From Meiothermus ruber DSM 1279 (GTDB taxonomy: Bacteria; Deinococcota; Deinococci; Deinococcales; Thermaceae): DNA of 64,000 nucleotides. The stretch lies in assembly GCF_000024425.1 (NCBI RefSeq), contig NC_013946.1:1364001-1428000 (forward strand), in the 5' to 3' direction. Below are positions 1 through 64,000 of the stretch, in pieces. How positions within the stretch are numbered: the first letter of the stretch is position 1; every line of letters begins with the position of its first letter. Both the position numbers and the translations under genes were made by a program. The notes under the pieces are model-generated. The model made no database searches. It saw only the letters and a program-made list of their open reading frames with translations, and was not told the DNA's origin.

Positions 1-888
1 CTCCAGGAACCAGCTCTTGGGGGTTTTGGCCCCCCACAAGGTCTGGCGGCGGGGGTCGTTGAGGCTCCAGCGGATGGGCTCGAAATCGGGGTCTACCGTG
101 CTGTAGTCGGAGGTGTACAGCTCGATGCGGTGGCCGTCGGGGTCGCGCAGGTACAGGAAGAAGGCGTTGGAGACGCCGTGGCGTCCTGGCCCGCGCTCGA
201 TGGCCTCGGTCTCTCTGGCCCCGGCCAGAATGTCGCAGGCCCGGATGATGCTCATGGCATCGGGCATCCAGTAGGCGAAGTGGTGCAGCCGGGGGCCGGT
301 GCCGTTGGTGAGGGCCAGGTCGTGTACGTTGCCCTTGCGGTGAATCCAGGCCGCCCAGATTCGGCCGTCGTCGTCCTCGGTGTACTCCGAGAGGCGGAAG
401 GCCAGCTTATCCATGTACCAGCGGGTCATGGCCTCCACCTGCGGCGTCATCACGTTGATGTGGTCAATGCGCTGGATGCCGGGGCCTTTGTGCAGGTCGT
501 AGCGTTGCAGGAGCCAGGGGTACTTCTGGCTTTCGGCATAGAAGGCCACCGGAACCCCAAAGGGGTCTTGCAAGCGCAGCATTCTGGGCCGATCCTGCTC
601 GCTCTCCCAGCGGTGGGGGAGGCCCAGGGTCTGGGCCAGCTCGGCCAGGAGTTGCAAATCCAGTTCGCCGGCCACCCGGTAGCCCAGGTGCTTGACGCCG
701 GGTTCGGGGGCCAGCTCGAGCTTGAGGGTCCACTCGCGGTCCTCGGTGCCGCGTAGGTACAGGGCGCTCTGGCTTTCGTGCAGCACATTCAGGCCGAGTA
801 AATCTACGTAGAAGTGGCGCGAACGCTCCAGATCGGTCACGTAGAACACCCCGTGGCCGATGCGGATGATGTTGGGCATCTGGGTCAT
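1..888 (-). CDS. hpaD: 3,4-dihydroxyphenylacetate 2,3-dioxygenase (3' end beyond window)
   Basis: Extradiol ring-cleavage dioxygenase that opens homoprotocatechuate to 5-carboxymethyl-2-hydroxymuconate semialdehyde in the cytoplasm. The frame reads open from ATG at 888 to the left edge (296 codons, no stop), so the C-terminus is missing. It begins MTQMPNIIRIGHGVFYVTDL and has two vicinal-oxygen-chelate modules. The expected metal ligands of the type I extradiol family are visible as His143 (RIDHINV), His202 or His203 (RLHHFAY) and Glu256 (HRIELYTSDY). An SD-like GAGGTG lies just upstream of the ATG and only 12 nt separate it from hpaC, so it is the distal gene of the hpa operon seen here. Function is by family recognition and operon context. 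A related catechol 2,3-dioxygenase is possible but less likely beside hpaBCEG. Confidence 0.9.
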   Translation of the reverse strand, partial: MTQMPNIIRIGHGVFYVTDLERSRHFYVDLLGLNVLHESQSALYLRGTEDREWTLKLELAPEPGVKHLGYRVAGELDLQLLAELAQTLGLPHRWESEQDRPRMLRLQDPFGVPVAFYAESQKYPWLLQRYDLHKGPGIQRIDHINVMTPQVEAMTRWYMDKLAFRLSEYTEDDDGRIWAAWIHRKGNVHDLALTNGTGPRLHHFAYWMPDAMSIIRACDILAGARETEAIERGPGRHGVSNAFFLYLRDPDGHRIELYTSDYSTVDPDFEPIRWSLNDPRRQTLWGAKTPKSWFLE

Positions 889-900
889 AGTCACCTCGCT

Positions 901-1374
901 TCAGGGCAGTTGCCGGTAGCCCCGGTTCCAGTAGAGCAAGGGACGCGTCCCGCTGCTAAGTCTCACGCGTTCCACCTGCCCCACCACAATCCTGTGGGTG
1001 CCCCCCGGATAGACCGCCCAGGTTCGGCAGAAGAGCGTGGCCAGGGCCCCCTCGAGGGCCGGGGGGTCTTCGGTGGTAAGGGGCTCGTAGCCCTCGATGG
1101 GGCGTCCGGCAAAGTGGTCGGAGATGTGTTCGTGCCCCTCGGGCAGGAGGTTCACGGAAAACTGCCCCGCGCGCTCCAGAATCGGCCAGAGCTGGGCTGT
1201 CTGGTTGATGCAGACCAAGATTAAAGGCGGCTCCAGGCTCACGCTGGTAAAGCTGCTGGCGGTCATGCCTCGAGCCTCCCCCTTAAAGCGGGCGGCGATC
1301 ACCGTGACCCCGCTGGGCCAGTGGCGCATGACCTGGCGGAGCTGGTCTTGCAGGGTGGGCTGGGTGGTTTCCAT
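901..1374 (-). CDS. hpaC: 4-hydroxyphenylacetate 3-monooxygenase, flavin reductase component
   Basis: Small NAD(P)H:flavin oxidoreductase (157 aa) that supplies reduced flavin to HpaB. The protein has the flavin reductase-like split-barrel signature: GVTVIAARFKGEARGMTASSF near residues 20-40, then SLEPPLILVCIN. The open frame extends upstream to 1551 inside hpaB, but that extension is arginine/serine-rich shadow sequence. The ATG at 1374 (METTQPTLQDQL) gives the normal family length and lies 13 nt after the hpaB stop. The SD before it is weak, so translation may be coupled to hpaB. Confidence 0.9.
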   Translation of the reverse strand: METTQPTLQDQLRQVMRHWPSGVTVIAARFKGEARGMTASSFTSVSLEPPLILVCINQTAQLWPILERAGQFSVNLLPEGHEHISDHFAGRPIEGYEPLTTEDPPALEGALATLFCRTWAVYPGGTHRIVVGQVERVRLSSGTRPLLYWNRGYRQLP

Positions 1375-1387
1375 AAGGTTTCTGGGG

Positions 1388-2845
1388 CTAGTCGCTGGCC
1401 ACCACCTCCGGCTGGGCCTGGGTTTTCCAGCCCAGATACTGCCGGATGCGCTCCTTGTAGGGCTCCTTGTCGTAGACCGCGTAGAGGGTCTGGTACATGC
1501 GCACCGGGTCGCCGAAGAAGAAGCGCTCGTAGAGGGTCTGGCGTGCGCCAAAGCCGCTAATGGTCATGTCCCAGGCCAGGCGGAAGAGCTGCACGCGCTC
1601 TCTGGCTGGCAGGGTGGCCGATTGCAGGAACTTTTCCAGGTAAGGGGCCAGGGGGGAGTTGAAGTCGTGTTCGGAGGGTAGGGTGATCAGGCCCGAGGCC
1701 GCTATCTGCTGGACGATCTCGTTGATGCGGGGATAGAGCCGGGGGTACAGGTTGCGCGCCCCATCCAGGGCCCCCCGGTCGGGGCAGACCAGACCGTACT
1801 TGTTGGGCTGGGCGTCGCGCTCGGCCCGGGCCCAGAAACCCTTCATGGCCTCTAGATACACGATTATTTCGGCGATTTTTTCCTGCACGTGGGGGAAGGT
1901 GTCGGCCCCGATGGTCTCGCCCAGCAGGGAAACCAGTCCCAAAAAGGCCTCGGTCTTGGCGTTTTTGAGCACCACCACCTGGTGGGCCATGTGCATCAGG
2001 GCCCCGGTCTCGGCGTAGGCGGTGTTGCAGCGCTGCAGGTCTTTGTAGATGAAGACCCGCTCCCACGGCACAAACACATCGTCGAAGACCGTGAGGCAGT
2101 CCATCTCTTCCAGCCGGCTGCTCAAAGGGTGGTCGAAGCTCGAGTCTCCCACGGCCATGCTTTCGCGGCTGATGAAGTGCAGCCCTGGGGTGTTGGTGGG
2201 GATGGCGAAGGCCACCGCGTATTTGTCGGCCCCCGGCCCTTCCTTGAGCAGGGTGGAAGGGAAGACCAGCAGCTCATCGGCGGTGGGCAGGGTGGAGAGC
2301 ATCCGGGCCCCCCGCACCACGATGCCCTTCTCATTTTCGCTCACCACCCCCAGGGGGATGTAGGGGTCGGGCTGCTCGAGGTTGCTCTTGGCCCGGTTGA
2401 CCTGGGGGTTGGTAAGGCAGTGGGTGGTGGCGAGGTCGTTTTCGCGCACGTACTGCACGTAGCGGCGCACGTTGTCGGCATAGGCCCCAAAAAACTCGGC
2501 GCTCTGCTCAAAAGCCATCAGCACCGCATTCAGGTAGTCCGGGCAGCGCCCCATCATGCCCAGGTTGGCATCGGCCCAGAGCTTGTAGGCCGCGCTGCGC
2601 CGGGCCAGGTCTTCTTTACTGCGGGCCGGTAGCAGGCTCATAGCGTAGCGTTTACCGCCCTCTTCGTAGGTCAAAATATCGCGGTAGCGCGGGTCGTGCT
2701 GCATGTCGTACAGCTCGGCCAGGGCGTGGGTGATGCCCTTGAAGACCGGGTGGGTGGTGGGGTCTTCAACCTTTTGGCCCTTGTACCAGAGGTTGGGCGG
2801 GTTCTCTCTGAGGGCTTGTAGATACTCCTTGCCGCTGCGTGCCAT
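1388..2845 (-). CDS. hpaB: 4-hydroxyphenylacetate 3-monooxygenase, oxygenase component
   Basis: FADH2-dependent hydroxylase (485 aa) that converts 4-hydroxyphenylacetate to 3,4-dihydroxyphenylacetate with HpaC. It matches the short Thermus-type HpaB throughout, e.g. MARSGKEYLQALRENPPNLW at the N-terminus and the acyl-CoA-dehydrogenase-like FAD/substrate region around RGARMLSTLPTADELLVFPS. A GTG at 2860 would add five residues, but AGGAGG sits six bases before the ATG at 2845, so the latter is preferred. The hpaE stop lies 12 nt upstream. It is the first enzyme of the pathway although it is the fourth gene in transcription order. Confidence 0.93.
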   Translation of the reverse strand: MARSGKEYLQALRENPPNLWYKGQKVEDPTTHPVFKGITHALAELYDMQHDPRYRDILTYEEGGKRYAMSLLPARSKEDLARRSAAYKLWADANLGMMGRCPDYLNAVLMAFEQSAEFFGAYADNVRRYVQYVRENDLATTHCLTNPQVNRAKSNLEQPDPYIPLGVVSENEKGIVVRGARMLSTLPTADELLVFPSTLLKEGPGADKYAVAFAIPTNTPGLHFISRESMAVGDSSFDHPLSSRLEEMDCLTVFDDVFVPWERVFIYKDLQRCNTAYAETGALMHMAHQVVVLKNAKTEAFLGLVSLLGETIGADTFPHVQEKIAEIIVYLEAMKGFWARAERDAQPNKYGLVCPDRGALDGARNLYPRLYPRINEIVQQIAASGLITLPSEHDFNSPLAPYLEKFLQSATLPARERVQLFRLAWDMTISGFGARQTLYERFFFGDPVRMYQTLYAVYDKEPYKERIRQYLGWKTQAQPEVVASD

Positions 2846-2856
2846 GGGTGCCTCCT

Positions 2857-4374
2857 TCACTTCCCAAACTTCGGAATTGCGTGCTCGGTGAGCGGCAGGG
2901 CGATGTGCTTCAGCTCGGTGTAGAACTCCAGGCTGTGCTCGCCGCCCTCGCGGTGGGTGCCGCTCATCTTGACCCCGCCAAAGGGGGTGGGCAGGTGCCG
3001 CACGTTGTGCGAGTTGATCCAGGTCATACCGGCCTCCAGGTGCAGGGCCATGCGGTGCGCCCGGGCTACGTCCCGCGTCCAGACGTAGGAGGCCAGGCCG
3101 TACTTGGAGTCGTTGGCCTTTTGCAGGGCGTCGGCCTCGTCCTTGAAGGGGATGACGGTCAGGATGGGGCCAAAAATCTCCTCCTGGGCGATGCGGTGGT
3201 GGTTTTCGGCCACAAACAGGCCGGGCCGCACATAGTTGCCCTCGGTGCCCACCCGCTCACCGCCGAAGATGTGCTGGGACTCCTGTTTGCCAATTTCCAC
3301 GTAGCCCAGCACGCGCTGCAGGTGCTCGGGGTGGATCAGGGGGCCCACCTCGGTGTCGGGCTCGAGGGGATGCCCCACCTTGATCCGGGCAGCCCGTTCG
3401 GCCACCCGTTGCACGAACTCTTCAAAGATGCTTTCCTGCACCAGCGCCCGTGAGTTGGCGGTGCAGCGCTCGCCGTTGAAGCTATAAATCTGGAAGATGG
3501 TAGCATCCAGGGCCCGCTCGAGGTCGGCGTCCTCGAAGATGATGGCGGGGGATTTCCCGCCGAGCTCGAGGGAGAGCCGCTTGAGGTGCTCCGCGCTGTT
3601 GCGGGTGATGAGGCTGCCGGTGGTGGTCTCCCCGGTGAAGGCGATTAGGGGGATGTCCGGATGGCGCACCACCGCGTCGCCGGCCTCCTCGCCGAAGCCC
3701 TGCACCACATTGAAGACCCCCGGCGGCAGGTCGGCTTCCTGCATGATCTCCGCCAGCTTCCAGGCGGTCAGGGGCGACCACTCGGCGGGTTTCAAGACCA
3801 CCGTGTTGCCGAAAGCCAGGGCCGGGGCAATGCGCCAGGTGGAGAGCATCATGGGGGCGTTCCAGGGGGTGATGATGCCGCAGACCCCGACCGGTACGCG
3901 AATGCTGTAGTTGAGCCACTCGCTGTCCACCGGGTAGCTGCGCCCGTCCATGGCCCGCTCGGCGTACTCGGCGTAAAAGCTAAAGTTCTCGGCGGCCCGC
4001 GCCACCTGGGCCCGCACGATCCGCAGGGCCTGCCCGGCGTCCAGGCACTCCATCACCGCTAGCTCGTCGCCGTGCTTCTCCAGCACCTCGGCAATCTTGA
4101 GCAGGTATCTCTTGCGGGTTTTGGCGCTCTGTTTCCACCGGGGAAACGCTGCCTTGGCGGCTTTGGCGGCTTTGTCCACGTCCTCGGCGTGGCCCCTGTA
4201 GGCGTAGGCCAGCACCTGGTTGTTGGAGGGGTCGAGGCTCTCGAACAGCTCGCCCCGCACCCCCGGCACAAAGGCCCCGTTGATGAAGTGCGTTACGGTG
4301 TGGGTGGCAATTTTGTTCCGCACCTGCGCGATGAACTCAGGGCGGATGGCCTGGGTTTTCTCCGATACCTTCAT
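2857..4374 (-). CDS. hpaE: 5-carboxymethyl-2-hydroxymuconate semialdehyde dehydrogenase
   Basis: NAD-dependent aldehyde dehydrogenase (505 aa) that oxidises the ring-cleavage product of HpaD. Standard ALDH landmarks are visible: the substrate-channel segment ITPWNAPMMLSTWRIAPAL, the glutamate loop LSLELGGKSPAIIFEDADL, and the catalytic cysteine in FNGERCTANSRAL, with the C-terminal EIFGPILTVIPF. Assignment to HpaE rather than a generic ALDH rests on its position between hpaG and hpaB. Its ATG overlaps the hpaG stop by 4 nt (ATGA), which indicates translational coupling. Confidence 0.92.
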   Translation of the reverse strand: MKVSEKTQAIRPEFIAQVRNKIATHTVTHFINGAFVPGVRGELFESLDPSNNQVLAYAYRGHAEDVDKAAKAAKAAFPRWKQSAKTRKRYLLKIAEVLEKHGDELAVMECLDAGQALRIVRAQVARAAENFSFYAEYAERAMDGRSYPVDSEWLNYSIRVPVGVCGIITPWNAPMMLSTWRIAPALAFGNTVVLKPAEWSPLTAWKLAEIMQEADLPPGVFNVVQGFGEEAGDAVVRHPDIPLIAFTGETTTGSLITRNSAEHLKRLSLELGGKSPAIIFEDADLERALDATIFQIYSFNGERCTANSRALVQESIFEEFVQRVAERAARIKVGHPLEPDTEVGPLIHPEHLQRVLGYVEIGKQESQHIFGGERVGTEGNYVRPGLFVAENHHRIAQEEIFGPILTVIPFKDEADALQKANDSKYGLASYVWTRDVARAHRMALHLEAGMTWINSHNVRHLPTPFGGVKMSGTHREGGEHSLEFYTELKHIALPLTEHAIPKFGK

Positions 4375-5165
4375 AGCACCACCGATCTGTCCCCTTCCTG
4401 CGAAATAATCGGCTCGGCCTCCTCAGTCTCCCACTCGATGGGGTTTTCCAGCGCCCCCAGCCCTTCAATCTCCATGCGCATGAGGTCGCCGGGGTGCACC
4501 TGGGAGATGCCCTTGGGCGTGCCGGTCAGGAGTACGTCGCCCGGCTCCAGGGTCATGAAGCGGCTGATGAACTCGATAATCTCCGGTATAGAGAAAATCA
4601 TGCCCTGGGTGGTGGCCTCCTGGCGCAGCTCGTTGTTGACGTAGGCCCGCATCCGCAGGTTGTGGGGGTCGGCAATCTCGTCGGCGGTGACGTAGAAGGG
4701 CCCCAGCGGGCCGAAGGTGTCCCAGCCCTTGCCCCGGATGGGCGGGCGGAAGGTGTTGGTCACGTAATCGCGCACCACCAGGTCGTTGGCGATGGTGTAG
4801 CCCCCCACGTAGTCCAGGGCGTCCTTGGCCTTGACCCGGCGGGCGTGGCGTCCCATAATCACCGCCAGCTCGCACTCGAAGTGCATGAACCGGGCCCCCC
4901 GGGGGTAGATGACCGTGCCCTTGTGAGGCAGCAGGCTGGTGTTGGGCTTCCAGAACAAAGCCGGCTCGCTGGGGCGCTTGAGGCCAAACTCGTCGGCGTG
5001 TTCGGCAAAGTTCAGGGCCAGGGCGATCACCTTGCCGGGCTCAACCGGGAGCAACCACTGCACCGCATCGGGGTGGTGGGCCTCACCGGCATGGTCGAGC
5101 AGCATCCCGTCCTGGAGGTACCCTTCCAGGGTGCGGCCTTTGGAGATAAAGCGCGCGCGTTTCAT
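4371..5165 (-). CDS. hpaG: HpaG-type isomerase/decarboxylase (FAH family)
   Basis: Fumarylacetoacetate hydrolase-fold enzyme (264 aa), expected to act as 5-oxopent-3-ene-1,2,5-tricarboxylate decarboxylase and/or 2-hydroxyhepta-2,4-diene-1,7-dioate isomerase. The FAH core is clear: VIALALNFAEHADEFG, the metal-binding acidic stretch FMHFECELAVIMGR, YTIANDLVVRDY, and the C-terminal GDVLLTGTPKGISQVHPGD. The protein has one FAH domain, unlike the double-domain HpaG of E. coli, so whether it performs both steps cannot be read from the sequence. It lies 18 nt downstream of the aldolase gene and overlaps hpaE. Confidence 0.85.
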   Translation of the reverse strand: MKRARFISKGRTLEGYLQDGMLLDHAGEAHHPDAVQWLLPVEPGKVIALALNFAEHADEFGLKRPSEPALFWKPNTSLLPHKGTVIYPRGARFMHFECELAVIMGRHARRVKAKDALDYVGGYTIANDLVVRDYVTNTFRPPIRGKGWDTFGPLGPFYVTADEIADPHNLRMRAYVNNELRQEATTQGMIFSIPEIIEFISRFMTLEPGDVLLTGTPKGISQVHPGDLMRMEIEGLGALENPIEWETEEAEPIISQEGDRSVVL

Positions 5166-5183
5166 AAATCACCACAGCAAGGC

Positions 5184-6125
5184 TCACACGTACTGCCTGC
5201 CCGAGGGATCGGGCAGCACTTCACGGCCTTTTTGCTCCGGAGCGATCAGGCCGTAGGACTCGGCCATGCGGCGCAGCCGGGCCTCGACCTCGGGGGTGGT
5301 GGGGCCCAGGGGTTCGCGCCATTCCTTTTCGCACAGGCCCATCCAGGACAGCACGGTTTTGAGGGGGATGGGGTTGGTGTCCCAGAAGACCGCGTCGTTG
5401 GCCTCGAGGCCAAAGTAGTGCAGCTCGAGCGCCTCCTTGAAGCGGCCCTCCAGGGTGAGCTGGCACATCTGGGCGGTCTCCTTGGGCAGCCAGTTGGCCG
5501 TGGCGGCGATGGTGCCCACCGCCCCCACGCACATCATGGGGAAGGTAAGGGCCTCGAGGCCGCAGTACACGCTAAAGTCCCGCCCCACCCTGCGCAGCAG
5601 CTCCGAGACGTACTCCACGTCCTTGGAGGAGTGCTTGAGACCCACCACGTTTTTGAAGTCCCGCCGCAGACGGGCCACCGTCTCGACCTTAATCTCGACC
5701 CCAGCCCGGCCCGGAATGTTGTAGAGCACGATGGGCATCTCCGGCACGGCCTGGGCCACCTGGCCGAAAAACCGGTAGAGCCCCTCCTGGTTGGGCTTGA
5801 TGTAGTAAGGGGTGATGACCAGCGCCCCCTGCGCCCCCATCTTGTAGGCGGCCTGGGTGATCTCCAGGGTCTCGTCGAGCCGCAGGGTTCCGGTTCCGGC
5901 CAGCAGGGGCACGCGTCCCCGAATGAAGCGCAAAGCCAGCTCAATCAGGTACTTGCGCTCCTCTACGCTTAGCGTACCGGGCTCGCCGGTGGTGCCGCCC
6001 ACGCTCAGGGCGTGGGAGCCTGCTTCAATCTGCCGCTCGATGAGCCGTTCGAGCGCGCCTTCATCTATGGCACCGTTCTTAAACGGTGTGACCAGAGGTA
6101 CGATGCTGCCTTTGAACTCGACCAT
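5184..6125 (-). CDS. DHDPS/N-acetylneuraminate lyase-family aldolase of the hpa operon
   Basis: Class I (Schiff-base) aldolase of the dihydrodipicolinate synthase family, 313 aa. Family residues are in their usual places: GTTGE at 44-48, Tyr135 and Arg140 in YNIPGR, and the Schiff-base Lys164 in GLKHSS. It is the first gene of the hpa operon, with AAAGGAG before its ATG. Known DHDPS enzymes make lysine precursors, but the position suggests cleavage of 2,4-dihydroxyhept-2-ene-1,7-dioate to pyruvate and succinate semialdehyde, the job HpaI does elsewhere. No HpaI/HpcH-type aldolase was seen in the window. Family is certain; substrate is inferred. A moonlighting true DapA is the main alternative. 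Confidence 0.8.
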   Translation of the reverse strand: MVEFKGSIVPLVTPFKNGAIDEGALERLIERQIEAGSHALSVGGTTGEPGTLSVEERKYLIELALRFIRGRVPLLAGTGTLRLDETLEITQAAYKMGAQGALVITPYYIKPNQEGLYRFFGQVAQAVPEMPIVLYNIPGRAGVEIKVETVARLRRDFKNVVGLKHSSKDVEYVSELLRRVGRDFSVYCGLEALTFPMMCVGAVGTIAATANWLPKETAQMCQLTLEGRFKEALELHYFGLEANDAVFWDTNPIPLKTVLSWMGLCEKEWREPLGPTTPEVEARLRRMAESYGLIAPEQKGREVLPDPSGRQYV

Positions 6126-6152
6126 TGCGCTCCTTTGCCATATGTGAGCCAG

Positions 6153-6191
6153 GTTATAAACAGGCGGTTGTGATACTTAATATATTAAGTA
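6153..6191 (-). promoter_or_regulatory. hpa operon promoter overlapping the HpaR operator
   Basis: On the minus strand a -10-like TATAAC (6153-6158) lies 16 nt downstream of a weak -35-like TTAAGT, which is itself part of the 18-bp palindrome at 6174-6191. A bound dimer there would cover the -35 region of the aldolase-hpaG-E-B-C-D operon. Confidence 0.5.
6174..6191. promoter_or_regulatory. 18-bp perfect palindrome, probable MarR-family operator
   Basis: TACTTAATATATTAAGTA is a perfect AT-rich inverted repeat in a GC-rich genome, located between the divergent hpa operon and hpaR. Length and symmetry fit the DNA sites of MarR-family dimers such as HpaR. Regulation is inferred from position and symmetry. 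Confidence 0.7.
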
Positions 6192-6248
6192 AAACCGCGT
6201 CCTGCTTTGCAAGCCAGGGTACAATTGTCCCGATTCAAGGAACCCCCG

Positions 6249-6734
6249 ATGTCCACTGCTTCCCAAGACCCCTCCAGCCGGTTGCTCCGCGACCTCACCC
6301 ACTCGCTGCCCATGGCCCTGCTGCGCACCCGCGAGGCGGTGGTGCAGCGGTTCAGGGTGGTGCTCTCGAGGCATGGCCTGACTGAGCAACAGTGGCGCAT
6401 ATTGCGGGCGCTGGATGGGCACGAGGGGCTGGAGATATCCCTGCTGGCCGAGCAGTGCCGGATTCTTTTGCCCAGCATGACCGGCATCCTGCGGCGCATG
6501 GAGCAGCGGGGCCTGGTGCGCCGCTATGCCAACCAGGCCGATGGCCGCAGCATTCGGGTGCGCCTGACCGAGGCCGCGCAGGCCCTGGTGGAAGAGATCA
6601 AGCCCGAGGTGGTGGGGGTGTACGCCGAGATTGAGCGCATTCTGGGCCAGCGCAAGCTCGAGCAACTCTACGCCCTGCTCGAGGAGCTGGAAGCCGGTTT
6701 GCTCGAGGGCCAGGGCCGCTCTGGGGCTGTTTAG
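6249..6734 (+). CDS. hpaR: MarR-family regulator of homoprotocatechuate degradation
   Basis: Winged-helix repressor (161 aa) matching HpaR: SLPMALLRTREAVVQRFRVV, then HGLTEQQWRILRAL, the recognition region LLAEQCRILLPSMTGILRRM, and the wing region YANQADGRSIRVRLTEAAQAL. In the family it blocks hpa transcription until 4-hydroxyphenylacetate or a related aromatic binds. The start is set at 6249, with AAGGAA six bases upstream; an upstream in-frame ATG at 6207 lies too close to the TACAAT box (6220-6225) to be real. It is divergent from the hpa operon across the 18-bp palindrome, and its stop overlaps the next convergent gene by 4 bp. Confidence 0.88.
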   Translation: MSTASQDPSSRLLRDLTHSLPMALLRTREAVVQRFRVVLSRHGLTEQQWRILRALDGHEGLEISLLAEQCRILLPSMTGILRRMEQRGLVRRYANQADGRSIRVRLTEAAQALVEEIKPEVVGVYAEIERILGQRKLEQLYALLEELEAGLLEGQGRSGAV

Positions 6735-7303
6735 GCTTGCGGGGAAGAGGTCTCGAGCCGGAGTGTGCTACTAGCAGACTCAAACTCCTCGCGCAGCATG
6801 CCGAACAGATGAACGTCTTCCTTGATGCCCTGCCGGGTCTCGTGCTGGCGCAAAACCCCTTCACGCTTGAAGCCCAGCTTCTCCAAAAGACCCAGCATCC
6901 GGTTGTTGGAGCTGTGCACCTCGGCGGTGATGCGTTCCAGGCCCAGCTCCCTGAAGGCGTGCTCGAGCATCTGCAGGCCCGCGGCGTACCCCACCCCCTG
7001 CCCCCGGTGGCTCTCGTCGCCGATGGCGATGCGCAAGCGGGCCCGCTTCTCCAGCAGATTAACCTCACGCAGATCCACGAACCCCACCAGGTAACCCTCG
7101 GGCTGTTCTGGGGTGGTGATCACGATGCCTTTGCGCACCAGGTCGGCCGGGGGGTTGTTGAGCAACCTCACGAACCAGTCCTGCAACTGCTCGGCCGGGA
7201 GCCCCACCGGCCAGCCGTTGGCCAGGCAGAAGGCCTCATCCTGGCTCCACTCGAGCACGCGGGGTAGGTCGCTCATGGTTAGCGGGCGCAGGTGCACTTC
7301 CAT
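6731..7303 (-). CDS. GNAT-family N-acetyltransferase
   Basis: GCN5-related acetyltransferase of 190 aa, close to the RimJ/RimL subgroup. Visible features are the N-terminal MEVHLRPLTMSDLPRVLEWS, the acetyl-CoA loop IGDESHRGQGVGYAAGLQML (R/QxxGxG/A type), and the C-terminal SNNRMLGLLEKLGFKREGVL. The acceptor (a protein N-terminus or small amine) cannot be told. The gene is convergent with hpaR. TAAGGT lies six bases before the ATG, suggesting a leaderless transcript. Confidence 0.82.
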   Translation of the reverse strand: MEVHLRPLTMSDLPRVLEWSQDEAFCLANGWPVGLPAEQLQDWFVRLLNNPPADLVRKGIVITTPEQPEGYLVGFVDLREVNLLEKRARLRIAIGDESHRGQGVGYAAGLQMLEHAFRELGLERITAEVHSSNNRMLGLLEKLGFKREGVLRQHETRQGIKEDVHLFGMLREEFESASSTLRLETSSPQA

Positions 7304-7478
7304 GCCTACACCTTACAATGCGCGCGGTTTACCCAGCGTGAAGCCCGCCATTATTTACGCGGGTTGCTGGGGTTTTATGCTCAGGTTACGCCGGCTGCGC
7401 TTTTCAAGAAACGCCGCGCCGCTTCTGGGCCGGGCTTGCTTTGACGTTTCGTTGAGCCCAGGCTAGGCTTGAGGGGCT

Positions 7479-9551
7479 GTGAGGCAGCCTCGAGTCCTGC
7501 TGCGCCTGCACCAAGCCGAAAAAGCCTTCGGTGAGCGGGTTTTGTTCAGGCAGGCCGATTTCTGGATCGAGGCCGGGGAGCGGGCAGCCCTGATGGGGCC
7601 CAACGGGGCCGGCAAAAGCACCCTGTTTCGGGTGCTTTGCGGGGAAAAGCCCCTCGACCAGGGCCGCCTGGTGCGCCCAGCCGGTGTGCGGGTTTTCTAC
7701 CTGCCGCAGGATTTCCGCCCGGCTGGGGGCACCGTCTATGAGCTGGCTTATGCCGTCACCCCTTTGCACCGGGCGGAACTCGAGCTGCGCAACACCCCCC
7801 CTGAAAACGCGGGCGAGGTGTGGTCGCGCATCCGTGAGCTGTCGTTCTGGAAAGGCCAGGTCGCCCGCACCCTGGCCGGCTTTGGTCTGGGTGCGTTGTG
7901 GGAACAGCCCGTCGAAAAGCTTTCGGGGGGCGAGGGGGTGCGGCTGGGCCTGGCGATGGCCTTCCTTTCCGGGGCAGAGGTGCTGCTTCTGGACGAGCCC
8001 ACCACCCACCTCGATCTGCGGATGCGCCTGCGGCTGGAAGAGCTGCTGCTGGCCTACCCTGGGGCGGTGGGCCTGATTTCCCACGACCGCGTGCTGGTAC
8101 GCCGGGTGGCTACCACGGTCTATCACCTGGAGGCCGGCCGGTTGTTTCGCGTACCGGGCGGCTACGCAACGTATCTGCAAGAACGCGAGCGCATCCGCCG
8201 AACCCTGGAAAAAGCCCGCCTGGAAGCGCTCAAGGAGCGTGAGCGGCTGACGCAGGCCCTGCCCGACCGCAGGCGGCCGGGTCTGGATCGCCGCAAGAGC
8301 GAGAAAGCCCGGCTGCAAACCCGGGCCGAGCGCATCCAGGTGCCCGACCCGCCTCCCCCAGAGCGTCGCTGGAGCCTGGAAATTGCCGCTGAAGGAACAC
8401 CCCGGCTGGTGCTCGAGGCCAAAAACCTGGAAAAAGCCTATGGCACGGAGCAGGCCGTGCGGAAAGTAATCCGCCAGGCCACCCTGCGCATCTTCCGGGG
8501 TGACCGGATTGCCCTCCTGGGCCCCAACGGGGTGGGCAAGACCACCCTGCTGCGCCTGCTTCTGTCCAGGGAGCTGCCCGATGCCGGCGAGCGTACCCAG
8601 GGCTACGGGGTGAGCACGGCCTACCTCGACCAGCACTACCACGGCCTCGAGCCCGACCTGCCCCTCTTCGCCCAGTTCGCCGCCCGCTTTGGCGAAGCCC
8701 GCGCAGCGGCCCTGCTGGGCCGGATGGGCTTCAGGCCCCCCCACTGGAACGATCCCCCCCGCGGCTTTTCCGGGGGTGAGCGGGCCCGGGCCGGCCTCTT
8801 GGTGATGGACGAGCCCACCAACCACATCGAACTCGAGCTGCTGGAGGCCCTCGAGCGGGCCCTGGCCGACTACCCCGGCACCTTGCTGTTCGTCTCCCAC
8901 GACCGGGAGCTGGTCAAAAAGGTGGCCACCCGTTTCTGGGGCCTGGAGGACGGGGTGCTGGTGGAATACCCCACCTACGCCGAGGCCGAGGCCGCCCTGT
9001 TGGGCAAACCGGCCTTGCGGCTCGACCCCTATGGCGAGGTGGCCCTGGAAGAAGAGCCTTCCGAGGAAGCGCAGGATCTCGAGGCCCTGCGCATGGCCCT
9101 GCTCGAGCGCTTATACGAACCCCACCAAACCGACCGCGCCCGCCTGCGGCTGCGCGCCGATCTGCTGGCGCTGGAAGAGGCGCTGTACCGGCAGTATGCC
9201 CATGAGTTTTTTCGGCCCCACCCCTACCGCTACCGGGTGCGGCAGGCAGGCCTCGAGGTCTTCGCCGAAGAAGAGCTGGGTCTGTGGCAGTTCTGGAGCC
9301 GCGAGGAGGTCTGCTGGGGGCAGCTCGCCAACGGGGTGCTGCTGCTGGAAGACTCGCCCAGCCCCAGGCTTTTGCAGGTGGTTTTGCGCATAGCCTTTGA
9401 GCTCGAGGGTGCCCAGGTGGTGCGCGTGGGCCGGCAAAGCTACGGCCGTAGCAGCTACCTGAAGCAGTTCACAGGGGCTGCGCCAGTCAGCACCAGGCGC
9501 CCGTCTCCTCGCAAGCGGCACAAGGCCAACCAGCGCGCGCCCAAACCCTGA
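7479..9551 (+). CDS. ABC-F family ATPase with a shortened second nucleotide-binding domain
   Basis: Soluble tandem-ABC protein (690 aa) of the ribosome-associated ABC-F type (Uup/EttA relatives), with no membrane segments. Domain 1 has Walker A GPNGAGKST, signature LSGGEG and Walker B LLLDEPTTHLD. A charged linker follows (around residues 225-310, rich in Arg/Lys/Glu). Domain 2 has Walker A GPNGVGKTT, signature FSGGER and DEPTNHIE. In domain 2 only nine residues separate the signature glutamate from the Walker B aspartate, against nineteen in domain 1, an in-frame loss of about ten. The C-terminal extension ends in a basic tail. The start is GTG at 7479 after GAGGGG. Role in translation is inferred from family. 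Confidence 0.85.
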   Translation: MRQPRVLLRLHQAEKAFGERVLFRQADFWIEAGERAALMGPNGAGKSTLFRVLCGEKPLDQGRLVRPAGVRVFYLPQDFRPAGGTVYELAYAVTPLHRAELELRNTPPENAGEVWSRIRELSFWKGQVARTLAGFGLGALWEQPVEKLSGGEGVRLGLAMAFLSGAEVLLLDEPTTHLDLRMRLRLEELLLAYPGAVGLISHDRVLVRRVATTVYHLEAGRLFRVPGGYATYLQERERIRRTLEKARLEALKERERLTQALPDRRRPGLDRRKSEKARLQTRAERIQVPDPPPPERRWSLEIAAEGTPRLVLEAKNLEKAYGTEQAVRKVIRQATLRIFRGDRIALLGPNGVGKTTLLRLLLSRELPDAGERTQGYGVSTAYLDQHYHGLEPDLPLFAQFAARFGEARAAALLGRMGFRPPHWNDPPRGFSGGERARAGLLVMDEPTNHIELELLEALERALADYPGTLLFVSHDRELVKKVATRFWGLEDGVLVEYPTYAEAEAALLGKPALRLDPYGEVALEEEPSEEAQDLEALRMALLERLYEPHQTDRARLRLRADLLALEEALYRQYAHEFFRPHPYRYRVRQAGLEVFAEEELGLWQFWSREEVCWGQLANGVLLLEDSPSPRLLQVVLRIAFELEGAQVVRVGRQSYGRSSYLKQFTGAAPVSTRRPSPRKRHKANQRAPKP

Positions 9552-9554
9552 TTT

Positions 9555-9992
9555 TTACCCCTGCGCCTCGCGCACCTGGCGCTTGATGCGGGCCAGCACG
9601 GCCTGCAAGCCCCTGAGCCGCAGGGGGGTGATGATCTCTTCCAGCCTGGCCAGGGTATAGAAGTCCTCCGGTACGCCCAGCACCGCCTCGGGGCTTTCGC
9701 CCTCCAGCCCTTCGGCCAGCAGTCCGGCGAAGGCCCGTACGGTGGGGGCTTCTTTGGGGGCGTCGAAAAACAGGTGCACCTGGTTGTTCTCGAGCTCGGC
9801 GTGCACGAAAAAGGGCGTGGTGCACTCGTGCACCTGCTCGAGCTTGCCCTGCATGCCCTCGGGTAAAGGGGGCATCTTCTTGGCGAACTCCAGCAGCATC
9901 TCGGTCTTGATGACTTTCGGTGCGCTGCCGAGGGTTTTTACCACGCTTTGCAGCTTGGGGGGTAGTTGGGCTAAACGCTCTTCAGCGGTCAT
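9555..9992 (-). CDS. sufE: SufE-family sulfur acceptor protein
   Basis: Cysteine desulfuration protein (145 aa). It would accept persulfide sulfur from a SufS-type cysteine desulfurase for Fe-S cluster assembly. The single conserved cysteine is in VHECTTPFFVHAEL near residue 57, and the fold's flanking segments (MTAEERLAQLPPKLQSVVKT, VRAFAGLLAEGLEGESPEAV, LTPLRLRGLQAVL-like C-terminus) are present. No sufS/B/C/D is nearby. A TACCCT box sits seven bases before the ATG, so the mRNA is probably leaderless. The gene is convergent with the ABC-F gene, with only 3 bp between the stops. Confidence 0.85.
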   Translation of the reverse strand: MTAEERLAQLPPKLQSVVKTLGSAPKVIKTEMLLEFAKKMPPLPEGMQGKLEQVHECTTPFFVHAELENNQVHLFFDAPKEAPTVRAFAGLLAEGLEGESPEAVLGVPEDFYTLARLEEIITPLRLRGLQAVLARIKRQVREAQG

Positions 9993-10051
9993 GGGTCTTA
10001 GGGTACCGGCTGGAGGATGAAGGGTCTAGGGTTTTGCCCACCATGCCGGGC

Positions 10052-10315
10052 TCAGGCGTCCTGCTGGAAAAGCCTGAACAGATCCCGGCCCAGCTCAGCG
10101 TAGTTGCGCACGGAGCCGGCCTGGTTGCCGTAGGCCAGGTACAGCACGCGGTGGATGGCCTGGGCGGCCTCTTCCGCAGAGCGTACGAGCGCAAGCTGCT
10201 CTACGATCTCGGCCACCACCGGCCCATAGAGTTGCTCCGGGGGGGCCAGCTCGCCCAGGCCCAGGGGGTCGTAGATCTGCAGGTAGGTTTGCACCTGTGC
10301 GGCCAGGTCTTGCAT
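10052..10315 (-). CDS. Small conserved-looking protein of unknown function
   Basis: 87 aa, MQDLAAQVQTYLQIYDPLGL at the start, ending RDLFRLFQQDA. It looks fully helical and acidic, with no membrane segment, Cys pair or known motif that I recognise. Support for being a real gene comes from codon use like its neighbours, a compact soluble composition, and a TATGCT box six bases before the ATG, matching the leaderless promoters of other genes here. It lies between sufE and a lipoprotein gene, and may be separately transcribed. Confidence 0.6.
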   Translation of the reverse strand: MQDLAAQVQTYLQIYDPLGLGELAPPEQLYGPVVAEIVEQLALVRSAEEAAQAIHRVLYLAYGNQAGSVRNYAELGRDLFRLFQQDA

Positions 10316-10363
10316 ACCTACAGCATACCGGTTGGGCCCCTGCGGGGTGCGGGCGCGAAAGCC

Positions 10364-11038
10364 CTATGGGGCGCTAACAGTAAAATTGGCGCTCTCGCCC
10401 AGCGACATATTGAACTGGCCTGAAACCAGCGGCGGATCGTTGGCGATGTTGCTGCTGGCGGCGTACACCTCCACCGCGTACTGGTCGCTGGTGTTGAGGC
10501 TCAGGCTGCTGAAGGTGGTGCTGAGCGAGGTGACCCGTGTGCTGGCCACCACGCTACCGGTGGTGCGGTTGACCAGCCGCACCAGGAAGGCACCTGCGCC
10601 TGGTACCGGGTTCCAGGAAGCCGTAACCGAACGGGTGGTGGGGTTGTTCCCGATGCTGACGGTGGGCTGGGCCAGGGTGCTGCTGGCGTCTACCTCCACC
10701 GGGACCAGCTCGGTCTGTCCGTCTATGAGCGCCGAGAAGGTATAGGTGCCGCTGCTCAGGCTGGGGCTGGGGTTCCAGCCCACCTGCCACCACACCCCTG
10801 AGGGGGTGCGGGAGGAGGCGCTTTGCAGGGTAATGCTCTCGCTGTAGCCACCCGGCCCGCTGACGTTCACCGTAATGCTGTTGGGCTGTTGTTGGGGCCG
10901 CAGCACCAGCAGATACGACCGCCCGACGCCGGTGGCGTTGTAGGTTCCGATAGAGGCTTGAAGTTTGGCTTGGGGCGGGCTCGAGCACCCACCCAAGAGA
11001 CCCAGCATTGCGATTCCGGCGAGCAGATAGTGTTTCAC
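10364..11038 (-). CDS. Putative lipoprotein with fibronectin type III-like domain
   Basis: 224 aa. It has a lipoprotein signal peptide with lipobox LLGGC (Cys18), then a Ser/Thr-rich all-beta region. A segment around residues 127-210 (ASWNPVPGAGAFLVRLVNRT onward to QYAVEVYA) resembles a fibronectin type III fold. The start is GTG at 11038 with GAGGTG upstream. It is likely anchored to a cell-envelope membrane. No partner or enzyme motif is seen; the neighbouring genes give no functional clue. Confidence 0.7.
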   Translation of the reverse strand: MKHYLLAGIAMLGLLGGCSSPPQAKLQASIGTYNATGVGRSYLLVLRPQQQPNSITVNVSGPGGYSESITLQSASSRTPSGVWWQVGWNPSPSLSSGTYTFSALIDGQTELVPVEVDASSTLAQPTVSIGNNPTTRSVTASWNPVPGAGAFLVRLVNRTTGSVVASTRVTSLSTTFSSLSLNTSDQYAVEVYAASSNIANDPPLVSGQFNMSLGESANFTVSAP

Positions 11039-11205
11039 TCGTCACCTCGAGCTCGTAGACTAAAACAGAAATGTGAGAGCTGCCCAACAACGCACCCATA
11101 TCATGGTTCAGATTCAGGTAGCAAGCTCGCTGGACAATCTTGAGCTGGGCTCACCGACCATGAAGCGCTGGTGTTGGTGCTCAGCGAGGGTCTGATTGCA
11201 GTAGA

Positions 11206-11231
11206 AACACCCGACCGCGCGGCCGGGTGTT
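11206..11231 (-). terminator. Terminator-like hairpin downstream of rpoD
   Basis: AACACCCG (11206-11213) pairs with CGGGTGTT (11224-11231) around a CCGCGCGG core. On the minus strand the stem is followed by a short T-containing run (TGTTTCTAC), so termination may be partial. Confidence 0.55.
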
Positions 11232-11253
11232 CGGTGGTTTCTGGGCTCCCGCT

Positions 11254-13032
<1,779 letters not shown>

Positions 13033-13058
13033 GCTCTTCACCTCCCGTTAAGGCCCGG

Positions 13059-14153
13059 TTACTTATAGGCCACCAACACCTTGTGAGTGTTTACTGCCAG
13101 GGTGCGCACGGTGGCAAAACGCGCCTCCAGCAGGGGCTCATAAGGAAGAAAGCGGTTGGCCACAAGATAAAATTTCCCGCCCCTCTCTAGGCGGGCGTGG
13201 GCGGCTTCAATAAATGCGATGGCGGTTTCTAACACGACAAGCCCCCCCACGTGAAACGGGGGGTTCGTGATAATGGTAGTAAAGGTCTGGTCTTCTGTCA
13301 AGGCCTCGTCCACATCGGAGTGTAGCACGGTGGCCGCCTCGCCCAGGTTCTTCTGGGCGCACAGCACGCTGATCCAGTCGTCTTCCAGCAGGGTGAGGCC
13401 CTGGGCCCGGCCCAGCAGTGGACGGCTCAGTGCGCCATAACCCCCGCCGATGTCCAGCACGTGGCCCAGGTCTTGGGGAAGCTCGCGCAGGAGCATGGCG
13501 CTACCGGGATCCAAGTGGCCGCCTGAGAAAACGCCGGGCAGATAAGAAAAGGATAGGGTCTTGCCCATGAACGCCCAGTCGAAAGACTGCCAGACCTCGG
13601 GCAGGCTGGGTGCGGGCTTTTCTTTTTCCAGCACGGCGACGCGCCAGGCTCCTTCGCGCCGCACCAGCAGGCCGTAGCCCACCCAGGCCTGGGCGAGCTT
13701 GAAGTAGTGCGCGAAGCCTTTATCTTTGCTGCCGGCAATCCACAGCCGGCCCCCAGTGCGCAGGGCTCGAGCCGCTCCCAACAGGGCTAGCTCCACGAAG
13801 CGGGTACCCCGGTGGGCCGGCAGCACCAGGGCTACGAGATCGGCTGAGTCGGGTTCGGTGGCCCAGGGCAGGCCCCGGGTTACCCGAACCGACGAACCAA
13901 AACTGGCTTCCAGGCAGCGCAGGGAGGCCCTCGAGGTCTCGATGGCCTGCACGCGCAGGCCCTGCTGGCGCAGGGCGTGGGTCACCAACCCAATGCCGGG
14001 GTTGAGGTCGAGGGCGGACTGACCGTGGGGCTCAAGCACCTCGGCCAGGAGCGTATAGGCGGGATCCTGGCTTCCACGCGCGCCCGGTTTGGTGTAGAGG
14101 AAGCCTCCTGGAACGGGGGTTTTAAGCAGGGTGTGGTAGGCCTCGAGGTTCAT
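13059..14153 (-). CDS. rsmC: 16S rRNA (guanine-N2)-methyltransferase, RsmC type
   Basis: Two-domain SAM-dependent methyltransferase, 364 aa. The N-terminal domain is a degenerate methyltransferase fold (SALDLNPGIGLVTHALRQQG); the C-terminal one is catalytic, with the SAM motif VLDIGGGYGALSRPLLG and the N2-guanine motif ITNPPFHVGG. This pattern matches RsmC, which methylates G1207 of 16S rRNA, although RlmG-like targets are possible. Its ATG overlaps the stop of tsaB by 4 nt, so the two form an operon. Confidence 0.82.
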   Translation of the reverse strand: MNLEAYHTLLKTPVPGGFLYTKPGARGSQDPAYTLLAEVLEPHGQSALDLNPGIGLVTHALRQQGLRVQAIETSRASLRCLEASFGSSVRVTRGLPWATEPDSADLVALVLPAHRGTRFVELALLGAARALRTGGRLWIAGSKDKGFAHYFKLAQAWVGYGLLVRREGAWRVAVLEKEKPAPSLPEVWQSFDWAFMGKTLSFSYLPGVFSGGHLDPGSAMLLRELPQDLGHVLDIGGGYGALSRPLLGRAQGLTLLEDDWISVLCAQKNLGEAATVLHSDVDEALTEDQTFTTIITNPPFHVGGLVVLETAIAFIEAAHARLERGGKFYLVANRFLPYEPLLEARFATVRTLAVNTHKVLVAYK

Positions 14154-14680
14154 AGGTAAAGCGGCTCAACCCGCCCGGGTCGGGCCTTTAGCGCGGCCAG
14201 GCCCAGGGCAGCGAGGGCCTGGCCCGAAGGGGGCTCGTCGATCGTCATCAGACCGGTGGGCGCCAGCTCGCCGAACCGGGCCCGGTGGGGGGGCTGTACG
14301 ACCTGAACCTGCGCCCCCTCAACAACATAACAAGCGGCATAGCAAAGCGCGTTGCGGGTGCGCTGAACCACGGTGACCGGCCCCTGGTGGCGCAGGGCCA
14401 CGGCTTCCAGCGTCTCCACGCCCGCCACGGGAATGCCCAGTCCCCGGGCCAGGCCCAGACCGGCCGCAATGCCCACCCGCAGCCCGGTGTACGAGCCGGG
14501 CCCGCGCCCGACCGCTATCCCGGTCAACTCCTTGAGGCTTACCCCGGTTTGCTGCAAGAAGGCCTCGAGCTCCGGCCACAGCACCTCGGCGTGGCGGCGC
14601 TCTAAGCGTATGGCGCGTTCGGCGTGGGGGAGTCCCAGCACCAGGTAGGGCGTGGCGGTATCAATCGCGAGCACCAGCAC
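14150..14680 (-). CDS. tsaB: tRNA threonylcarbamoyladenosine biosynthesis protein TsaB
   Basis: 176 aa, ASKHA-fold partner of TsaD needed for t6A37 modification of ANN-decoding tRNAs. Recognised from the N-terminal VLAIDTATPYLVLGL and the strongly conserved GIAVGRGPGSYTGLRVGIA followed by GLARGLGIPVAGVETLEA. The open frame runs much further upstream, but that part lies over proC and has shadow composition. Three GTG codons (14683, 14680, 14674) could start it. A TATACT box lies exactly six bases before 14680, matching the leaderless pattern of the window, so that one is chosen. Confidence 0.85.
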   Translation of the reverse strand: MLVLAIDTATPYLVLGLPHAERAIRLERRHAEVLWPELEAFLQQTGVSLKELTGIAVGRGPGSYTGLRVGIAAGLGLARGLGIPVAGVETLEAVALRHQGPVTVVQRTRNALCYAACYVVEGAQVQVVQPPHRARFGELAPTGLMTIDEPPSGQALAALGLAALKARPGRVEPLYL

Positions 14681-14746
14681 CACCGGAGTATAGCAACACA
14701 CCAGGCGCCATGGGCGATTCCCCTGTTGGGCCCGCTGGCTTGCTGC

Positions 14747-14752
14747 TAAACT
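14747..14752 (+). promoter_or_regulatory. proC -10 box of a leaderless promoter
   Basis: TAAACT lies seven bases before the proC ATG, with no room for a Shine-Dalgarno site. A TTGGGC -35-like hexamer lies 15 nt upstream. Confidence 0.5.
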
Positions 14753-14759
14753 TGGGGCC

Positions 14760-15542
14760 ATGAAATTGGCTATCGTGGGTGTAGGCAAGATGGGTAAGAG
14801 CATTTTAGAAGGTCTGCTGCGGGCCGAGATGCTCGAGCCTGGCGAGATCGGCATCCTCGACACCCCAGAGCGCACCCAGGCAGTGGCGCAGGAGACTGGC
14901 GCCAGGCCCCTCCATCTGGAGGACTTGCGACGCTGCGAACGAATACTGCTGAGTGTGCAACCCAAAGACCTGGCCGGCCTGGCCCCCCAGATTGCCCATC
15001 CCAACGTGGGCTATATCTCCATCATGGCCGGGGTGTCCACTGCGGTGCTCTCCCGCCGGCTGGGCACCCGGCGGGTGGTGCGCTGTATGCCCAACCTGGC
15101 GGCTACCATTGGCAAGAGCTCCACAGCCGTTACCGGCCCCCGCGAGGCCGAGGAGGCGGGTGACCTGCAGTTTGCGCGGGCCCTGTTCGCTACCGTCGGG
15201 GATGTCTACGACCTGCCCGAACGGCTCTTCGACGCCTTTACGGGCATGTCGGCCTCGGCGCCGGCGTATGTGGCCGTGGTGGCGGAGGCCCTGGCCGATG
15301 GGGGCGTCAAACAAGGCATCCCACGGGCCCAGGCCCTGCGGCTTGCGGCCGATGTTCTGATTGCCACCGGCGAGCTGCTGCGCAGAAAACACCCTGCGGT
15401 GCTCAAGGACGAGGTCAGCAGCCCCGGGGGTACCACCATCCACGGCCTGGCTGCCCTCGAGGCCCGCGGTGTTCGCGCAGCCTTGATGGAGGCAGTGGAG
15501 GCCGCTACCCTGCGCGGGCACGAACTGGGGAAGGACGAATAG
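14760..15542 (+). CDS. proC: Pyrroline-5-carboxylate reductase
   Basis: Last enzyme of proline synthesis (260 aa), reducing pyrroline-5-carboxylate with NAD(P)H. The N-terminal Rossmann motif is [38 protein letters not shown] and the C-terminal signature [18 protein letters not shown] are diagnostic. Length is normal. It is divergent from tsaB-rsmC across 79 bp and is followed by a hairpin, so it is probably monocistronic. Confidence 0.95.
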
Positions 15543-15581
15543 ATACGAAGGAAGGCTATGGTCTCGAACGCTGGATGGGGA

Positions 15582-15598
15582 GGGTGCGCATCGCACCC
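15582..15598 (+). terminator. Terminator-like hairpin after proC
   Basis: GGGTGCG (15582-15588), loop CAT, CGCACCC (15592-15598): a perfect 7-bp stem followed by CGGTTTCCC. The T run is weak. Confidence 0.5.
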
Positions 15599-15631
15599 CG
15601 GTTTCCCTAAAAAAGGCGTAGCATTAAGCCG

Positions 15632-16180
15632 ATGAAGCGCTTTGCGATCTTGGGGCTGTTGCTGGTGTGCGCGCTGGCCGCACCAACGGCGTATTATCCC
15701 AGTGGGGTGGGCTATTCCTGGACGTATTCCACAGGTATGGAGCAGGTGTTTACCCGCGAGCAAAATGGCCTGCTGGTGTTTGAGCGGCGGCTGGCCAAAC
15801 AGCCGGTGAGCGCCGATCTGCTTCGCTACACAGACAGCGGTGTGCTGCTCGAGGGTTTATTGGTAGGGCAGGCTGTGCAGCGCTACAGTCCACCCCTGCT
15901 GCTATACCCGGCCCCACCCCTGGTGCTTGGACAGGAATGGGGGGGGCGTAGCAGCTTTGGCGGACAGAGTGTGGCCTTGCTGGGGAAGGTTTTGCGTATC
16001 GAGGGCGTCAGCGTGCCGGCAGGCCGTTTCAACGCCTACGTGATTCGCACCTCAACCGTTACCAGCGCGGGCGGTAGCCAGGTTATGGAGATTTACTTTG
16101 TGCCAGGTGTGGGGGTTGTGCGCTATGCCACCCCCGACGGGGCCACGGTTGACCTGGTGAAGTTCCATGTGCCTAAATAG
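15632..16180 (+). CDS. Exported protein of unknown function
   Basis: 182 aa with an N-terminal signal peptide (MKRFAILGLLLVCALAAPTA, probably cleaved after about residue 17). The rest looks like a beta-rich secreted domain: GVGYSWTYSTGMEQVFTREQ at the start, and a late segment VMEIYFVPGVGVVRY reminiscent of DUF3108-type envelope proteins. No catalytic motif is seen. A TAGCAT box seven bases before the ATG suggests a leaderless transcript. The next gene starts 3 nt after its stop, so they are probably cotranscribed. Confidence 0.72.
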   Translation: MKRFAILGLLLVCALAAPTAYYPSGVGYSWTYSTGMEQVFTREQNGLLVFERRLAKQPVSADLLRYTDSGVLLEGLLVGQAVQRYSPPLLLYPAPPLVLGQEWGGRSSFGGQSVALLGKVLRIEGVSVPAGRFNAYVIRTSTVTSAGGSQVMEIYFVPGVGVVRYATPDGATVDLVKFHVPK

Positions 16181-16183
16181 GGT

Positions 16184-16672
16184 ATGGAACTGCAAATCGT
16201 CAGGGTGGAAAAACCCGAAAACCTGAATGTTATCCTGGGCATGAGCCACTTCATCAAGACGGTGGAGGATCTCCACGAGGCCCTGGTTACAGCGGTGCCG
16301 GGCATTCGGTTTGGCCTGGCTTTCTGCGAGGCTTCGGGTAAGCGACTGATACGCAAAACGGGCACCTCCGACGAGCTGGTGGAGCTGGCGGTCAAAAACG
16401 CCCAGGCCATTGGGGCCGGCCACTCATTCCTGATCGTGCTGGGCGAAGGCTACTTTCCCATCAATGTGCTGCACGCTGTGAAGGCCTGCCCAGAAGTGGT
16501 GCGGATTTTTGCTGCAACCGCCAACCCGCTCGCGGTGATTGTGGCCGAGCAGGATGATCAGCGCGGGATTCTGGGGGTTTTAGATGGCTATAAGCCGCTG
16601 GGGGTCGAGGCCGAGGAAGACATGCAGTGGCGCAAGGACATTCTGCGCAAATTCGGCTACAAAGTGGGTTAA
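16184..16672 (+). CDS. Adenosine-specific kinase-like protein (PF04008/DUF355 type)
   Basis: 162 aa, MELQIVRVEKPENLNVILGM at the N-terminus, then HFIKTVEDLHEALVTAVPGI, GLAFCEASGKRLIR and GAGHSFLIVLGEGYFPINVL. These are the hallmark stretches of a small family seen in archaea and thermophilic bacteria, annotated as adenosine-specific kinase from an archaeal structure. The biological role in bacteria is uncertain. The gene follows the exported protein with a 3-nt gap. Confidence 0.78.
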   Translation: MELQIVRVEKPENLNVILGMSHFIKTVEDLHEALVTAVPGIRFGLAFCEASGKRLIRKTGTSDELVELAVKNAQAIGAGHSFLIVLGEGYFPINVLHAVKACPEVVRIFAATANPLAVIVAEQDDQRGILGVLDGYKPLGVEAEEDMQWRKDILRKFGYKVG

Positions 16673-16754
16673 GCGAGCGACCGATGCGGTTTCTAGGCGG
16701 CTACGGAAACCAGGCCCTGCAGCGTAGAGAACATTGCCCTGTAGAGGCCTGGGG

Positions 16755-16760
16755 TATTAT
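16755..16760 (+). promoter_or_regulatory. Candidate bcp promoter
   Basis: TATTAT lies nine bases upstream of the bcp ATG, with TTGCCC (16734-16739) as a possible -35 at a 15-bp spacing. No SD is visible, so the transcript may be leaderless or nearly so. Confidence 0.5.
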
Positions 16761-16769
16761 CCGGCTGCT

Positions 16770-17264
16770 ATGCTGAACGTTGGTGACTCCGCTCCAAACT
16801 TCACCCTACCCGACCAGGAAGGCAAGCTGCACACCCTCGAGGACTACCGCGGCCGCTGGGTGGTGCTTTACTTCTACCCCAAGGACGATACGCCCGGCTG
16901 TACCAAGGAAGCCTGTAGCTTTCGAGACGAAAAAGGCCGCCTGGAAGAGCTGGGGGCGGTGGTGCTGGGGGTCTCCGCCGACGATGTGCAAAGCCACGGC
17001 AGGTTTCACGGCAAGTATGGCCTGAATTTCCCGCTCCTGTCCAACCCCGACAAAGAGGTCATTCGCGCTTATGGGGCCTGGGGTAGCAAGACCCTGTACG
17101 GCAAGGCCTACGAAGGGGTGATGCGTTACACCTACCTGATCGACCCGGCGGGCCGGGTGGCCCGGGTGTGGAATAAAGTGAAGCCCGATGAGCACGCCCT
17201 CGAGGTCGCGGAGGCCCTGCTGGAGCTCCAGCAGCAGAAGGTTGGTGGCAATTCGGTAAGCTAG
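16770..17264 (+). CDS. bcp: Thiol peroxidase, BCP/PrxQ family
   Basis: 164 aa peroxiredoxin that reduces hydrogen peroxide and organic hydroperoxides at the expense of thioredoxin. The N-terminus is MLNVGDSAPNFTLPDQEGKL; the active site is PKDDTPGCTKEACSFRD, with peroxidatic Cys and a second Cys five residues later as in the PrxQ helix-2 resolving type. An upstream in-frame ATG at 16734 would run through the promoter and is rejected. rpiA follows after 27 nt, suggesting cotranscription. Confidence 0.93.
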   Translation: MLNVGDSAPNFTLPDQEGKLHTLEDYRGRWVVLYFYPKDDTPGCTKEACSFRDEKGRLEELGAVVLGVSADDVQSHGRFHGKYGLNFPLLSNPDKEVIRAYGAWGSKTLYGKAYEGVMRYTYLIDPAGRVARVWNKVKPDEHALEVAEALLELQQQKVGGNSVS

Positions 17265-17978
<714 letters not shown>

Positions 17979-17985
17979 GGTGGCG

Positions 17986-18015
17986 GTGACGGCCGGGCCA
18001 GACCTGGTATAAAAT
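17986..18015 (+). promoter_or_regulatory. Promoter of the metG leader transcript
   Basis: GTGACG (17986-17991) is a 4-of-6 match to the -35 hexamer. The -10 is TATAAA (18008-18013, 16-bp spacing) or TAAAAT (18010-18015, 18-bp spacing). TAAAAT lies six bases before the GTG of the leader ORF, the same geometry as the leaderless promoters elsewhere in the window. Confidence 0.65.
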
Positions 18016-18017
18016 AG

Positions 18018-20045
<2,028 letters not shown>

Positions 20046-20054
20046 TGCCTACCC

Positions 20055-20423
20055 TTACTGCGCGCTCTCGAGGTCGGGGCGCAGGCGCACCGCCTCACGC
20101 AGGTATACGTGCTTGACCTGTTTTTGCGGCAGATCGGTGTTCCATAGCATCATCACCCGTATAACCCTGGGTAGCGCGCCCGGCACTGGAATCTCGCGGG
20201 AGTTGATGAGCGGAACCATCTGCATGCCCAACTGCCGCGCGGCCTCGGCTGGAAAAGCGGCCCGCAGGTCGTCGGTTAGCGTGAAAAACATGGCCCCAAT
20301 GCTATCGAAATCGGTGATCTGGTTGACCTCGAGCATCTTTTGCAACAGCTCGCGGGTAGCGCTCAGGATGGCTTCCCGGCTATCCTCTTCAACTGTGATG
20401 GCGCCACGAACTCCTCGCATCAT
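20055..20423 (-). CDS. aroH: Chorismate mutase, AroH class
   Basis: 122 aa monofunctional chorismate mutase of the trimeric pseudo-alpha/beta-barrel (B. subtilis AroH) type. It converts chorismate to prephenate for Phe/Tyr synthesis. The N-terminal [20 protein letters not shown] carries the active-site Arg; the catalytic region [15 protein letters not shown] and [15 protein letters not shown] are conserved. Two consecutive ATGs (20423, 20420) could start it. TAAAAT lies ten bases before the first. It diverges from rpmE. Confidence 0.92.
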
Positions 20424-20446
20424 GGTGTGCGCGATTTTATACTAGC

Positions 20447-20475
20447 TTGCCCTTCCCGCCTAGACCTGCTATATT
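20447..20475 (+). promoter_or_regulatory. rpmE promoter
   Basis: TTGCCC (20447-20452), 17-bp spacing, TATATT (20470-20475): well-placed -35 and -10. The -10 lies in an imperfect inverted repeat TGCTATATTTAGCA, which might be a repressor site. A 6-bp hairpin (GCACGG/CCGTGC, 20489-20506) lies just before the SD. Confidence 0.65.
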
Positions 20476-20518
20476 TAGCAAGTTGACAGCACGGCAAAAT
20501 CCGTGCCCAGGAGAGACT

Positions 20519-20746
20519 ATGAAAGAGAAAATTCACCCCAAGCTGGTTCCCTGCAAGATCATCTGCAACGGTGAGGTGGTCATGCAAACCTACAGCACCA
20601 AGCCCGAGATTCACGTGGAAGTCTGGAGCGGTAACCACCCCTTCTGGACGGGCCAGCAGCGCTTTGTGGATACCGAGGGCCGGGTTGAGAAATTCCAGAA
20701 GAAGTTCGGAGGAACCTACGGCAAAAAGGCCGCCTCGAAACGCTAA
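20519..20746 (+). CDS. rpmE: Ribosomal protein L31 lacking the zinc-ribbon cysteines
   Basis: 75 aa 50S subunit protein. The start ATG at 20519 follows AGGAGA; the frame's upstream extension lies in the promoter and is rejected. The sequence [20 protein letters not shown] and [20 protein letters not shown] is plainly L31. The positions that carry cysteines in zinc-binding L31 (ICGC and CSKCHPF in Thermus) read ICNG and WSGNHPF here, so at most two cysteines remain and the zinc site is lost. This makes it a zinc-independent (C-) form. A strong terminator follows. Confidence 0.93.
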
Positions 20747-20760
20747 TTGCTTGCATGAAA

Positions 20761-20799
20761 GGGCAGGTGGACGGGGTTCTACCTGCCCGATTGATTTTT
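20761..20799 (+). terminator. Intrinsic terminator after rpmE
   Basis: GGGCAGGT (20761-20768) pairs perfectly with ACCTGCCC (20781-20788); GATTGATTTTT follows. Confidence 0.75.
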
Positions 20800-20895
20800 G
20801 GGTAAATCGGCCCGCTCGGTGACAACGATTCACCTTACCGATAAAAACACAGCGCTTTTGGGCTTGCCAAGGGTAGGATATCCTAGGCTCCGGTT

Positions 20896-21504
20896 ATGAG
20901 CATGCCCCATCTTCCGCATCATCAGGGTTGGATAGAAGTCGTGGTTGGGCCGATGTTCTCCGGCAAGTCGGATGAACTGATTCGGCGTGTCAAGCGGGCC
21001 CTGATTGCCCGCCAGCGGGTGCTGGTATTTAAGCCGCGCCTGGATGACCGCTACCACGCCTCCGATGTCTTTAGCCACGACGGCCGACGGGCAGAGGCCA
21101 TCGCTGTGCGCGATGCCGCCGAGCTTAGGGCGCACCTATCCGACCCGCTGCCCGACGTGGTGGCCGTGGATGAGGCCCAGTTTTTTGATGCGGGCCTGGT
21201 GGCGCTGGTGTTGGAACTGGCGGATAGGGGGGTGCGGGTAATTTGTGCTGGCCTGGATATGGATTTTCGCGGTGAGCCGTTCGGCATCATGCCCCAATTG
21301 CTGGCCCGGGCCGAGTATGTGGAGAAGCTTTTTGCGGTGTGTCCGGTGTGTGGGGCCCCGGCAACCCGCACCCAGCGCTTTGTGAATGGCAAACCGGCCC
21401 GCTACGACGACCCGGTAATTCTGGTCGGCGCCAGCGAGGCCTACGAGCCGCGCTGCCGCAAGTGCCATACCGTGGTGACCAAAGAAGTACAGGAGATTCT
21501 TTAG
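20896..21504 (+). CDS. tdk: Thymidine kinase, type II
   Basis: 202 aa salvage kinase that phosphorylates thymidine. P-loop [26 protein letters not shown] Walker B-like motif ([14 protein letters not shown]), and lasso/zinc region with two Cys pairs ([11 protein letters not shown] and [11 protein letters not shown]). Length is normal for the TK1-like family. TAGGCT lies six bases before the ATG, so the transcript may be leaderless; a 12-bp palindrome TAGGATATCCTA overlaps the promoter area. Confidence 0.93.
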
Positions 21505-21508
21505 ACTC

Positions 21509-21913
21509 CTATTTTTTGCCTCTGCGGGGGGTTTTACGTGCTTTTTGCAGCACCAGCTCGAGCACACCCCCCTTGAGTGAGGCCTGGGCGCTGCCCGGCA
21601 CAATGGCCTCGGGTAGGGTTAGGGTGCGGCGAAATGCCCCGGAGGGGCGTTCCTGGCGGTAGAACCCTCCTGGCTGGGGGTGGCGTATTCCGGCCAGGGT
21701 GATGGTCTGCCCCTCTTCCTTGAGCTCGAGGTCTTCGTTTTTCACGCCAGGCACATCCACCAAAATACGAAAATGATCGTTCTCATCAATTATATCGACC
21801 GCCGGCACCCACTCGCCCAGCGCTTCCTTGGAGGCGAACCGCCGCGAGAGCTCGTCGAGCTGCTGTCGAATGGTTTGCAGGCGTTCAAGCGCATCGAAGC
21901 GTTCAATGGTCAT
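21509..21913 (-). CDS. Small heat-shock protein, Hsp20/alpha-crystallin family
   Basis: 134 aa ATP-independent chaperone that holds unfolding proteins. The alpha-crystallin domain spans about residues 35-125: EWVPAVDIIDENDHFRILVD, VDVPGVKNEDLELKEEG, then the Arg-rich GAFRRTLTLP and the conserved GGVLELVLQK near the C-terminus. The tail ends with a basic stretch instead of a clear I-X-I motif. A TATTCT box lies seven bases before the ATG (leaderless geometry). It is divergent from miaA across 41 bp. Confidence 0.9.
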   Translation of the reverse strand: MTIERFDALERLQTIRQQLDELSRRFASKEALGEWVPAVDIIDENDHFRILVDVPGVKNEDLELKEEGQTITLAGIRHPQPGGFYRQERPSGAFRRTLTLPEAIVPGSAQASLKGGVLELVLQKARKTPRRGKK

Positions 21914-21954
21914 GGTCTCGAGAATATCATGACTTCGATTGGGGTAACTGAGCT

Positions 21955-22875
21955 ATGGATTGCGCTGCCCTGCCCATCATTCCAGTCCTGACCGGGCCTA
22001 CCGGAACCGGAAAAACCGAGCTGGCCTTGCGCCTGGGCAGGCTATTTCCCCTGGCGGTGATTTCGGCCGACGCCAGCATGGTCTACCGGGGGATGGATAT
22101 CGGCACGGCCAAGCCCAGCCAGGCCCAGCGTGAGGCGGTCAAGCACCACCTGATCGACGTGGTATGGCCAGACCAGCGCTTTAGCGTCACAGATTTTATT
22201 CACCTGGCCGAAGAGGCCATTCAGGAAACGCTGGCACAGGGCCAGGTGCCGCTGGTGGTGGGGGGTACCGGCTATTACATCCGCGCGCTTTCAGAGGGCA
22301 TGCATACGCTGCCCGAGCCCGATTCGGAAGTACAGGCGGAGCTCTGGAAACTCGTCGAAAGGCAGGGGATTGAACCCCTGCTCCAAGAGCTCGAGCGCGC
22401 CAGCCCCGAGGACGCCCAGCGGGTGCAGCGCAACCCCCGTCGTTTGGTGCGGGCTGTGGAGGTGCTGCGCCGTACCGGGCTGCCCCCGGCCCGGTTTCCT
22501 AAGCGCGTGCCCCGCTTCCGCTACCGCAAGCTGGTGCTGTGGCCTGACTGGGCCTGGCTCGAGCCCCGCCTGGAGCTACGGGTGGCGGGCATGTTTACAC
22601 AAGGCCTGGTGCAGGAGGTCGAAGGCTTGCTGGCTGCATACCCCCAGATGCCCACGGCGCTGCAGGGTATCGGCTACAAGGAGGTCGCCGGCTATTTGAG
22701 GGGTGCGTATGGCCTGGAAGAGGCGCGAAAAGCCATCATCCGCGCCACGCGGGCCTATGCCAAACGCCAGTACACCTGGTTTCGTAAAGAGCCCGGCGAG
22801 GTCACTTTCCTGCCGCACGGCGGCGACGAAGCCTGGCCGGGTGTGCTCGGCTGGTTTCGGCAGGCCCTCGAGTAA
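21955..22875 (+). CDS. miaA: tRNA dimethylallyltransferase
   Basis: 306 aa. Transfers a dimethylallyl group to N6 of A37 in tRNAs reading UNN codons. P-loop [17 protein letters not shown] at the N-terminus, [20 protein letters not shown] (the Gln of the usual DSxQxY is replaced by Met here), [27 protein letters not shown], and the C-terminal [14 protein letters not shown] and RYAKRQ-like [11 protein letters not shown] are visible. Length and order are normal. Confidence 0.94.
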
Positions 22876-22887
22876 CAGCCATGCCTC

Positions 22888-23688
22888 CTAGGGGTGGGCC
22901 AGCCACTCCCTCAGCACCCGCAGGTTGTGGGCGTCTTCCTGTGCACCACGGGGGGTTTCCAGGATAAAGACCTTGTCGCGCAGCCTGGCATCCAGGGCAA
23001 AGCGGCGGAGTTCCGGCCCGATCCGGCCCTCCATTAGATTGGCGTGGTGGTCGATCTGGGCGCCCCGCTCGCCCACCGAGTCGTTGAGGTGAATTACCGG
23101 AACCCGCTCCAGGCCCACCAACCGCTCGAGCCCGTCCAGGGCCTCCTCGAGGTGATACCCTGCGGCAAAGGCGTGGCAGGTATCGAAGCAAACCCCCAGC
23201 CGGGTGCCCTCGATCATCTGGGCCAGGGTATCCAGGCGAGCCCCCAGTTTTTCGCCGCCTCCGGCGGTGTTCTCCAGAAGCAGGCGGGGCCCGCTTTGAC
23301 TTAGCTGGGCCAGCTCGAGCGCCCGGAGGGCGTTGGCCCGGGCTGTCTGGGCCGATCCCGAGCCTGGGTGTACCACCACATACTGGGCCCCCAGCGCCTG
23401 GGCTTTGGCCAGATCGTCGGCCAGGCTGAAAACGCTTTTTTGCCCTAGCTCGCCTTCGGCAGCCAGGTTTACCAGGTAGGAGGCGTGAATGACTGTGGGC
23501 AGACCACCCAGGTTTTCCTTTCGGGCCCTGAAGCCCTCTACTTCACCCGGTTTGAGGTTGCGCGTTTTCCAACTGCGCGGGCTCTTGGCGAAAATCTGGA
23601 CGGCGCCAAGCCCCAGCAGCTCGGCTTCCTGGGCTGCGCCGGCGATGCCGAGTTTGCCGGCGATGGACATATGAAAACCGTACTTCAC
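22888..23688 (-). CDS. nfo: Endonuclease IV (AP endonuclease)
   Basis: 266 aa Zn-dependent apurinic/apyrimidinic endonuclease for base excision repair. The TIM-barrel metal ligands appear in order: [87 protein letters not shown] and FILETPRG. The start is GTG at 23688, overlapping the rlpA stop (GTGA), so it is the last gene of a pepP-rlpA-nfo operon. Confidence 0.94.
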
Positions 23689-24284
23689 TTAAGCCACTCC
23701 ACTCGTACCAGCACAACCCCGCTTTGGTGCATCCCGATCAGGCGGGCAGCAGCATAAGATAGGTCGATAATGCGGCCCCGGATGTGAGGGCCCCGGTCGT
23801 TGATCCGAACCACCACGCTCTTGCCGTTTTGCAGGTTGGTCACGCGCACCTGCGCATTGAAGGGCAGGGTGCGGTGGGCTGCGGTCAGATGGTATTTGTT
23901 GAAACGCTCGCCGCTGGCGGTGCGGCGCCCATGAAAGCGCGCCCCATACCAAGAGGCCAGGCCCTGTTGAACCAGTCGAGGGGCGGGGGTGCGCACTTCC
24001 AGCGGGGCTTTTGGCAGGGGTAGAAAGACCCATGCGGGGGGTTCTTCGGTGGGTTCGGGTAGTGGAAGAACTTCCAGGTTCATGGGATCCCAGGCCGAGG
24101 TTGGAATGTTGAGCTGCAGACCCGCTGGTAATGGGTCTTGAATCAGCCCGTTGAGCAGTATCAGCTCGGACACGCTCACCTGAAACAGCCGCGCGATGCG
24201 CTCGAGGGTGTCACCTGGTTGCACCACATAGCCCTGGGCCCAGGCCAGACCGCCCAGCAGCAGCAGCGATAGCCAGCGCTTCAT
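23685..24284 (-). CDS. LysM and RlpA-like domain exported protein
   Basis: 199 aa envelope protein. The signal peptide ([18 protein letters not shown]) is followed by a LysM repeat ([20 protein letters not shown], residues ~19-62), a Pro-rich linker, and a C-terminal double-psi beta-barrel of the RlpA type starting at [20 protein letters not shown] and including [20 protein letters not shown]. RlpA proteins bind or cleave peptidoglycan glycan strands; the conserved Asp in NDRGP is present. It overlaps pepP upstream and nfo downstream by 4 nt each. Confidence 0.85.
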
Positions 24285-25324
24285 AGCTCCATCAGATGCT
24301 TTGGGCTTCTGGATAGCACCTCGTGGCCCTGCTCGGTGACCAGCACCAGGTCTTCGATACGGCAGCCGCCGAGGCCCGGGATGTAGACGCCGGGCTCAAT
24401 GGTTATCACCTGGTTGACCTCGAGGACATCCTCCGAAGCCTGGCTCAGGCTGGGGGCTTCGTGTATGAACAAGCCCACCCCATGCCCCAGGCTGTGGGTG
24501 AAGTGTTCCCCGTAGCCAAGCTGCTTTAGATGCGCTCGAGCCAGTGTGTCCAGCTCGCGACCGGTTTTGCCGGGGGCGACGGCCTCCAGCGCCAGGGTCT
24601 GGGCTTCCAGCACGGCCTGGTAGATGCTGCGCAACTCGTTCGAGACCTGGCCCACCGCCACCGTACGGGTCATATCGGAGCAGTAGCCCCCAATCACACA
24701 GCCGAAATCCAGCGTAACCAATTCCCCCGCCTGGATAATGCGGTTGCTGGCGCCCCCGTGGGGCATGGCGCTGCGTTCCCCCGAGGCCACGGTGGTGCTA
24801 AAAGCCAGCCCTTCGGAACCATTTTTCCGCAGGAAGAACTCCAGCTCGAGGGCCACCTCAATTTCCCGTACCCCTGGCTTGATGTAGGGCAGAATGTGGG
24901 AGAAACCCTGATCAGCCAGATGGGCCGCCCGCCGGATCTGCTCAATTTCCTGGGGGCTTTTTCGGCGGCGCAGCCGTTCAAAGACACCGCTGGTGGGTAC
25001 GAACTCGAGGTCCGGGAAATCCTGCCGGAACCCCTCCAGGGCAGCCACGCTCAGGTGTTCGGCCTCGATGCCCACCCGGCCCCGGAAAAACTCGGCTAGC
25101 AGCTTGTTCATCTCGGCACGGTTGAGCAGGATGCGGTATGGGAAGCGCTGTTGGGCGGCCTCTACCAGATAGCGGCCGTCGGTGATAAGGGTGGGGCCGT
25201 CCTGGGTAATGACCACTTTGGCATCCTTGCCCTCTACGAAACCAGATAGGTAGCGCACGTTGTGGGGGTTGGAGACAAAAAACGCGTCGAGGTTCAGATC
25301 GGCAAGCAAACCTTGAAAGTCCAC
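24281..25324 (-). CDS. Xaa-Pro aminopeptidase / M24 metallopeptidase
   Basis: 347 aa, creatinase-like N-terminal domain plus a pita-bread M24B catalytic domain. The metal ligands are recognisable: [20 protein letters not shown] (two Asp), [15 protein letters not shown] (His), [15 protein letters not shown] (Glu) and CRIEDLVLV (Glu). It would remove N-terminal residues before proline. The start is GTG at 25324, with TAAAGT seven bases upstream and no SD, implying a leaderless operon mRNA. It heads the pepP-rlpA-nfo operon. Confidence 0.9.
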
Positions 25325-25367
25325 GAGGGGAACTTTACCCTACCGGGCTGTTTCTGGGCGAATACTG

Positions 25368-25393
25368 TTTTCACAAAGTGATTATCGTGAAAA
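25368..25393. promoter_or_regulatory. 26-bp inverted repeat between divergent genes
   Basis: TTTTCAC (25368-25374), 12-nt spacer, GTGAAAA (25387-25393): perfect 7-bp arms in the 123-bp region between pepP and the exported protein gene at 25448. AT-rich and well placed for a regulator site serving either gene. Confidence 0.45.
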
Positions 25394-25447
25394 GCTCTAC
25401 ATAAACTCATAGAAACAAAACCGCTTCGTGCTAAGGTCATCGGCAGG

Positions 25448-26191
25448 ATGATCAAGCGTATAGCTGCTTTGGCGTGGATGGTTGGGCTGGGCCTGGCATG
25501 GGCCCAGGTTTCACCCGAGGCCGCGCAGCTCCTCGAGCGCGCGCGCAGCGTTCTAGGGGGTGCGGCCCTGGCTAACCTCAACACCTATCGTGAGGTGACG
25601 ACCAATATCTACTACCTGCCCGACGGTAAAGAGGAGAGCCGCATCGTAACCTTGCTGCTGGTGGACTTTAGCAACCGGCGCGTCCGCCTTGAGCTTTACG
25701 ACCCCGAGAGCCTGGGCTCCTCCAACCCCATCCCGCTGGCTTTGCAGCAGTACAGTCCCCAGGAAAGCTTCTTTTGGAGCCGCGAGACCTCCTTGAGGCC
25801 CCTTCCACAGAATCAGCGGGAGATTTTGCGCTCGAGCCTCTACACCGGCTGGCTGGGCCTCAAATATGGCAGCAGCAATCGGGAGCGGGCCAGCGTGACC
25901 CCGGGCAGCCTACGAAACCAGGCCGGACGCCTGCTTACCGTGAGCACCCAGGGCTGGGTCAGCACCTACCTGCTCAACCCCGATGGGCTGTTGCTGGGTG
26001 AGCGCCTGGATATTCCGGGCGTGGGCGAAAGCATCACCTTTTTCACCAACTACCGATCGGTGCAGGGGGTGCGCCTACCGCACAATTGGGAGAACTACGT
26101 GGGGGGTGTGCTGGCGGCGCGGGGTGAGGTGATGGAGGTGGAAATCAACCCCGTTCTGGGCGAGGTCGATTTTTTCAAACCGGCCCGCTAG
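25448..26191 (+). CDS. Exported protein, outer-membrane lipoprotein-sorting-like
   Basis: 247 aa. Signal peptide (MIKRIAALAWMVGLGLAWAQ), then a beta-rich domain whose early part, EAAQLLERARSVLGGAALAN followed by REVTTNIYYLPDGKEESRIV, and the closing FTNYRSVQGVRLPHNWENYV resemble LolA/LppX-like lipid-binding folds and DUF-type envelope proteins. No cysteine lipobox, so probably soluble in the periplasm. Function unknown. Confidence 0.7.
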   Translation: MIKRIAALAWMVGLGLAWAQVSPEAAQLLERARSVLGGAALANLNTYREVTTNIYYLPDGKEESRIVTLLLVDFSNRRVRLELYDPESLGSSNPIPLALQQYSPQESFFWSRETSLRPLPQNQREILRSSLYTGWLGLKYGSSNRERASVTPGSLRNQAGRLLTVSTQGWVSTYLLNPDGLLLGERLDIPGVGESITFFTNYRSVQGVRLPHNWENYVGGVLAARGEVMEVEINPVLGEVDFFKPAR

Positions 26192-26329
26192 TGCTTGCTG
26201 CTTTGAACCTTCTCGCGGCGCGGCCTTTGGTGCGACTTTTTTGATTCTCGTAGCGAATGATGAAAATTGCCCCAGACCTGTGGGGCCATCGATTTTGTCG
26301 CCGCTTTGCTGTGCCTTGGGGGCCCGGTA

Positions 26330-26366
26330 AAGCGGTTCCTGCCGGGCCTACCAGCAGGAACCGCTT
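26330..26366 (-). terminator. Strong hairpin downstream of ileS
   Basis: AAGCGGTTCCTGC (26330-26342) and GCAGGAACCGCTT (26354-26366) form a perfect 13-bp stem with an 11-nt loop, 6 bp past the ileS stop. On the minus strand the stem ends in CTTTACC, so the T run is short; the stem could also stop convergent transcription. Confidence 0.65.
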
Positions 26367-26371
26367 CAGCC

Positions 26372-29300
26372 CTAGGCCTTGCTCAGACCAAACTTGACGG
26401 AGCCCTCTTCGTCGGACAGCTCGGTGATGAAACCGGCCGGTTCGCCTGGCTCCAGGGAAAGGGCCAGGGTTTCTTCCTGAAGCCTCGAGCCAAACCTAGC
26501 CAAGGACTGCGCGTACTTGCCCTCGGCCTGGTAGGTTAGATGGATGCGATCCGAAACGTTCAGGCCCATATCCTTACGGGCTTGCTGCACCAGCCGGATC
26601 AGGTCGCGGCTGAGCCCCTCGAGCAGCAAGTCTTCATCGAGGCGAACCTCGAGCGCCGCCATATAACCCCCCTCCTCCTGGGCAGCAAAGCCCTCGGGCG
26701 AGAGGGCCTCGAGCAGCACCTCCGCAGGCTCCAGCACGATGCGCTCGCCCTCGAGCTCCAGGCTCAAACCCCGCCCTGCTTTGAGGGTTTGCGCCACCAT
26801 CTGGCTATCGAGCTCGGCCAGGGCGGCCCGGATGGCCGGAACCCGCTTGCCATACTTCTTGCCCAGCAGCGGGAGGTTGGGGAGCACCCGGTAGGTTAGC
26901 AACTCCTCGCCCAGGCCCAGCACCTCTACCTGCTTCACGTTCAGCTCTTCCGCAATTTCATCGGCAAAGCGGCGCAGACCGGCCAGCTCGGCCTCGCTGG
27001 GGGCGGTGACCAGCACCCTGGGCAAGGGCATGCGGGTCTTGATGCCGCTGGTGGCTCGAGCCCCTCGAGCCAGGCCCACAACCCTCACCACCGCACCCAT
27101 CTGGGTTAGAAGCGTCGAGTCAATCAGATCGGAATTGGCCTGGGGCCAGTCCGAAAGGTGCACCGACTCGGGGGCCTCGGGCTGAATCGAGCGCACCAGG
27201 TTTTGCCACAGGGCCTCGGCGATAAACGGCGTGAACGGTGCGGCGAGCTGGGTCACCGTGACCAGGGCCTCCCACAGGGTGGCATAGGCCGATTCGCGGT
27301 CGGCGGGGTTCTCGTTTTTCCAGAAGCGCCGGCGGTTGCGCCGCACGTACCAGTTGGATAGCTCCTCCACAAACTGCTCGAGGGCTTTGCCGGCCCCCCG
27401 GGCGTCGTAAGCATCCAGGGCAGCCGTGACCTGCTGGATGAGCTGTTGCTGGCGGGCTACCAGCCACCGATCCATCTCGGGACGCTCCTGCACAGCGGGG
27501 CGCTGGTTCAGGTTGGGCCTGTCTAGGTTGGCGTACAGCACAAAGAAACCGTACACATTCCACAAAGTGCCCAGAAAACCCCGCTGGGCCTCCTGCACCA
27601 GGCGCTCGGAGAAGCGCTTTTGCTCCCCTGGTTCCGAACCGGTGAACAGATACCAGCGCACCGCGTCGGCCCCGTACTTGTCGAACATGGGCAGGGGCTC
27701 CACCACGTTGCCCTTGCTTTTGGACATCTTGTGGCCCTTCTCGTCCACCAGGTGGCCCAGGCAGATGACGTTTTTGAAGCAGGGCTGGTCGTACAGCAAG
27801 GTCGAGATGGCGTGCAACGAGTAGAACCAGCCGCGGGTCTGGTCGATGGCCTCGCAGATGTAGTCGGCGGGGAAGTGCTTGCGCCACAGCTCGAAGTTGG
27901 CCTCAAAGCCGGGCAGCGGCTTGCCGTCCTGGTCAACCATCAGGTGCCACTGGGCGTAGGGCATGGCCCCCGAGTCGAACCAGACGTCGAGCACCTCCGG
28001 CACCCGGCGGAAGGTTTTGCCGTTTTTGACAAAGGTAATTTCATCCACGTAGGGGCGGTGCAGGTCGAGGTCGCTCAAGTCGCGGCCGACCAGCTCGGAA
28101 AGCTCCCGCACGCTGCCCACGCAGATGTACTCCGAGCCATCCTCCGAGACCCAGAAGGGCAGCGGCGTGCCCCAGTAGCGCTCGCGGCTGATGGCCCAGT
28201 CCACGTTGTCCTTGAGCCAGTTGCCGAAGCGGCCGTGCTTGATGTGCTCGGGAATCCAGTGGATTTTCTCGTTGTTGTCGTACAGGGCCTGGCGGAAGTT
28301 GGAGGTTTTGATGTACCAGCTCGGCTTGGCGAAGTACAGGATGGGGTCGCCGGTGCGGTCGTGGAAGGGGTAGCGGTGGCGGATCTGCCCGGCATGGTAC
28401 AGCAACCCGCGCTCCTTCATGATGCGGATCAAGCCCTTATCAGCATCTTTGAAAAACTTGCCGCGCTCGTCGGTAACCTGCATCAGGCCGTACTCGTTGG
28501 TGCCAAAGAGCAAGGGCGTGCCGTATTGGCGGGCCAGCTCCAGGTCTTCAGCCCCGTAGACTGGGGCCTCGTGGGCAATCCCCGAGCCGTCCTCGGCGCT
28601 CACGAAGTCGGCCAGGGCGATAAAGTGCATCACCGGCCGGCCATCGGGGCGCTTTTCCCCTTGCTGCTGTACCACGCCCAGCTCCACGCACACCTCGGGG
28701 AAGGGGGGGGTGTACTCCCACCACTCCAGATCGGCGCCCTTGAGGTGTGCGATCACCTCGAGCTCCTCCTTGTGCAGCTCTTTGAGCCGCTCCACCGCCT
28801 CGGTGGCAAAAATCAGGTGGCCCACCGAGGGCGACCGTACCACGGCGTAGTCCATCGCTGGGTTCACAGCGGCCATGGTGTTGGAGGGCAGCGTCCAGGG
28901 GGTGGTGGTCCAGACCAGAATAGCCAGGTTTTCTAAATCCTCGAGCCGCACCCCCTGGGCCTGGAGTTTTTCCCGTACCGCGGGCGGGGTGGTCTCGAGC
29001 TTCAAGGGGAAGCGCACATACACGCTGGGGTCGTCCACTTCCCGATAACCATCGGCAATCTCGTTTTGCGAGAGGGTGGTGGAGATGCGGGGCGAGAGCG
29101 GCACCACCTTGTAGTCCTGCACCACCATGCCCTTATCCCACATGCGCTTGAGCAGGTTCCAGACCGACTCGATGTAGGAGTTGTGGTAGGTCACGTAGGC
29201 GTTCTCGAGGTCCAGCCACATGCCCATGCGCTCGGTGAAGTAGTTCCAGTCCTCGATATTGGCGAAAACCCACTCCCGGCACTGCTTGGTAAACTCGGCG

Positions 29301-29653
29301 ATCTCCTGGCTGTTCAGGGCTTTGCGGCCCAGCACGCCCAGCTTTTTCTCCACCGCAATCTCTACCGGCAGGCCGTGGGTGTCCCAGCCCCCCTTGCGGG
29401 TGACATGGTAGCCCTGCATGGTTTTGTAGCGGGGGAAGATGTCCTTGAAGCTGCGGGCCAGCACATGGTGCATGGCTGGCTTGCCGTTGGCGGTGGGGGG
29501 GCCTTCGTAAAAGACAAACTCGCCCTTGGGTGCGGCTTTTCGATCCGACTTGGCAAAAATTTGATTCTCACGCCAAAAAGCCAGTACAGCTTCTTCCAGT
29601 TTGGGGAAATTGGTCTCGGTCACCTCTTGAAACAGCTTTTTTTCCTCCACCAT
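26372..29653 (-). CDS. ileS: Isoleucyl-tRNA synthetase (eukaryote-like type)
   Basis: Class Ia synthetase, 1093 aa. The HIGH region is GPPTANGKPAMHHVLARSFK, the core GGWDTHGLPVEIAVEKKLG, the editing domain includes TTTPWTLPSNTMAA, and KMSKS is at residues 642-646 (KGHKMSKSKGNVVEP). The signature fits the long, eukaryote-like IleRS class also found in Thermus. Where Thermus has a CPRCGTPLS zinc motif this protein reads SPRISTTLSQ, so that cysteine pair is gone. The open frame extends to 29794, but this lies within the T-box; ATG at 29653 (MVEEKKLFQEV), with AAAGGAA upstream, is the start. Confidence 0.96.
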   Translation of the reverse strand: MVEEKKLFQEVTETNFPKLEEAVLAFWRENQIFAKSDRKAAPKGEFVFYEGPPTANGKPAMHHVLARSFKDIFPRYKTMQGYHVTRKGGWDTHGLPVEIAVEKKLGVLGRKALNSQEIAEFTKQCREWVFANIEDWNYFTERMGMWLDLENAYVTYHNSYIESVWNLLKRMWDKGMVVQDYKVVPLSPRISTTLSQNEIADGYREVDDPSVYVRFPLKLETTPPAVREKLQAQGVRLEDLENLAILVWTTTPWTLPSNTMAAVNPAMDYAVVRSPSVGHLIFATEAVERLKELHKEELEVIAHLKGADLEWWEYTPPFPEVCVELGVVQQQGEKRPDGRPVMHFIALADFVSAEDGSGIAHEAPVYGAEDLELARQYGTPLLFGTNEYGLMQVTDERGKFFKDADKGLIRIMKERGLLYHAGQIRHRYPFHDRTGDPILYFAKPSWYIKTSNFRQALYDNNEKIHWIPEHIKHGRFGNWLKDNVDWAISRERYWGTPLPFWVSEDGSEYICVGSVRELSELVGRDLSDLDLHRPYVDEITFVKNGKTFRRVPEVLDVWFDSGAMPYAQWHLMVDQDGKPLPGFEANFELWRKHFPADYICEAIDQTRGWFYSLHAISTLLYDQPCFKNVICLGHLVDEKGHKMSKSKGNVVEPLPMFDKYGADAVRWYLFTGSEPGEQKRFSERLVQEAQRGFLGTLWNVYGFFVLYANLDRPNLNQRPAVQERPEMDRWLVARQQQLIQQVTAALDAYDARGAGKALEQFVEELSNWYVRRNRRRFWKNENPADRESAYATLWEALVTVTQLAAPFTPFIAEALWQNLVRSIQPEAPESVHLSDWPQANSDLIDSTLLTQMGAVVRVVGLARGARATSGIKTRMPLPRVLVTAPSEAELAGLRRFADEIAEELNVKQVEVLGLGEELLTYRVLPNLPLLGKKYGKRVPAIRAALAELDSQMVAQTLKAGRGLSLELEGERIVLEPAEVLLEALSPEGFAAQEEGGYMAALEVRLDEDLLLEGLSRDLIRLVQQARKDMGLNVSDRIHLTYQAEGKYAQSLARFGSRLQEETLALSLEPGEPAGFITELSDEEGSVKFGLSKA

Positions 29654-29682
29654 AACCTGGTTCCTTTCTGAGGGCGGGTCAC

Positions 29683-29980
29683 AAATAAAAACCGCCCGAC
29701 CTGTGACCCAAAGTTCCTCAGGTGCGGACGAGAAGCTCGGCTCGAGGTTTCCCGCGTTACCACCGCACTTCCTGAATATCGCCGATGCTCGCAACAGCTT
29801 CTTCGACTTTATTCAGGCCCTCATCTGCGCTGTTCCGGGCGCACCCGCTGGGTTCTACTCAGGCCCGCTGGCCCTTTCTTCCCAGGCTGCCTGGGGTGAT
29901 CCTCGGCTTTCAGGTTGCCGCCTGGCTCACACCCTCCCAGGCTCGCTGTATGGGCTTTGAAAGCCTACCTGTCCCCAGCT
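29683..29980 (-). promoter_or_regulatory. T-box riboswitch of ileS, specifier AUC
   Basis: Minus-strand leader RNA. Stem I base: CTGGGG (29978-29973) pairs with CCCCAG (29896-29891). Directly before the latter is the codon AUC (29900-29898) followed by A, the expected specifier position, so the cognate tRNA is Ile. Another stem, CCTGAATA/TATTCAGG (29817-29771), precedes the T-box GTGCGGTGGTAACGCGGG (29768-29751), whose UGGU would pair with the tRNA ACCA end. The antiterminator GTGCGG:CCGCAC uses 29727-29722, which the alternative terminator CCGC-ACCTG:CAGGT-cgg-GCGG also needs, followed by TTTTTATTT (29691-29683). Confidence 0.85.
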
Positions 29981-30002
29981 CTTTACACCGGCTGAAGCCT
30001 GT

Positions 30003-30026
30003 GCTATATTGCACTGCTGGCAACCG
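30003..30026 (-). promoter_or_regulatory. Candidate promoter of the ileS leader
   Basis: On the minus strand, TATAGC (30008-30003) lies about 17 bp downstream of TTAGCC. The start would fall near 29996, giving a ~340-nt leader that includes the whole T-box. Confidence 0.4.
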
Positions 30027-30077
30027 GCTAACCTGAATGGTAGCAAGCTGCTAATCCCGCGTCAACAACCAAATCAC

Positions 30078-30107
30078 TTGTTTCTCATCGCTGGTCGGCG
30101 ATATACT
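30078..30107 (+). promoter_or_regulatory. Transaldolase promoter
   Basis: TTGTTT (30078-30083), 18-bp spacing, TATACT (30102-30107). An AAGGAG SD lies at 30145-30150, ten bases before the ATG. Confidence 0.6.
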
Positions 30108-30160
30108 CGCCTGGAAAACCCGTTCAAACCTGACCAGAAGCGGGAAGGAGTACATGCGCC

Positions 30161-30811
30161 ATGGATCTGTACCTGGATACTGCTGAAGTGAGTGAAATCA
30201 GAGAGATAGCCGCCTGGGGTGTGCTGGCTGGCGTTACCACCAACCCCTCCCTGATCGCCAGGTCGGGCCGCCCGCTCGAGCCCACCATCAAGGAAATCTG
30301 TCAGATCGTGCAGGGCCCGGTCTCGGCCGAGGTGGTTTCCACCACCGCTGCCGAGATGATCGCCGAGGGACGCCGTTTGGCCGCCATCGATCCGCACGTG
30401 GTGGTCAAGCTGCCCACCACCGTGGATGGCCTTAAGGCTTGCAAAGCGCTTTCTGATGAAGGCATCCGCATCAACATGACCCTGGTGTTCTCGGCCAATC
30501 AGGCCCTGCTATGCGCCAAGGCCGGGGCCTGGTGTGTTTCGCCCTTCCTGGGCCGCATCGACGACATCTCCTGGGAAGGCATGGAATTAATCCGCGAAAT
30601 TGCCGAACTCTTCCAGGTGCAGAACCTCAGCACCCGGATTCTGGCCGCTTCGATCCGCCATCCCCGCCACGTGACCCAGGCGGCCATGCTGGGGGCCGAC
30701 ATCGCCACCATGCCGGCCAAGGTTTTCCAGCAGCTGGTCAAGCACCCCCTGACCGATCTGGGGCTCAAGGCCTTTTTAGAAGACTGGGCCAAAGCCAATC
30801 CAAAAGTATAG
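30161..30811 (+). CDS. Transaldolase (TalC/FSA-like small type)
   Basis: 216 aa class I aldolase of the short transaldolase / fructose-6-phosphate aldolase family, acting in the nonoxidative pentose phosphate pathway. The N-terminus [35 protein letters not shown], the Schiff-base lysine in [39 protein letters not shown] and [10 protein letters not shown] are conserved. FSA and transaldolase activities cannot be separated with certainty from sequence; most bacterial members of this length are transaldolases. rho follows 42 nt later. Confidence 0.92.
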
Positions 30812-30853
30812 AAACGCAAAACCTAAGCAAATAAGCAAAATGGAGTAACCACC

Positions 30854-32200
<1,347 letters not shown>

Positions 32201-32324
32201 GTATACTTCCTCCGGAAGTCATCGGGAACCCAGAAAATGCTCTACGCTACATTCTGAGGTTCCACTAAAGGAGCTGTTGCTTTTTAGGTAACTTCCAAAG
32301 AAAAGCGCAGCCTCGGAGGTTGAC

Positions 32325-33533
32325 TTGGCTATCAGCGAACTCTTGAGCAGTGTTTTGGCGACGGGAATCTTCAGTCTGCCATTGGGGCTGAACCAGCCCA
32401 ACCTGCCTGGAACCGAGATCAAAGTGGGTACACCCGCACGCAAAGGCTGGGTGATCTACACCGTGCGCCCCGGCGATACCCTGAGCCAGATCGCCAGCCG
32501 ATACCGGGTAGATGCCAGGGCCATCATCTACAGCAGCGGTTTACAAAACGCTGTGCTGCGGCCTGGGCAGGAGCTGCGCATCCCTCTGGTTGAAGAGACC
32601 AACGATGAGATCCGCCTCCCCCCCGGCGTTCGGGCCTATGTTGTGCGCAGCGGTGATACCGTAGAATCGATTGCGCGGCGTTTCGACCTTACCATTCTTG
32701 GGCTGGTCTCGGCAAACCCCGGCTTGCAAAGTCTGGATCGCCTCGATGTGGGCTCCACCCTGTACATTCCTACGGGGGAGCCCGGTTTGCTACTACAGCT
32801 CAGGAAAGGGGAGACCATCCACGATCTGGCTCAGCGCTTTGGTCTTTCGGTGAACGAAGTGGCCAAGGCCAACGGACTGGACTCGCCCACCGATGTGCGG
32901 GCCGGCGATTTAATCTTGTTGCCCAGGGTGCAGGCCAGGGCCACCTACCAGCGCCTTCTGCAAATTCAGGAAGCTGAACGCAAGGCCCGTGAAGAGGAAG
33001 CCCGTCGGTTGGCCGAGCAGCGCCGCAAGCAGGAGGAGGCCCGACAAAAGCAATTGGCTGAGCAGCGTCGCTTGCAGGCGCAATCACGGGCGCGCCTGCA
33101 ACAGCAGACGCAAAGCCAACCCCGCCTGCGCCCGGCCAATGCGGTGGTAGCCGCGGCCGGCTACCGCTGGCCGATCTCAAACTTTACCATCACCACCTAC
33201 TTTGGGCGGCGTGGGGTGTTCCAGCGCTTCCATACCGGTATCGACCTGGCCGCGCCTATAGGCACACCCATCTACGCAGCCAGGGCCGGGCAGGTCGATA
33301 CCGCCGGGTGGAGCCGCTATGGTTATGGCTTGCATGTGATTATCAACCACGGTGGGGCACAGGAGACCCTTTATGCCCACATGTCGCGGATTGTGGTTCG
33401 CCCGGGGCAGTGGGTAGATAGGGGAGACCTCATCGGTTATGTGGGCTCGACGGGGTGGAGCACCGGCCCTCACCTGCACTTTGAGGTGCGGGTGGGAGGG
33501 GTGGCCCGTAACCCCTTGGCCTATCTGCCCTAG
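32325..33533 (+). CDS. Triple-LysM M23 (LytM) peptidoglycan endopeptidase
   Basis: 402 aa. Three LysM repeats: WVIYTVRPGDTLSQIASRYR (~44-88), YVVRSGDTVESIARRFDLTI (~105-148) and LLLQLRKGETIHDLAQRFGL (~155-200). Then a Glu/Gln/Arg coiled coil (~210-265), then an M23 domain with zinc ligands in RFHTGIDLAAPIG (HxxxD) and GPHLHFEVRVGG (HxH). The start is TTG at 32325, with GGAGG five bases upstream. No typical signal peptide is visible at the N-terminus, only a short hydrophobic stretch, so export is uncertain. Function: cleavage of peptide crosslinks or activation of an amidase, as for NlpD/EnvC-like proteins. Confidence 0.88.
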   Translation: MAISELLSSVLATGIFSLPLGLNQPNLPGTEIKVGTPARKGWVIYTVRPGDTLSQIASRYRVDARAIIYSSGLQNAVLRPGQELRIPLVEETNDEIRLPPGVRAYVVRSGDTVESIARRFDLTILGLVSANPGLQSLDRLDVGSTLYIPTGEPGLLLQLRKGETIHDLAQRFGLSVNEVAKANGLDSPTDVRAGDLILLPRVQARATYQRLLQIQEAERKAREEEARRLAEQRRKQEEARQKQLAEQRRLQAQSRARLQQQTQSQPRLRPANAVVAAAGYRWPISNFTITTYFGRRGVFQRFHTGIDLAAPIGTPIYAARAGQVDTAGWSRYGYGLHVIINHGGAQETLYAHMSRIVVRPGQWVDRGDLIGYVGSTGWSTGPHLHFEVRVGGVARNPLAYLP

Positions 33534-33646
33534 AGCCAGGTATGCGCTTTTCTATGCGCATTGAGCCTTTTGCTGATGGGCCGGCGTCGTGATCCCTCGA
33601 CTGGAAACTAACCTAAACGCTCGTAAACCCGTAAACTGGTAGCGAC

Positions 33647-34273
33647 ATGTTTTTCTTTGAGCTCCTAGGTAGAGATCCCTTGGCCTATCTGGTGGCCTTT
33701 GCCGCCGCTGCTTTTGGCCTGGTTGTTCATAACCTGTTCCAAGCCTATCTGGCTGACCGCTACAAAGACAGCGACCCCAGGCGTTACGGCTTCCTAACGG
33801 TGGAGCCAAGGGTACACCTGGATGGTCTGGGTCTTATTTTCCTGGCGCTGCTTGGCTTTGGCTTTCCACGCCTGGTTCCCTGGCGGCTGTATGGCTCCAG
33901 AGGAGCCCAGACCGCGCTGATGGGGCCGCTGGGGTTCTTTGTGGCTGCCTTCTTTTACATCTTACTCGGAAGGCTTCTGGACAGCCTGGGGCCGGCGACC
34001 TCGAGCATTGCCCTGGGCTTGACGGTAGCCGGTTCCCTGATGATCAGCCATGCCGCGGTCTATTTATTTCCCGTGCCTCCCCTGGATGGGGCAAGGGTGG
34101 TGTATGCGATTGGCAGCCCTGAAGCGCGGCGTTTTATGGATCAGCTACAAAGCTATGGCTTTGTGGGCTTTTTTCTTATCTTCCTGGTTTTGAATCTGAC
34201 CGGGATTCTGCCGGCCATCCGGGAGGGCCTGAGTGGTTTGCTGAACAGCCTGTTTGCTGCGATTGGCTTGTAG
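33647..34273 (+). CDS. Inactive site-2 protease (M50) homologue
   Basis: 208 aa polytopic membrane protein. It aligns with the following gene almost residue for residue, including the C-terminal FPVPPLDGARVVYAIG, equal to LPIPPLDGSKI of active S2P. The zinc-protease motif HExxH is replaced: His28 stays but Asn29 and Gln32 stand where Glu29 and His32 lie in the neighbour (HNLFQ against HEWGH). It therefore cannot be an ordinary zinc protease. Its stop TAG abuts the next ATG, implying translation coupling and probably a partner role, like other pseudoproteases. Function inferred. Confidence 0.78.
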   Translation: MFFFELLGRDPLAYLVAFAAAAFGLVVHNLFQAYLADRYKDSDPRRYGFLTVEPRVHLDGLGLIFLALLGFGFPRLVPWRLYGSRGAQTALMGPLGFFVAAFFYILLGRLLDSLGPATSSIALGLTVAGSLMISHAAVYLFPVPPLDGARVVYAIGSPEARRFMDQLQSYGFVGFFLIFLVLNLTGILPAIREGLSGLLNSLFAAIGL

Positions 34274-34927
34274 ATGGGTTTACTGCCGCTCTTGCAAAGC
34301 GACCCCCTGGCTTTTGTGCTGGTGGTGCTGGTGTTGTTGATCTCACTGGCCCTGCACGAGTGGGGGCACGCCATCACGGCGCTGTGGATGGGCGATTCGA
34401 CCGCCAAAGACCAGGGCCGGGTAACCCTCAACCCCATCAAGCACCTGGATCTCATCGGCTCCATTATGATTCTCCTGGTTGGTTTTGGCTGGGCTAAGCC
34501 CGTGCCTATTTATCCACCCAATTTTCGCCAGTATCGCCTTGGGCTTTTTGTGGTCTCGATAGCGGGAATTTGCATTAATTTATGCATTGCCACCTTACTC
34601 GCCGGACTGCTGCGCTGGATGCTTGTATCCGGTCTTTTAGAGAACCCCAGCCATGGCGTCTTAATCGTAGCCCAGGCTATGGCTGTGGCAGCCAGCATCA
34701 ATCTGACCTTAGCGGTGTTCAATCTACTGCCTATTCCACCCCTGGATGGCTCCAAAATTTTGCAAAGCTTTCTCCCCTTGCGCTGGCACCCTTACATTTG
34801 GCGCTTGGAAGCAAACCCCACCTATGCCATTGTGGCCATGCTGTTGCTGCTGACAGTGTTCCGGCAACCCCTGGGTAGCTTTCTCGGCCTGGTGCGGACG
34901 TGGTTTTTTGATGCCTTTGGTCTTTGA
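34274..34927 (+). CDS. Site-2 protease family intramembrane metalloprotease
   Basis: 217 aa, M50 family. HEWGH at 28-32 supplies two zinc ligands and the catalytic Glu; LLPIPPLDGSKILQSF carries the third acidic ligand near residue 155. Several transmembrane segments surround these (VLVVLVLLISLAL, LGLFVVSIAGICINL, VAMLLLLTVF). This short form resembles the YwhC-type group. Its substrate (often an anti-sigma factor) is unknown; no anti-sigma gene is nearby. It directly follows the inactive paralogue. Confidence 0.9.
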   Translation: MGLLPLLQSDPLAFVLVVLVLLISLALHEWGHAITALWMGDSTAKDQGRVTLNPIKHLDLIGSIMILLVGFGWAKPVPIYPPNFRQYRLGLFVVSIAGICINLCIATLLAGLLRWMLVSGLLENPSHGVLIVAQAMAVAASINLTLAVFNLLPIPPLDGSKILQSFLPLRWHPYIWRLEANPTYAIVAMLLLLTVFRQPLGSFLGLVRTWFFDAFGL

Positions 34928-35024
34928 CAACGACCAGCATCCAACCAATTGCTCAAAAGTCTGGGTGGTCGGCGGCTGATTGAAGAAGCGAGCTGGTGGA
35001 AAGTGTTTTCTGCCAAAACGTAAG

Positions 35025-35062
35025 AAAAAACCCGACAGGGTTAGGCACGGCCCTGCCGGGTT
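35025..35062 (-). terminator. Intrinsic terminator of sucCD
   Basis: AACCCGaCAGGG (35029-35040) and CCCTGcCGGGTT (35051-35062) form an 11-bp stem with one mismatch. On the minus strand it runs into TTTTTTCTT, giving a strong terminator 12 bp past the sucD stop. Confidence 0.85.
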
Positions 35063-35074
35063 GCGGCTGCAAGG

Positions 35075-35947
35075 CTAGCCAAGTTTGGCGCGCACCAGCT
35101 CCACGATATCGTCGATGGTATCGGCTACGGGTATGTTGGCCTCGGCGAAGGCGGCCAGCTTGCTTTCCGGGGTGCCGACACTCCCCATGATGATGGCCCC
35201 AGCGTGGCCCATTTTCTTGCCCTTGGGGGCGCTGCGCCCACCAATAAAACCTACCACCGGCTTCTTCATGTGCTCCTTAACGTAGGCGGCGGCGTCCTCC
35301 TCATCGGAGCCGCCAATCTCGCCGCAAAGCACAACCGCGTGGGTTTCTGGGTCTTCGTTGAAGAGGGGCAGCAGGTCTTTGAAGGTGGTGCCGATGATGG
35401 GGTCGCCCCCGATACCAATACAGGTGGAGATGCCATACCCTGCGTCCGACAGGGCCTTGGCGGTTTCGTAGGTAACGGTGCCCGAGCGGGAGATCAGCCC
35501 AACCCGACCTTTCTTGAATACGCTGGCAGGCATGATGCCCAGCTTGCACTCTTCGGGGGTGATAAGGCCAGGGCAGTTGCCCCCAATTAGGCGGACGTTC
35601 TGCATGGCCTTGATCTCGGCCACGGCTTTGACCATATCCAGGGTGGGGATGCCCTCAGTGATCAGCACCACCAAGGGTATACCGGCATGTGCTGCTTCGA
35701 GGGCCGCATCGGCCGCGGCTGGAGCGGGCACAAAAATAATAGAGGCATCCACCCGGTGGTGAGCGGTGGCTTCCTTCACGGTGTCGTAGACCGGCACCCC
35801 CAGCATGGTCTGGCCTCCTTTGCCGGGGGTTACACCCGCGACCACCTTGGTGCCAGCCTTCATCATGGCCTCGGTGTGGAAGGCCCCTTCACGTCCGGTA
35901 ATGCCTTGCACGATGACCTGGGTGTCTTTGTTGACCAGGATGCTCAC
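35075..35947 (-). CDS. sucD: Succinyl-CoA synthetase, alpha subunit
   Basis: 290 aa. Catalyses, with SucC, the NDP/NTP-linked interconversion of succinyl-CoA and succinate in the TCA cycle. N-terminal CoA-binding Rossmann part ([20 protein letters not shown]), [20 protein letters not shown], and the phosphorylated histidine in [12 protein letters not shown] near residue 245. The ATG overlaps the sucC stop by 4 nt. Confidence 0.97.
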
Positions 35948-37080
35948 TTCGTACCTCCCGTCATCGAGATGATGGCTTTGGCGGCTTCAACCGAGGTGGG
36001 GTACATATACACGGGGCGGCCTTTCAGAAGGGTTTTGGCTTCTTCCTCGGCAGTACCGGCGACGCGCATAGCCACTGGTTTGGTGAGGAGGCCTTCATCC
36101 AGCGCGCGAATGACACCCTTGGCGACCTCGTCGGCACGGGTAATGCCTCCAAAAATGTTGATGAAGACGCCTTTCACGTCGGGGTCTTTAAGCACTACTT
36201 TGAGCGCGTTGTACACGATGTCGGCTTTGGCACCGCCTCCGATATCCAGGAAATTGGCTGCCTTGCCGCCGCAGCGCTGAACCAGGTCGAGGGTGTACAT
36301 GACCAGCCCGGCGCCGTTGCCGATAACGCCAATGTTGCCGTCGAGCTTGACGTAACTAAAGCCGTAGTTGGATGCCTCGACCTCGAGGGGGTGCTCGGCC
36401 TCGAACTCGCGCAGCGGGGTCAGGTCGGGGTGGCGGTAGAGGGCGTTGTCATCCAGCACAATTTTGGCGTCGGCAGCGACCACCTCGCCGGAGTCGGTGA
36501 TTACCAGCGGGTTGATCTCGGCGGTAGAAGCATCAATACCCACATAAGCCTGGTAGAGTTTGACCAGCACATCGGCCAGCTTGTTGAGGTTGCCCTCCAT
36601 GCCAGCGCGTTTAACCAGCTCGCGCGCTTCAAAGGGGCGCAGGCCCTTATGAGGGTCGATGGGGTATTTGATCAGGGCTTGAGGGCGGGTGGCTGCCACC
36701 TCTTCGATGTCCACTCCCCCTTCCTTGGAGAGCATTAACACCACCCGCTGGCTCACCCGATCCAGGATCATGCCTGCGTAGTATTCCTTTGCAATGTGCA
36801 GACCCTTGGCCACCAGGACTTTCTTGGTGATAAAGCCGTTGATGTTAAGGCCCAGTATCTGGGTGGCCTTTTCACGGGCCTCTTCAGGGGTTCGGGCTAG
36901 CTTGACGCCCCCGGCCTTGCCTCTCCCACCGGTGTGCACCTGGGCTTTGATGACCACCAGGTCGCCGTACTCGCTGGCGATTTGCTTGGCCTCGTCGGCA
37001 GTAAAGGCGATCTTGCCGGGGGGAACCGGGATGCCGTACTTGGCGAGGATCTCTTTGGCCTGATACTCGTGTAGGTTCAC
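35944..37080 (-). CDS. sucC: Succinyl-CoA synthetase, beta subunit
   Basis: 378 aa, ATP-grasp subunit of succinyl-CoA synthetase. [20 protein letters not shown] at the N-terminus, [20 protein letters not shown] (nucleotide binding), [20 protein letters not shown], and [20 protein letters not shown] with [17 protein letters not shown] near the C-terminus. Possible -10 TATAAT on the minus strand at 37137-37142; no strong -35 is seen. Confidence 0.97.
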
Positions 37081-37136
37081 ACTTGCCTCCGTGGATTTGG
37101 GTTTGCCAACCTAACGGCTACGCACTGCCGCTCGCC

Positions 37137-37142
37137 ATTATA
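37137..37142 (-). promoter_or_regulatory. sucCD -10 box
   Basis: TATAAT on the minus strand, 57-62 bp upstream of the sucC ATG. A matching -35 is not evident. Confidence 0.5.
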
Positions 37143-37220
37143 AGTTCTTTTTCACAGGGTATGCGAAACCGGGTGGTACAACCCTAAGCAGAGCCCTGCT
37201 GCACTGGTAACTCGAGGGGT

Positions 37221-39773
37221 TTACCTACATAGATCGTTGCGGCAAATATCCAGCACCGCCCAGTCGCGTCCCGGCTGGTTGCGCACCACCAGTTTTACCC
37301 ACAACGTACCGCCCTCGGCCCAGTAACGGTCTCCGGTACTGTTATCGAAATCGCTGCGTGAGGCCGCTCGAGCCAGCTTATTGCGGTTATCTATCCAGTA
37401 ATCACGGTAGATGAACGGCTCCCCGTTGTAAGGGATGGCCAGGTTGATGAACTCGCCCGGGGCGCTGTCGTCAAAGCGCAGCCTAAGCTTGTTGGGCATG
37501 TCTCCAGTTAAGCTGAGCGTGTAGCTGCGACCCTTGATCACGGTGGCCCCAAACTCGGTGTTGGCTCCCTCCTGAGGTCGGCCCCACATGCGGAAGACCG
37601 GGTTGCTGCCGTCGTTGCGTTGCAGGGAGACCGGGGCGATGTCACCGCCGCTTTGGTTGTAAATATACAGGCGCCCGTAGCTGTAGTTGCAAATTCCGGC
37701 GTTCCAGTCAGTCCTAATTTCGCAGTTGGTGTCGAGCAAGAAGGGGGTGTTGAGCACGATGGCATGGCCGGGGTGGCCCCCCACCGAACCATCGATATCC
37801 ACAAAAACCGCACCCCGGTAGCCATCGGCGCTATCATCGTTGGCAATTTCTTCAGGGGTGGGCTCTGGACGTGGAGGCAGGTAGACGGGCTTGGCGTTGG
37901 TGAAGCGCGCGCCCTCGGCGAAGTTGCGGCTGTCAATGGCAAAGTCGGTGAAGCGCAGGTAGCTCAGGGCCCCGGCCTCGCGGGTGGCGGTTTGGCTGCC
38001 CTGGGCGTTCTGGATTTGCAGGGGCTGGAAGTTGAAAAACTGCACATTGCGGAAACCGATTTTGCCGTCGTAGAACTCGAAGCCGCGAATGGGGAAGTTG
38101 TCCTGGATGGGGCCGCCGCTGCTGGCCGCCCAGGGCCTGGGCAGGCTGCGTCCGTCGCTACCGCGGAACTCCCAGTTTTCGGGAAAGCCTTTATTGGCGC
38201 TATCGCCCACCACCAGCGAGTCTTCCAGGGTGCTTTCTTGTGAGGCGAAGGTCACCCCGATGGCGTTATCGGCCAGTTTAGCCCCGGTGACCTTGTGGTT
38301 GATGCCGCGCAGCCAGGCGGCGTTGCCTCGGTTTTTGTAGGCGGTGAAGTTTTTGAACTCGGCGACTATGGGCGGGTTTTCGGTGTTGCTGTTACTTGGA
38401 TTGCTAGGATTGGTGCGGGGGTTGTAGACGGTGGGCTCAGCGGCCAGGGTATTTTTGTTGGGGCCGCGGTCGACCATCAGGCCATCCCAGTTGGAGTGGG
38501 CCACATTCCCCGAGAACTCGCCCAATGGGGTGCGGCGGGGCCAGATGGTGGTGGTGGCCGAGGGGCCGGTGGGATTTTCGGGCAATGCGTACCAGAAACC
38601 GGTGTGATCGGAGCCGGCGGCCACGTTGTTGCGCACGATGTTGTCGGGGTGGGTGATCCAGAAGGTGGCGGGGGTTTTATCGGTGGGGATTACACCCAGC
38701 TCGCCCTTGGCCGGGTCGGGTTTGCGGGTCAGGATGCCCAGGTTGCCCTCGATGAGGTTTTTGCTCTCGGCGCCGTCCTCGAGGAAGTAGCAGTGGCCCA
38801 GGGTGTTATAGGCCACGTTGCCGACGACCTCGACCTCGCTGGTGCCGTGAATGGTTACGCAGCGGTTAAAGGACTCGTGGATGGAGGAATTTTTGATGTA
38901 CTGCCCCGGCGCCCGGCCCATCAGGTGCCAGTGGATGGGGTAGCGGGCCAGGGTGTTGCGCTGCCCCATGCGGTAGAGTTCTACACCTGAAACCCGCATA
39001 GTGCTGCCCATCATGGCCATGATGTGCCCGCCAAAACCGGAGCTGCTCGATGAATCGTCCCCCCGGATCAGGATGTTGCGGGAGAGCAGCCCCACCTCGC
39101 CCCGCTGGTCTACCCCGTAGGTGATCTCGCCAAAATGGGGGTACCTGAGGGGGGCATCCAGGGTGAGGGTATTGCCGCTGATGGCCTGGATGGTGCGCAC
39201 CTCGGCCTGTCGGGGGTTGTAATCGGTGGAGGCCAGCACGATGCGGTCGCCCACGCGCCAGCCGCTGGCGTCCAGCACGGTGATCTGGGTGGCGCCAGCG
39301 GGGGCGGTCTGGGCCAGTTTGGTCCAGCCTTTGCGCGGCTCGCCATGCAAGTCCAGGCTGCCCCCCATCACCCCCAGCACCTTGGTGCCCATACCCATCT
39401 GGTCTTCGTCGGGGTTGCTGCCGGTGAGGGTGATGACGGCCCGGTTGCGGAAGGGCTGGTTGGGGGTGCCGACCTCGAGCTTCCCGTGCACCATAATCCA
39501 GTCGGCGCTCAGCTCCAGGTCTCGGTTATCGAAGCGCAAAACGCCGTTGATGGTCAGGCCCTTGAGGGGGGGCGGGCTTACGTCGAGCACCACAGCCAGA
39601 TCGGGGGGAATCACCACCACCTCGCCGGCGCGGGGCGGCTGCCCGCTGGGCCAGGTGCGGGGATCCGACCACATACCAGTACGGCTGGGGTTGGGGCCGT
39701 TGGGGGTGCCTGCGCTATCGGTGTTGCAGGCAGTTAGCATAACCATTATTAGCAGACCTAGCCAGTGCTTCAT
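37221..39773 (-). CDS. G8-domain lipoprotein related to CEMIP/TMEM2
   Basis: 850 aa. Lipoprotein signal MKHWLGLLIMVMLTAC, lipidated Cys16. A G8 domain follows (~34-118) with the typical MWSDPRTWPSGQPPRAGEVV, LKGLTINGVLRFDNRDLEL and ADWIMVHGKLEVGT. After this comes a long right-handed parallel beta-helix region with RYPIHWHLMGRAPGQYIKNS (near residue 275), the same motif region as the conserved YPIHFH of animal CEMIP/TMEM2 and PKHD1L1. In animals G8 proteins bind or cut hyaluronan; the bacterial substrate is unknown. SD AGAGGAG precedes the ATG. It stands alone. Confidence 0.85.
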   Translation of the reverse strand: MKHWLGLLIMVMLTACNTDSAGTPNGPNPSRTGMWSDPRTWPSGQPPRAGEVVVIPPDLAVVLDVSPPPLKGLTINGVLRFDNRDLELSADWIMVHGKLEVGTPNQPFRNRAVITLTGSNPDEDQMGMGTKVLGVMGGSLDLHGEPRKGWTKLAQTAPAGATQITVLDASGWRVGDRIVLASTDYNPRQAEVRTIQAISGNTLTLDAPLRYPHFGEITYGVDQRGEVGLLSRNILIRGDDSSSSSGFGGHIMAMMGSTMRVSGVELYRMGQRNTLARYPIHWHLMGRAPGQYIKNSSIHESFNRCVTIHGTSEVEVVGNVAYNTLGHCYFLEDGAESKNLIEGNLGILTRKPDPAKGELGVIPTDKTPATFWITHPDNIVRNNVAAGSDHTGFWYALPENPTGPSATTTIWPRRTPLGEFSGNVAHSNWDGLMVDRGPNKNTLAAEPTVYNPRTNPSNPSNSNTENPPIVAEFKNFTAYKNRGNAAWLRGINHKVTGAKLADNAIGVTFASQESTLEDSLVVGDSANKGFPENWEFRGSDGRSLPRPWAASSGGPIQDNFPIRGFEFYDGKIGFRNVQFFNFQPLQIQNAQGSQTATREAGALSYLRFTDFAIDSRNFAEGARFTNAKPVYLPPRPEPTPEEIANDDSADGYRGAVFVDIDGSVGGHPGHAIVLNTPFLLDTNCEIRTDWNAGICNYSYGRLYIYNQSGGDIAPVSLQRNDGSNPVFRMWGRPQEGANTEFGATVIKGRSYTLSLTGDMPNKLRLRFDDSAPGEFINLAIPYNGEPFIYRDYWIDNRNKLARAASRSDFDNSTGDRYWAEGGTLWVKLVVRNQPGRDWAVLDICRNDLCR

Positions 39774-39937
39774 CGAAATCTCCTCTAATGCTCTCTTAGA
39801 AAAGTGGCCCCTGCAAGGGTGTTTATGCAGCTAACTTTCAAGATACGGGTCAAGTAACTCTAATTTGTTTGGTGCTGCATTAAGACTCGCTTCATCAATT
39901 AAGCACAAACCCTGCTGCAAGGACCACCCCAGCGGCC

Positions 39938-39966
39938 TAGACAAAGCGTCACGTCCGCTCTATACT
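39938..39966 (+). promoter_or_regulatory. tRNA-Pro promoter
   Basis: TAGACA (39938-39943), 17-bp spacing, TATACT (39961-39966), 16 bp before the mature tRNA. Confidence 0.7.
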
Positions 39967-39982
39967 CAGTACTCGCTGGCGC

Positions 39983-40059
39983 CGAGGAGTAGCGCAGCCT
40001 GGTAGCGCACCTGCTTCGGGAGCAGGGGGTCGCTGGTTCGAATCCAGTCTCCTCGACCA
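39983..40059 (+). tRNA. tRNA-Pro (anticodon CGG)
   Basis: Full cloverleaf of 77 nt with encoded CCA. Acceptor stem CGAGGAG/CTCCTCG, D arm GCGC-AGCCTGGTA-GCGC, anticodon arm CCTGC-TTCGGGA-GCAGG (anticodon CGG at positions 34-36), T arm GCTGG-TTCGAAT-CCAGT, then A and CCA. Decodes CCG, fitting a GC-rich genome. Confidence 0.96.
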
Positions 40060-40089
40060 ACTCAACCGGTGCGACGTGCCACTAGACCC

Positions 40090-40109
40090 GAACCCGAAGG
40101 CTCGGGTTC
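40090..40109 (+). terminator. Hairpin after tRNA-Pro
   Basis: GAACCCGA (40090-40097), loop AGGC, TCGGGTTC (40102-40109): perfect 8-bp stem, followed by only a short TCT, so termination strength is uncertain. Confidence 0.55.
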
Positions 40110-40227
40110 TCACCCGGTTAAAATAACGCTCGGTAAAACTCGGAAAGGGTTAAACTAAAGCCCTGCAAGCTAGATACGAGGTCGGGGGTGCCTTTTTTGA
40201 GGCGCACCTGTACGAAACGGTTGGGTT

Positions 40228-40602
40228 ATGAAGCGTTTTCTAGTGGTTGTCAGCGCCCTCATGGTTGTAGGGATGGCTGTTGCGCAGTCGAGCCCCTACC
40301 GCTTGAGGGTGCTGTCCTGGAGCTGTCAGGCCTTTGCACGCGGGGTGCTGATTCAGGGCACGGTGCGCAATATCAGCCCCCGGCCTTTGCAGGACTTGCG
40401 GGTGAGTGCTCGAGTGATTGGCCCAGGGCTGCGCATGGCCGCTAACTCGGCGCCCCTGCAGGATCGCAACCTAATGCCGGGGGAGTCGGCGCGCTTTGAG
40501 CTGCGGGTTCGCACCAATTTTGATTCGGTGAGCCGTTGTGAGCTGTGGTTCCGCAATCCTCGAGTGATCCAGATCGCCACCCTGGTGCCCAATCCCCGTT
40601 GA
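40228..40602 (+). CDS. Small exported protein, FxLYD-like (paralogue 1)
   Basis: 124 aa. Signal peptide MKRFLVVVSALMVVGMAVAQ, then a ~100-residue beta-sandwich with the early motif RLRVLSWSCQAFARGVLIQG, a conserved NIS.RPLQDLRVSARVI strand pair, and a late CELWFRNPRVIQI. Two cysteines (WSC and CEL) are conserved with the next gene and may form a disulfide. This domain style is like FxLYD-type surface proteins. No catalytic residues are recognised. Confidence 0.75.
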   Translation: MKRFLVVVSALMVVGMAVAQSSPYRLRVLSWSCQAFARGVLIQGTVRNISPRPLQDLRVSARVIGPGLRMAANSAPLQDRNLMPGESARFELRVRTNFDSVSRCELWFRNPRVIQIATLVPNPR

Positions 40603-40662
40603 GCGCCCGGAGGCGCAACGCCTGGGTCTCTGGGTTCCGCTATCTTTGGTAGCATTGGCGGT

Positions 40663-41064
40663 ATGAGATTGGGTGCCCTTATCTTGGGAATCTTTTTCTG
40701 GCTGGGGCTGGGTCAGGCGCAGGGCGTGGTGTACAAGCTGCGCGTCACCGAATGGAGCTGCACACCCAGCGCGGGGGTGATGATTGCGAGGGGAACCGTG
40801 GTTAACCAGTCCGGCCAGACCCTACACAACGTGCGCGTCAACCTGCGGGTGGTGGACAAAGTGGTTACCACGGTCAACGGGGTTCCGAACCGAAGGGTTT
40901 ACGGCACCAACTCGGCCCCGATTGCCGAGCGAAGCCTGGCCAACGGGGCCAGCAGCCGCTTTGAGGTGCGGGTTCGGCCTGCGCAACTTCAGGGCACCCA
41001 GTGCCAGCTCTGGTTCCGTAGCCCGGACATCGTGCAAATCCCCACCCGTGTGCCGGGTCAGTAG
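40663..41064 (+). CDS. Small exported protein, FxLYD-like (paralogue 2)
   Basis: 133 aa. Signal peptide MRLGALILGIFFWLGLGQAQ, then KLRVTEWSCTPSAGVMIARG, NVRVNLRVVDKVV, GASSRFEVRVRPAQL and CQLWFRSPDIVQI. It shares pattern, length and the Cys pair with the upstream gene, so the two arose by duplication. A TAGCAT box seven bases before the ATG suggests its own leaderless promoter, so the pair need not be an operon. Confidence 0.78.
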   Translation: MRLGALILGIFFWLGLGQAQGVVYKLRVTEWSCTPSAGVMIARGTVVNQSGQTLHNVRVNLRVVDKVVTTVNGVPNRRVYGTNSAPIAERSLANGASSRFEVRVRPAQLQGTQCQLWFRSPDIVQIPTRVPGQ

Positions 41065-41069
41065 CCGAT

Positions 41070-42160
<1,091 letters not shown>

Positions 42161-42163
42161 AGT

Positions 42164-43753
42164 ATGCAGACACACCCCAGCAAATACGGTAAAGCCCTGG
42201 AAATAGGCCATCTGATTGGGGGAGAGGAGGTGTTCGAGGGCCCTTGGCTCGAGCGCCACAACCCCGCCGACCGCGCCGACCTGGTAGCCCGCTTCCCCGA
42301 AGCCCCCAAAGAAACCCTGCGCAAGGCGGCCCAGGCGGCCCAGAAAGCCTTCCAGGAATGGTCGCGCACCCCCGCGCCGGTGCGCGGGGCGGTGCTGATG
42401 AACCTGGCCGAGGTGCTGACCCGCGAAAAAGCCACCCTGGTACGGCTGATGGTGCGCGAGGTGGGCAAGACCTTCAAAGAAGCCGGTGGGGATGTGCAGG
42501 AGGCCATTGACACCGCTATCTTCTTCGCCTCGGAAGGCCGCCGGCTCTACGGCCAGACCGTGCCCAGCGAGATGAAGAACAAGGAGCTCTTCACCTTCCG
42601 CCGGCCCGTCGGGGTGGTGGGGATGATTACGGCGGGCAACTTTCCCATCGCGGTGCCTTCCTGGAAGCTGATCCCGGCCGTTCTGACCGGCAACACCGTG
42701 GTCTGGAAGCCCTCCGACGATTCGCCCGCGCTGTCGTATGTACTGGTGAAGCTATTTGAGGAGGCGGGCCTGCCCCCAGGGGTGATCAACGTGGTGTTTG
42801 GCGGGGGCAAGGACTCCACGGGCCAGTGGCTGGTGGAGCTGATGGACGAGGGGCTGCTGAACAAGTTTGCCTTTACCGGAAGCACCGCGGTGGGGCGCTG
42901 GATTGGCGAGGTGGCGGGCCGCAACCTGCTGCGCCCGACCCTCGAGCTCGGCGGCAAAAACCCCCTGGTGGTGCTGCGCGACAGCGACCTCGAGCTGGCT
43001 GTGGAAGGGGCCTGGTGGAGCGCTTTCGCCACCGGCGGCCAGCGCTGCACCAGCGCCGGCAACATCATCGTGGAGGCGCCCATCTACGACGAGTTCAAAA
43101 AGCGCTTCCTGGAGAAAACCGAGTCGACGGTGGTGGGGAACCCGCTCGAGCACCCCGAGGTCACCTATGGGCCTTTTATCAACGCCCGCCTGTACGAGCG
43201 CTGGGTCGAGCACTATAGCTGGGGCCAGGCCGACGGCGCTACGCTGCTTTTTGGCAAAGCCCGCATAACCGCCTCGAACCCCTACCCCCGCTTCAAGGGC
43301 GACCCCGAGGCGGGCCTGTTCGGCTGGCCTACGGTCTGGGAGGCCCGGCCGGGGATGCGGCAGTTTGAACAGGAGATCTTCGGCCCGACCATCAACCTGG
43401 TGCGGGTGGATGGGCTGGACGAGGCCATCCAGGTGGCCAACGCCCACCCCTACGGGCTCTCGAGCGCGGTCTACACCAACCGCCGCGACTGGGCCTACCG
43501 CTTCAAAACCGAGATTAAGGCCGGCATGACCAGCATCAACAACTCCACCGTGGGGGCCGAGGCTCACCTGCCGTTTGGGGGTATCCGGGGCAGCGGCAAC
43601 GGTGCGCGGGAGAGCGGCGTCTGGGTGATCGAGGAATACACCTACTGGCAGGCGGTGAACGAGGAGTACTCCGGCAGGCTGCAACTGGCCCAGATGGACA
43701 CCGACTACACCCAGCCCCGCACACCAACCAACTGGAGCGAGCTGCTGGGATAG
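42164..43753 (+). CDS. Aldehyde dehydrogenase family protein
   Basis: 529 aa NAD(P)-dependent ALDH. Landmarks: ITAGNFPIAVPSWKLIPAVL (the Asn of the oxyanion hole), FTGSTAVGRWIGEVAG, LELGGKNPLVVLRDSDLEL (general-base Glu), GGQRCTSAGNIIVEAPIYDE (catalytic Cys), EIFGPTINLVRVDGLDEA and the C-terminal PFGGIRGSGNGARESG. It resembles the group that oxidises semialdehydes such as alpha-aminoadipate or glutamate-5-semialdehyde, but the substrate cannot be assigned. It starts 3 nt after coaD and is likely cotranscribed. Confidence 0.85.
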   Translation: MQTHPSKYGKALEIGHLIGGEEVFEGPWLERHNPADRADLVARFPEAPKETLRKAAQAAQKAFQEWSRTPAPVRGAVLMNLAEVLTREKATLVRLMVREVGKTFKEAGGDVQEAIDTAIFFASEGRRLYGQTVPSEMKNKELFTFRRPVGVVGMITAGNFPIAVPSWKLIPAVLTGNTVVWKPSDDSPALSYVLVKLFEEAGLPPGVINVVFGGGKDSTGQWLVELMDEGLLNKFAFTGSTAVGRWIGEVAGRNLLRPTLELGGKNPLVVLRDSDLELAVEGAWWSAFATGGQRCTSAGNIIVEAPIYDEFKKRFLEKTESTVVGNPLEHPEVTYGPFINARLYERWVEHYSWGQADGATLLFGKARITASNPYPRFKGDPEAGLFGWPTVWEARPGMRQFEQEIFGPTINLVRVDGLDEAIQVANAHPYGLSSAVYTNRRDWAYRFKTEIKAGMTSINNSTVGAEAHLPFGGIRGSGNGARESGVWVIEEYTYWQAVNEEYSGRLQLAQMDTDYTQPRTPTNWSELLG

Positions 43754-43767
43754 CGCCGCGCAACGGG

Positions 43768-44973
43768 CTATTTTCGCAATTTGAGCCGCTGGGTAAGCCG
43801 GGCGAAGGCCTCGGGATCTTCGGCGGTGCAGAGCCGGTCGAGGTAGGGCAGGGCTGTGTTCATGCAGTTGGCTCGAGGGTCGTAGCCCTTCTGGTTGAGC
43901 AGGGGATTGAGCCAGATCAGGGCGGCGCTGCGCTGGCGTATTTTTTGCAGGGCCAGTTCCAGGATTTCCGTTGCTCCGGTATCCAGCCCGTCGCTGGCTA
44001 CAATTACAATGCTGTCGCCGCGAATCAGGCCGCCGTACTGCTGCTCGAGCCGCAACAGGTTTTCCCCAATGCTGGTGCCCCCACCCCAGGCCCGGCCCAG
44101 CCGGTGGAGCCGGGGCCGCTCGGAAAGGCTTTTGGCTTTTTCGAGCTGCCGGGTTATGCGCTCCATCTGGGTGGAGAAAACAAAAACCTCCACCCGGTTG
44201 CAGCGCATCCGCAGGGCATAGGCAAACTGCAACAGCCGGTCGGCGTAGTCCTGCATCGAGCGGCTCCCGTCGAGCACGAATATAAAGCGGGGCTGGCGCT
44301 TGGGGTGGTGCTGCCAGGCGGGGTAGAGGGGGTCGCCGCCGGTGTGCAGGGCTTTGCGCAGGGTGCGCCGCAGGTGAAAGCGCGGCCCTTTGCTGGCAAG
44401 CTTCCAGCGCCGGCTGCGCCCCAGGCGCACCTGGTTGACCATCTGGGTGGCTGCCTGCAGCATGGCCTCGAGGTCTTGCTGGGGTATCTCCACTTCCGGG
44501 GCCTCGGCCCCTTCGATACGGCTGAACATGGCTTTGAGCAGGGGGGCGGCCCAGTCGGCCGGGGTATCTTGGTGGGGGTGTGGCCGGCCCTTGCCGCTCA
44601 GGTCACCTGAGCCCTCCGGGTGTTCGGGAGAAGAAGACCGACGGGCCGGTATCTGCTCGTGGCCTTCCTCCGGGCCGCCGGGGGTGGCTTTGGGGGGGTG
44701 GTTGGGGGCTGCCGGACGCTGCCGGCCCGAGAGGAAAAACTGAAAGAACAGGTCGTCGAACACCCGCTCCTGCTCGAGGCTGCTGCACATGACCAGCTTG
44801 AGGGCCTGTCGAACCTCCTGCAGGTTGCCCAGGTGCACGGCCTCGAGCGCGCGCAAACTGTCCTGTATCTCCTGTGGCCCGATGTTGAAGCGCTGGGTGG
44901 TGCGGCGCAGGTGCTCGCCAAAGGCCACCAGGTTCTCGAGCAGGTTGCCATAAGGAAAAGCGTTGGGCGGCAT
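43768..44973 (-). CDS. coxE: VWA-domain protein, CoxE family
   Basis: 401 aa. The C-terminal half is a von Willebrand A domain with MIDAS motif VLDGSRSMQDYADRLL and FSTQMERITRQ; GDSIVIVASDGLDTGATE carries the MIDAS Asp. The N-terminal half is charged and low complexity. CoxE works with the CoxD AAA+ ATPase to mature the Mo-Cu site of CO dehydrogenase. A TTG at 44988 is possible, but the ATG at 44973 (MPPNAFPYGNLLENL) has GGAG upstream and is preferred. Last gene of the cox cluster. Confidence 0.82.
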   Translation of the reverse strand: MPPNAFPYGNLLENLVAFGEHLRRTTQRFNIGPQEIQDSLRALEAVHLGNLQEVRQALKLVMCSSLEQERVFDDLFFQFFLSGRQRPAAPNHPPKATPGGPEEGHEQIPARRSSSPEHPEGSGDLSGKGRPHPHQDTPADWAAPLLKAMFSRIEGAEAPEVEIPQQDLEAMLQAATQMVNQVRLGRSRRWKLASKGPRFHLRRTLRKALHTGGDPLYPAWQHHPKRQPRFIFVLDGSRSMQDYADRLLQFAYALRMRCNRVEVFVFSTQMERITRQLEKAKSLSERPRLHRLGRAWGGGTSIGENLLRLEQQYGGLIRGDSIVIVASDGLDTGATEILELALQKIRQRSAALIWLNPLLNQKGYDPRANCMNTALPYLDRLCTAEDPEAFARLTQRLKLRK

Positions 44974-45005
44974 GGGCAGCGTCTCCAACAGCCAGCTTGA
45001 TCTGC

Positions 45006-45902
45006 TCAGACGACCAGCTCGGCGATGCGGGCTTTATGGGCTTCCACCAGGGCCAGGTCGTCTTTGTCCTTGATGATTACGCCCCAGGTCTGCTCGAGGA
45101 TGCTCATATCGAGGGACTCCTTGTGCAGTGAGACCAGCGCCTCGGCCCAGTCCAGGCTCTCGGCCACGCCGGGGGCCTTGTTCAGGGGCAGCTCGCGCAG
45201 GTGGGCCACCACCCTTGCAATCTTTTGTGCCAGCCGCTCGTTGATGCCCGGTAGCCTGGCCCGGATGATCTCGACCTCTTTTTCAAAGCTGGGGTAGTTT
45301 TGCCACAGGTACAAACAGCGCCGCCGGAGGGCGTCCGACAGCTCGCGGCTGCGGTTGGAGGTCAGGATCACATAGGGCCGGTGCCGGGCCTTGAGGGTGC
45401 CCAGCTCGGGGATGGTGACCTGAAACTCGGCTAAAAGCTCGAGCAAAAAAGCCTCGAACTCCTCGTCGGTGCGGTCTATCTCGTCAATCAGCAGCACCGG
45501 GGGCTGATCCTGCGAGATGGCCTCGAGCAGCGGGCGGCGCAGCAGGTAGGCCTCACTGAAAATCTCGGCCTCACGCTGGGCCAGGCTCTCGCCCGAATTC
45601 TCGGTCAGGCGGATGTGCAGCATCTGCTTGGGGTAGTTCCACTCGTACAGGGCCTGGGCGGTGTCGAGGCCTTCGTAGCACTGCAGCCGAATCAGCCGGG
45701 TATCCAGCACCTCAGCTAGGGTTTTGGCGACCTGGGTTTTGCCCACCCCGGCGGGGCCCTCGACCAGCAGCGGCTTGCGCAGGGCCATCACCAGCCTGAG
45801 GGCGGTGGCCATGGGCAGGTCGGCGATGTAGTTGCGCTCGCGCAGAACGGCCTGGATACCCTCGACGCTTTGTAGAAGCGGATTCTGCTCAGCCGGGTTC
45901 AT
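45006..45902 (-). CDS. coxD: AAA+ ATPase, MoxR/CoxD family
   Basis: 298 aa. Walker A LLVEGPAGVGKTQVAKTLAE, Walker B PPVLLIDEIDRTDEEFEAFL and sensor 1 TSNRSRELSDALRRRC. In Oligotropha, CoxD is needed to build the [CuSMoO2] cluster, as a chaperone/ATPase partner of CoxE. The gene overlaps the XdhC-YHS gene upstream by 4 nt and is followed by coxE, so the three are cotranscribed. Confidence 0.88.
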   Translation of the reverse strand: MNPAEQNPLLQSVEGIQAVLRERNYIADLPMATALRLVMALRKPLLVEGPAGVGKTQVAKTLAEVLDTRLIRLQCYEGLDTAQALYEWNYPKQMLHIRLTENSGESLAQREAEIFSEAYLLRRPLLEAISQDQPPVLLIDEIDRTDEEFEAFLLELLAEFQVTIPELGTLKARHRPYVILTSNRSRELSDALRRRCLYLWQNYPSFEKEVEIIRARLPGINERLAQKIARVVAHLRELPLNKAPGVAESLDWAEALVSLHKESLDMSILEQTWGVIIKDKDDLALVEAHKARIAELVV

Positions 45903-46963
45903 GCCCTACCCTTCAGGTACTTTTCGGGGTTTTTCAGGAACTTGGCGCGGCAGTTGGGGCAGCTAAAGTAGTAGGTCTGGCCCTGGTACTCGGCGCTGAC
46001 GGCTTTGGCGATTTCGACCAGCTCGCCGCTGGTGGGGTCGATGGCCATACCGCTGGGGATGGCGGCAGGGGCTGCGGCCACCGGAAGATCGGCTGCGATG
46101 GCCTGAACCTGCTCGAGCGCCGGCAAGGGGTTTGGAGGGGCCTCGACAGCTACTTTTTGGGGGTTCTTTTGGTGCTTGAGTGAGATGATCTCGGCCAGGA
46201 TCGAGACGGCCACCTCGTCGCGCCCGCGCCCCCCTAAGTCGAGCCCGGCGGGGTATTTGAGCTGGGGGAAGGTGGTTCTGGGTACTCCCAGAATTTCCAG
46301 ATTGTCCAGCACCGCGGCCCCGCGCTTTCGGCTCGCCACCAGCCCCAGGTAGGCCGGGCGGGGCATGCGCTGGGCGATGAGCACCAGGGCGTCTTCGTCG
46401 TAGTGGCCCTGCGAGGCGATTACGATATGGGTTTTGGCGGGGTTTTGCGCGTCGAGCCAGTTTCCCAGTTCGCGCCAGTCCAGCACCTGTATCTCGGACT
46501 CGAGGCTCACCCCGGCCAGCTCGGGCTTATCGCAGGCCAGCGTGACGGTGTAGTTCATGCGGGCGGCTATCTGGGCGGTGGTGAGGGCGATTTGCGAACC
46601 CCCCACCACCAGCAAGCAGGATTTGCCAATCAGGGGCTCGATGTAGACGTCCACCGCGCCCTCGCTGGCGCAGGTCATGGGAATGACCACCTCGTCGGCG
46701 TGCTCGAGCACCACCTTAGCCGCCGCCTCCGGGGTAATCCTGACCAGCCGGGGCTTGCCCAGGCGCAGGGCCTCGAGGGCCTGTTTGCGCACAATTTCCC
46801 GTGAACAAGCACCCCCCACATACCCTTCAAAGCACCCATCTTCAAAGATGATGGCTTTGTCGCCCAGGTGCGAGGAGACCGGGGCCTGGCGCGAGACCAC
46901 CGTAGCCAGTGCAAAGGACTGGCCGCTTTGCCTGAGCTCAGCAATTCTGCTGTAGATGTCCAT
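45899..46963 (-). CDS. XdhC/CoxF-family maturation factor with C-terminal YHS domain
   Basis: 354 aa. XdhC domains: N-terminal RQSGQSFALATVVSRQAPVS with GGACSREIVRKQALEALR, then a Rossmann region (LLVVGGSQIALTTAQIAARM) and LGLVASRKRGAAVLDNLEI. The C-terminal ~45 residues form a YHS-like metal-binding domain: AIDPTSGELVEIAKAVSAEY then YYFSCPNCRAKFLKNPEKYL, with CxxC kept. XdhC proteins sulfurate or insert the Mo cofactor; the YHS tail might handle copper or another metal for the Mo-Cu site. That role is inferred. Confidence 0.82.
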   Translation of the reverse strand: MDIYSRIAELRQSGQSFALATVVSRQAPVSSHLGDKAIIFEDGCFEGYVGGACSREIVRKQALEALRLGKPRLVRITPEAAAKVVLEHADEVVIPMTCASEGAVDVYIEPLIGKSCLLVVGGSQIALTTAQIAARMNYTVTLACDKPELAGVSLESEIQVLDWRELGNWLDAQNPAKTHIVIASQGHYDEDALVLIAQRMPRPAYLGLVASRKRGAAVLDNLEILGVPRTTFPQLKYPAGLDLGGRGRDEVAVSILAEIISLKHQKNPQKVAVEAPPNPLPALEQVQAIAADLPVAAAPAAIPSGMAIDPTSGELVEIAKAVSAEYQGQTYYFSCPNCRAKFLKNPEKYLKGRA

Positions 46964-47079
46964 TTGTATTCAAGCGTAAAGCCAGATGGAACAGGAAAAT
47001 CATGCGCTGGTCACAAAACCGAGCTCGAGCCACCCTGCCCGCTGGCTGTGCTTGTGCTACTCACCGGCGCCTGGACTCA

Positions 47080-47529
47080 CTAGACCTCACTCATTTTCTG
47101 GCCCATATTGGCAAACACCGTCTCGATGAGCCGCTTGGCCTGGGCATCCAGCACCCGCCCCCCCACCGTAGCAGCGGGGCCGCTCACCGTGGCCTGGCCC
47201 TGCCAGTCCAACAGCGTGGTCTGGTCGTCCTGGCCCTTGATGTCGGCGCTGGCGGTAAGATCCACGGCACTACCCAGTCCACCGCCGCGGATACGCACCA
47301 TCACCTTGTTTTCGTCTGGACGAGGGTCAAGCTCAATGTTGAACTTGAATGTACCCCGCACAGGCCCCACCGCCACCCCTACGGTGGCAACCATGTGCTT
47401 ATCGTCCTTGATCTCCACGCTCTTGAGGTCGGGCAGGCAGGAGGCTACTTTTTGGGGATCCTGGATAAAGCTCCAAACTTTTTCGGGGTTGGCTTGAACG
47501 TTTTCTTGACCTTTGTACTCGAGTTTCAT
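47080..47529 (-). CDS. coxG: CoxG family protein (SRPBCC, CO dehydrogenase subunit G-like)
   Basis: 149 aa START/SRPBCC domain: MKLEYKGQENVQANPEKVWS, VASCLPDLKSVEIKDDKHMV, and TVSGPAATVGGRVLDAQAKR near the end. CoxG anchors or assists the CO dehydrogenase at the membrane. Here the protein lacks the long hydrophobic C-terminal extension of Oligotropha CoxG. GAGGTG SD precedes the ATG. It follows coxL after a 216-nt gap containing a hairpin. Confidence 0.85.
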   Translation of the reverse strand: MKLEYKGQENVQANPEKVWSFIQDPQKVASCLPDLKSVEIKDDKHMVATVGVAVGPVRGTFKFNIELDPRPDENKVMVRIRGGGLGSAVDLTASADIKGQDDQTTLLDWQGQATVSGPAATVGGRVLDAQAKRLIETVFANMGQKMSEV

Positions 47530-47621
47530 ATCTCACACCTCACAAATGGCCTGAATTGGCCCAAAAGCCAGTCTTCCAACACATTGGCGCACAACATGCC
47601 AGGCCCGGTGGGCGCGCAGCG

Positions 47622-47665
47622 ATGGGGTGGGCAGCTTACTACAGAACGGAGACTGTCCACCCCAT
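47622..47665 (-). other. Long hairpin between coxL and coxG
   Basis: ATGGGGTGGGCAG (47622-47634) faces CTGTCCACCCCAT (47653-47665): 13 positions with one G/T wobble on the plus strand (an A/C mismatch in the minus-strand RNA). It lies in the 216-nt gap between coxL and coxG. No T run follows, so it may be an mRNA processing or stabilising structure that lowers downstream expression, rather than a full terminator. Confidence 0.55.
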
Positions 47666-47745
47666 TCTTGCTGCAACGAACGACGATTAACAGAAGCCCA
47701 ATGCAGTTCGCGACAGGTCGCAGGCGCTTGGGATATCAGTTCTGG

Positions 47746-50145
47746 CTAGAAAGCGTCCACTCCGGCCTGCCGCAAAATCTTCCAGACCTTTTCGCGGGTG
47801 ATGGGCATGTCGATGTGGCGCACACCCAGGTGAGCCAGGGCGTCCACCACGGCGTTCACAAAGGCGGCCGGGCTGCCCACCGTGGGCGACTCGCCCACCC
47901 CTTTGGCCCCAATGGGGTGGTGGGGGCTGGGGGTAACGGTGTGGCCGGTCTCCCATTTGGGGGTCTCGAGGGCGGTGGGCAGCAGATAATCGGTGAAGTT
48001 GGAGGCCAGGTGGTTGCCCTGCTCGTCGAAGGCGATCTCCTGCATGAAGGCCATGGCGAAGCCTTCGGTCAGGCCGCCGTGCACCTGTCCTTCCACAATC
48101 ATGGGGTTGATGATGGTGCCGCAGTCGTCAATGGCTACGAAGCGGCGCACCTTGACCTCGCCGGTGCCTTTGTCAATGTCCACCACGCAGACGTAGGCGC
48201 CGTGGGGGAAGGTCAGGTTGGGCGGGTCGTAGTAGTAGGTGGTTTCCAGTCCAGGCTCCAGGCCCGGGGGCAGGTTGGTATAGGCGGCAAAAGCCACCTC
48301 GTTCATGGTCACGCTCTTGCTGGGCACGCCCTTGACCTGGAACTTCTTGTCCACCCACTCCACGTCGTTTTCACCCACTTCCAGCAGGTGTGCGGCGATC
48401 TTTTTGGCCTTCTCGCGGATGCGACGGGCGGCCAGGGCCATGGCCCCGCCGGCGGTGGGGGTGCTGCGGCTGGCGTAGGTGCCCAGGCCATAGGGGGCGG
48501 TGTCGGTGTCGCCCTCCTCCACAATAATCTTGTCCACGTCCAGGCCCAGCTCCTCCGAGACGATCTGGGCCCAGGTGGTCTCGTGGCCCTGGCCCTGGTG
48601 GCGCGTGCCGGCCCGCACGATGGCGGAGCCCGTGGGGTGTACCCGAATCTCGGCCCCATCGAACATCTTGATGCCCAGGATGTCGAAGTCCTTGCTGGGC
48701 CCGGCCCCCACAATCTCGGTAAAGGTGGAGATGCCAATGCCCATTAGCTCGCCCCTGGCCCGCTTCTCGGCTTGCTCTTTGCGCAGCTCGTGGTAACCGA
48801 TGCGCTCGAGCGCCACCTTCAGGGTTTTCTCGTAGTCGCCGGAGTCGTAGGTCCAGCCCAGGGCCGAGGGGTAGGGGAACTGGTGGGGCTGGATGAAGTT
48901 CTTGAGGCGCAGCTCGGCGGGGTCCATCTTGAGCTCGTGGGCCAGCACGTCCATGCTGCGCTCAATCAGGTAGCTGGCCTCGGTCACGCGGAAGGAGCAG
49001 CGGTAGGCCACCCCGCCGGGGGCCTTGTTGGTGTAAACCGCTTCTACCTGGGCGTAGGCTTTCTGGAAGTCGTAGGATCCGGTGCAGATGCTGAACAAAC
49101 CCGCCGGGTACTTGCTGGGGTCGGCGGCGGCGTCGAAGGCCCCGTGGTCGGCCAGGGTGTAGACCTTCATGGCCGTGACCTTGCCGTCTTTGGTGGCCCC
49201 AATCTCGATGTCCATGTGGAAATCGCGGGCGAAGCCGGTGGTGGTGAGGTTCTCGGTGCGGGTCTCGACCCATTTGACCGGCGCGCCCAGCACGATGCTG
49301 CCCACGATGGCGCACACGTAGCCGGGGTAGACCGGCACCTTGTTGCCGAAGCCACCGCCAATATCGGGCGAGATAACCCGGATGTTGTTCTCGGGAATTT
49401 TGGTTACCAGTGATAGCACGGTGCGGATGGCGTGGGGCGCCTGGGTGGTCATGTAGACCGTAAGGCGTCCGGTGGCCTTGTTCATGTCGCCGATGCAGCC
49501 GCAGGGCTCCAGGGGGGCCGGGTGGCTGCGCGGGTAGACCATGTGCTGCTTGATGCGCACCTCGGACTGGGCCAGGGCCTTTTCGGTTTCGTCCTTAGAG
49601 CCCACCTCCCAGGTCCAGATGTGGTTGGGATGCCGCCGAGGCCCGTGGGCCCCGCTCATCTGATCTTTGATGTCTTCCCGCAGCACCGGCGCGTCGGGGG
49701 CGGTGGCCTTGTAGGGATCGACCACCACTGGCAGGGGCTCGTACTCGACCTGGACTGCGGCGGCCCCGTCGGCGGCGGCCTGCCGGGTCTCGGCGTACAC
49801 CGCGGCCACCTCCTGGTGCTGGTACAGCACCTTGCCGTCGGCCAGCACCATCTGCTTATCGCCGGCCAGGGTTGGAATCCAGGAAAGCCCCGCGGCGGCC
49901 AGGTCTTTGGCGGTGATGACGGCTTTGACGCCGGGAATTTTCAGGGCCTCGCTGGTATCGATGTTCAAAATTTTAGCGTGGGCGTAGGGGCTATGCACCA
50001 GGGCCATGTAGAGCATGCCTGGAAGGTTGATATCGTCGAGGTAGTTGCCTTTGCCCACGATAAAGCGAGCGTCTTCCTTGCGCTTGATGGCCTTACCGAG
50101 CCCTTGGATGCCCTTGGGCTCGAGGTTGGGGGTCTGGACTGCCAT
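47746..50145 (-). CDS. coxL: Aerobic CO dehydrogenase, large (Mo) subunit, form I
   Basis: 799 aa molybdopterin subunit of the xanthine oxidase family. The form I CODH signature AYRCSFR is at residues 380-386, with Cys383 the expected S-bridge to copper; form II proteins carry AYRGAGR. Other landmarks: DIGGGFGNKVPVYPGYVCA, PFRVTEASYLIERSMD-like segment following the motif, HQGQGHETTWAQIVSEELG and the catalytic Glu in GAKGVGESPTVGSPAAF. It oxidises CO to CO2 and passes electrons to CoxM/CoxS. The ORF overlap pattern and neighbours coxS and coxM confirm the assignment. Confidence 0.95.
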   Translation of the reverse strand: MAVQTPNLEPKGIQGLGKAIKRKEDARFIVGKGNYLDDINLPGMLYMALVHSPYAHAKILNIDTSEALKIPGVKAVITAKDLAAAGLSWIPTLAGDKQMVLADGKVLYQHQEVAAVYAETRQAAADGAAAVQVEYEPLPVVVDPYKATAPDAPVLREDIKDQMSGAHGPRRHPNHIWTWEVGSKDETEKALAQSEVRIKQHMVYPRSHPAPLEPCGCIGDMNKATGRLTVYMTTQAPHAIRTVLSLVTKIPENNIRVISPDIGGGFGNKVPVYPGYVCAIVGSIVLGAPVKWVETRTENLTTTGFARDFHMDIEIGATKDGKVTAMKVYTLADHGAFDAAADPSKYPAGLFSICTGSYDFQKAYAQVEAVYTNKAPGGVAYRCSFRVTEASYLIERSMDVLAHELKMDPAELRLKNFIQPHQFPYPSALGWTYDSGDYEKTLKVALERIGYHELRKEQAEKRARGELMGIGISTFTEIVGAGPSKDFDILGIKMFDGAEIRVHPTGSAIVRAGTRHQGQGHETTWAQIVSEELGLDVDKIIVEEGDTDTAPYGLGTYASRSTPTAGGAMALAARRIREKAKKIAAHLLEVGENDVEWVDKKFQVKGVPSKSVTMNEVAFAAYTNLPPGLEPGLETTYYYDPPNLTFPHGAYVCVVDIDKGTGEVKVRRFVAIDDCGTIINPMIVEGQVHGGLTEGFAMAFMQEIAFDEQGNHLASNFTDYLLPTALETPKWETGHTVTPSPHHPIGAKGVGESPTVGSPAAFVNAVVDALAHLGVRHIDMPITREKVWKILRQAGVDAF

Positions 50146-50180
50146 GGGTGCTCCTTTCAGCCAAGAAAACCAGAAGGGGG

Positions 50181-50669
50181 TTAATCATCGGCGGCCGCGC
50201 CAGACGGTTGGCGCAGCATCTCGGCAGCTTGCTGAACCGCTTTGACGATGTTCTGGTAGCCGGTGCAGCGGCAGAGGTTGCCCGAGAGGCCGAAGCGAAT
50301 CTCCTCCTCGGTGGGGTTGGGGTTGTGTTGCAAGAGCACGTGCGCGGCCATGATCATGCCGGGTGTGCAGTAGCCGCACTGCAGGCCGTGCTGGTCGTGG
50401 AAAGCCTGCTGCAATGGGTGCAGCTTGCCGCCCTGGGCCATGCCCTCGATGGTGGTAATCTCGTGGCCCTCGGCCTGGACTGCGAACATGGTGCAGCTCT
50501 TAACGGCGGTTTTGCCATCGAGCACCACCGTGCAAACCCCGCAGGAAGAGCTGTCGCAGCCGATATGGGTTCCGGTAAGACCGGCATCGCGGATGGCATG
50601 CACCAGCAGGGTGCGGGGCTCTACGCTGAGCTTTTTCTCCGAGCCGTTGATTTTTAGCGTGATTTCCAT
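50181..50669 (-). CDS. coxS: CO dehydrogenase, small [2Fe-2S] subunit
   Basis: 162 aa. Two 2Fe-2S sites: plant-type [18 protein letters not shown] with the fourth Cys in [14 protein letters not shown], and the four-helix-bundle site in [20 protein letters not shown] with [20 protein letters not shown]. It ferries electrons between the Mo and FAD subunits. The ATG lies 29 nt downstream of coxM. Length is normal. Confidence 0.95.
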
Positions 50670-50698
50670 GCTGAGCTCCTACAAAGCTGCTACGGGCT

Positions 50699-51577
50699 TT
50701 AGGCCACCGCCACATTCAGGCGCTGCAGGGCTTTAATCAGACCGCGCCCTACCAGTACGCGGGCCATGTCCTTTTTGTACTCAGCGGAGCCGCGCGCATC
50801 TGGATTGGGGTCGGCGATTTTGCGGGCTTCTTCGGCCGCGGCCCGGATCAGCTCGAGCGTGGGCTTTTGGCCCCGCAGGATTTTCTCCCCCTCTTCAACC
50901 CGCAGGGGCATGTGGGCTACGGCGGTAATGCCGATGCCGGCTTCCTTGATGGTGCCGTCGGGGTTGAGCTCAATCTGTACAGCGGCGGCAGCGGTGGCGT
51001 AGTCGCCCACCTTCCGCTCGATTTTTTCGTAAGCGCCAGAGGTGAGCGCGTTGGGGACAGGAAACCGCACCTCCACCGCCATCTCACCCTCGCCGATGGA
51101 GGTCGCGAAGCTATCTACCAGGAACTGGTCAATGGGCTCCACTCGAGCCCCGCCCTGGCCCTGAATAACCATCTGGGCCCGCGCTGCAATGGCCGCAGCC
51201 GCCCAGTCGCCGGAGGGGTCGTTGTGGCAGAGGGAGCCCACCACGGTAGCGCGGAAGCGCACGATGGGGTCGGCGACCACCATGGAGACATCGCTAATCA
51301 AGTGATACCTGCTTCTTATCTCAGGGCTGAACTCCACGTCGGTGTCCCGCACCAACGCTCCCAGGCAGAGCATCCCATTTTCTTCTTTCATGTAGCCCAG
51401 GTTGGGTAGCTTGTTGATATCAACAAGCACCGCGGGTTGGGCCAGGCGGTAGCGCATGGCCGGGATCAGGCTCTGCCCACCGGCCAGCACGCGGGCGTCG
51501 CTGCCGTACTGGGCCAGATGGCTCAGGGCCTCCTCGAGGGACATCGGACGTTTGTACTCAAAGGCCGCAGGTATCAT
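50699..51577 (-). CDS. coxM: CO dehydrogenase, medium (FAD) subunit
   Basis: 292 aa FAD-binding subunit of the xanthine dehydrogenase type. AAFEYKRPMSLEEALSHLA at the N-terminus, VLAGGQSLIPAMRYRLAQPA (FAD pyrophosphate binding), TVVGSLCHNDPSGDWAAAAI, and the C-terminal cytochrome-like tail VGRGLIKALQRLNVA. AAGGAGG precedes the ATG at 51577; the frame's extension to 51634 is rejected. First gene of the cox cluster, divergent from the mocA-like gene. Confidence 0.94.
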   Translation of the reverse strand: MIPAAFEYKRPMSLEEALSHLAQYGSDARVLAGGQSLIPAMRYRLAQPAVLVDINKLPNLGYMKEENGMLCLGALVRDTDVEFSPEIRSRYHLISDVSMVVADPIVRFRATVVGSLCHNDPSGDWAAAAIAARAQMVIQGQGGARVEPIDQFLVDSFATSIGEGEMAVEVRFPVPNALTSGAYEKIERKVGDYATAAAAVQIELNPDGTIKEAGIGITAVAHMPLRVEEGEKILRGQKPTLELIRAAAEEARKIADPNPDARGSAEYKKDMARVLVGRGLIKALQRLNVAVA

Positions 51578-51702
51578 GCAGTCCAGCCTCCTTTTTGCTT
51601 TTGCAAGCCAGAATAATCTATGTCCTAAACCCACCCAGCAAAGATGTTTAAGCTTACAGTTTGTATCAGTTTTCCATAAGCTGCGATACCTTACGATGGG
51701 CT

Positions 51703-52584
51703 ATGGTGGATGCCATTGTGCTATCGGCTGGGCGGGCCTCGAGGTTCGGGGTGCCCAAATGGTTGCTGCCGGCAGGTGAGGGCCAGGTGCTGCTAACGCG
51801 GGTGCTCGAGCAGGCTGCTGCTGTGGTGGATGGGCGGATCGCAGTGGTGGTGGGGCGCGCATCGAAGGTGACCCGCTACGTGGTGGAGCGCTGGGTGGAA
51901 GCCGCTGGGGGTAGGGTGCACACGGCGCTCAACCGCCATTACCGCTACGGACAGAGCACCTCGCTAAAGGCCGGCATCCGGGCCTTACCGGATGCGGCAG
52001 GGGTGCTGGTTATGCTGGCCGATATGCCGGCGCTCGAGCCGACAAGGCTGGAACGGCTGAGGCAGGCCATACAGGCTCGAGGCCCGTACTCGGTGGCGGT
52101 TGCGGCCAGTCTGCAGGGCCAGGTGCTGCCACCGGTCTACCTGTCGGCCCAGCTTTTCCCGGATATTCAAAAACTCAGAGGGGATCAGGGGGCGCGGGCC
52201 ATCCTGCGGGCCTACGAAGAACGCGTGGAGCGGGTCGAGTGGGGGGCGGGGCCCTGGTTTACCGATGTGGACGACTGGCCGACTTACCGGCATCTGGCTC
52301 ATCAGCAGGGGTGGGCCCTCGAGCGGGGGGGGGTGCTGCCCCGACGGCCTGTGGCCCCGGCCCAGTTCAAAGACAGGGTGGATGCGGCCCTGGCATCGCA
52401 GGAGGTGCCCTGGCTGGCGCCGGGGATTCTACTGCTGCCGTCCTCGGGTGAGGCCTGCTGGCTCGACCTAACCCCGCCCTACCGTGGGGTTAGGAGCCTG
52501 GTGATGGGGCGCGCAAGCACGCCGGAGGCCTACCTGCAACTGCTGCGCAGCGCTGCCCTCGCGGCGCTGGCTTCGGGGGTATAG
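51703..52584 (+). CDS. MobA/MocA-type nucleotidyltransferase, likely molybdenum cofactor cytidylyltransferase
   Basis: 293 aa. The first ~200 residues are a MobA-like NTP transferase: DAIVLSAGRASRFGVPKWLL, AVVVGRASKVTRYVVERWVE, ALNRHYRYGQSTSLKAGIRA and VLVMLADMPALEP (metal-binding Asp). About 90 further residues (ALERGGVLPRRPVAPAQ onward) have no counterpart in E. coli MocA. Form I CO dehydrogenase uses the cytosine dinucleotide form of the cofactor, and the gene diverges from coxM, so MocA activity is the likeliest role. The ATG at 51703 follows TACGAT by five bases; TTGTAT (51661-51666) may be the -35. Confidence 0.75.
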   Translation: MVDAIVLSAGRASRFGVPKWLLPAGEGQVLLTRVLEQAAAVVDGRIAVVVGRASKVTRYVVERWVEAAGGRVHTALNRHYRYGQSTSLKAGIRALPDAAGVLVMLADMPALEPTRLERLRQAIQARGPYSVAVAASLQGQVLPPVYLSAQLFPDIQKLRGDQGARAILRAYEERVERVEWGAGPWFTDVDDWPTYRHLAHQQGWALERGGVLPRRPVAPAQFKDRVDAALASQEVPWLAPGILLLPSSGEACWLDLTPPYRGVRSLVMGRASTPEAYLQLLRSAALAALASGV

Positions 52585-52644
52585 CCGCCCAAAAATTTTC
52601 TCGTCTGATGGCCGCTGCGCTCCTTCTGGCTGGGCCAGACACCC

Positions 52645-52896
52645 CTACCCGGGGTGATAGGCCCTTAAGTGCTCATTAAGTTTTGGATTGGCTACAAAAA
52701 CCTGCTGCAAGCTGGCGTCTAAGCCTTGGTGGTCGCACTTTTGCTGATTTGTGGCGGCCATTTTGCAGAGCTGCCTGTCACAGCCGGAGCACACCTTGGA
52801 GCGTATCCTAAAAAAAGGTGGTTTTGTAAGGAATTTACGAAGCCGGTAAATAGCTTTATTAGAACCGTATGACCGGGGGTTTTTGAATAGGGGCAT
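52645..52896 (-). CDS. Candidate Cys-rich small protein (uncertain)
   Basis: 83-codon frame [20 protein letters not shown] ... with a cysteine cluster [21 protein letters not shown]. It lies in a 317-bp gap between the mocA-like and TPR genes, and its 5' end overlaps the TPR gene promoter. Codons are less GC-biased in the third position than neighbours. No SD or known family is seen. It may be a real small protein of foreign origin, or non-coding. Confidence 0.3.
52834..52862 (+). promoter_or_regulatory. Candidate promoter of the TPR/HD-GYP/GGDEF gene
   Basis: TTTACG (52834-52839), 17-bp spacing, TATTAG (52857-52862), 40 bp before the start codon. The rest of the 52585-52833 gap shows no further signal I can support. 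Confidence 0.5.
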
Positions 52897-52901
52897 GGCC
52901 G

Positions 52902-55544
52902 GTGCAAGATGATCTGAATGGTACAGAAAAAGCTTTGATGCCTGAAGCGGATGTCGCGCTGCTACTATCGGATGCCCAAAGCCAGCTTGGCCTCGCCCCC
53001 ATGCAGGCCGTGCGTCTGGTTGAGCAGGCCCGTAGCCTGGCCCACCAGCAGGGGCAAACCGGCTATGAGGCGCAGGCAACCCTTATTGAGGCCAGGGCGT
53101 ATCTTCGCCTCGGCCAGTTGGCAGCCTCTATGCAGGCAGTTCAGAACGCCCTCGAGCTGGCCGAGCAGGCCCAGGATATGGGTCTCAAGCTCGACGGCCT
53201 GCGTCTGCTGGCTACCGTTTTGCGCGAACAGGGTGAGCTGGATCTGGCCAGCACCTACCTCGAGGAGGCCATTCAACTGGCCCGACAGGGCGTGCAACCG
53301 GCGGCTGAGGCGGACTGCCTGAACCAGCAGGCCGGCATCCACCATTCCCGGGCCGAGTATGCCCAGGCCCTGGATAAGCTCACCCGTGCTCTGGGCATCG
53401 TGCGCACCCTGAACAACCCGGCGGCTCAGGCCAGCTACCTCAACAACATCGGTATCCTGCGCACCGAGCTGGGGCAGTACCCCCAGGCCCTCGAGGCCTT
53501 TCTGGAAGCCTACCAGCTATACCAGCAAGAAGGCCACAGCGCGCGAAACCGCGCAGGCAACCTCGCGTCTATCGGCAACCTGTACATGGAAATGGGCGAC
53601 TTTGCGCAGGCCCACCGATACTACGAGCAAGCCCTGGCTGAGGCCCATCAGTCTAGTGATCGCCTGATCGAGCTGCAGGTCATGCAGCTCATGGCCGAGC
53701 TGGCCTACAAGCGCCAGGACTACCCCCAGGCCCTGGCGCTTTACCAGACCATCCTGCAGGCCAGCCAGCAGCAGGGTTTGGAGCGGATGCAGGCCACTGC
53801 CCTCGAGGGCCTGGCCAAGGCCCAGATGGCCCTGGGGGAGCCCCAGACGGCCACCCAAACCCTGCTGGAGGTCTTGGCCCTGGCGCGCTCGAGCGGCTGG
53901 GGCGCCACCCTTTTGGATGTGCTTTTAAGCCTGGGGGAGGCCTGGCTGGCCCAGGGGGCGCTCGAGCAGGCCCGGGCCTGCGCCCAGGAAGCCCTCGAGC
54001 TGGCCAGCCAGGCCAGGCGTAAACGCAGCACCTACCTGGCCCACCGGCTGCTGGCCCAGATACACAAGGCCGCGGGGGCGTTTGAGACGGCTGTGATGCA
54101 CCTGGAAGAGTACCACCGCCTGGAACGAGAAGTCTTCAACGAGGAGAGCGAGCGCAAACGGCAAACCCTCATCAACCACCTCGAGCTCGAGCGCGCACGC
54201 ACCGAGGCTGAACAGCTACGCCTCAAAACCGAGCTCGAGCGCCAGGCCCGCGAAGAAGCCCAGGCCAAGGTTTTCCAGCGCACCCAGGAGCTCGAGTTCG
54301 CCCAGCTCGAGATCGTCTCGCGCCTGGCCCTGGCCGCGGAGTTCCGCGATGACGCCACCGGTGAGCATACCTACCGCGTAGGGCGCAACGCGGCCCTGAT
54401 TGCCCAGCAGTTGGGCTGGCCCTCCAACGAGGTGGAGATTCTGCGGCTGGCCGCGCGGCTTCACGATGTGGGCAAGATTGGTATTCCGGACGCCATTTTG
54501 CTCAAACACGACCGGCTGACCCCCGAAGAGTACGAAATCGTGAAAGAACACACCACCATCGGGGCGCGCATTCTGTCGGGGGGGCGCTCCCGGCTCCTCC
54601 ATTTAGCCGAAGAAATTGCCCTGACCCACCACGAGCGCTTCGACGGCAGCGGTTACCCCAGGGGCCTGGCGGGTGAAGCCATTCCCCTGCCTGGCCGCAT
54701 TGTGGCTGTGGCGGATGTGCTCGATGCCCTCACCCACGAACGCCCTTACAAAAGGGCCTGGTCGGTAGCGGAGGCCCTGGCCGAGATCAAGCGCCAGAGC
54801 GGGCGCCAGTTTGATCCGGTGGTGGTGGAGGCCTGTCTGGCCGTGTTTGCTGATGCTGCGGTGGGGGTTGAGGAGCACATGCAGCGCCTGGACTCCGACC
54901 TTTCGCTTTCAGTGCAGCTCGAGAAAGCCCAGTTGGGCTGGGGCGTTGGGGAAGTTGAACAGCTCCGCCAAAACTTTGAGCAGCTTCTGGCCGAACGCAC
55001 CCGTGAACTCGAGCAAGCCCGCCGTGAAGCCCAGATGCTGGCCCGCCGAATGGAGCTCATGGCCCACACCGATGTGCTCACCGGTCTGGGCAACCGCCGG
55101 GCGTTTGAGTCCGACCTGGAGAGCGAGGTGACCCGCGCCTACCGGGTGGGCTACCCCCTGAGCGTGCTGGCGATGGACCTCGATACCCTCAAACTGCTCA
55201 ACGATACCGAGGGCCACGAACGCGGCGATGCGCTGCTGCGCACCTTTGCTTTAGCTGTTCAGGAGAGCTTTATGGATCTGGGTCGGGTGTACCGGATTGG
55301 GGGCGACGAGTTCGCGGCGATTCTGCCCTACCTGGATGTCAGCCACCGCAATGAGATCCTTAGCCGCGTAGAAGCGGCGGTCAGGCTTACTCAACAACGG
55401 GGCTTCCCCCAGGCCAGCGTTAGCAGCGGCCTGGCCGCATTGCCTGAGGAGGCCAGCTCCGATGGCGACCTGGTGCGGCTTTCTGATCAGCGTATGTACC
55501 AGGACAAGCTCGTACGCCGGAGGGCTCGAGAGGCCAGCACCTGA
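52902..55544 (+). CDS. TPR - HD-GYP - GGDEF signalling protein
   Basis: 880 aa cytoplasmic protein. About ten tetratricopeptide repeats fill residues ~20-400 (e.g. [20 protein letters not shown]), followed by a long coiled coil (~405-470). The HD-GYP domain has HDVGK at 521-525 and [20 protein letters not shown], i.e. the catalytic set with GSGYP for GxGYP. The GGDEF domain has GGDEF at 800-804 and [16 protein letters not shown]. Both c-di-GMP degrading and making motifs are intact, so net activity cannot be predicted. The GTG at 52902 is uncertain; an in-frame ATG lies 11 codons later. Confidence 0.87.
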
Positions 55545-55665
55545 AGCGGGCTATCCACCGACTGTCTGGAATTCTCCGGAACTGCCCCTGTTGGAATGGG
55601 CCTTCTTTACCGGGCTGCGCTTGCCTGGCTGGCGCGGGTCTACCTTGTGCGCTAAAGTAGGCACG

Positions 55666-56802
55666 ATGACGCATTACGATGCCCTCATAGTTGGCGCGGG
55701 CATTATCGGCGCCGCCTGCGCGTACCGCCTGGCGGAGCGGGGCCTTCGGGTGGGGGTGCTGGAGATGGCCCCCGCACCCGCCATGGGTTCGACCGGTAAG
55801 AGTGCAGCGGGGGTGCGGGTGCAGTTTACCGAGGCCACCAACATTCTGCTGTCCTGGTATTCCATACAGGAGTATCAAGCGATGCCGGAAGCAGCCTACC
55901 GGCCCATCGGCTATCTGTTTCTGGTGCCGGACTCCCAGTGGGAACAGCACCTGGCGGGGGTGGAGCTGCAGCGCAGCCTGGGGGTACCGGTGGAGGTGCG
56001 CGACCTCGAGGCCGCCCAGGAGTGGTTCAGCTTCTCGCCAATAGCAGCGGGCCTGGAAGCCATCCGGGGGGCCACCTATGGCCCTGCCGACGGTATTGTA
56101 GACCCCCATGGCATCTGCCTGGCCTACCTGCGGCGCGCAAGGGAGATGGGGGCTTTGGTGCATACCGAGACCGAGTTTTGCCTGGCCCAGCCGACCAAAA
56201 CTGGATGGAAGGTGCAGACCCCCAAAGGGTGGCTCGAGGCCCGGGTGGTGATCAACGCGGCTGGGGCCTGGGCGGGGGAGGTGGGGCGACGGGCGGGGCT
56301 GAGTATCCCGGTGAAGCCCGCCCGGCGGATGGTTTTCTGCACCGCGCCCATACCCCAACCCTCCTGGCATCCCCTGACCATAGATCTGTCCAGCGGCTTC
56401 TGGTTTCGCCCCGAGCACGACCGGCTGATTTTTGGCCGCAGCAATCCGGCCGATCTGGGCTTCCACGAAGGGATGGACTGGGGCTGGCTCGAGCCCACCC
56501 TCGAGGTGGGCCTGGCCCGCTTTCCCTGGCTCGAGGGGTGTAACCTCGACCAAAAGGCGAGCTGGTGGGGCTACTACGAGGTTACCCCCGATCACAACCC
56601 CATCCTGGGCTGGATGCCGGGTGTGAAGGGATGGGTCAACGCCTGTGGCTTTTCCGGCCACGGGGTGCAGCAGGCCGCTATGGTAGGCCGTCTGATGGCT
56701 GAGGAAGTAGTGGATGGGCGGGCTTGCAGCTTGAATATAGACGCACTGCGCTATGAGCGCTTTCTGGAAGATGCCAAGACGCGGGAAAAAAACATCGTCT
56801 AG
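55666..56802 (+). CDS. FAD-dependent oxidoreductase (DAO/sarcosine oxidase family)
   Basis: 378 aa. N-terminal dinucleotide-binding motif DALIVGAGIIGAACAYRLAE; GKSAAGVRVQFTEATN is the flavin-linked region; ARVVINAAGAWAGEVGRRAG and the C-terminal NACGFSGHGVQQAAMVGRLM are typical of glycine/sarcosine oxidase and D-amino acid dehydrogenase relatives. The substrate is unknown. The open frame starts earlier (55462) within the previous gene; TAAAGT seven bases before the ATG at 55666 supports this start and a leaderless mRNA. Confidence 0.87.
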   Translation: MTHYDALIVGAGIIGAACAYRLAERGLRVGVLEMAPAPAMGSTGKSAAGVRVQFTEATNILLSWYSIQEYQAMPEAAYRPIGYLFLVPDSQWEQHLAGVELQRSLGVPVEVRDLEAAQEWFSFSPIAAGLEAIRGATYGPADGIVDPHGICLAYLRRAREMGALVHTETEFCLAQPTKTGWKVQTPKGWLEARVVINAAGAWAGEVGRRAGLSIPVKPARRMVFCTAPIPQPSWHPLTIDLSSGFWFRPEHDRLIFGRSNPADLGFHEGMDWGWLEPTLEVGLARFPWLEGCNLDQKASWWGYYEVTPDHNPILGWMPGVKGWVNACGFSGHGVQQAAMVGRLMAEEVVDGRACSLNIDALRYERFLEDAKTREKNIV

Positions 56803-56804
56803 GG

Positions 56805-56833
56805 TTGGCAGGGGCCTGAAAGGATGCTATACT
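56805..56833 (+). promoter_or_regulatory. rpmI-rplT promoter
   Basis: TTGGCA (56805-56810), 17-bp spacing, TATACT (56828-56833): near-consensus. The ~57-nt leader contains CCTCGAGACGAGG, a small hairpin that may take part in L20 autoregulation. Confidence 0.75.
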
Positions 56834-56897
56834 TGCAAGGCTGCCGAGTTGAAAGCCCTCGAGACGAGGCACTTGGGCGGCCAACCAGGAGTAGACC

Positions 56898-57098
56898 ATG
56901 GCTAAGATGAAGACCCATAAGGGCGCCAAAGGCCGTGTCAAGATTACGGCTACAGGCAAAGTGGTAGGCAAAAAGCCGGGGAAGCGCCACCTCAACTGGC
57001 ACAAATCGGGTAAAAGCCGCCGTCAGAAAGGGCGCGACTTTACCTTTTCGAAGGGCGAAGAGCGTCGTGTCCACCGCCTGATGCCCTACGACGTATAA
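56898..57098 (+). CDS. rpmI: Ribosomal protein L35
   Basis: 66 aa, MAKMKTHKGAKGRVKITATG and GKRHLNWHKSGKSRRQKGRD are diagnostic for bL35. AGGAG lies before the ATG. The usual upstream partner infC is not here; the gene begins its own operon from a near-consensus promoter. rplT follows 16 nt later. Confidence 0.96.
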   Translation: MAKMKTHKGAKGRVKITATGKVVGKKPGKRHLNWHKSGKSRRQKGRDFTFSKGEERRVHRLMPYDV

Positions 57099-57114
57099 GG
57101 AGAGGTGATCCAGA

Positions 57115-57462
57115 ATGCCACGCGCCAAAACCGGTGTAGTTCGTCGTCGTAAGCACAAGGCAATCCTCAAACGGGCCAAGGGCTTCTACGGTTTGCGCTC
57201 CAAGAGTGTGCGCAAGGCCCGCGAGACCCTGTTTAGCGGAGCCATGCGCTCCTTCAACGACCGCCGCAAGCGTAAGGGCGATATGCGCCGCTTGTGGATT
57301 GTGCGTATCAACGCGGCTGCTCGCCAGCACGGTCTGAGCTACAGCGTGTTTATGCACGGCCTCAAGAAAGCCGGCATCGAGCTCGACCGCAAGATTCTGG
57401 CCGATATTGCCGTGCGTCAGCCCGAAGCCTTTGCCGAGCTGGTTAACAAAGCCAGGGCCTAG
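57115..57462 (+). CDS. rplT: Ribosomal protein L20
   Basis: 115 aa, [40 protein letters not shown] and [20 protein letters not shown] are typical of bL20. Binds 23S rRNA early in 50S assembly and in many bacteria represses its own operon. GGAGAGGTG precedes the ATG. A strong terminator follows. Confidence 0.97.
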
Positions 57463-57479
57463 GCAGCACCGACCTGAAA

Positions 57480-57507
57480 ACCCGCCCTTGTGGCGGGTGT
57501 TTTTTTG
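57480..57507 (+). terminator. Intrinsic terminator of rpmI-rplT
   Basis: ACCCGCC (57480-57486), loop CTTGT, GGCGGGT (57492-57498), then a run of seven T. A classic rho-independent terminator. Confidence 0.9.
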
Positions 57508-57545
57508 CTATGTCGGAACGCAAAAAGGTGGCCGCTGCTGAGTTT

Positions 57546-58838
57546 CTATTCATCCAGCAGAACAGGGTCATCCTTGGCAACAGTCTTTTCCTCGGCCAGC
57601 GAGAGCTTGGCCAGGGTGAGGGCCAGCACATAGACGCCCCGGGCGATATCGTCGGGGGCGGCATACTCGTCTGGTCGGTGGCTGATGCCTTCCCGGCAGG
57701 GAATGAAGAGCATGGCGGTCGGGGCAATCCGGGCCATAAACAAGGAGTCGTGATAGGCCCGACTCACCATCAACTTAAACCTGACCCCAGCCTCGCTGCA
57801 CGAGGCCACCAGGGCTTTGAGCACATCGGAGCCTGCTTTGGCGGGTGGGTCGATGTTGATGATTTGCACGCTGTATTTGATCTCACGCCGGGTGCAGACC
57901 TGTTCGACCCCTTGAATTACGTTGCGGATCACCTGGTCGCGGCGGGATTGTTCGACATCCCGGATATCGATCTCGAGCCTGACCCGGCTGGGCACGCTGT
58001 TGACCGCGTTGGGGTAGACCTCGCAGAAGCCGGTGGTAGCCACGGTGTTGATGCTGCCGCTGTTTTTGGCGAAGGCTTCCACACCCAGAATAATCTCGGC
58101 AGCAGCGCAGAGCGCATCGCGCCGGTCGGGCATCAGGACGGTTCCGGCATGGCCGCCCACCCCTTCCAGGTGAACCCGCAAGGAGGCTGGGGCTGCAATG
58201 GCGGTTACGATGCCCAGCGGGACGCGCTCCTGCTCGAGCACCGGGCCCTGCTCGATGTGCAGCTCCACGAAAGCCGAGTAGTAGCCCTCGGGGAGGGCCA
58301 CGTCTTCCAGGCGGCCCATATAGCCGGCCTCCCAGCGCACCTCCTCGAGGGTGCGCCCCTCCGGGTCTTTGAGCTCGCGCAGTGAATCGGGGCTCAAGAC
58401 CCCGGCCAGGGCCCGGCTTCCCAGGCAGCCAATGCCAAAACGGGTGGGCTCTTCGGCGGTAAAAATCAGCAGTTCAATCGAGCGACGGGGTTTGAAGCCG
58501 CTGCGCTGCAGGGAGCGGATGGCCTCCAGTCCTCCCAGAACGCCCACCGTGCCGTCGTACATGCCGGCATAGGGGATGGCGTCGAAGTGGGAGCCGGTGC
58601 CCACCGCGGGCAGGTCGGGCGCGGAGCCCTCCCAGCGGGCGAAGATGTTGCCCAGGCCATCCTCGCGTAGGTGCAGACCCGCTTCCTCGCACAGCCCCTT
58701 GAGGTAGGCCCGCGCTTCCAGGTCGGGCTTGGTAAAAAGAATGCGGGTAATGGCCGGCTTGGGGGTATCGGAAAACTCGGCCAGGGCCTCGAGTTCGCGG
58801 ACAATTCGTTCTTGGTCTACCAGAGGTCGTACGATCAT
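57546..58838 (-). CDS. M20 amidohydrolase, likely ureidoglycolate amidohydrolase
   Basis: 430 aa Zn/Mn-dependent hydrolase of the allantoate/ureidoglycolate amidohydrolase group. Metal ligands appear in GSHFDAIPYAGMYDGTVGVL, FTAEEPTRFGIGCLGSRALA, FVELHIEQGPVLEQERVPLG, GGHAGTVLMPDRRDA and RAYHDSLFMARIAPTAMLFI. The phrases IAAPASLRVHLEGVGGHAG and YHDSLFMAR resemble plant ureidoglycolate amidohydrolase (UAH) more than E. coli AllC, as I recall them. It lies beyond allE, in line with the last pathway step (ureidoglycolate to glyoxylate, CO2, NH3). GGAG precedes the ATG. Own promoter likely. An N-carbamoyl amino acid hydrolase is the alternative. Confidence 0.72.
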   Translation of the reverse strand: MIVRPLVDQERIVRELEALAEFSDTPKPAITRILFTKPDLEARAYLKGLCEEAGLHLREDGLGNIFARWEGSAPDLPAVGTGSHFDAIPYAGMYDGTVGVLGGLEAIRSLQRSGFKPRRSIELLIFTAEEPTRFGIGCLGSRALAGVLSPDSLRELKDPEGRTLEEVRWEAGYMGRLEDVALPEGYYSAFVELHIEQGPVLEQERVPLGIVTAIAAPASLRVHLEGVGGHAGTVLMPDRRDALCAAAEIILGVEAFAKNSGSINTVATTGFCEVYPNAVNSVPSRVRLEIDIRDVEQSRRDQVIRNVIQGVEQVCTRREIKYSVQIINIDPPAKAGSDVLKALVASCSEAGVRFKLMVSRAYHDSLFMARIAPTAMLFIPCREGISHRPDEYAAPDDIARGVYVLALTLAKLSLAEEKTVAKDDPVLLDE

Positions 58839-58887
58839 GGGCTACTCCAGCAATTTTTAGAAGGCCTGCTTCGGTCGGGCTTGAAAA

Positions 58888-58920
58888 GAATCCATACCGG
58901 ATTCAAAAGACAATCGTCAA
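58888..58920 (-). promoter_or_regulatory. Candidate promoter with palindrome before the UAH-like gene
   Basis: On the minus strand TTGACG (58920-58915), 18-bp spacing, TATGGA (58896-58891). The -10 lies in the inverted repeat GAATCC-ATACC-GGATTC (58888-58904), whose position over the -10 fits repressor control. Confidence 0.5.
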
Positions 58921-58973
58921 TCAAAAATTCCGTGAGTCTGTCTTTTTGAACCCTAGAGCACTCCCTTCGGTCG

Positions 58974-59007
58974 GGTTGTTCCGTCGCTGTCTGGCGACGA
59001 AACAACC
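58974..59007. repeat. Inverted repeat in the UAH/allE gap
   Basis: GGTTGTT-c-CGTCG (58974-58986) faces CGACG-a-AACAACC (58995-59007): 12 pairs and one mismatch, loop of 8. No T run follows in either direction. It may mark the end of the allE transcript or be a second regulator site. Confidence 0.5.
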
Positions 59008-59087
59008 GAATCTGGTATCAGCACGAGAAGTTTACCGCACCCAGCCAAGTGGCCTCCAGCGCCCAGGCCCGGGCAAGGGGGTCTGGG

Positions 59088-59837
59088 TCAGCCCAACAGC
59101 TCGAGCGAGTGGCGGTTGACGTCTTTGTAAATCAGGTACTTGCTGGGTGTTTTGCCCAGCGCCCCAAACCACTGTGGGCAGTAGGAGGCCATCCAGATGA
59201 CATCGCCGGCCTGCACGGTGTACCAGTGGTCGCCCAGCCGGTACACCCCACCCCCCTGGAGGAAGAGCAGGCCGTGTTCCATCACGTGGGTTTCCACCAG
59301 CGACAGGTGGGCGCCAGGCTCGAAGGTCATGGTGTTGACGGCCATATCAAAGGAGGGGTTATCCGGCAGCAGCAGGCGCACCTGCAGGGCCTCGTCGCCC
59401 AGGAGCGGGCTGCTGGGCATCTCGGGCTCATGCCCGAGCACCACTGAGGGCACTTCTACCCCGGCTAAGGCCTGGTAGGGTTTGTCGAATACCACCATCC
59501 GTGCACGCGCGGCGGCCTCGAAGCGGTGGGGGGTGTTGGCTGGCAGGTAGGCGTAGCGGTGGGCCCCCAGGGTATGCCGGGCCTCGCCCACCTCGAGCGC
59601 CACCGCGCCTTCCAGCACATAAGCAAACCGCTGGATGTCCAGCAGGGTCATCTCGCCGCTGCCGCCGGGCTCCATCTCCACCGTGTACATCTTGAAGCGG
59701 GCCCCCAGCTCAGGGGAGATGTGTACGATGCAGGCGGTGTTTTTCCAGCCGGGCAGGGGGGCCCGCACAAAGGTATCGGGGGTGAGGAGGGCGTGGTCGG
59801 GGGCTACGCGGGTACGGGTAAAACCGGTCAGACTCAT
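59088..59837 (-). CDS. allE: (S)-ureidoglycine aminohydrolase
   Basis: 249 aa bicupin. Converts ureidoglycine to ureidoglycolate with release of ammonia. N-terminal cupin: PELGARFKMYTVEMEPGGSG and DIQRFAYVLEGAVALEVG; C-terminal cupin: FEPGAHLSLVETHVMEHGLL (metal-binding His/Glu/His) and GDHWYTVQAGDVIWMASYCP. Matches the AllE/YlbA family in length and layout. It overlaps the allB stop by 4 nt, so they are cotranscribed. Confidence 0.9.
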   Translation of the reverse strand: MSLTGFTRTRVAPDHALLTPDTFVRAPLPGWKNTACIVHISPELGARFKMYTVEMEPGGSGEMTLLDIQRFAYVLEGAVALEVGEARHTLGAHRYAYLPANTPHRFEAAARARMVVFDKPYQALAGVEVPSVVLGHEPEMPSSPLLGDEALQVRLLLPDNPSFDMAVNTMTFEPGAHLSLVETHVMEHGLLFLQGGGVYRLGDHWYTVQAGDVIWMASYCPQWFGALGKTPSKYLIYKDVNRHSLELLG

Positions 59838-61180
59838 AGATGCCTCGTAAGCAATCGAACCTCGTTGGGCTTTTCTATCTTACCCAGGGCATACACCCGC
59901 TGCCCCCGCAGCCAGGTTTCCCGCACCACGCCCACAAAGCGACGGCCCAGGTAGGGCGAGATGGGGTGTCGCTGGTGCAGATCCTGGGGCTTCAGGGTGT
60001 GGGTCTGCTGAAGGTCTACCAGGGCAAAGTCGGCGTCGTAGCCTTCGGCCAATAGGCCCTTGCCCTGCAGGCCAAAGCGCTGCGCTGGGTTGGTTGCCAG
60101 CAGCCGGGCGATCTGCTCCAAGGCTAGGCCCCGTGCCTGCCAGCCTTCGGTTAGCAGCACAGCCAGGGTGGACTGCACCCCGGCAATCCCGCCCCACAGG
60201 GCAAAAAAGTCATCGCCCTGTTTCATCTCGGGCGGGCTGGGGGAGTGGTCGGAGCCGATGATGTCCACCAAGCCCTGCAAGACCTGGTTCCACAGCAGGG
60301 TTTGCTGGTCGCCGGAGCGAAGGGGTGGGGCGCACTTGGCAAGGGCTCCCAGGCGCTCGAGGTCTTCCTCGGTGAAGGCCAGGTAGTGGGGGCAGGTCTC
60401 GAGGCTCACGTCCACCCCTCTGGCTTTGGCCTCGGCGGCCAGCGCCACCCCGGCCCCCGAGCTGATGTGCACGATGTGCAGCCGGCAGCCGGTTTCCTGG
60501 GCGAGCAGCAGGGCCCGCTGGATGGCCTCCAGCTCGGTAAAGACCGGCCTCGAGTCCAGGTAGTCGCGCCAGGTGGTCTGGCCTTGCTGCTGCTTTTGCC
60601 GGGCAAAATGGGCGGTCAGGGCGTCGGACTCGGCATGAACGGCCACCGGCAGGCCCAGCCGGGCGGCGATGCGCATGCCTTCGTACAGGCTGCCGTCGTC
60701 GCAGTGTGGAAACTCCGGCAGGCCGGAGTTGGACATGAAGGCCTTGAACCCGATCACCCCCCGCAGGGCCAGCTCGGGCAGGCGCTCGAGGTTCTGGGGG
60801 GTGAGCCCCCCCCACAGGGCGAAATCGGTGTGGGAGGAGGCCCGCATGGCCGCCAGCTTCTGGTCGAAGGAAGGGGCATCGAGGGTGCAGGGCAGCGAGT
60901 TGAGCGGCATGTCGAAAAACGCCGTGCCACCGCCGGCGGCCAGGGCCGCGCTGCCGGTGGCGATGCCCTCCCAGTGGGCCTGTCCCGGCTCGTTGAAGTG
61001 CACGTGCACGTCGATCAGGCCGGGCAGCACATGCAAGCCCTCCGCGCTGACCTCCTGCCGGGCTGGCTCGCTAATTTCCGGGGCAATCTGTGCAATCTGC
61101 CCGTCCTTTATCCCCAGGTCGGCCTGCCGCACCCCTTCGGGGGTGACCAGCTTTCCAGTGCGCACGATCAGATCGAGCAT
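59834..61180 (-). CDS. allB: Allantoinase
   Basis: 448 aa cyclic amidohydrolase that opens allantoin to allantoate. Binuclear metal site: LIDVHVHFNEPG (His59, His61), carbamylated Lys in GVIGFKAFMSNSGLPEF, HAESDA, LHIVHISSGAG and IIGSDHSPSP. A GTG at 61186 precedes the ATG by two codons, but GGAGG lies five bases before the ATG at 61180, which is chosen. allE overlaps the 3' end, and the M20 gene ends 9 nt upstream. Confidence 0.92.
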   Translation of the reverse strand: MLDLIVRTGKLVTPEGVRQADLGIKDGQIAQIAPEISEPARQEVSAEGLHVLPGLIDVHVHFNEPGQAHWEGIATGSAALAAGGGTAFFDMPLNSLPCTLDAPSFDQKLAAMRASSHTDFALWGGLTPQNLERLPELALRGVIGFKAFMSNSGLPEFPHCDDGSLYEGMRIAARLGLPVAVHAESDALTAHFARQKQQQGQTTWRDYLDSRPVFTELEAIQRALLLAQETGCRLHIVHISSGAGVALAAEAKARGVDVSLETCPHYLAFTEEDLERLGALAKCAPPLRSGDQQTLLWNQVLQGLVDIIGSDHSPSPPEMKQGDDFFALWGGIAGVQSTLAVLLTEGWQARGLALEQIARLLATNPAQRFGLQGKGLLAEGYDADFALVDLQQTHTLKPQDLHQRHPISPYLGRRFVGVVRETWLRGQRVYALGKIEKPNEVRLLTRHL

Positions 61181-61189
61181 CCTCACCTC

Positions 61190-62437
61190 CTAACCCAGAT
61201 GGGCCGCCAGCCTGTGCAAAAAGTCCAGGCCCACCCGCAAGGCGGCCTCCACGTCCTGCGGCCAGACCGACTCCTCCGGGTGGTGCGAGAGACCGCCGGG
61301 GCTGCGCAAAAACAGCATGGTGGCGGGGCAGAGTGCGGCCATTACCATGGCATCGTGCCCGGCCCCCGAGACCATGCGGTGCACCGGGTAGCCCTGGGCC
61401 TCCAAGGCCTGGGCCAGCAGCCTATTCAGGCCGGGGTCGCAGGGCACGGCGGGCTGCTCGTAGAGGGTCTGGTAGCCAAGCTCGAGGCCCCGGCGCTGGG
61501 CCACCTGCTGGGCCCGGGTGATCAGGTTGGCGACCGCCTGGCTGCGGGTATCGTCCTCGAGGTGGCGCACATCCAGGCTCATCTGCACCTCCCCCGGAAT
61601 CACGTTGGCCGCCCCAGGCAATGCGGTGATCATGCCCACCGTAGCCACCAGGCCCGGCTCCTCGCGGGCCTCGCGCTCGACCAGGGTAATCCACTCGGCG
61701 GCCCCGGCCAGGGCGTCTTTGCGCAGGTGCATGGGCGCGGTGCCGGCATGCCCGGCCTGGCCGCGGAAGGCCACCTCGAGCCGGCTCTGCCCCACGATGC
61801 CCTCCACCAGGCCCAGCGGATACCCCAGGGCCTCCAGCACCGGCCCCTGCTCGATGTGAAACTCCAGAAACCCTTTGACAAAAGCGGGGTCGTAGGCGGC
61901 CTGGGGAATCTGGGCGGGCTCTAAGCCAAAGGCCCGGATGGCCGCCTCGACCGTCTGACCCTCGGCGTCTTGCAGCTTTAGCAGCGCCGGCTCGAACCGC
62001 CCGACGATGGCCTTGCTCCCCAGAAAGGGCACCCCAAACCGCACTCCCTCCTCTTCCGAGAAGGCGATCACCTCAATGGCAAGGGACAGCCTGCGGCCCC
62101 CCAGGGCCTTCACCACCGCCAGCGCCAGCGTTACCCCCAGAAGGCCATCGAAACGGCCCGCATCCCGCACGGTGTCCACGTGCGAGCCCATCAGCAGGGC
62201 CGGGGCGTCGGGGGTCTGGCCGGGGTAGCGCCCGATCAGGTTCCCCACCGCGTCCACCCGCACCGCCATGCCCAGCTCCTGCATCCAGGCGGTGAGCAGC
62301 CGGTGCACCTCCCGCATGGGGGGGGAGAGGAAGGTGCGGGTCAGGCGGCCTGCCTCTTCGGATAGGCGGCCCAGGGCCAGGCAGCGCTCGAGGGCTTCCT
62401 GGGCCAGTTGGGAGAAGTCGGTATCGGAAAGGTTCAT
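61190..62437 (-). CDS. allC: Allantoate amidohydrolase (AllC-like M20 peptidase family)
   Basis: 415 aa Mn-dependent amidohydrolase releasing ureidoglycine from allantoate. Motifs: LLMGSHVDTVRDAGRFDGLL, AFSEEEGVRFGVPFLGSKAI, LEFHIEQGPVLEALGYPLGL, GHAGTAPMHLRKDALAGA and the C-terminal MVSGAGHDAMVMAALCPATM, the last very close to E. coli AllC. The frame is open to 62524; the ATG at 62437 (MNLSDTDFSQLAQE) gives the family's normal start, though no clear SD is seen there, so an earlier start is possible. It is the first of two M20 paralogues in this cluster. Confidence 0.8.
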   Translation of the reverse strand: MNLSDTDFSQLAQEALERCLALGRLSEEAGRLTRTFLSPPMREVHRLLTAWMQELGMAVRVDAVGNLIGRYPGQTPDAPALLMGSHVDTVRDAGRFDGLLGVTLALAVVKALGGRRLSLAIEVIAFSEEEGVRFGVPFLGSKAIVGRFEPALLKLQDAEGQTVEAAIRAFGLEPAQIPQAAYDPAFVKGFLEFHIEQGPVLEALGYPLGLVEGIVGQSRLEVAFRGQAGHAGTAPMHLRKDALAGAAEWITLVEREAREEPGLVATVGMITALPGAANVIPGEVQMSLDVRHLEDDTRSQAVANLITRAQQVAQRRGLELGYQTLYEQPAVPCDPGLNRLLAQALEAQGYPVHRMVSGAGHDAMVMAALCPATMLFLRSPGGLSHHPEESVWPQDVEAALRVGLDFLHRLAAHLG

Positions 62438-62548
62438 GGTCGGGTCAGTTGGGATGCGTTCTTGTTCGTAGGGCAGTGAGCCCCCGTGGGAAGCGAAAAA
62501 CGTGGTTTGCTGCGGACGGGACAAGGGATGAAGCTTCCCTTGGGGTAC

Positions 62549-62905
62549 TCAGCTACCCCGATAGGTGCTGTAGCCGTAGGGCGAGATGAGGAGCGGTACG
62601 TGGTAGTGCCCTCGGGCCTCGGCGATGCCGAAGCGGATGGGCACCTCGTCCAGAAAGGGGGGGTCGGGCAGGGGGACGCCCTGGGCCTTGAAGTAGGCGG
62701 CCACGTGGAAGACCAGCTCGTACAGGCCCACCGGGATGGTCTCGCCCGAGAGCAAGGGGGTATCGGTACGGCCATCGGCGTTGGTGCGGGCCGCGGTCAC
62801 CAAGGTGCGCTCGCCCGCGGGGCCGATGCGGTAGAGCTCGAGGTCGAGCCCCGCCGCGGGGCGGCCGTGGGCGGTGTCCAGCACATGGGTTGAGAGGCGT
62901 GCCAT
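62549..62905 (-). CDS. uraH: 5-hydroxyisourate hydrolase (transthyretin-like)
   Basis: 118 aa. Hydrolyses 5-hydroxyisourate, the product of urate oxidation, to OHCU. N-terminal [20 protein letters not shown] (active-site His) and the terminal tetrapeptide YRGS (STYRGS) are diagnostic for HIU hydrolase rather than transthyretin. It follows puuD by 9 nt. The next step enzyme, OHCU decarboxylase (UraD), is not seen in the window. Confidence 0.95.
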
Positions 62906-62914
62906 GCCTTAATC

Positions 62915-64000
62915 CTACGGCCCCGGCGCGCCCTGGGCCACCCAGGCCCCCAGCCTGGCCCGCTGCTCGGGGGTCATGGGCGGAACCCCTGGCACCATTA
63001 GGGGCATGTACTGGGTGTCCACCGAAACCTGCTTGATTTTCTGGGCATACCCCACGATCTGCTCGGGGGTCTCGAGCACCACCCCCCCCGGCGCCGAGGC
63101 AAAGCCCGGCTGGGTGGGGCGGGCCGCGTGGCACATCTGGCAGTGTGCGGCGATGATGGCCTGCACCTCGGCAAAGGTTACCGCCGGCTGGCCCTGGGCT
63201 TCGGGGCTCTGGCGCGGGGCGGTCAGGTAGAAAGCCCCCAGGAGCAAAGCCGCCGCCAGCACCAGCAGGTAGGGCATGGCCCCACCTTCCGTCAGGGTTT
63301 TGTGGTGCTCTTTCTCGGTCACGTTGATGAAGTGCCGCACCGCCACCCCGGCCACGAAGAGCAGGATCAGGATGAGCCAGTTGGCCCCGTTGTTATAGGT
63401 CATGGGGAAGTGGTGGGCGATCATGGTGAAAAGCACCGGCAGGGTGAGGTAGTTGTTGTGGCGGGAGCGAAGCTGCACCCAGGCCACAAAGTTGGGGTCG
63501 AGGGCCTCGCCCCGTTGCGCGGCCCGCACCAGCTTTTTTTGTGAGGGGATGATCACAAAAAACACGTTGGCCGCCATGATGGTGCCCAGCATGGCCCCGA
63601 TGTGCATGAAGGTGCCGCGCCCGCTGAAGACCTGCCCCAGCAGATAAGCCGCCAGCGCGACCAGCACCCCACCCACCAGCAAAAACAAAGCCGGGCGGTA
63701 GAGCAGTTGGGTGCTGGAAAGCCCCACGTAAACCAGCCAGGCCGCTACCAGGCTTGCAATAGCAATCGCGATGGCCGCCCAGCCTGGCAGGGTGCTGCCG
63801 GGGGCCAGCAGGATGGTGCGGGGATCGGCATAGTAGACGATGATGAGCAGCAAGAAGCCCGTAACCCAGGTGAGGTAGGCATCCCACTTGAACCAGTGCA
63901 GGTATCGGGGCAGCTCTTTGGGGGCGGTTTTGTACTTCTCCAGGTAGTAGATGCCGCCGCCGTGGATGGCCCAGATGTTGCCGGAAAGCTCGGCCCGCAC
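62915..64000 (-). CDS. puuD: PuuD-type urate hydroxylase with cytochrome c domain (N-terminus beyond window)
   Basis: 361 residues visible, open to the right edge, so the N-terminus is missing. Several transmembrane segments (AYLTWVTGFLLLIIVYYADP, WAAIAIAIASLVAAWLVYVG, LFLLVGGVLVALAAYLLGQV, IGAMLGTIMAANVFFVIIPS) with WLILILLFVAGVAVRHFINV, then a C-terminal cytochrome c domain with heme motif CQMCH and a distal Met (YMPLMVPGVPPM). This is the membrane urate oxidase PuuD, which passes electrons to a terminal oxidase and forms 5-hydroxyisourate. uraH is next. First gene of the ureide cluster inside the window. Confidence 0.88.
   Translation of the reverse strand: MRAELSGNIWAIHGGGIYYLEKYKTAPKELPRYLHWFKWDAYLTWVTGFLLLIIVYYADPRTILLAPGSTLPGWAAIAIAIASLVAAWLVYVGLSSTQLLYRPALFLLVGGVLVALAAYLLGQVFSGRGTFMHIGAMLGTIMAANVFFVIIPSQKKLVRAAQRGEALDPNFVAWVQLRSRHNNYLTLPVLFTMIAHHFPMTYNNGANWLILILLFVAGVAVRHFINVTEKEHHKTLTEGGAMPYLLVLAAALLLGAFYLTAPRQSPEAQGQPAVTFAEVQAIIAAHCQMCHAARPTQPGFASAPGGVVLETPEQIVGYAQKIKQVSVDTQYMPLMVPGVPPMTPEQRARLGAWVAQGAPGP

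Follow-up and report, generated by a model that had tools for sequence, protein, structure and literature searches.

A probable class I T-box upstream of ileS in Meiothermus ruber, with a further hairpin between the terminator and the Shine-Dalgarno sequence

Results

The leader of ileS in Meiothermus ruber is, with a probability that we put at about 85%, a genuine T-box of class I, the class that controls transcription, and would adjust ileS to the charging of tRNA-Ile(GAU). This leader carries a full-length T-box on the minus strand at 29683–29985, directly upstream of ileS, in the 64,000-nucleotide stretch of DNA analysed here (the window), and sits in the gap before a divergent fructose-6-phosphate aldolase gene (30161–30811). 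The parts of a T-box are all present and are conserved among relatives, one strand is common to the antiterminator and the terminator, and the specifier codon is matched by a tRNA of the same genome.

Identification of the T-box

An ileS T-box had been proposed at this position in a first-pass annotation of the sequence, and a covariance-model search with Infernal bears the proposal out. In a low-threshold search of 501 bases, the T-box model RF00230 matched positions 29985–29721 of the minus strand over model positions 1–219 of 219, with 57.1 bits and an E-value of 6.6e-12, and the E-value was 9.9e-12 when the whole genome was searched. The default Rfam scan of the window did not list the ileS T-box, because its score falls short of the RF00230 gathering score of 93 bits, which is the Rfam cut-off. 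Taken as a whole, the leader has an ordinary folding energy (z -1.38), which lends the T-box no support, so the evidence for it consists of the model match and the conservation described below. That the match is only a chance similarity in a GC-rich leader would suit the score under the cut-off and the ordinary overall fold, and is nevertheless extremely improbable given an E-value of about 1e-11, order-wide conservation, covariation, an invariant specifier and a matching tRNA.

Organisation of the leader

Every sequence element that the annotation had named is present in the leader, and the features recognised are as follows.

30060–30065, minus strand: candidate promoter -35 box TTGACG, assigned by eye, separated by 17 bases from TACCAT; several Meiothermus leaders show it too
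30037–30042, minus strand: candidate promoter -10 box TACCAT, assigned by eye
29891–29978, minus strand: Stem I, long form, with AG-bulge and distal-loop sequences (CAGCGAGC, GGUGUGAGCC), from the RF00230 alignment
29978–29973 and 29896–29891, minus strand: base of Stem I, CTGGGG/CCCCAG, from the sequence
29898–29900, minus strand: specifier codon AUC (Ile), read as ATC at 29900–29898, from the RF00230 alignment; conserved in 55 of 55 leaders
29848–29885, minus strand: Stem II region with AGUA motif, CTGGG/CCCAG, from the RF00230 alignment and the sequence
29771–29817, minus strand: Stem III, CCTGAAT/ATTCAGG, from the RF00230 alignment; the length of its insert varies in relatives
29768–29751, minus strand: T-box sequence GTGCGGTGGTAACGCGGG, from the sequence
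29722–29768, minus strand: antiterminator GTGCGG/CCGCAC with bulge UGGUAAC (29762–29756) and GCGGG/CTCGT, from the RF00230 alignment and covariation of the outer helix
29727–29722, minus strand: CCGCAC, common to antiterminator and terminator, from the sequence
29692–29731, minus strand: intrinsic terminator hairpin TCGTCCG(C)ACCTG / CAGGTCGGGCGG, from folding; its 5' arm overlaps the 3' arm of the antiterminator
29683–29691, minus strand: U-run TTTTTATTT, from the sequence, with TTTTT at 29691–29687
29668–29721, minus strand: post-terminator hairpin, with closing stem CTGAGG/CCTCAG and inner stem GGGTCACA/TGTGACCC, from folding, relatives and control terminators
29662–29669, minus strand: Shine-Dalgarno sequence AGAAAGGA, from the sequence; we take it to be complementary to the 3' end of 16S rRNA
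26372–29653, minus strand: ileS, isoleucine--tRNA ligase, 1093 codons, with its ATG start at 29653–29651 (TIGR00392, 960.6 bits)

Stem I is of the long type with a tRNA-elbow-binding module, as indicated by the full-length RF00230 alignment and by the module sequences, which were judged by eye.

Transcriptional switch

Since CGUCCGCAC is common to the antiterminator and the terminator, and a U-run follows the terminator, the T-box is assigned to the transcriptional class. The annotation had described an intrinsic terminator competing with the antiterminator, and the overlap of the terminator 5' arm with the antiterminator 3' arm, with the U-run behind it, agrees with that description. In class II T-boxes a sequestrator hairpin replaces the terminator, whereas in M. 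ruber terminator and U-run are present, and the Shine-Dalgarno hexamer in the terminator fold is predicted to be 0.56 unpaired at 37 °C and 0.78 at 60 °C.

Fold balances were computed without tRNA, ribosome or kinetics. For an RNA ending at the U-run, the calculation favours the M. ruber terminator over the antiterminator by 5.1 kcal/mol at 37 °C and 4.5 kcal/mol at 60 °C, and the terminator is likewise preferred at that point in 21 of 22 leaders of the Meiothermus group at 37 °C and in all 22 at 60 °C. This predicted preference at the decision point is the usual default-OFF arrangement. The unconstrained fold of the M. ruber leader lacking the antiterminator still held the post-terminator hairpin, and the terminator was then imposed explicitly.

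Binding of the tRNA and termination at this leader we infer to proceed along the following lines. While the leader is being transcribed, the AUC specifier in Stem I would pair with the GAU anticodon of tRNA-Ile. An uncharged tRNA would pair through its ACCA end with UGGU of the bulge, the antiterminator would keep CGUCCGCAC, and the polymerase would read through; with a charged tRNA, CGUCCGCAC would enter the terminator hairpin and transcription would halt at the U-run.

In seven leaders of deeper relatives (L119, L123, L124, L126, L127, L128 and L129) no clear U-run was found by pattern after the hairpin of the T-box sequence, and in these some other mode may have taken the place of termination.

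tRNA match and other T-boxes of the genome

The cognate tRNA of the ileS T-box is present in the genome. A pattern search for tRNA-Ile gave two matches, neither of them useful, and the gene was found by running ARAGORN on tRNA loci: among the 30 loci examined, out of 47 tRNA matches, there is a single tRNA-Ile, with anticodon GAT, A73 and the end ACCA. Used as a query, this tRNA-Ile(GAU) returned one full-length identical copy in the genome. The UGGU of the ileS bulge fits its A73.

The genome contains three RF00230 matches, at ileS, at glyS and at a valS-like locus. The glyS T-box (L002, G000:C1:1917574-1917770) lies upstream of the gene for glycine--tRNA ligase. The third (L001, G000:C1:2292834-2293071) precedes a small unknown gene, which is followed by a ValS-like frame recognised from its sequence rather than by a family scan. 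Specifiers read by eye are GUC for the valS T-box, whose UGGU fits A73 of tRNA-Val, and GGC for the glyS T-box, whose UGGA fits U73 of tRNA-Gly, so that each of the three T-boxes agrees with its own tRNA. Three synthetase genes of one genome are thus under apparent T-box control with matching tRNAs.

Conservation and covariation in relatives

RF00230 matches with an E-value of 0.1 or better were obtained in 59 of 61 genomes of the order, that of M. ruber included, and the 93-bit cut-off was exceeded in 6 of the 61. Control genomes also gave matches where T-boxes are unexpected, and for this reason only strong matches are counted, among them the ileS match of M. ruber. The ileS gene was located in 60 of the 61 genomes and upstream regions were taken from 58 of them, leaving out two in which the ileS match lacks the N-terminus (G045 and G054) and the one with no ileS (G049). 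A T-box core motif adjoins ileS in 55 of these 58 leaders; in the other three (L094, L095 and L096, from G044, G040 and G048) no core motif adjoins the gene, and the distance upstream to an RF00230 match exceeds 1 kb.

All 55 leaders with the core motif have AUC as specifier, which was chosen by eye on the 3' strand of Stem I where there were several ATC candidates (L093, L102, L119 and L128). The antiterminator helix has the form GTGCGG/CCGCAC in 22 leaders, GCGCGG/CCGCGC in another 22, and a GTTGGG, GTCGGG, TTCGGG or TCCGGG form in the remaining 11. Pairs 2, 3 and 4 vary on both strands, which constitutes compensatory change: pair 2 is T-A in 29 leaders and C-G in 22, pair 3 is G-C in 44, T-A in 6 and C-G in 4, and pair 4 is C-G in 44 and G-C in 9, the automatic 3' arm being visibly misplaced in 3 of the 55 rows. 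The absence of a covariance hit, or relatives with no compensatory pairing and a varying specifier, had been named in advance as grounds for giving up the T-box, and the opposite was observed in each respect. The bulge reads UGGUACC in 39 leaders and UGGUAAC in 16, M. ruber having the latter.

Two leaders (L090 and L092, from G020 and G023) have a greatly shortened Stem I without AG bulge or distal loop, in which AUC stands in a small hairpin; despite this they keep Stem II, antiterminator, terminator and U-run. Transcriptional T-boxes generally need a long Stem I (PMC7583486, as far as that source was consulted), and these two leaders are a possible exception.

Stem III of L080, L078 and L102 holds long inserts resembling dispersed repeats, and matches to such inserts number 13 in G006, 4 in G016, 10 in G047 and 5 in G043. 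Insertion of repeats into Stem III appears to be tolerated in different lineages.

Comparison with known T-boxes

The annotation had regarded a transcriptional T-box in this phylum as out of the ordinary. That point did not hold: a 2008 paper (PMC2494555) reports isoleucine and glycine T-boxes in Deinococcus radiodurans, and another (PMC3766115) counts the Thermus/Deinococcus group among the T-box-bearing groups, in the parts of these papers that were consulted. Since T-boxes of the phylum have been on record for that long, the M. ruber T-box itself is not new. It shares phylum and amino acids with the D. radiodurans examples, M. ruber having T-boxes at ileS, glyS and valS, and the consulted part of the D. 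radiodurans account mentions neither Meiothermus nor a post-terminator hairpin.

With class I T-boxes in general (RF00230, for example ileS of Firmicutes) the M. ruber leader has in common a Stem I with specifier, Stem II, Stem III, an antiterminator with a UGGN bulge, a terminator sharing a strand with it, and a synthetase gene downstream. It differs from them in the bulge, which is UGGUAAC and not UGGUACC, and in the extra hairpin between terminator and Shine-Dalgarno sequence. Actinobacteria have translational ileS T-boxes, which agree with that of M. ruber in isoleucine specificity and target; in these, however, according to the portions consulted, a hairpin sequestering the Shine-Dalgarno sequence replaces the terminator and Stem I is mostly short, whereas M. 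ruber has a terminator with a U-run and a long Stem I (PMC1262725, PMC7583486). The M. ruber T-box is therefore ordinary in its main mechanism and extends the known record of the phylum to Meiothermus, while the added conserved hairpin makes it, as far as we have checked, a variant. A post-terminator hairpin in T-boxes was not found in a limited literature search, which most of the T-box literature lay beyond, and we make no claim that it is unpublished.

The post-terminator hairpin

Behind the terminator the annotation had noted a second stem near the Shine-Dalgarno sequence, GGGTCACA (29709–29702) paired with TGTGACCC (29683–29676). This stem is real, and the structure is larger than was described, the two segments lying inside a hairpin whose closing stem is CTGAGG (29721–29716) with CCTCAG (29673–29668). 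The whole hairpin starts immediately after the antiterminator, extends to the Shine-Dalgarno sequence and encloses the terminator 3' arm and the U-run. The same flush geometry, with no gap to the antiterminator and an end at, or one base into, the Shine-Dalgarno hexamer, is found in 16 of 22 Meiothermus-group leaders. Three leaders, that of M. luteus and those of two relatives (L085, L086 and L088), lack the hairpin and have only 5–6 bases between U-run and Shine-Dalgarno sequence, and L092, L093 and L131 did not show the geometry with the coding start included.

The hairpin arms diverge between lineages and the pairing is kept, as in L079 (CTGAGC with GCTCAG), L090 (CTG(A)GAAGCCCTA with TAGGGTTTCCAG) and L089 (CTG(A)GCTGTTTC with GGGACAGCCAG). 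For 12 lineage representatives, arms matched with their own partners failed to outpair swapped ones in only 79 of 100000 permutations, and the test was weaker (937 of 100000) when the closing stems were left out. The hairpins of the same 12 representatives are stronger than those of 63 control terminators from the M. ruber sequence (Mann-Whitney p 1e-4). In 19 leaders U-run and Shine-Dalgarno sequence are 12 or more bases apart, and 13 of these outdid their own shuffles at a p of 0.05 or better, the six exceptions being L084, L089, L091, L092, L093 and L131; for all of these statistics it must be kept in mind that the leaders are related and not mutually independent. A narrower test restricted to the 3' half of the terminator did not set ileS leaders apart from control terminators (mean z -0.66 versus -0.05).

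Outside the Meiothermus group 16 leaders were considered, in 7 of which no T-run was found by pattern and in five of which (L098, L099, L102, L104 and L111) the T-run is 4–10 bases from the Shine-Dalgarno sequence. Where the spacing is larger, z was -4.14 for L120, -1.76 for L125 and 0.68 for L122; the value of 0.23 for L097 means little, the pattern having taken the T-run too far upstream.

A weaker, suggestive related signal was given by glyS leaders in the terminator-3'-half test (mean z -1.57, n=20, not independent). Many of these leaders (L134–L153) have, downstream of the U-run, a sequence complementary to the 3' arm of the terminator, for example GTGCCGG ... CCGGCAC. The complementarity was not seen in L142, L143 and L145, which come from the genomes that also lack the ileS hairpin (G012, G007 and G015).

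Possible roles of the hairpin

Because the polymerase makes the 3' arm of the hairpin only once it has passed the U-run, the hairpin can have no influence on termination. GGGTCACA/TGTGACCC was considered both as a second terminator, which was rejected as there is no U-run behind it, and as a termination switch, rejected on the same order of transcription.

In the full-length M. ruber RNA, the computed balance shifts toward the antiterminator fold, the terminator advantage of +5.1 kcal/mol at 37 °C becoming -7.8 kcal/mol, and that of +4.5 kcal/mol at 60 °C becoming -3.9 kcal/mol. The antiterminator fold becomes the more stable one on the full-length mRNA in 13 of 22 leaders; the balance flips in none of the three leaders without room for the hairpin, and 6 of the 19 with room do not flip. 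After read-through, the hairpin would form between the antiterminator and the Shine-Dalgarno sequence and hold the orphaned terminator 3' arm and the U-run, which would make refolding of the mRNA into the terminator harder and leave the ribosome site open. On the strength of these predicted folds we tentatively suggest that the hairpin locks read-through mRNA in the ON fold with the Shine-Dalgarno sequence kept open. Were this so, the leader would illustrate how a choice made during transcription is safeguarded once the mRNA is complete, and the Meiothermus group, whose members have the hairpin, lack it or have it altered, would be a natural series on T-box shifts between transcriptional and translational control.

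It is also quite possible, at a little under even odds, that the T-box is a plain transcriptional one whose hairpin has no regulatory job and serves only as a spacer or keeps the GC-rich leftover strand from pairing elsewhere. The leaders noted above that leave no room for a hairpin, five with 4–10 bases (L098, L099, L102, L104 and L111) and three with 5–6 (L085, L086 and L088), would fit this; co-variation of the arms between lineages and the flush placement at both ends in 16 of 22 leaders argue against it.

A control at two levels, transcription first and translation second, in which leaked read-through mRNA in the terminator fold has its Shine-Dalgarno sequence paired with the U-run or neighbouring sequence and the hairpin acts as an anti-sequestrator, appears unlikely. 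All 22 leaders at 37 °C, and 21 of the 22 at 60 °C, are indeed predicted to expose the Shine-Dalgarno hexamer more in the antiterminator fold than in the terminator fold, and the latter pairs CUUUUGG with CCAGAAG in Calidithermus (L089 and L091) and CCUUUU with AGAAGG in M. granaticius (L084). In M. ruber, however, the difference in openness is small (0.76 versus 0.56 at 37 °C, 0.91 versus 0.78 at 60 °C), and the trend recurs in the three hairpin-less leaders and is therefore not specific to the hairpin. The annotation had suggested that the second stem might add translational control. By prediction the stem can coexist with the antiterminator and leaves the Shine-Dalgarno sequence open, and so is more likely to belong to the ON state than to sequester; strong pairing of the Shine-Dalgarno sequence is predicted for certain relatives only, in their terminator folds. 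Translational control in relatives of M. ruber is thus a possibility that folding raises.

Combining these elements, the leader may be a two-stage T-box, in which the tRNA decision is taken once in transcription and the hairpin, stacked on the antiterminator and ending at the Shine-Dalgarno sequence, then locks the ON state; in Calidithermus-like relatives it would oppose a fold that sequesters the Shine-Dalgarno sequence, so that one leader would control both transcription and translation. We regard this fuller scheme as speculative and, taken whole, rather doubtful.

T-box leader transcripts are processed in Bacillus, and a hairpin directly upstream of the ribosome site, near the start of the ileS mRNA, might by that parallel be an RNase processing or mRNA-stability element, which is improbable as the hairpin holds no recognised motif.

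Elsewhere in the window, where the annotation had proposed a leader-peptide attenuator on metG, a short ATGATG frame, ATGATGCGAAAAACCCGACGATAG, followed by a GC hairpin and TTTT, was observed at 18000–18110, upstream of metG (18075–20045).

Follow-up and report, generated by a model that had tools for sequence, protein, structure and literature searches.

We have identified a bacterial homolog of the animal proteins CEMIP and TMEM2 in Meiothermus ruber DSM 1279. It is encoded in a 64,000-nucleotide stretch of the genome, referred to here as the window. The homology is strongly supported by both sequence and structure comparisons. The protein comprises the G8 and beta-helix core, and probably the domain X, that are common to CEMIP and TMEM2, and has neither of the two lectin-like domains of the animal proteins. 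A cluster of His, Arg, Glu and Asp residues that is invariant among the bacterial relatives and preserved in TMEM2 is proposed, from the modeled structure, as the candidate active site of the family.

The gene and its product

The open reading frame lies exactly where the first-pass annotation of this DNA had placed it. The features of the gene and of the predicted protein are as follows.

37221..39773, minus strand: gene for the G8/CEMIP-beta-helix protein, a predicted lipoprotein of 850 amino acids, with an ATG start
39780..39786, minus strand: Shine-Dalgarno-like AGAGGAG, 6 bases before the ATG, as read from the sequence
39726..39773, minus strand: putative signal peptide and lipobox (LTAC), residues 1-16, from the sequence and conserved in relatives, with a predicted helix at residues 3-14
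39312..39656, minus strand: G8 domain, residues 40-154 (Pfam PF10162, 6e-33), which in TMEM2 is part of a continuous beta-helix (PMC10206443)
39144..39323, minus strand: small insert domain, about residues 151-210 (phrog_1082, 2.2e-6; likeness to 9n71)
38484..39038, minus strand: CEMIP beta-helix core, residues 246-430 (Pfam PF24606, 9.6e-77)
37236..37886, minus strand: C-terminal region resembling the 'domain X' of TMEM2, about residues 630-846, from a superposition that extends to TMEM2 residue 1157

The Pfam matches to G8 (PF10162) and CEMIP_beta-hel (PF24606) score 113.8 and 257.9 bits, against cut-offs of 22.9 and 27.3 bits, respectively. A G8 domain had been noted earlier at about residues 34-118; the domain is present, although it is longer than was thought. 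The other Pfam matches of the protein are weak ones to Beta_helix and LPAM_1, with none to AlgG/AlgE or PL6-type families, and a scan against NCBIfam gave no match. Residues 151-210 match phrog_1082, a phage tail-assembly family, and resemble an Acinetobacter phage tail-tube structure (9n71; phmmer E-value 0.074, Foldseek 89 columns at 3.2 A); this insert seems to be a module that the protein has in common with phage tails.

The N-terminus, MKHWLGLLIMVMLTAC, has the form of a signal peptide with the lipobox L13-T14-A15-C16. The generic LPAM_1 model of Pfam scores 11.5 bits on this lipobox, below its 20-bit cut-off. Among the Deinococcota relatives whose N-terminus is complete, nearly all have the pattern L-x-[AGS]-C at the equivalent place, which upholds the TAC lipobox of the first-pass annotation. 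The surface anchoring put forward in that annotation is deduced from a lipobox, and in the two-layered envelope of the Deinococcota the anchor may face either side. From the N-terminal sequence we infer that the product is probably a lipoprotein, anchored in a membrane through C16 and thereby tethered to the cell envelope. This is the only G8 gene in the M. ruber genome. Every Meiothermus genome searched has an intact copy, and the dN/dS of 0.09-0.26 points to purifying selection, so we regard it as a functioning gene.

Fold and relationship to TMEM2

An AlphaFold2 model based on a 30-sequence alignment has a mean pLDDT of 91.7 and a pTM of 0.90. In a phmmer comparison the protein matches the PDB chain 8c6i (human TMEM2) with an E-value of 1.3e-93, and TMEM2 is also the top Foldseek match of the model in the PDB (E-value 3.5e-50, TMq 0.85), roughly forty orders of magnitude before the next entry. 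VIA-align superposes residues 28-846 of the 850-residue model on TMEM2 residues 116-1157 (Z 38.8, 2.2 A over 762 residues, 33% identity). The runners-up, mostly carbohydrate-active beta-helices, begin with two C5-epimerases, AlgG and AlgE (Z about 22), and NosD (7osf, Z 21.0), followed by phage tailspikes and polysaccharide lyases; a family missing from this list of matches is not to be read as excluded. The alginate C5-epimerases and the PL6-type lyases share the right-handed beta-helix, but identity to AlgG is only 14% over 313 residues and the likeness is at the level of the fold. Superposition on TMEM2, which had been suggested as a check, reveals both the shared beta-helix and the His site. 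The motif RYPIHWHLMG, equated with the animal motif in the first-pass annotation, is aligned with RYPVHFHLCG of human TMEM2.

In TMEM2/CEMIP2 (8C6I) and in CEMIP (KIAA1199/HYBID), as in the bacterial protein, G8 forms the first turns of a right-handed beta-helix, which is accompanied by the CEMIP beta-helix, and the invariant R-Y-P-x-H-x-H, R...H and G-H...E-D motifs are shared. Domain X of the animal proteins is covered by the superposition; the Pfam model CEMIP_X has no match here and matches one of 34 relatives. Unlike the bacterial protein, the animal proteins contain a lectin-like domain 1, inserted in the helix, and a C-terminal lectin-like domain 2. They are provided with a signal sequence or a type II membrane anchor, whereas the bacterial protein has a predicted lipid anchor. 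The groove of TMEM2 is obstructed by loop 627-662, while its bacterial counterpart (about residues 351-369, containing the near-invariant D365) is shorter. PKHD1L1 and fibrocystin (PKHD1) also have a G8 domain followed by parallel beta-helix repeats (for fibrocystin, PMC13424714), but as very large receptors they also carry IPT and PA14 domains, which the bacterial protein lacks.

Invariant residues and proposed function

Conservation was assessed in an alignment of 112 bacterial sequences with the TMEM2 chain, whose numbering was checked by Cys554 and Cys750; both land where the structure paper has them (PMC10206443). There are 78 positions at which conservation among the bacteria is at least 95%, and TMEM2 has the same residue at 70 of these; over all aligned positions the share of identities is 36%. 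R277, Y278, H281, H283, R304 and H309 are found in all 110 bacterial sequences that have letters at these positions, and H327, E332, W372, H426 and D502 in 111 of 111. All eleven are identical in TMEM2 (R546, Y547, H550, H552, R580, H585, H603, E608, W666, H722 and D803). Three motifs are of particular concern here.

38925..38945, minus strand: R277-Y278-P-I-H281-W-H283, candidate active-site rung (110/110; TMEM2 R546, Y547, H550, H552)
38847..38864, minus strand: R304...H309, next rung (110/110; TMEM2 R580, H585)
38766..38795, minus strand: H327...E332-D333..E336, third rung (107-111 of 111; TMEM2 H603, E608, D609, E612)

According to DSSP assignments for the model, PB1, the first strand of a rung, holds H281/H283, H309 and H327 in three rungs that follow one another. 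The turns that lead into PB1 contain R277, R304 and D365, and the turn that leaves it contains E332/D333/E336; the alignment of D365 is ambiguous, as it may correspond to TMEM2 D634 or D658. The strands of the model also reveal an Asn ladder at turn T2 (N319, N344, N383 and N423), a feature of pectate-lyase-type helices. As modeled, most of the eleven invariant residues appear on or beside one sheet, on successive rungs. Ionizable invariants were not significantly more frequent in PB1/T1/T3 than in PB2/T2/PB3 (12/188 versus 2/76, p = 0.36), and the claim of clustering therefore rests on the rung order. In lyases, hydrolases and epimerases built as beta-helices, the active site is on the PB1-side face, and AlgG uses a His and an Arg from neighboring rungs near PB1. 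It is on this model that the invariant cluster is proposed above as the candidate active site. A broader reading is tentative, and we regard it as possible but doubtful: the cluster H281/H283-R304-H309-H327-E332/D333-E336 (H550/H552-R580-H585-H603-E608/D609-E612 in TMEM2) would be the active site of the whole CEMIP/TMEM2/PKHD1L1 superfamily, and the bacterial core would represent the ancestral form, an enzyme of polysaccharides, while the lectin-like domains, and with them hyaluronan specificity, would have been gained later, in animals.

For the M. ruber protein itself we infer, with somewhat better than even confidence, that it is an exported, tethered lipoprotein enzyme that acts on an acidic or otherwise complex polysaccharide, with its active site in the PB1 groove. 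The substrate is probably not hyaluronan. After export and lipidation on C16, the protein would take the shape of an elongated beta-helix. A polysaccharide chain would then be bound along the PB1 groove by the His/Arg/Glu/Asp cluster, with H281, H283, R304, H309, H327, E332/D333 and E336 arranged on successive rungs and R277, Y278, D365, W372, H426 and D502 around them, and would be cleaved, or possibly epimerized, in the groove along this sheet. Candidate substrates would be a polymer of the bacterium's own envelope or biofilm, or the exopolysaccharide of a neighbor. Among 34 relatives scanned with Pfam, 4 have a PA14 domain and 2 an F5/8-type C domain, both of which often bind carbohydrate. 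Because the gene is retained genus-wide at one locus, either a housekeeping role in envelope or biofilm or feeding on cyanobacterial exopolysaccharide would fit; M. ruber strain A can live with cyanobacterial partners (PMC5340862). CEMIP has been reported to be an endo-beta-N-acetylglucosaminidase (PMC6888145), and the His/Arg/Tyr set also resembles that of beta-helix lyases, such as the PL31 enzymes with their His/Tyr and Arg (table of PMC12254123), so hydrolase and lyase chemistry may both be considered. The 'ancient polysaccharide-processing function' suggested by the first-pass annotation is plausible. In the papers that we found, no member of the bacterial family is characterized and no activity of one is measured.

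The protein could instead be a non-catalytic glycan-binding or structural lipoprotein of the envelope, in which the His, Arg and Glu residues brace the helix or bind a structural metal. We think this unlikely, but there are observations in its favor: the purified ectodomain of human TMEM2 had neither hyaluronidase activity nor an assignable active site (PMC10206443), beta-helices without enzymatic activity exist, the NosD-like copper-protein helices superpose too, and catabolic genes are lacking in the neighborhood. However, eleven ionizable, polar or aromatic positions never vary among the 110-111 sequences, which represent at least six phyla. These positions are located mostly along one face of the rungs, which is not a core-packing pattern, and look like an active site or a specific ligand site.

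If the protein is an enzyme, as we prefer to think, its specificity must be considered in light of the missing domains. The Pfam scan of the 850-residue protein found no lectin-like (GG) domain. Lectin-like (GG) domain 1 is absent: only 6 residues (between positions 158 and 165) separate the matches to TMEM2 chain indices 166 and 338. The second, C-terminal lectin-like domain is absent as well, as the superposition stops at TMEM2 residue 1157 (model residue 846). The substitutions R265C, D273N and D286N, which abolish hyaluronan degradation, are located in lectin-like domain 1 (PMC10206443), and H248 and A303 of mouse TMEM2, which are essential for this activity, are in the GG domain (PMC10276149). 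Thus, with the lectin-like domains, every residue so far reported as essential for hyaluronan degradation is missing. A search of the relatives for the animal lectin-like ILEI domain found none, yet it found none in control genomes either and so carries little weight. The first-pass annotation had called the protein a homolog of the CEMIP/TMEM2 hyaluronidases. Its homology in sequence and fold is borne out, but the name hyaluronidase should not be used, since the GG domain, a defining feature of the animal depolymerases, is missing. The bacterial protein may work like the core of TMEM2. A true hyaluronidase of the CEMIP kind, with hyaluronan or a similar polymer as its substrate, is improbable: core fold and invariant residues are the same as in TMEM2, but the domain with all of the reported essential residues is gone and a hot-spring bacterium has no obvious supply of hyaluronan. 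Uronic-acid polymers are possible, because the M. ruber genome encodes one NDP-sugar dehydrogenase-type enzyme.

Whether TMEM2 is itself an enzyme is disputed (PMC10206443 and PMC10276149 versus PMC10474455; reviewed in PMC12254123), and its active site could not be assigned from the structure (PMC10206443). As a thermophile's version of the bare core of a human protein, the M. ruber protein should be easy to make and crystallize, and the small invariant set in the bacterial alignment provides a short list of point mutants for the CEMIP/TMEM2 active site. Its value lies in providing a minimal, and probably robust, model of a human enzyme family that is under dispute. The family is already named in databases; the residues kept from bacteria to humans suggest where its active site may lie. 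The comparison further suggests that an older core, acting on polysaccharides, acquired the hyaluronan-related domains later.

Distribution, history and genomic context

A scan of genome contigs found at least 512 relatives, and the best 79 of these loci belong to Deinococcota, Chloroflexota, Actinomycetota, Gemmatimonadota, Pseudomonadota and Acidobacteriota. Several relatives are already named 'G8 domain-containing protein' in RefSeq; the one on the Croceibacterium atlanticum plasmid NZ_CP011453.2, with 46% identity across 95% of the query, belongs to this family. Relatives were found in ten plasmid records. Even samples contain the beta-helix family in 3 of 398 genomes of Pseudomonadota, 4 of 199 of Acidobacteriota, 15 of 296 of Actinomycetota and 8 of 201 of Chloroflexota, each count including the genome used as centre. 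In Deinococcota it is present in 39 of 111 genomes, including all 18 of Meiothermus, and is absent from all listed genomes of the Thermus-like genus g5, which by kinship we take to be Thermus. A second, divergent subfamily is found in several genomes of family f5 and in some Meiothermus. In Pseudomonadota most forms carry an ordinary Sec signal, a His-rich linker is common and a genome often has several copies, whereas the Thermaceae form is a predicted lipoprotein. On a contig titled Klebsiella pneumoniae (MAG; L108) there are tandem G8 proteins whose closest grouping is with Gammaproteobacteria MAGs, and the bin is probably mis-assigned. On a MAG contig titled Thermoleophilia (L112) there is a copy close to one from Gemmatimonadota (L082), reflecting either mis-binning or recent transfer. 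A phage origin was rejected, as 50,697 phage records contained no relative and the structure comparison with viral proteins gave low TM-scores, to depolymerases and tailspikes of the generic beta-helix type.

In Thermaceae the locus is flanked by rsmD/coaD and, at its other end, by ligA or sucC; this holds for many Meiothermus genomes as well as for genera g2 and g4. These shared neighbors argue for vertical inheritance in Thermaceae and loss in Thermus. In a tree with one eukaryotic sequence, TMEM2 has a long, deep branch, and its identity to each of the main bacterial clades is about the same (29-35%); a recent exchange involving Meiothermus has thus left no sign. The exchange between domains raised in the first-pass annotation is therefore unsupported if a recent event is meant. 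Nor is the thermophile setting as informative as had been supposed, since the family is patchy over many mesophilic and thermophilic phyla and missing from the listed g5 genomes. Distribution, synteny and tree led us to reject a thermophile-specific origin or a recent transfer. Recent acquisition by Meiothermus from a eukaryote, in particular, merits almost no credence: the patchy bacterial distribution speaks for it, but the conserved neighborhood and the equal distances of TMEM2 speak against it.

Clustering and scanning of the neighboring genes revealed no operon partner or polysaccharide-utilization cluster. The commonest neighbor families were TonB receptors (3/100), then sulfatases, CorA, PQQ enzymes and others (2/100 each); functional partner genes were rejected, a maximum of 3/100 being no signal. 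At three loci (L091, L073 and L135) the G8 gene has a sulfatase-like gene in its vicinity, which may hint, though weakly, that some lineages act on sulfated substrates.

Several other features of the window were noted. ARAGORN predicts a tRNA-Cys with anticodon ACA at 56043-56134 (minus strand), where Rfam has no tRNA, and this is probably a false positive. Two adjacent membrane proteins at 33647-34927 (plus strand) resemble M50/site-2 proteases; the second has HEWGH, while the first has HNLFQ at the equivalent place and may have lost its metal site. At 40228-41064 (plus strand), beside a tRNA-Pro gene, there are two tandem small secreted paralogs of 124 and 133 amino acids that look FxLYD-like. 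An XdhC-like protein encoded at 45899-46963 (minus strand) ends in a C-terminal YHS-like tail (YYFSCPNCRAKFLKNP).
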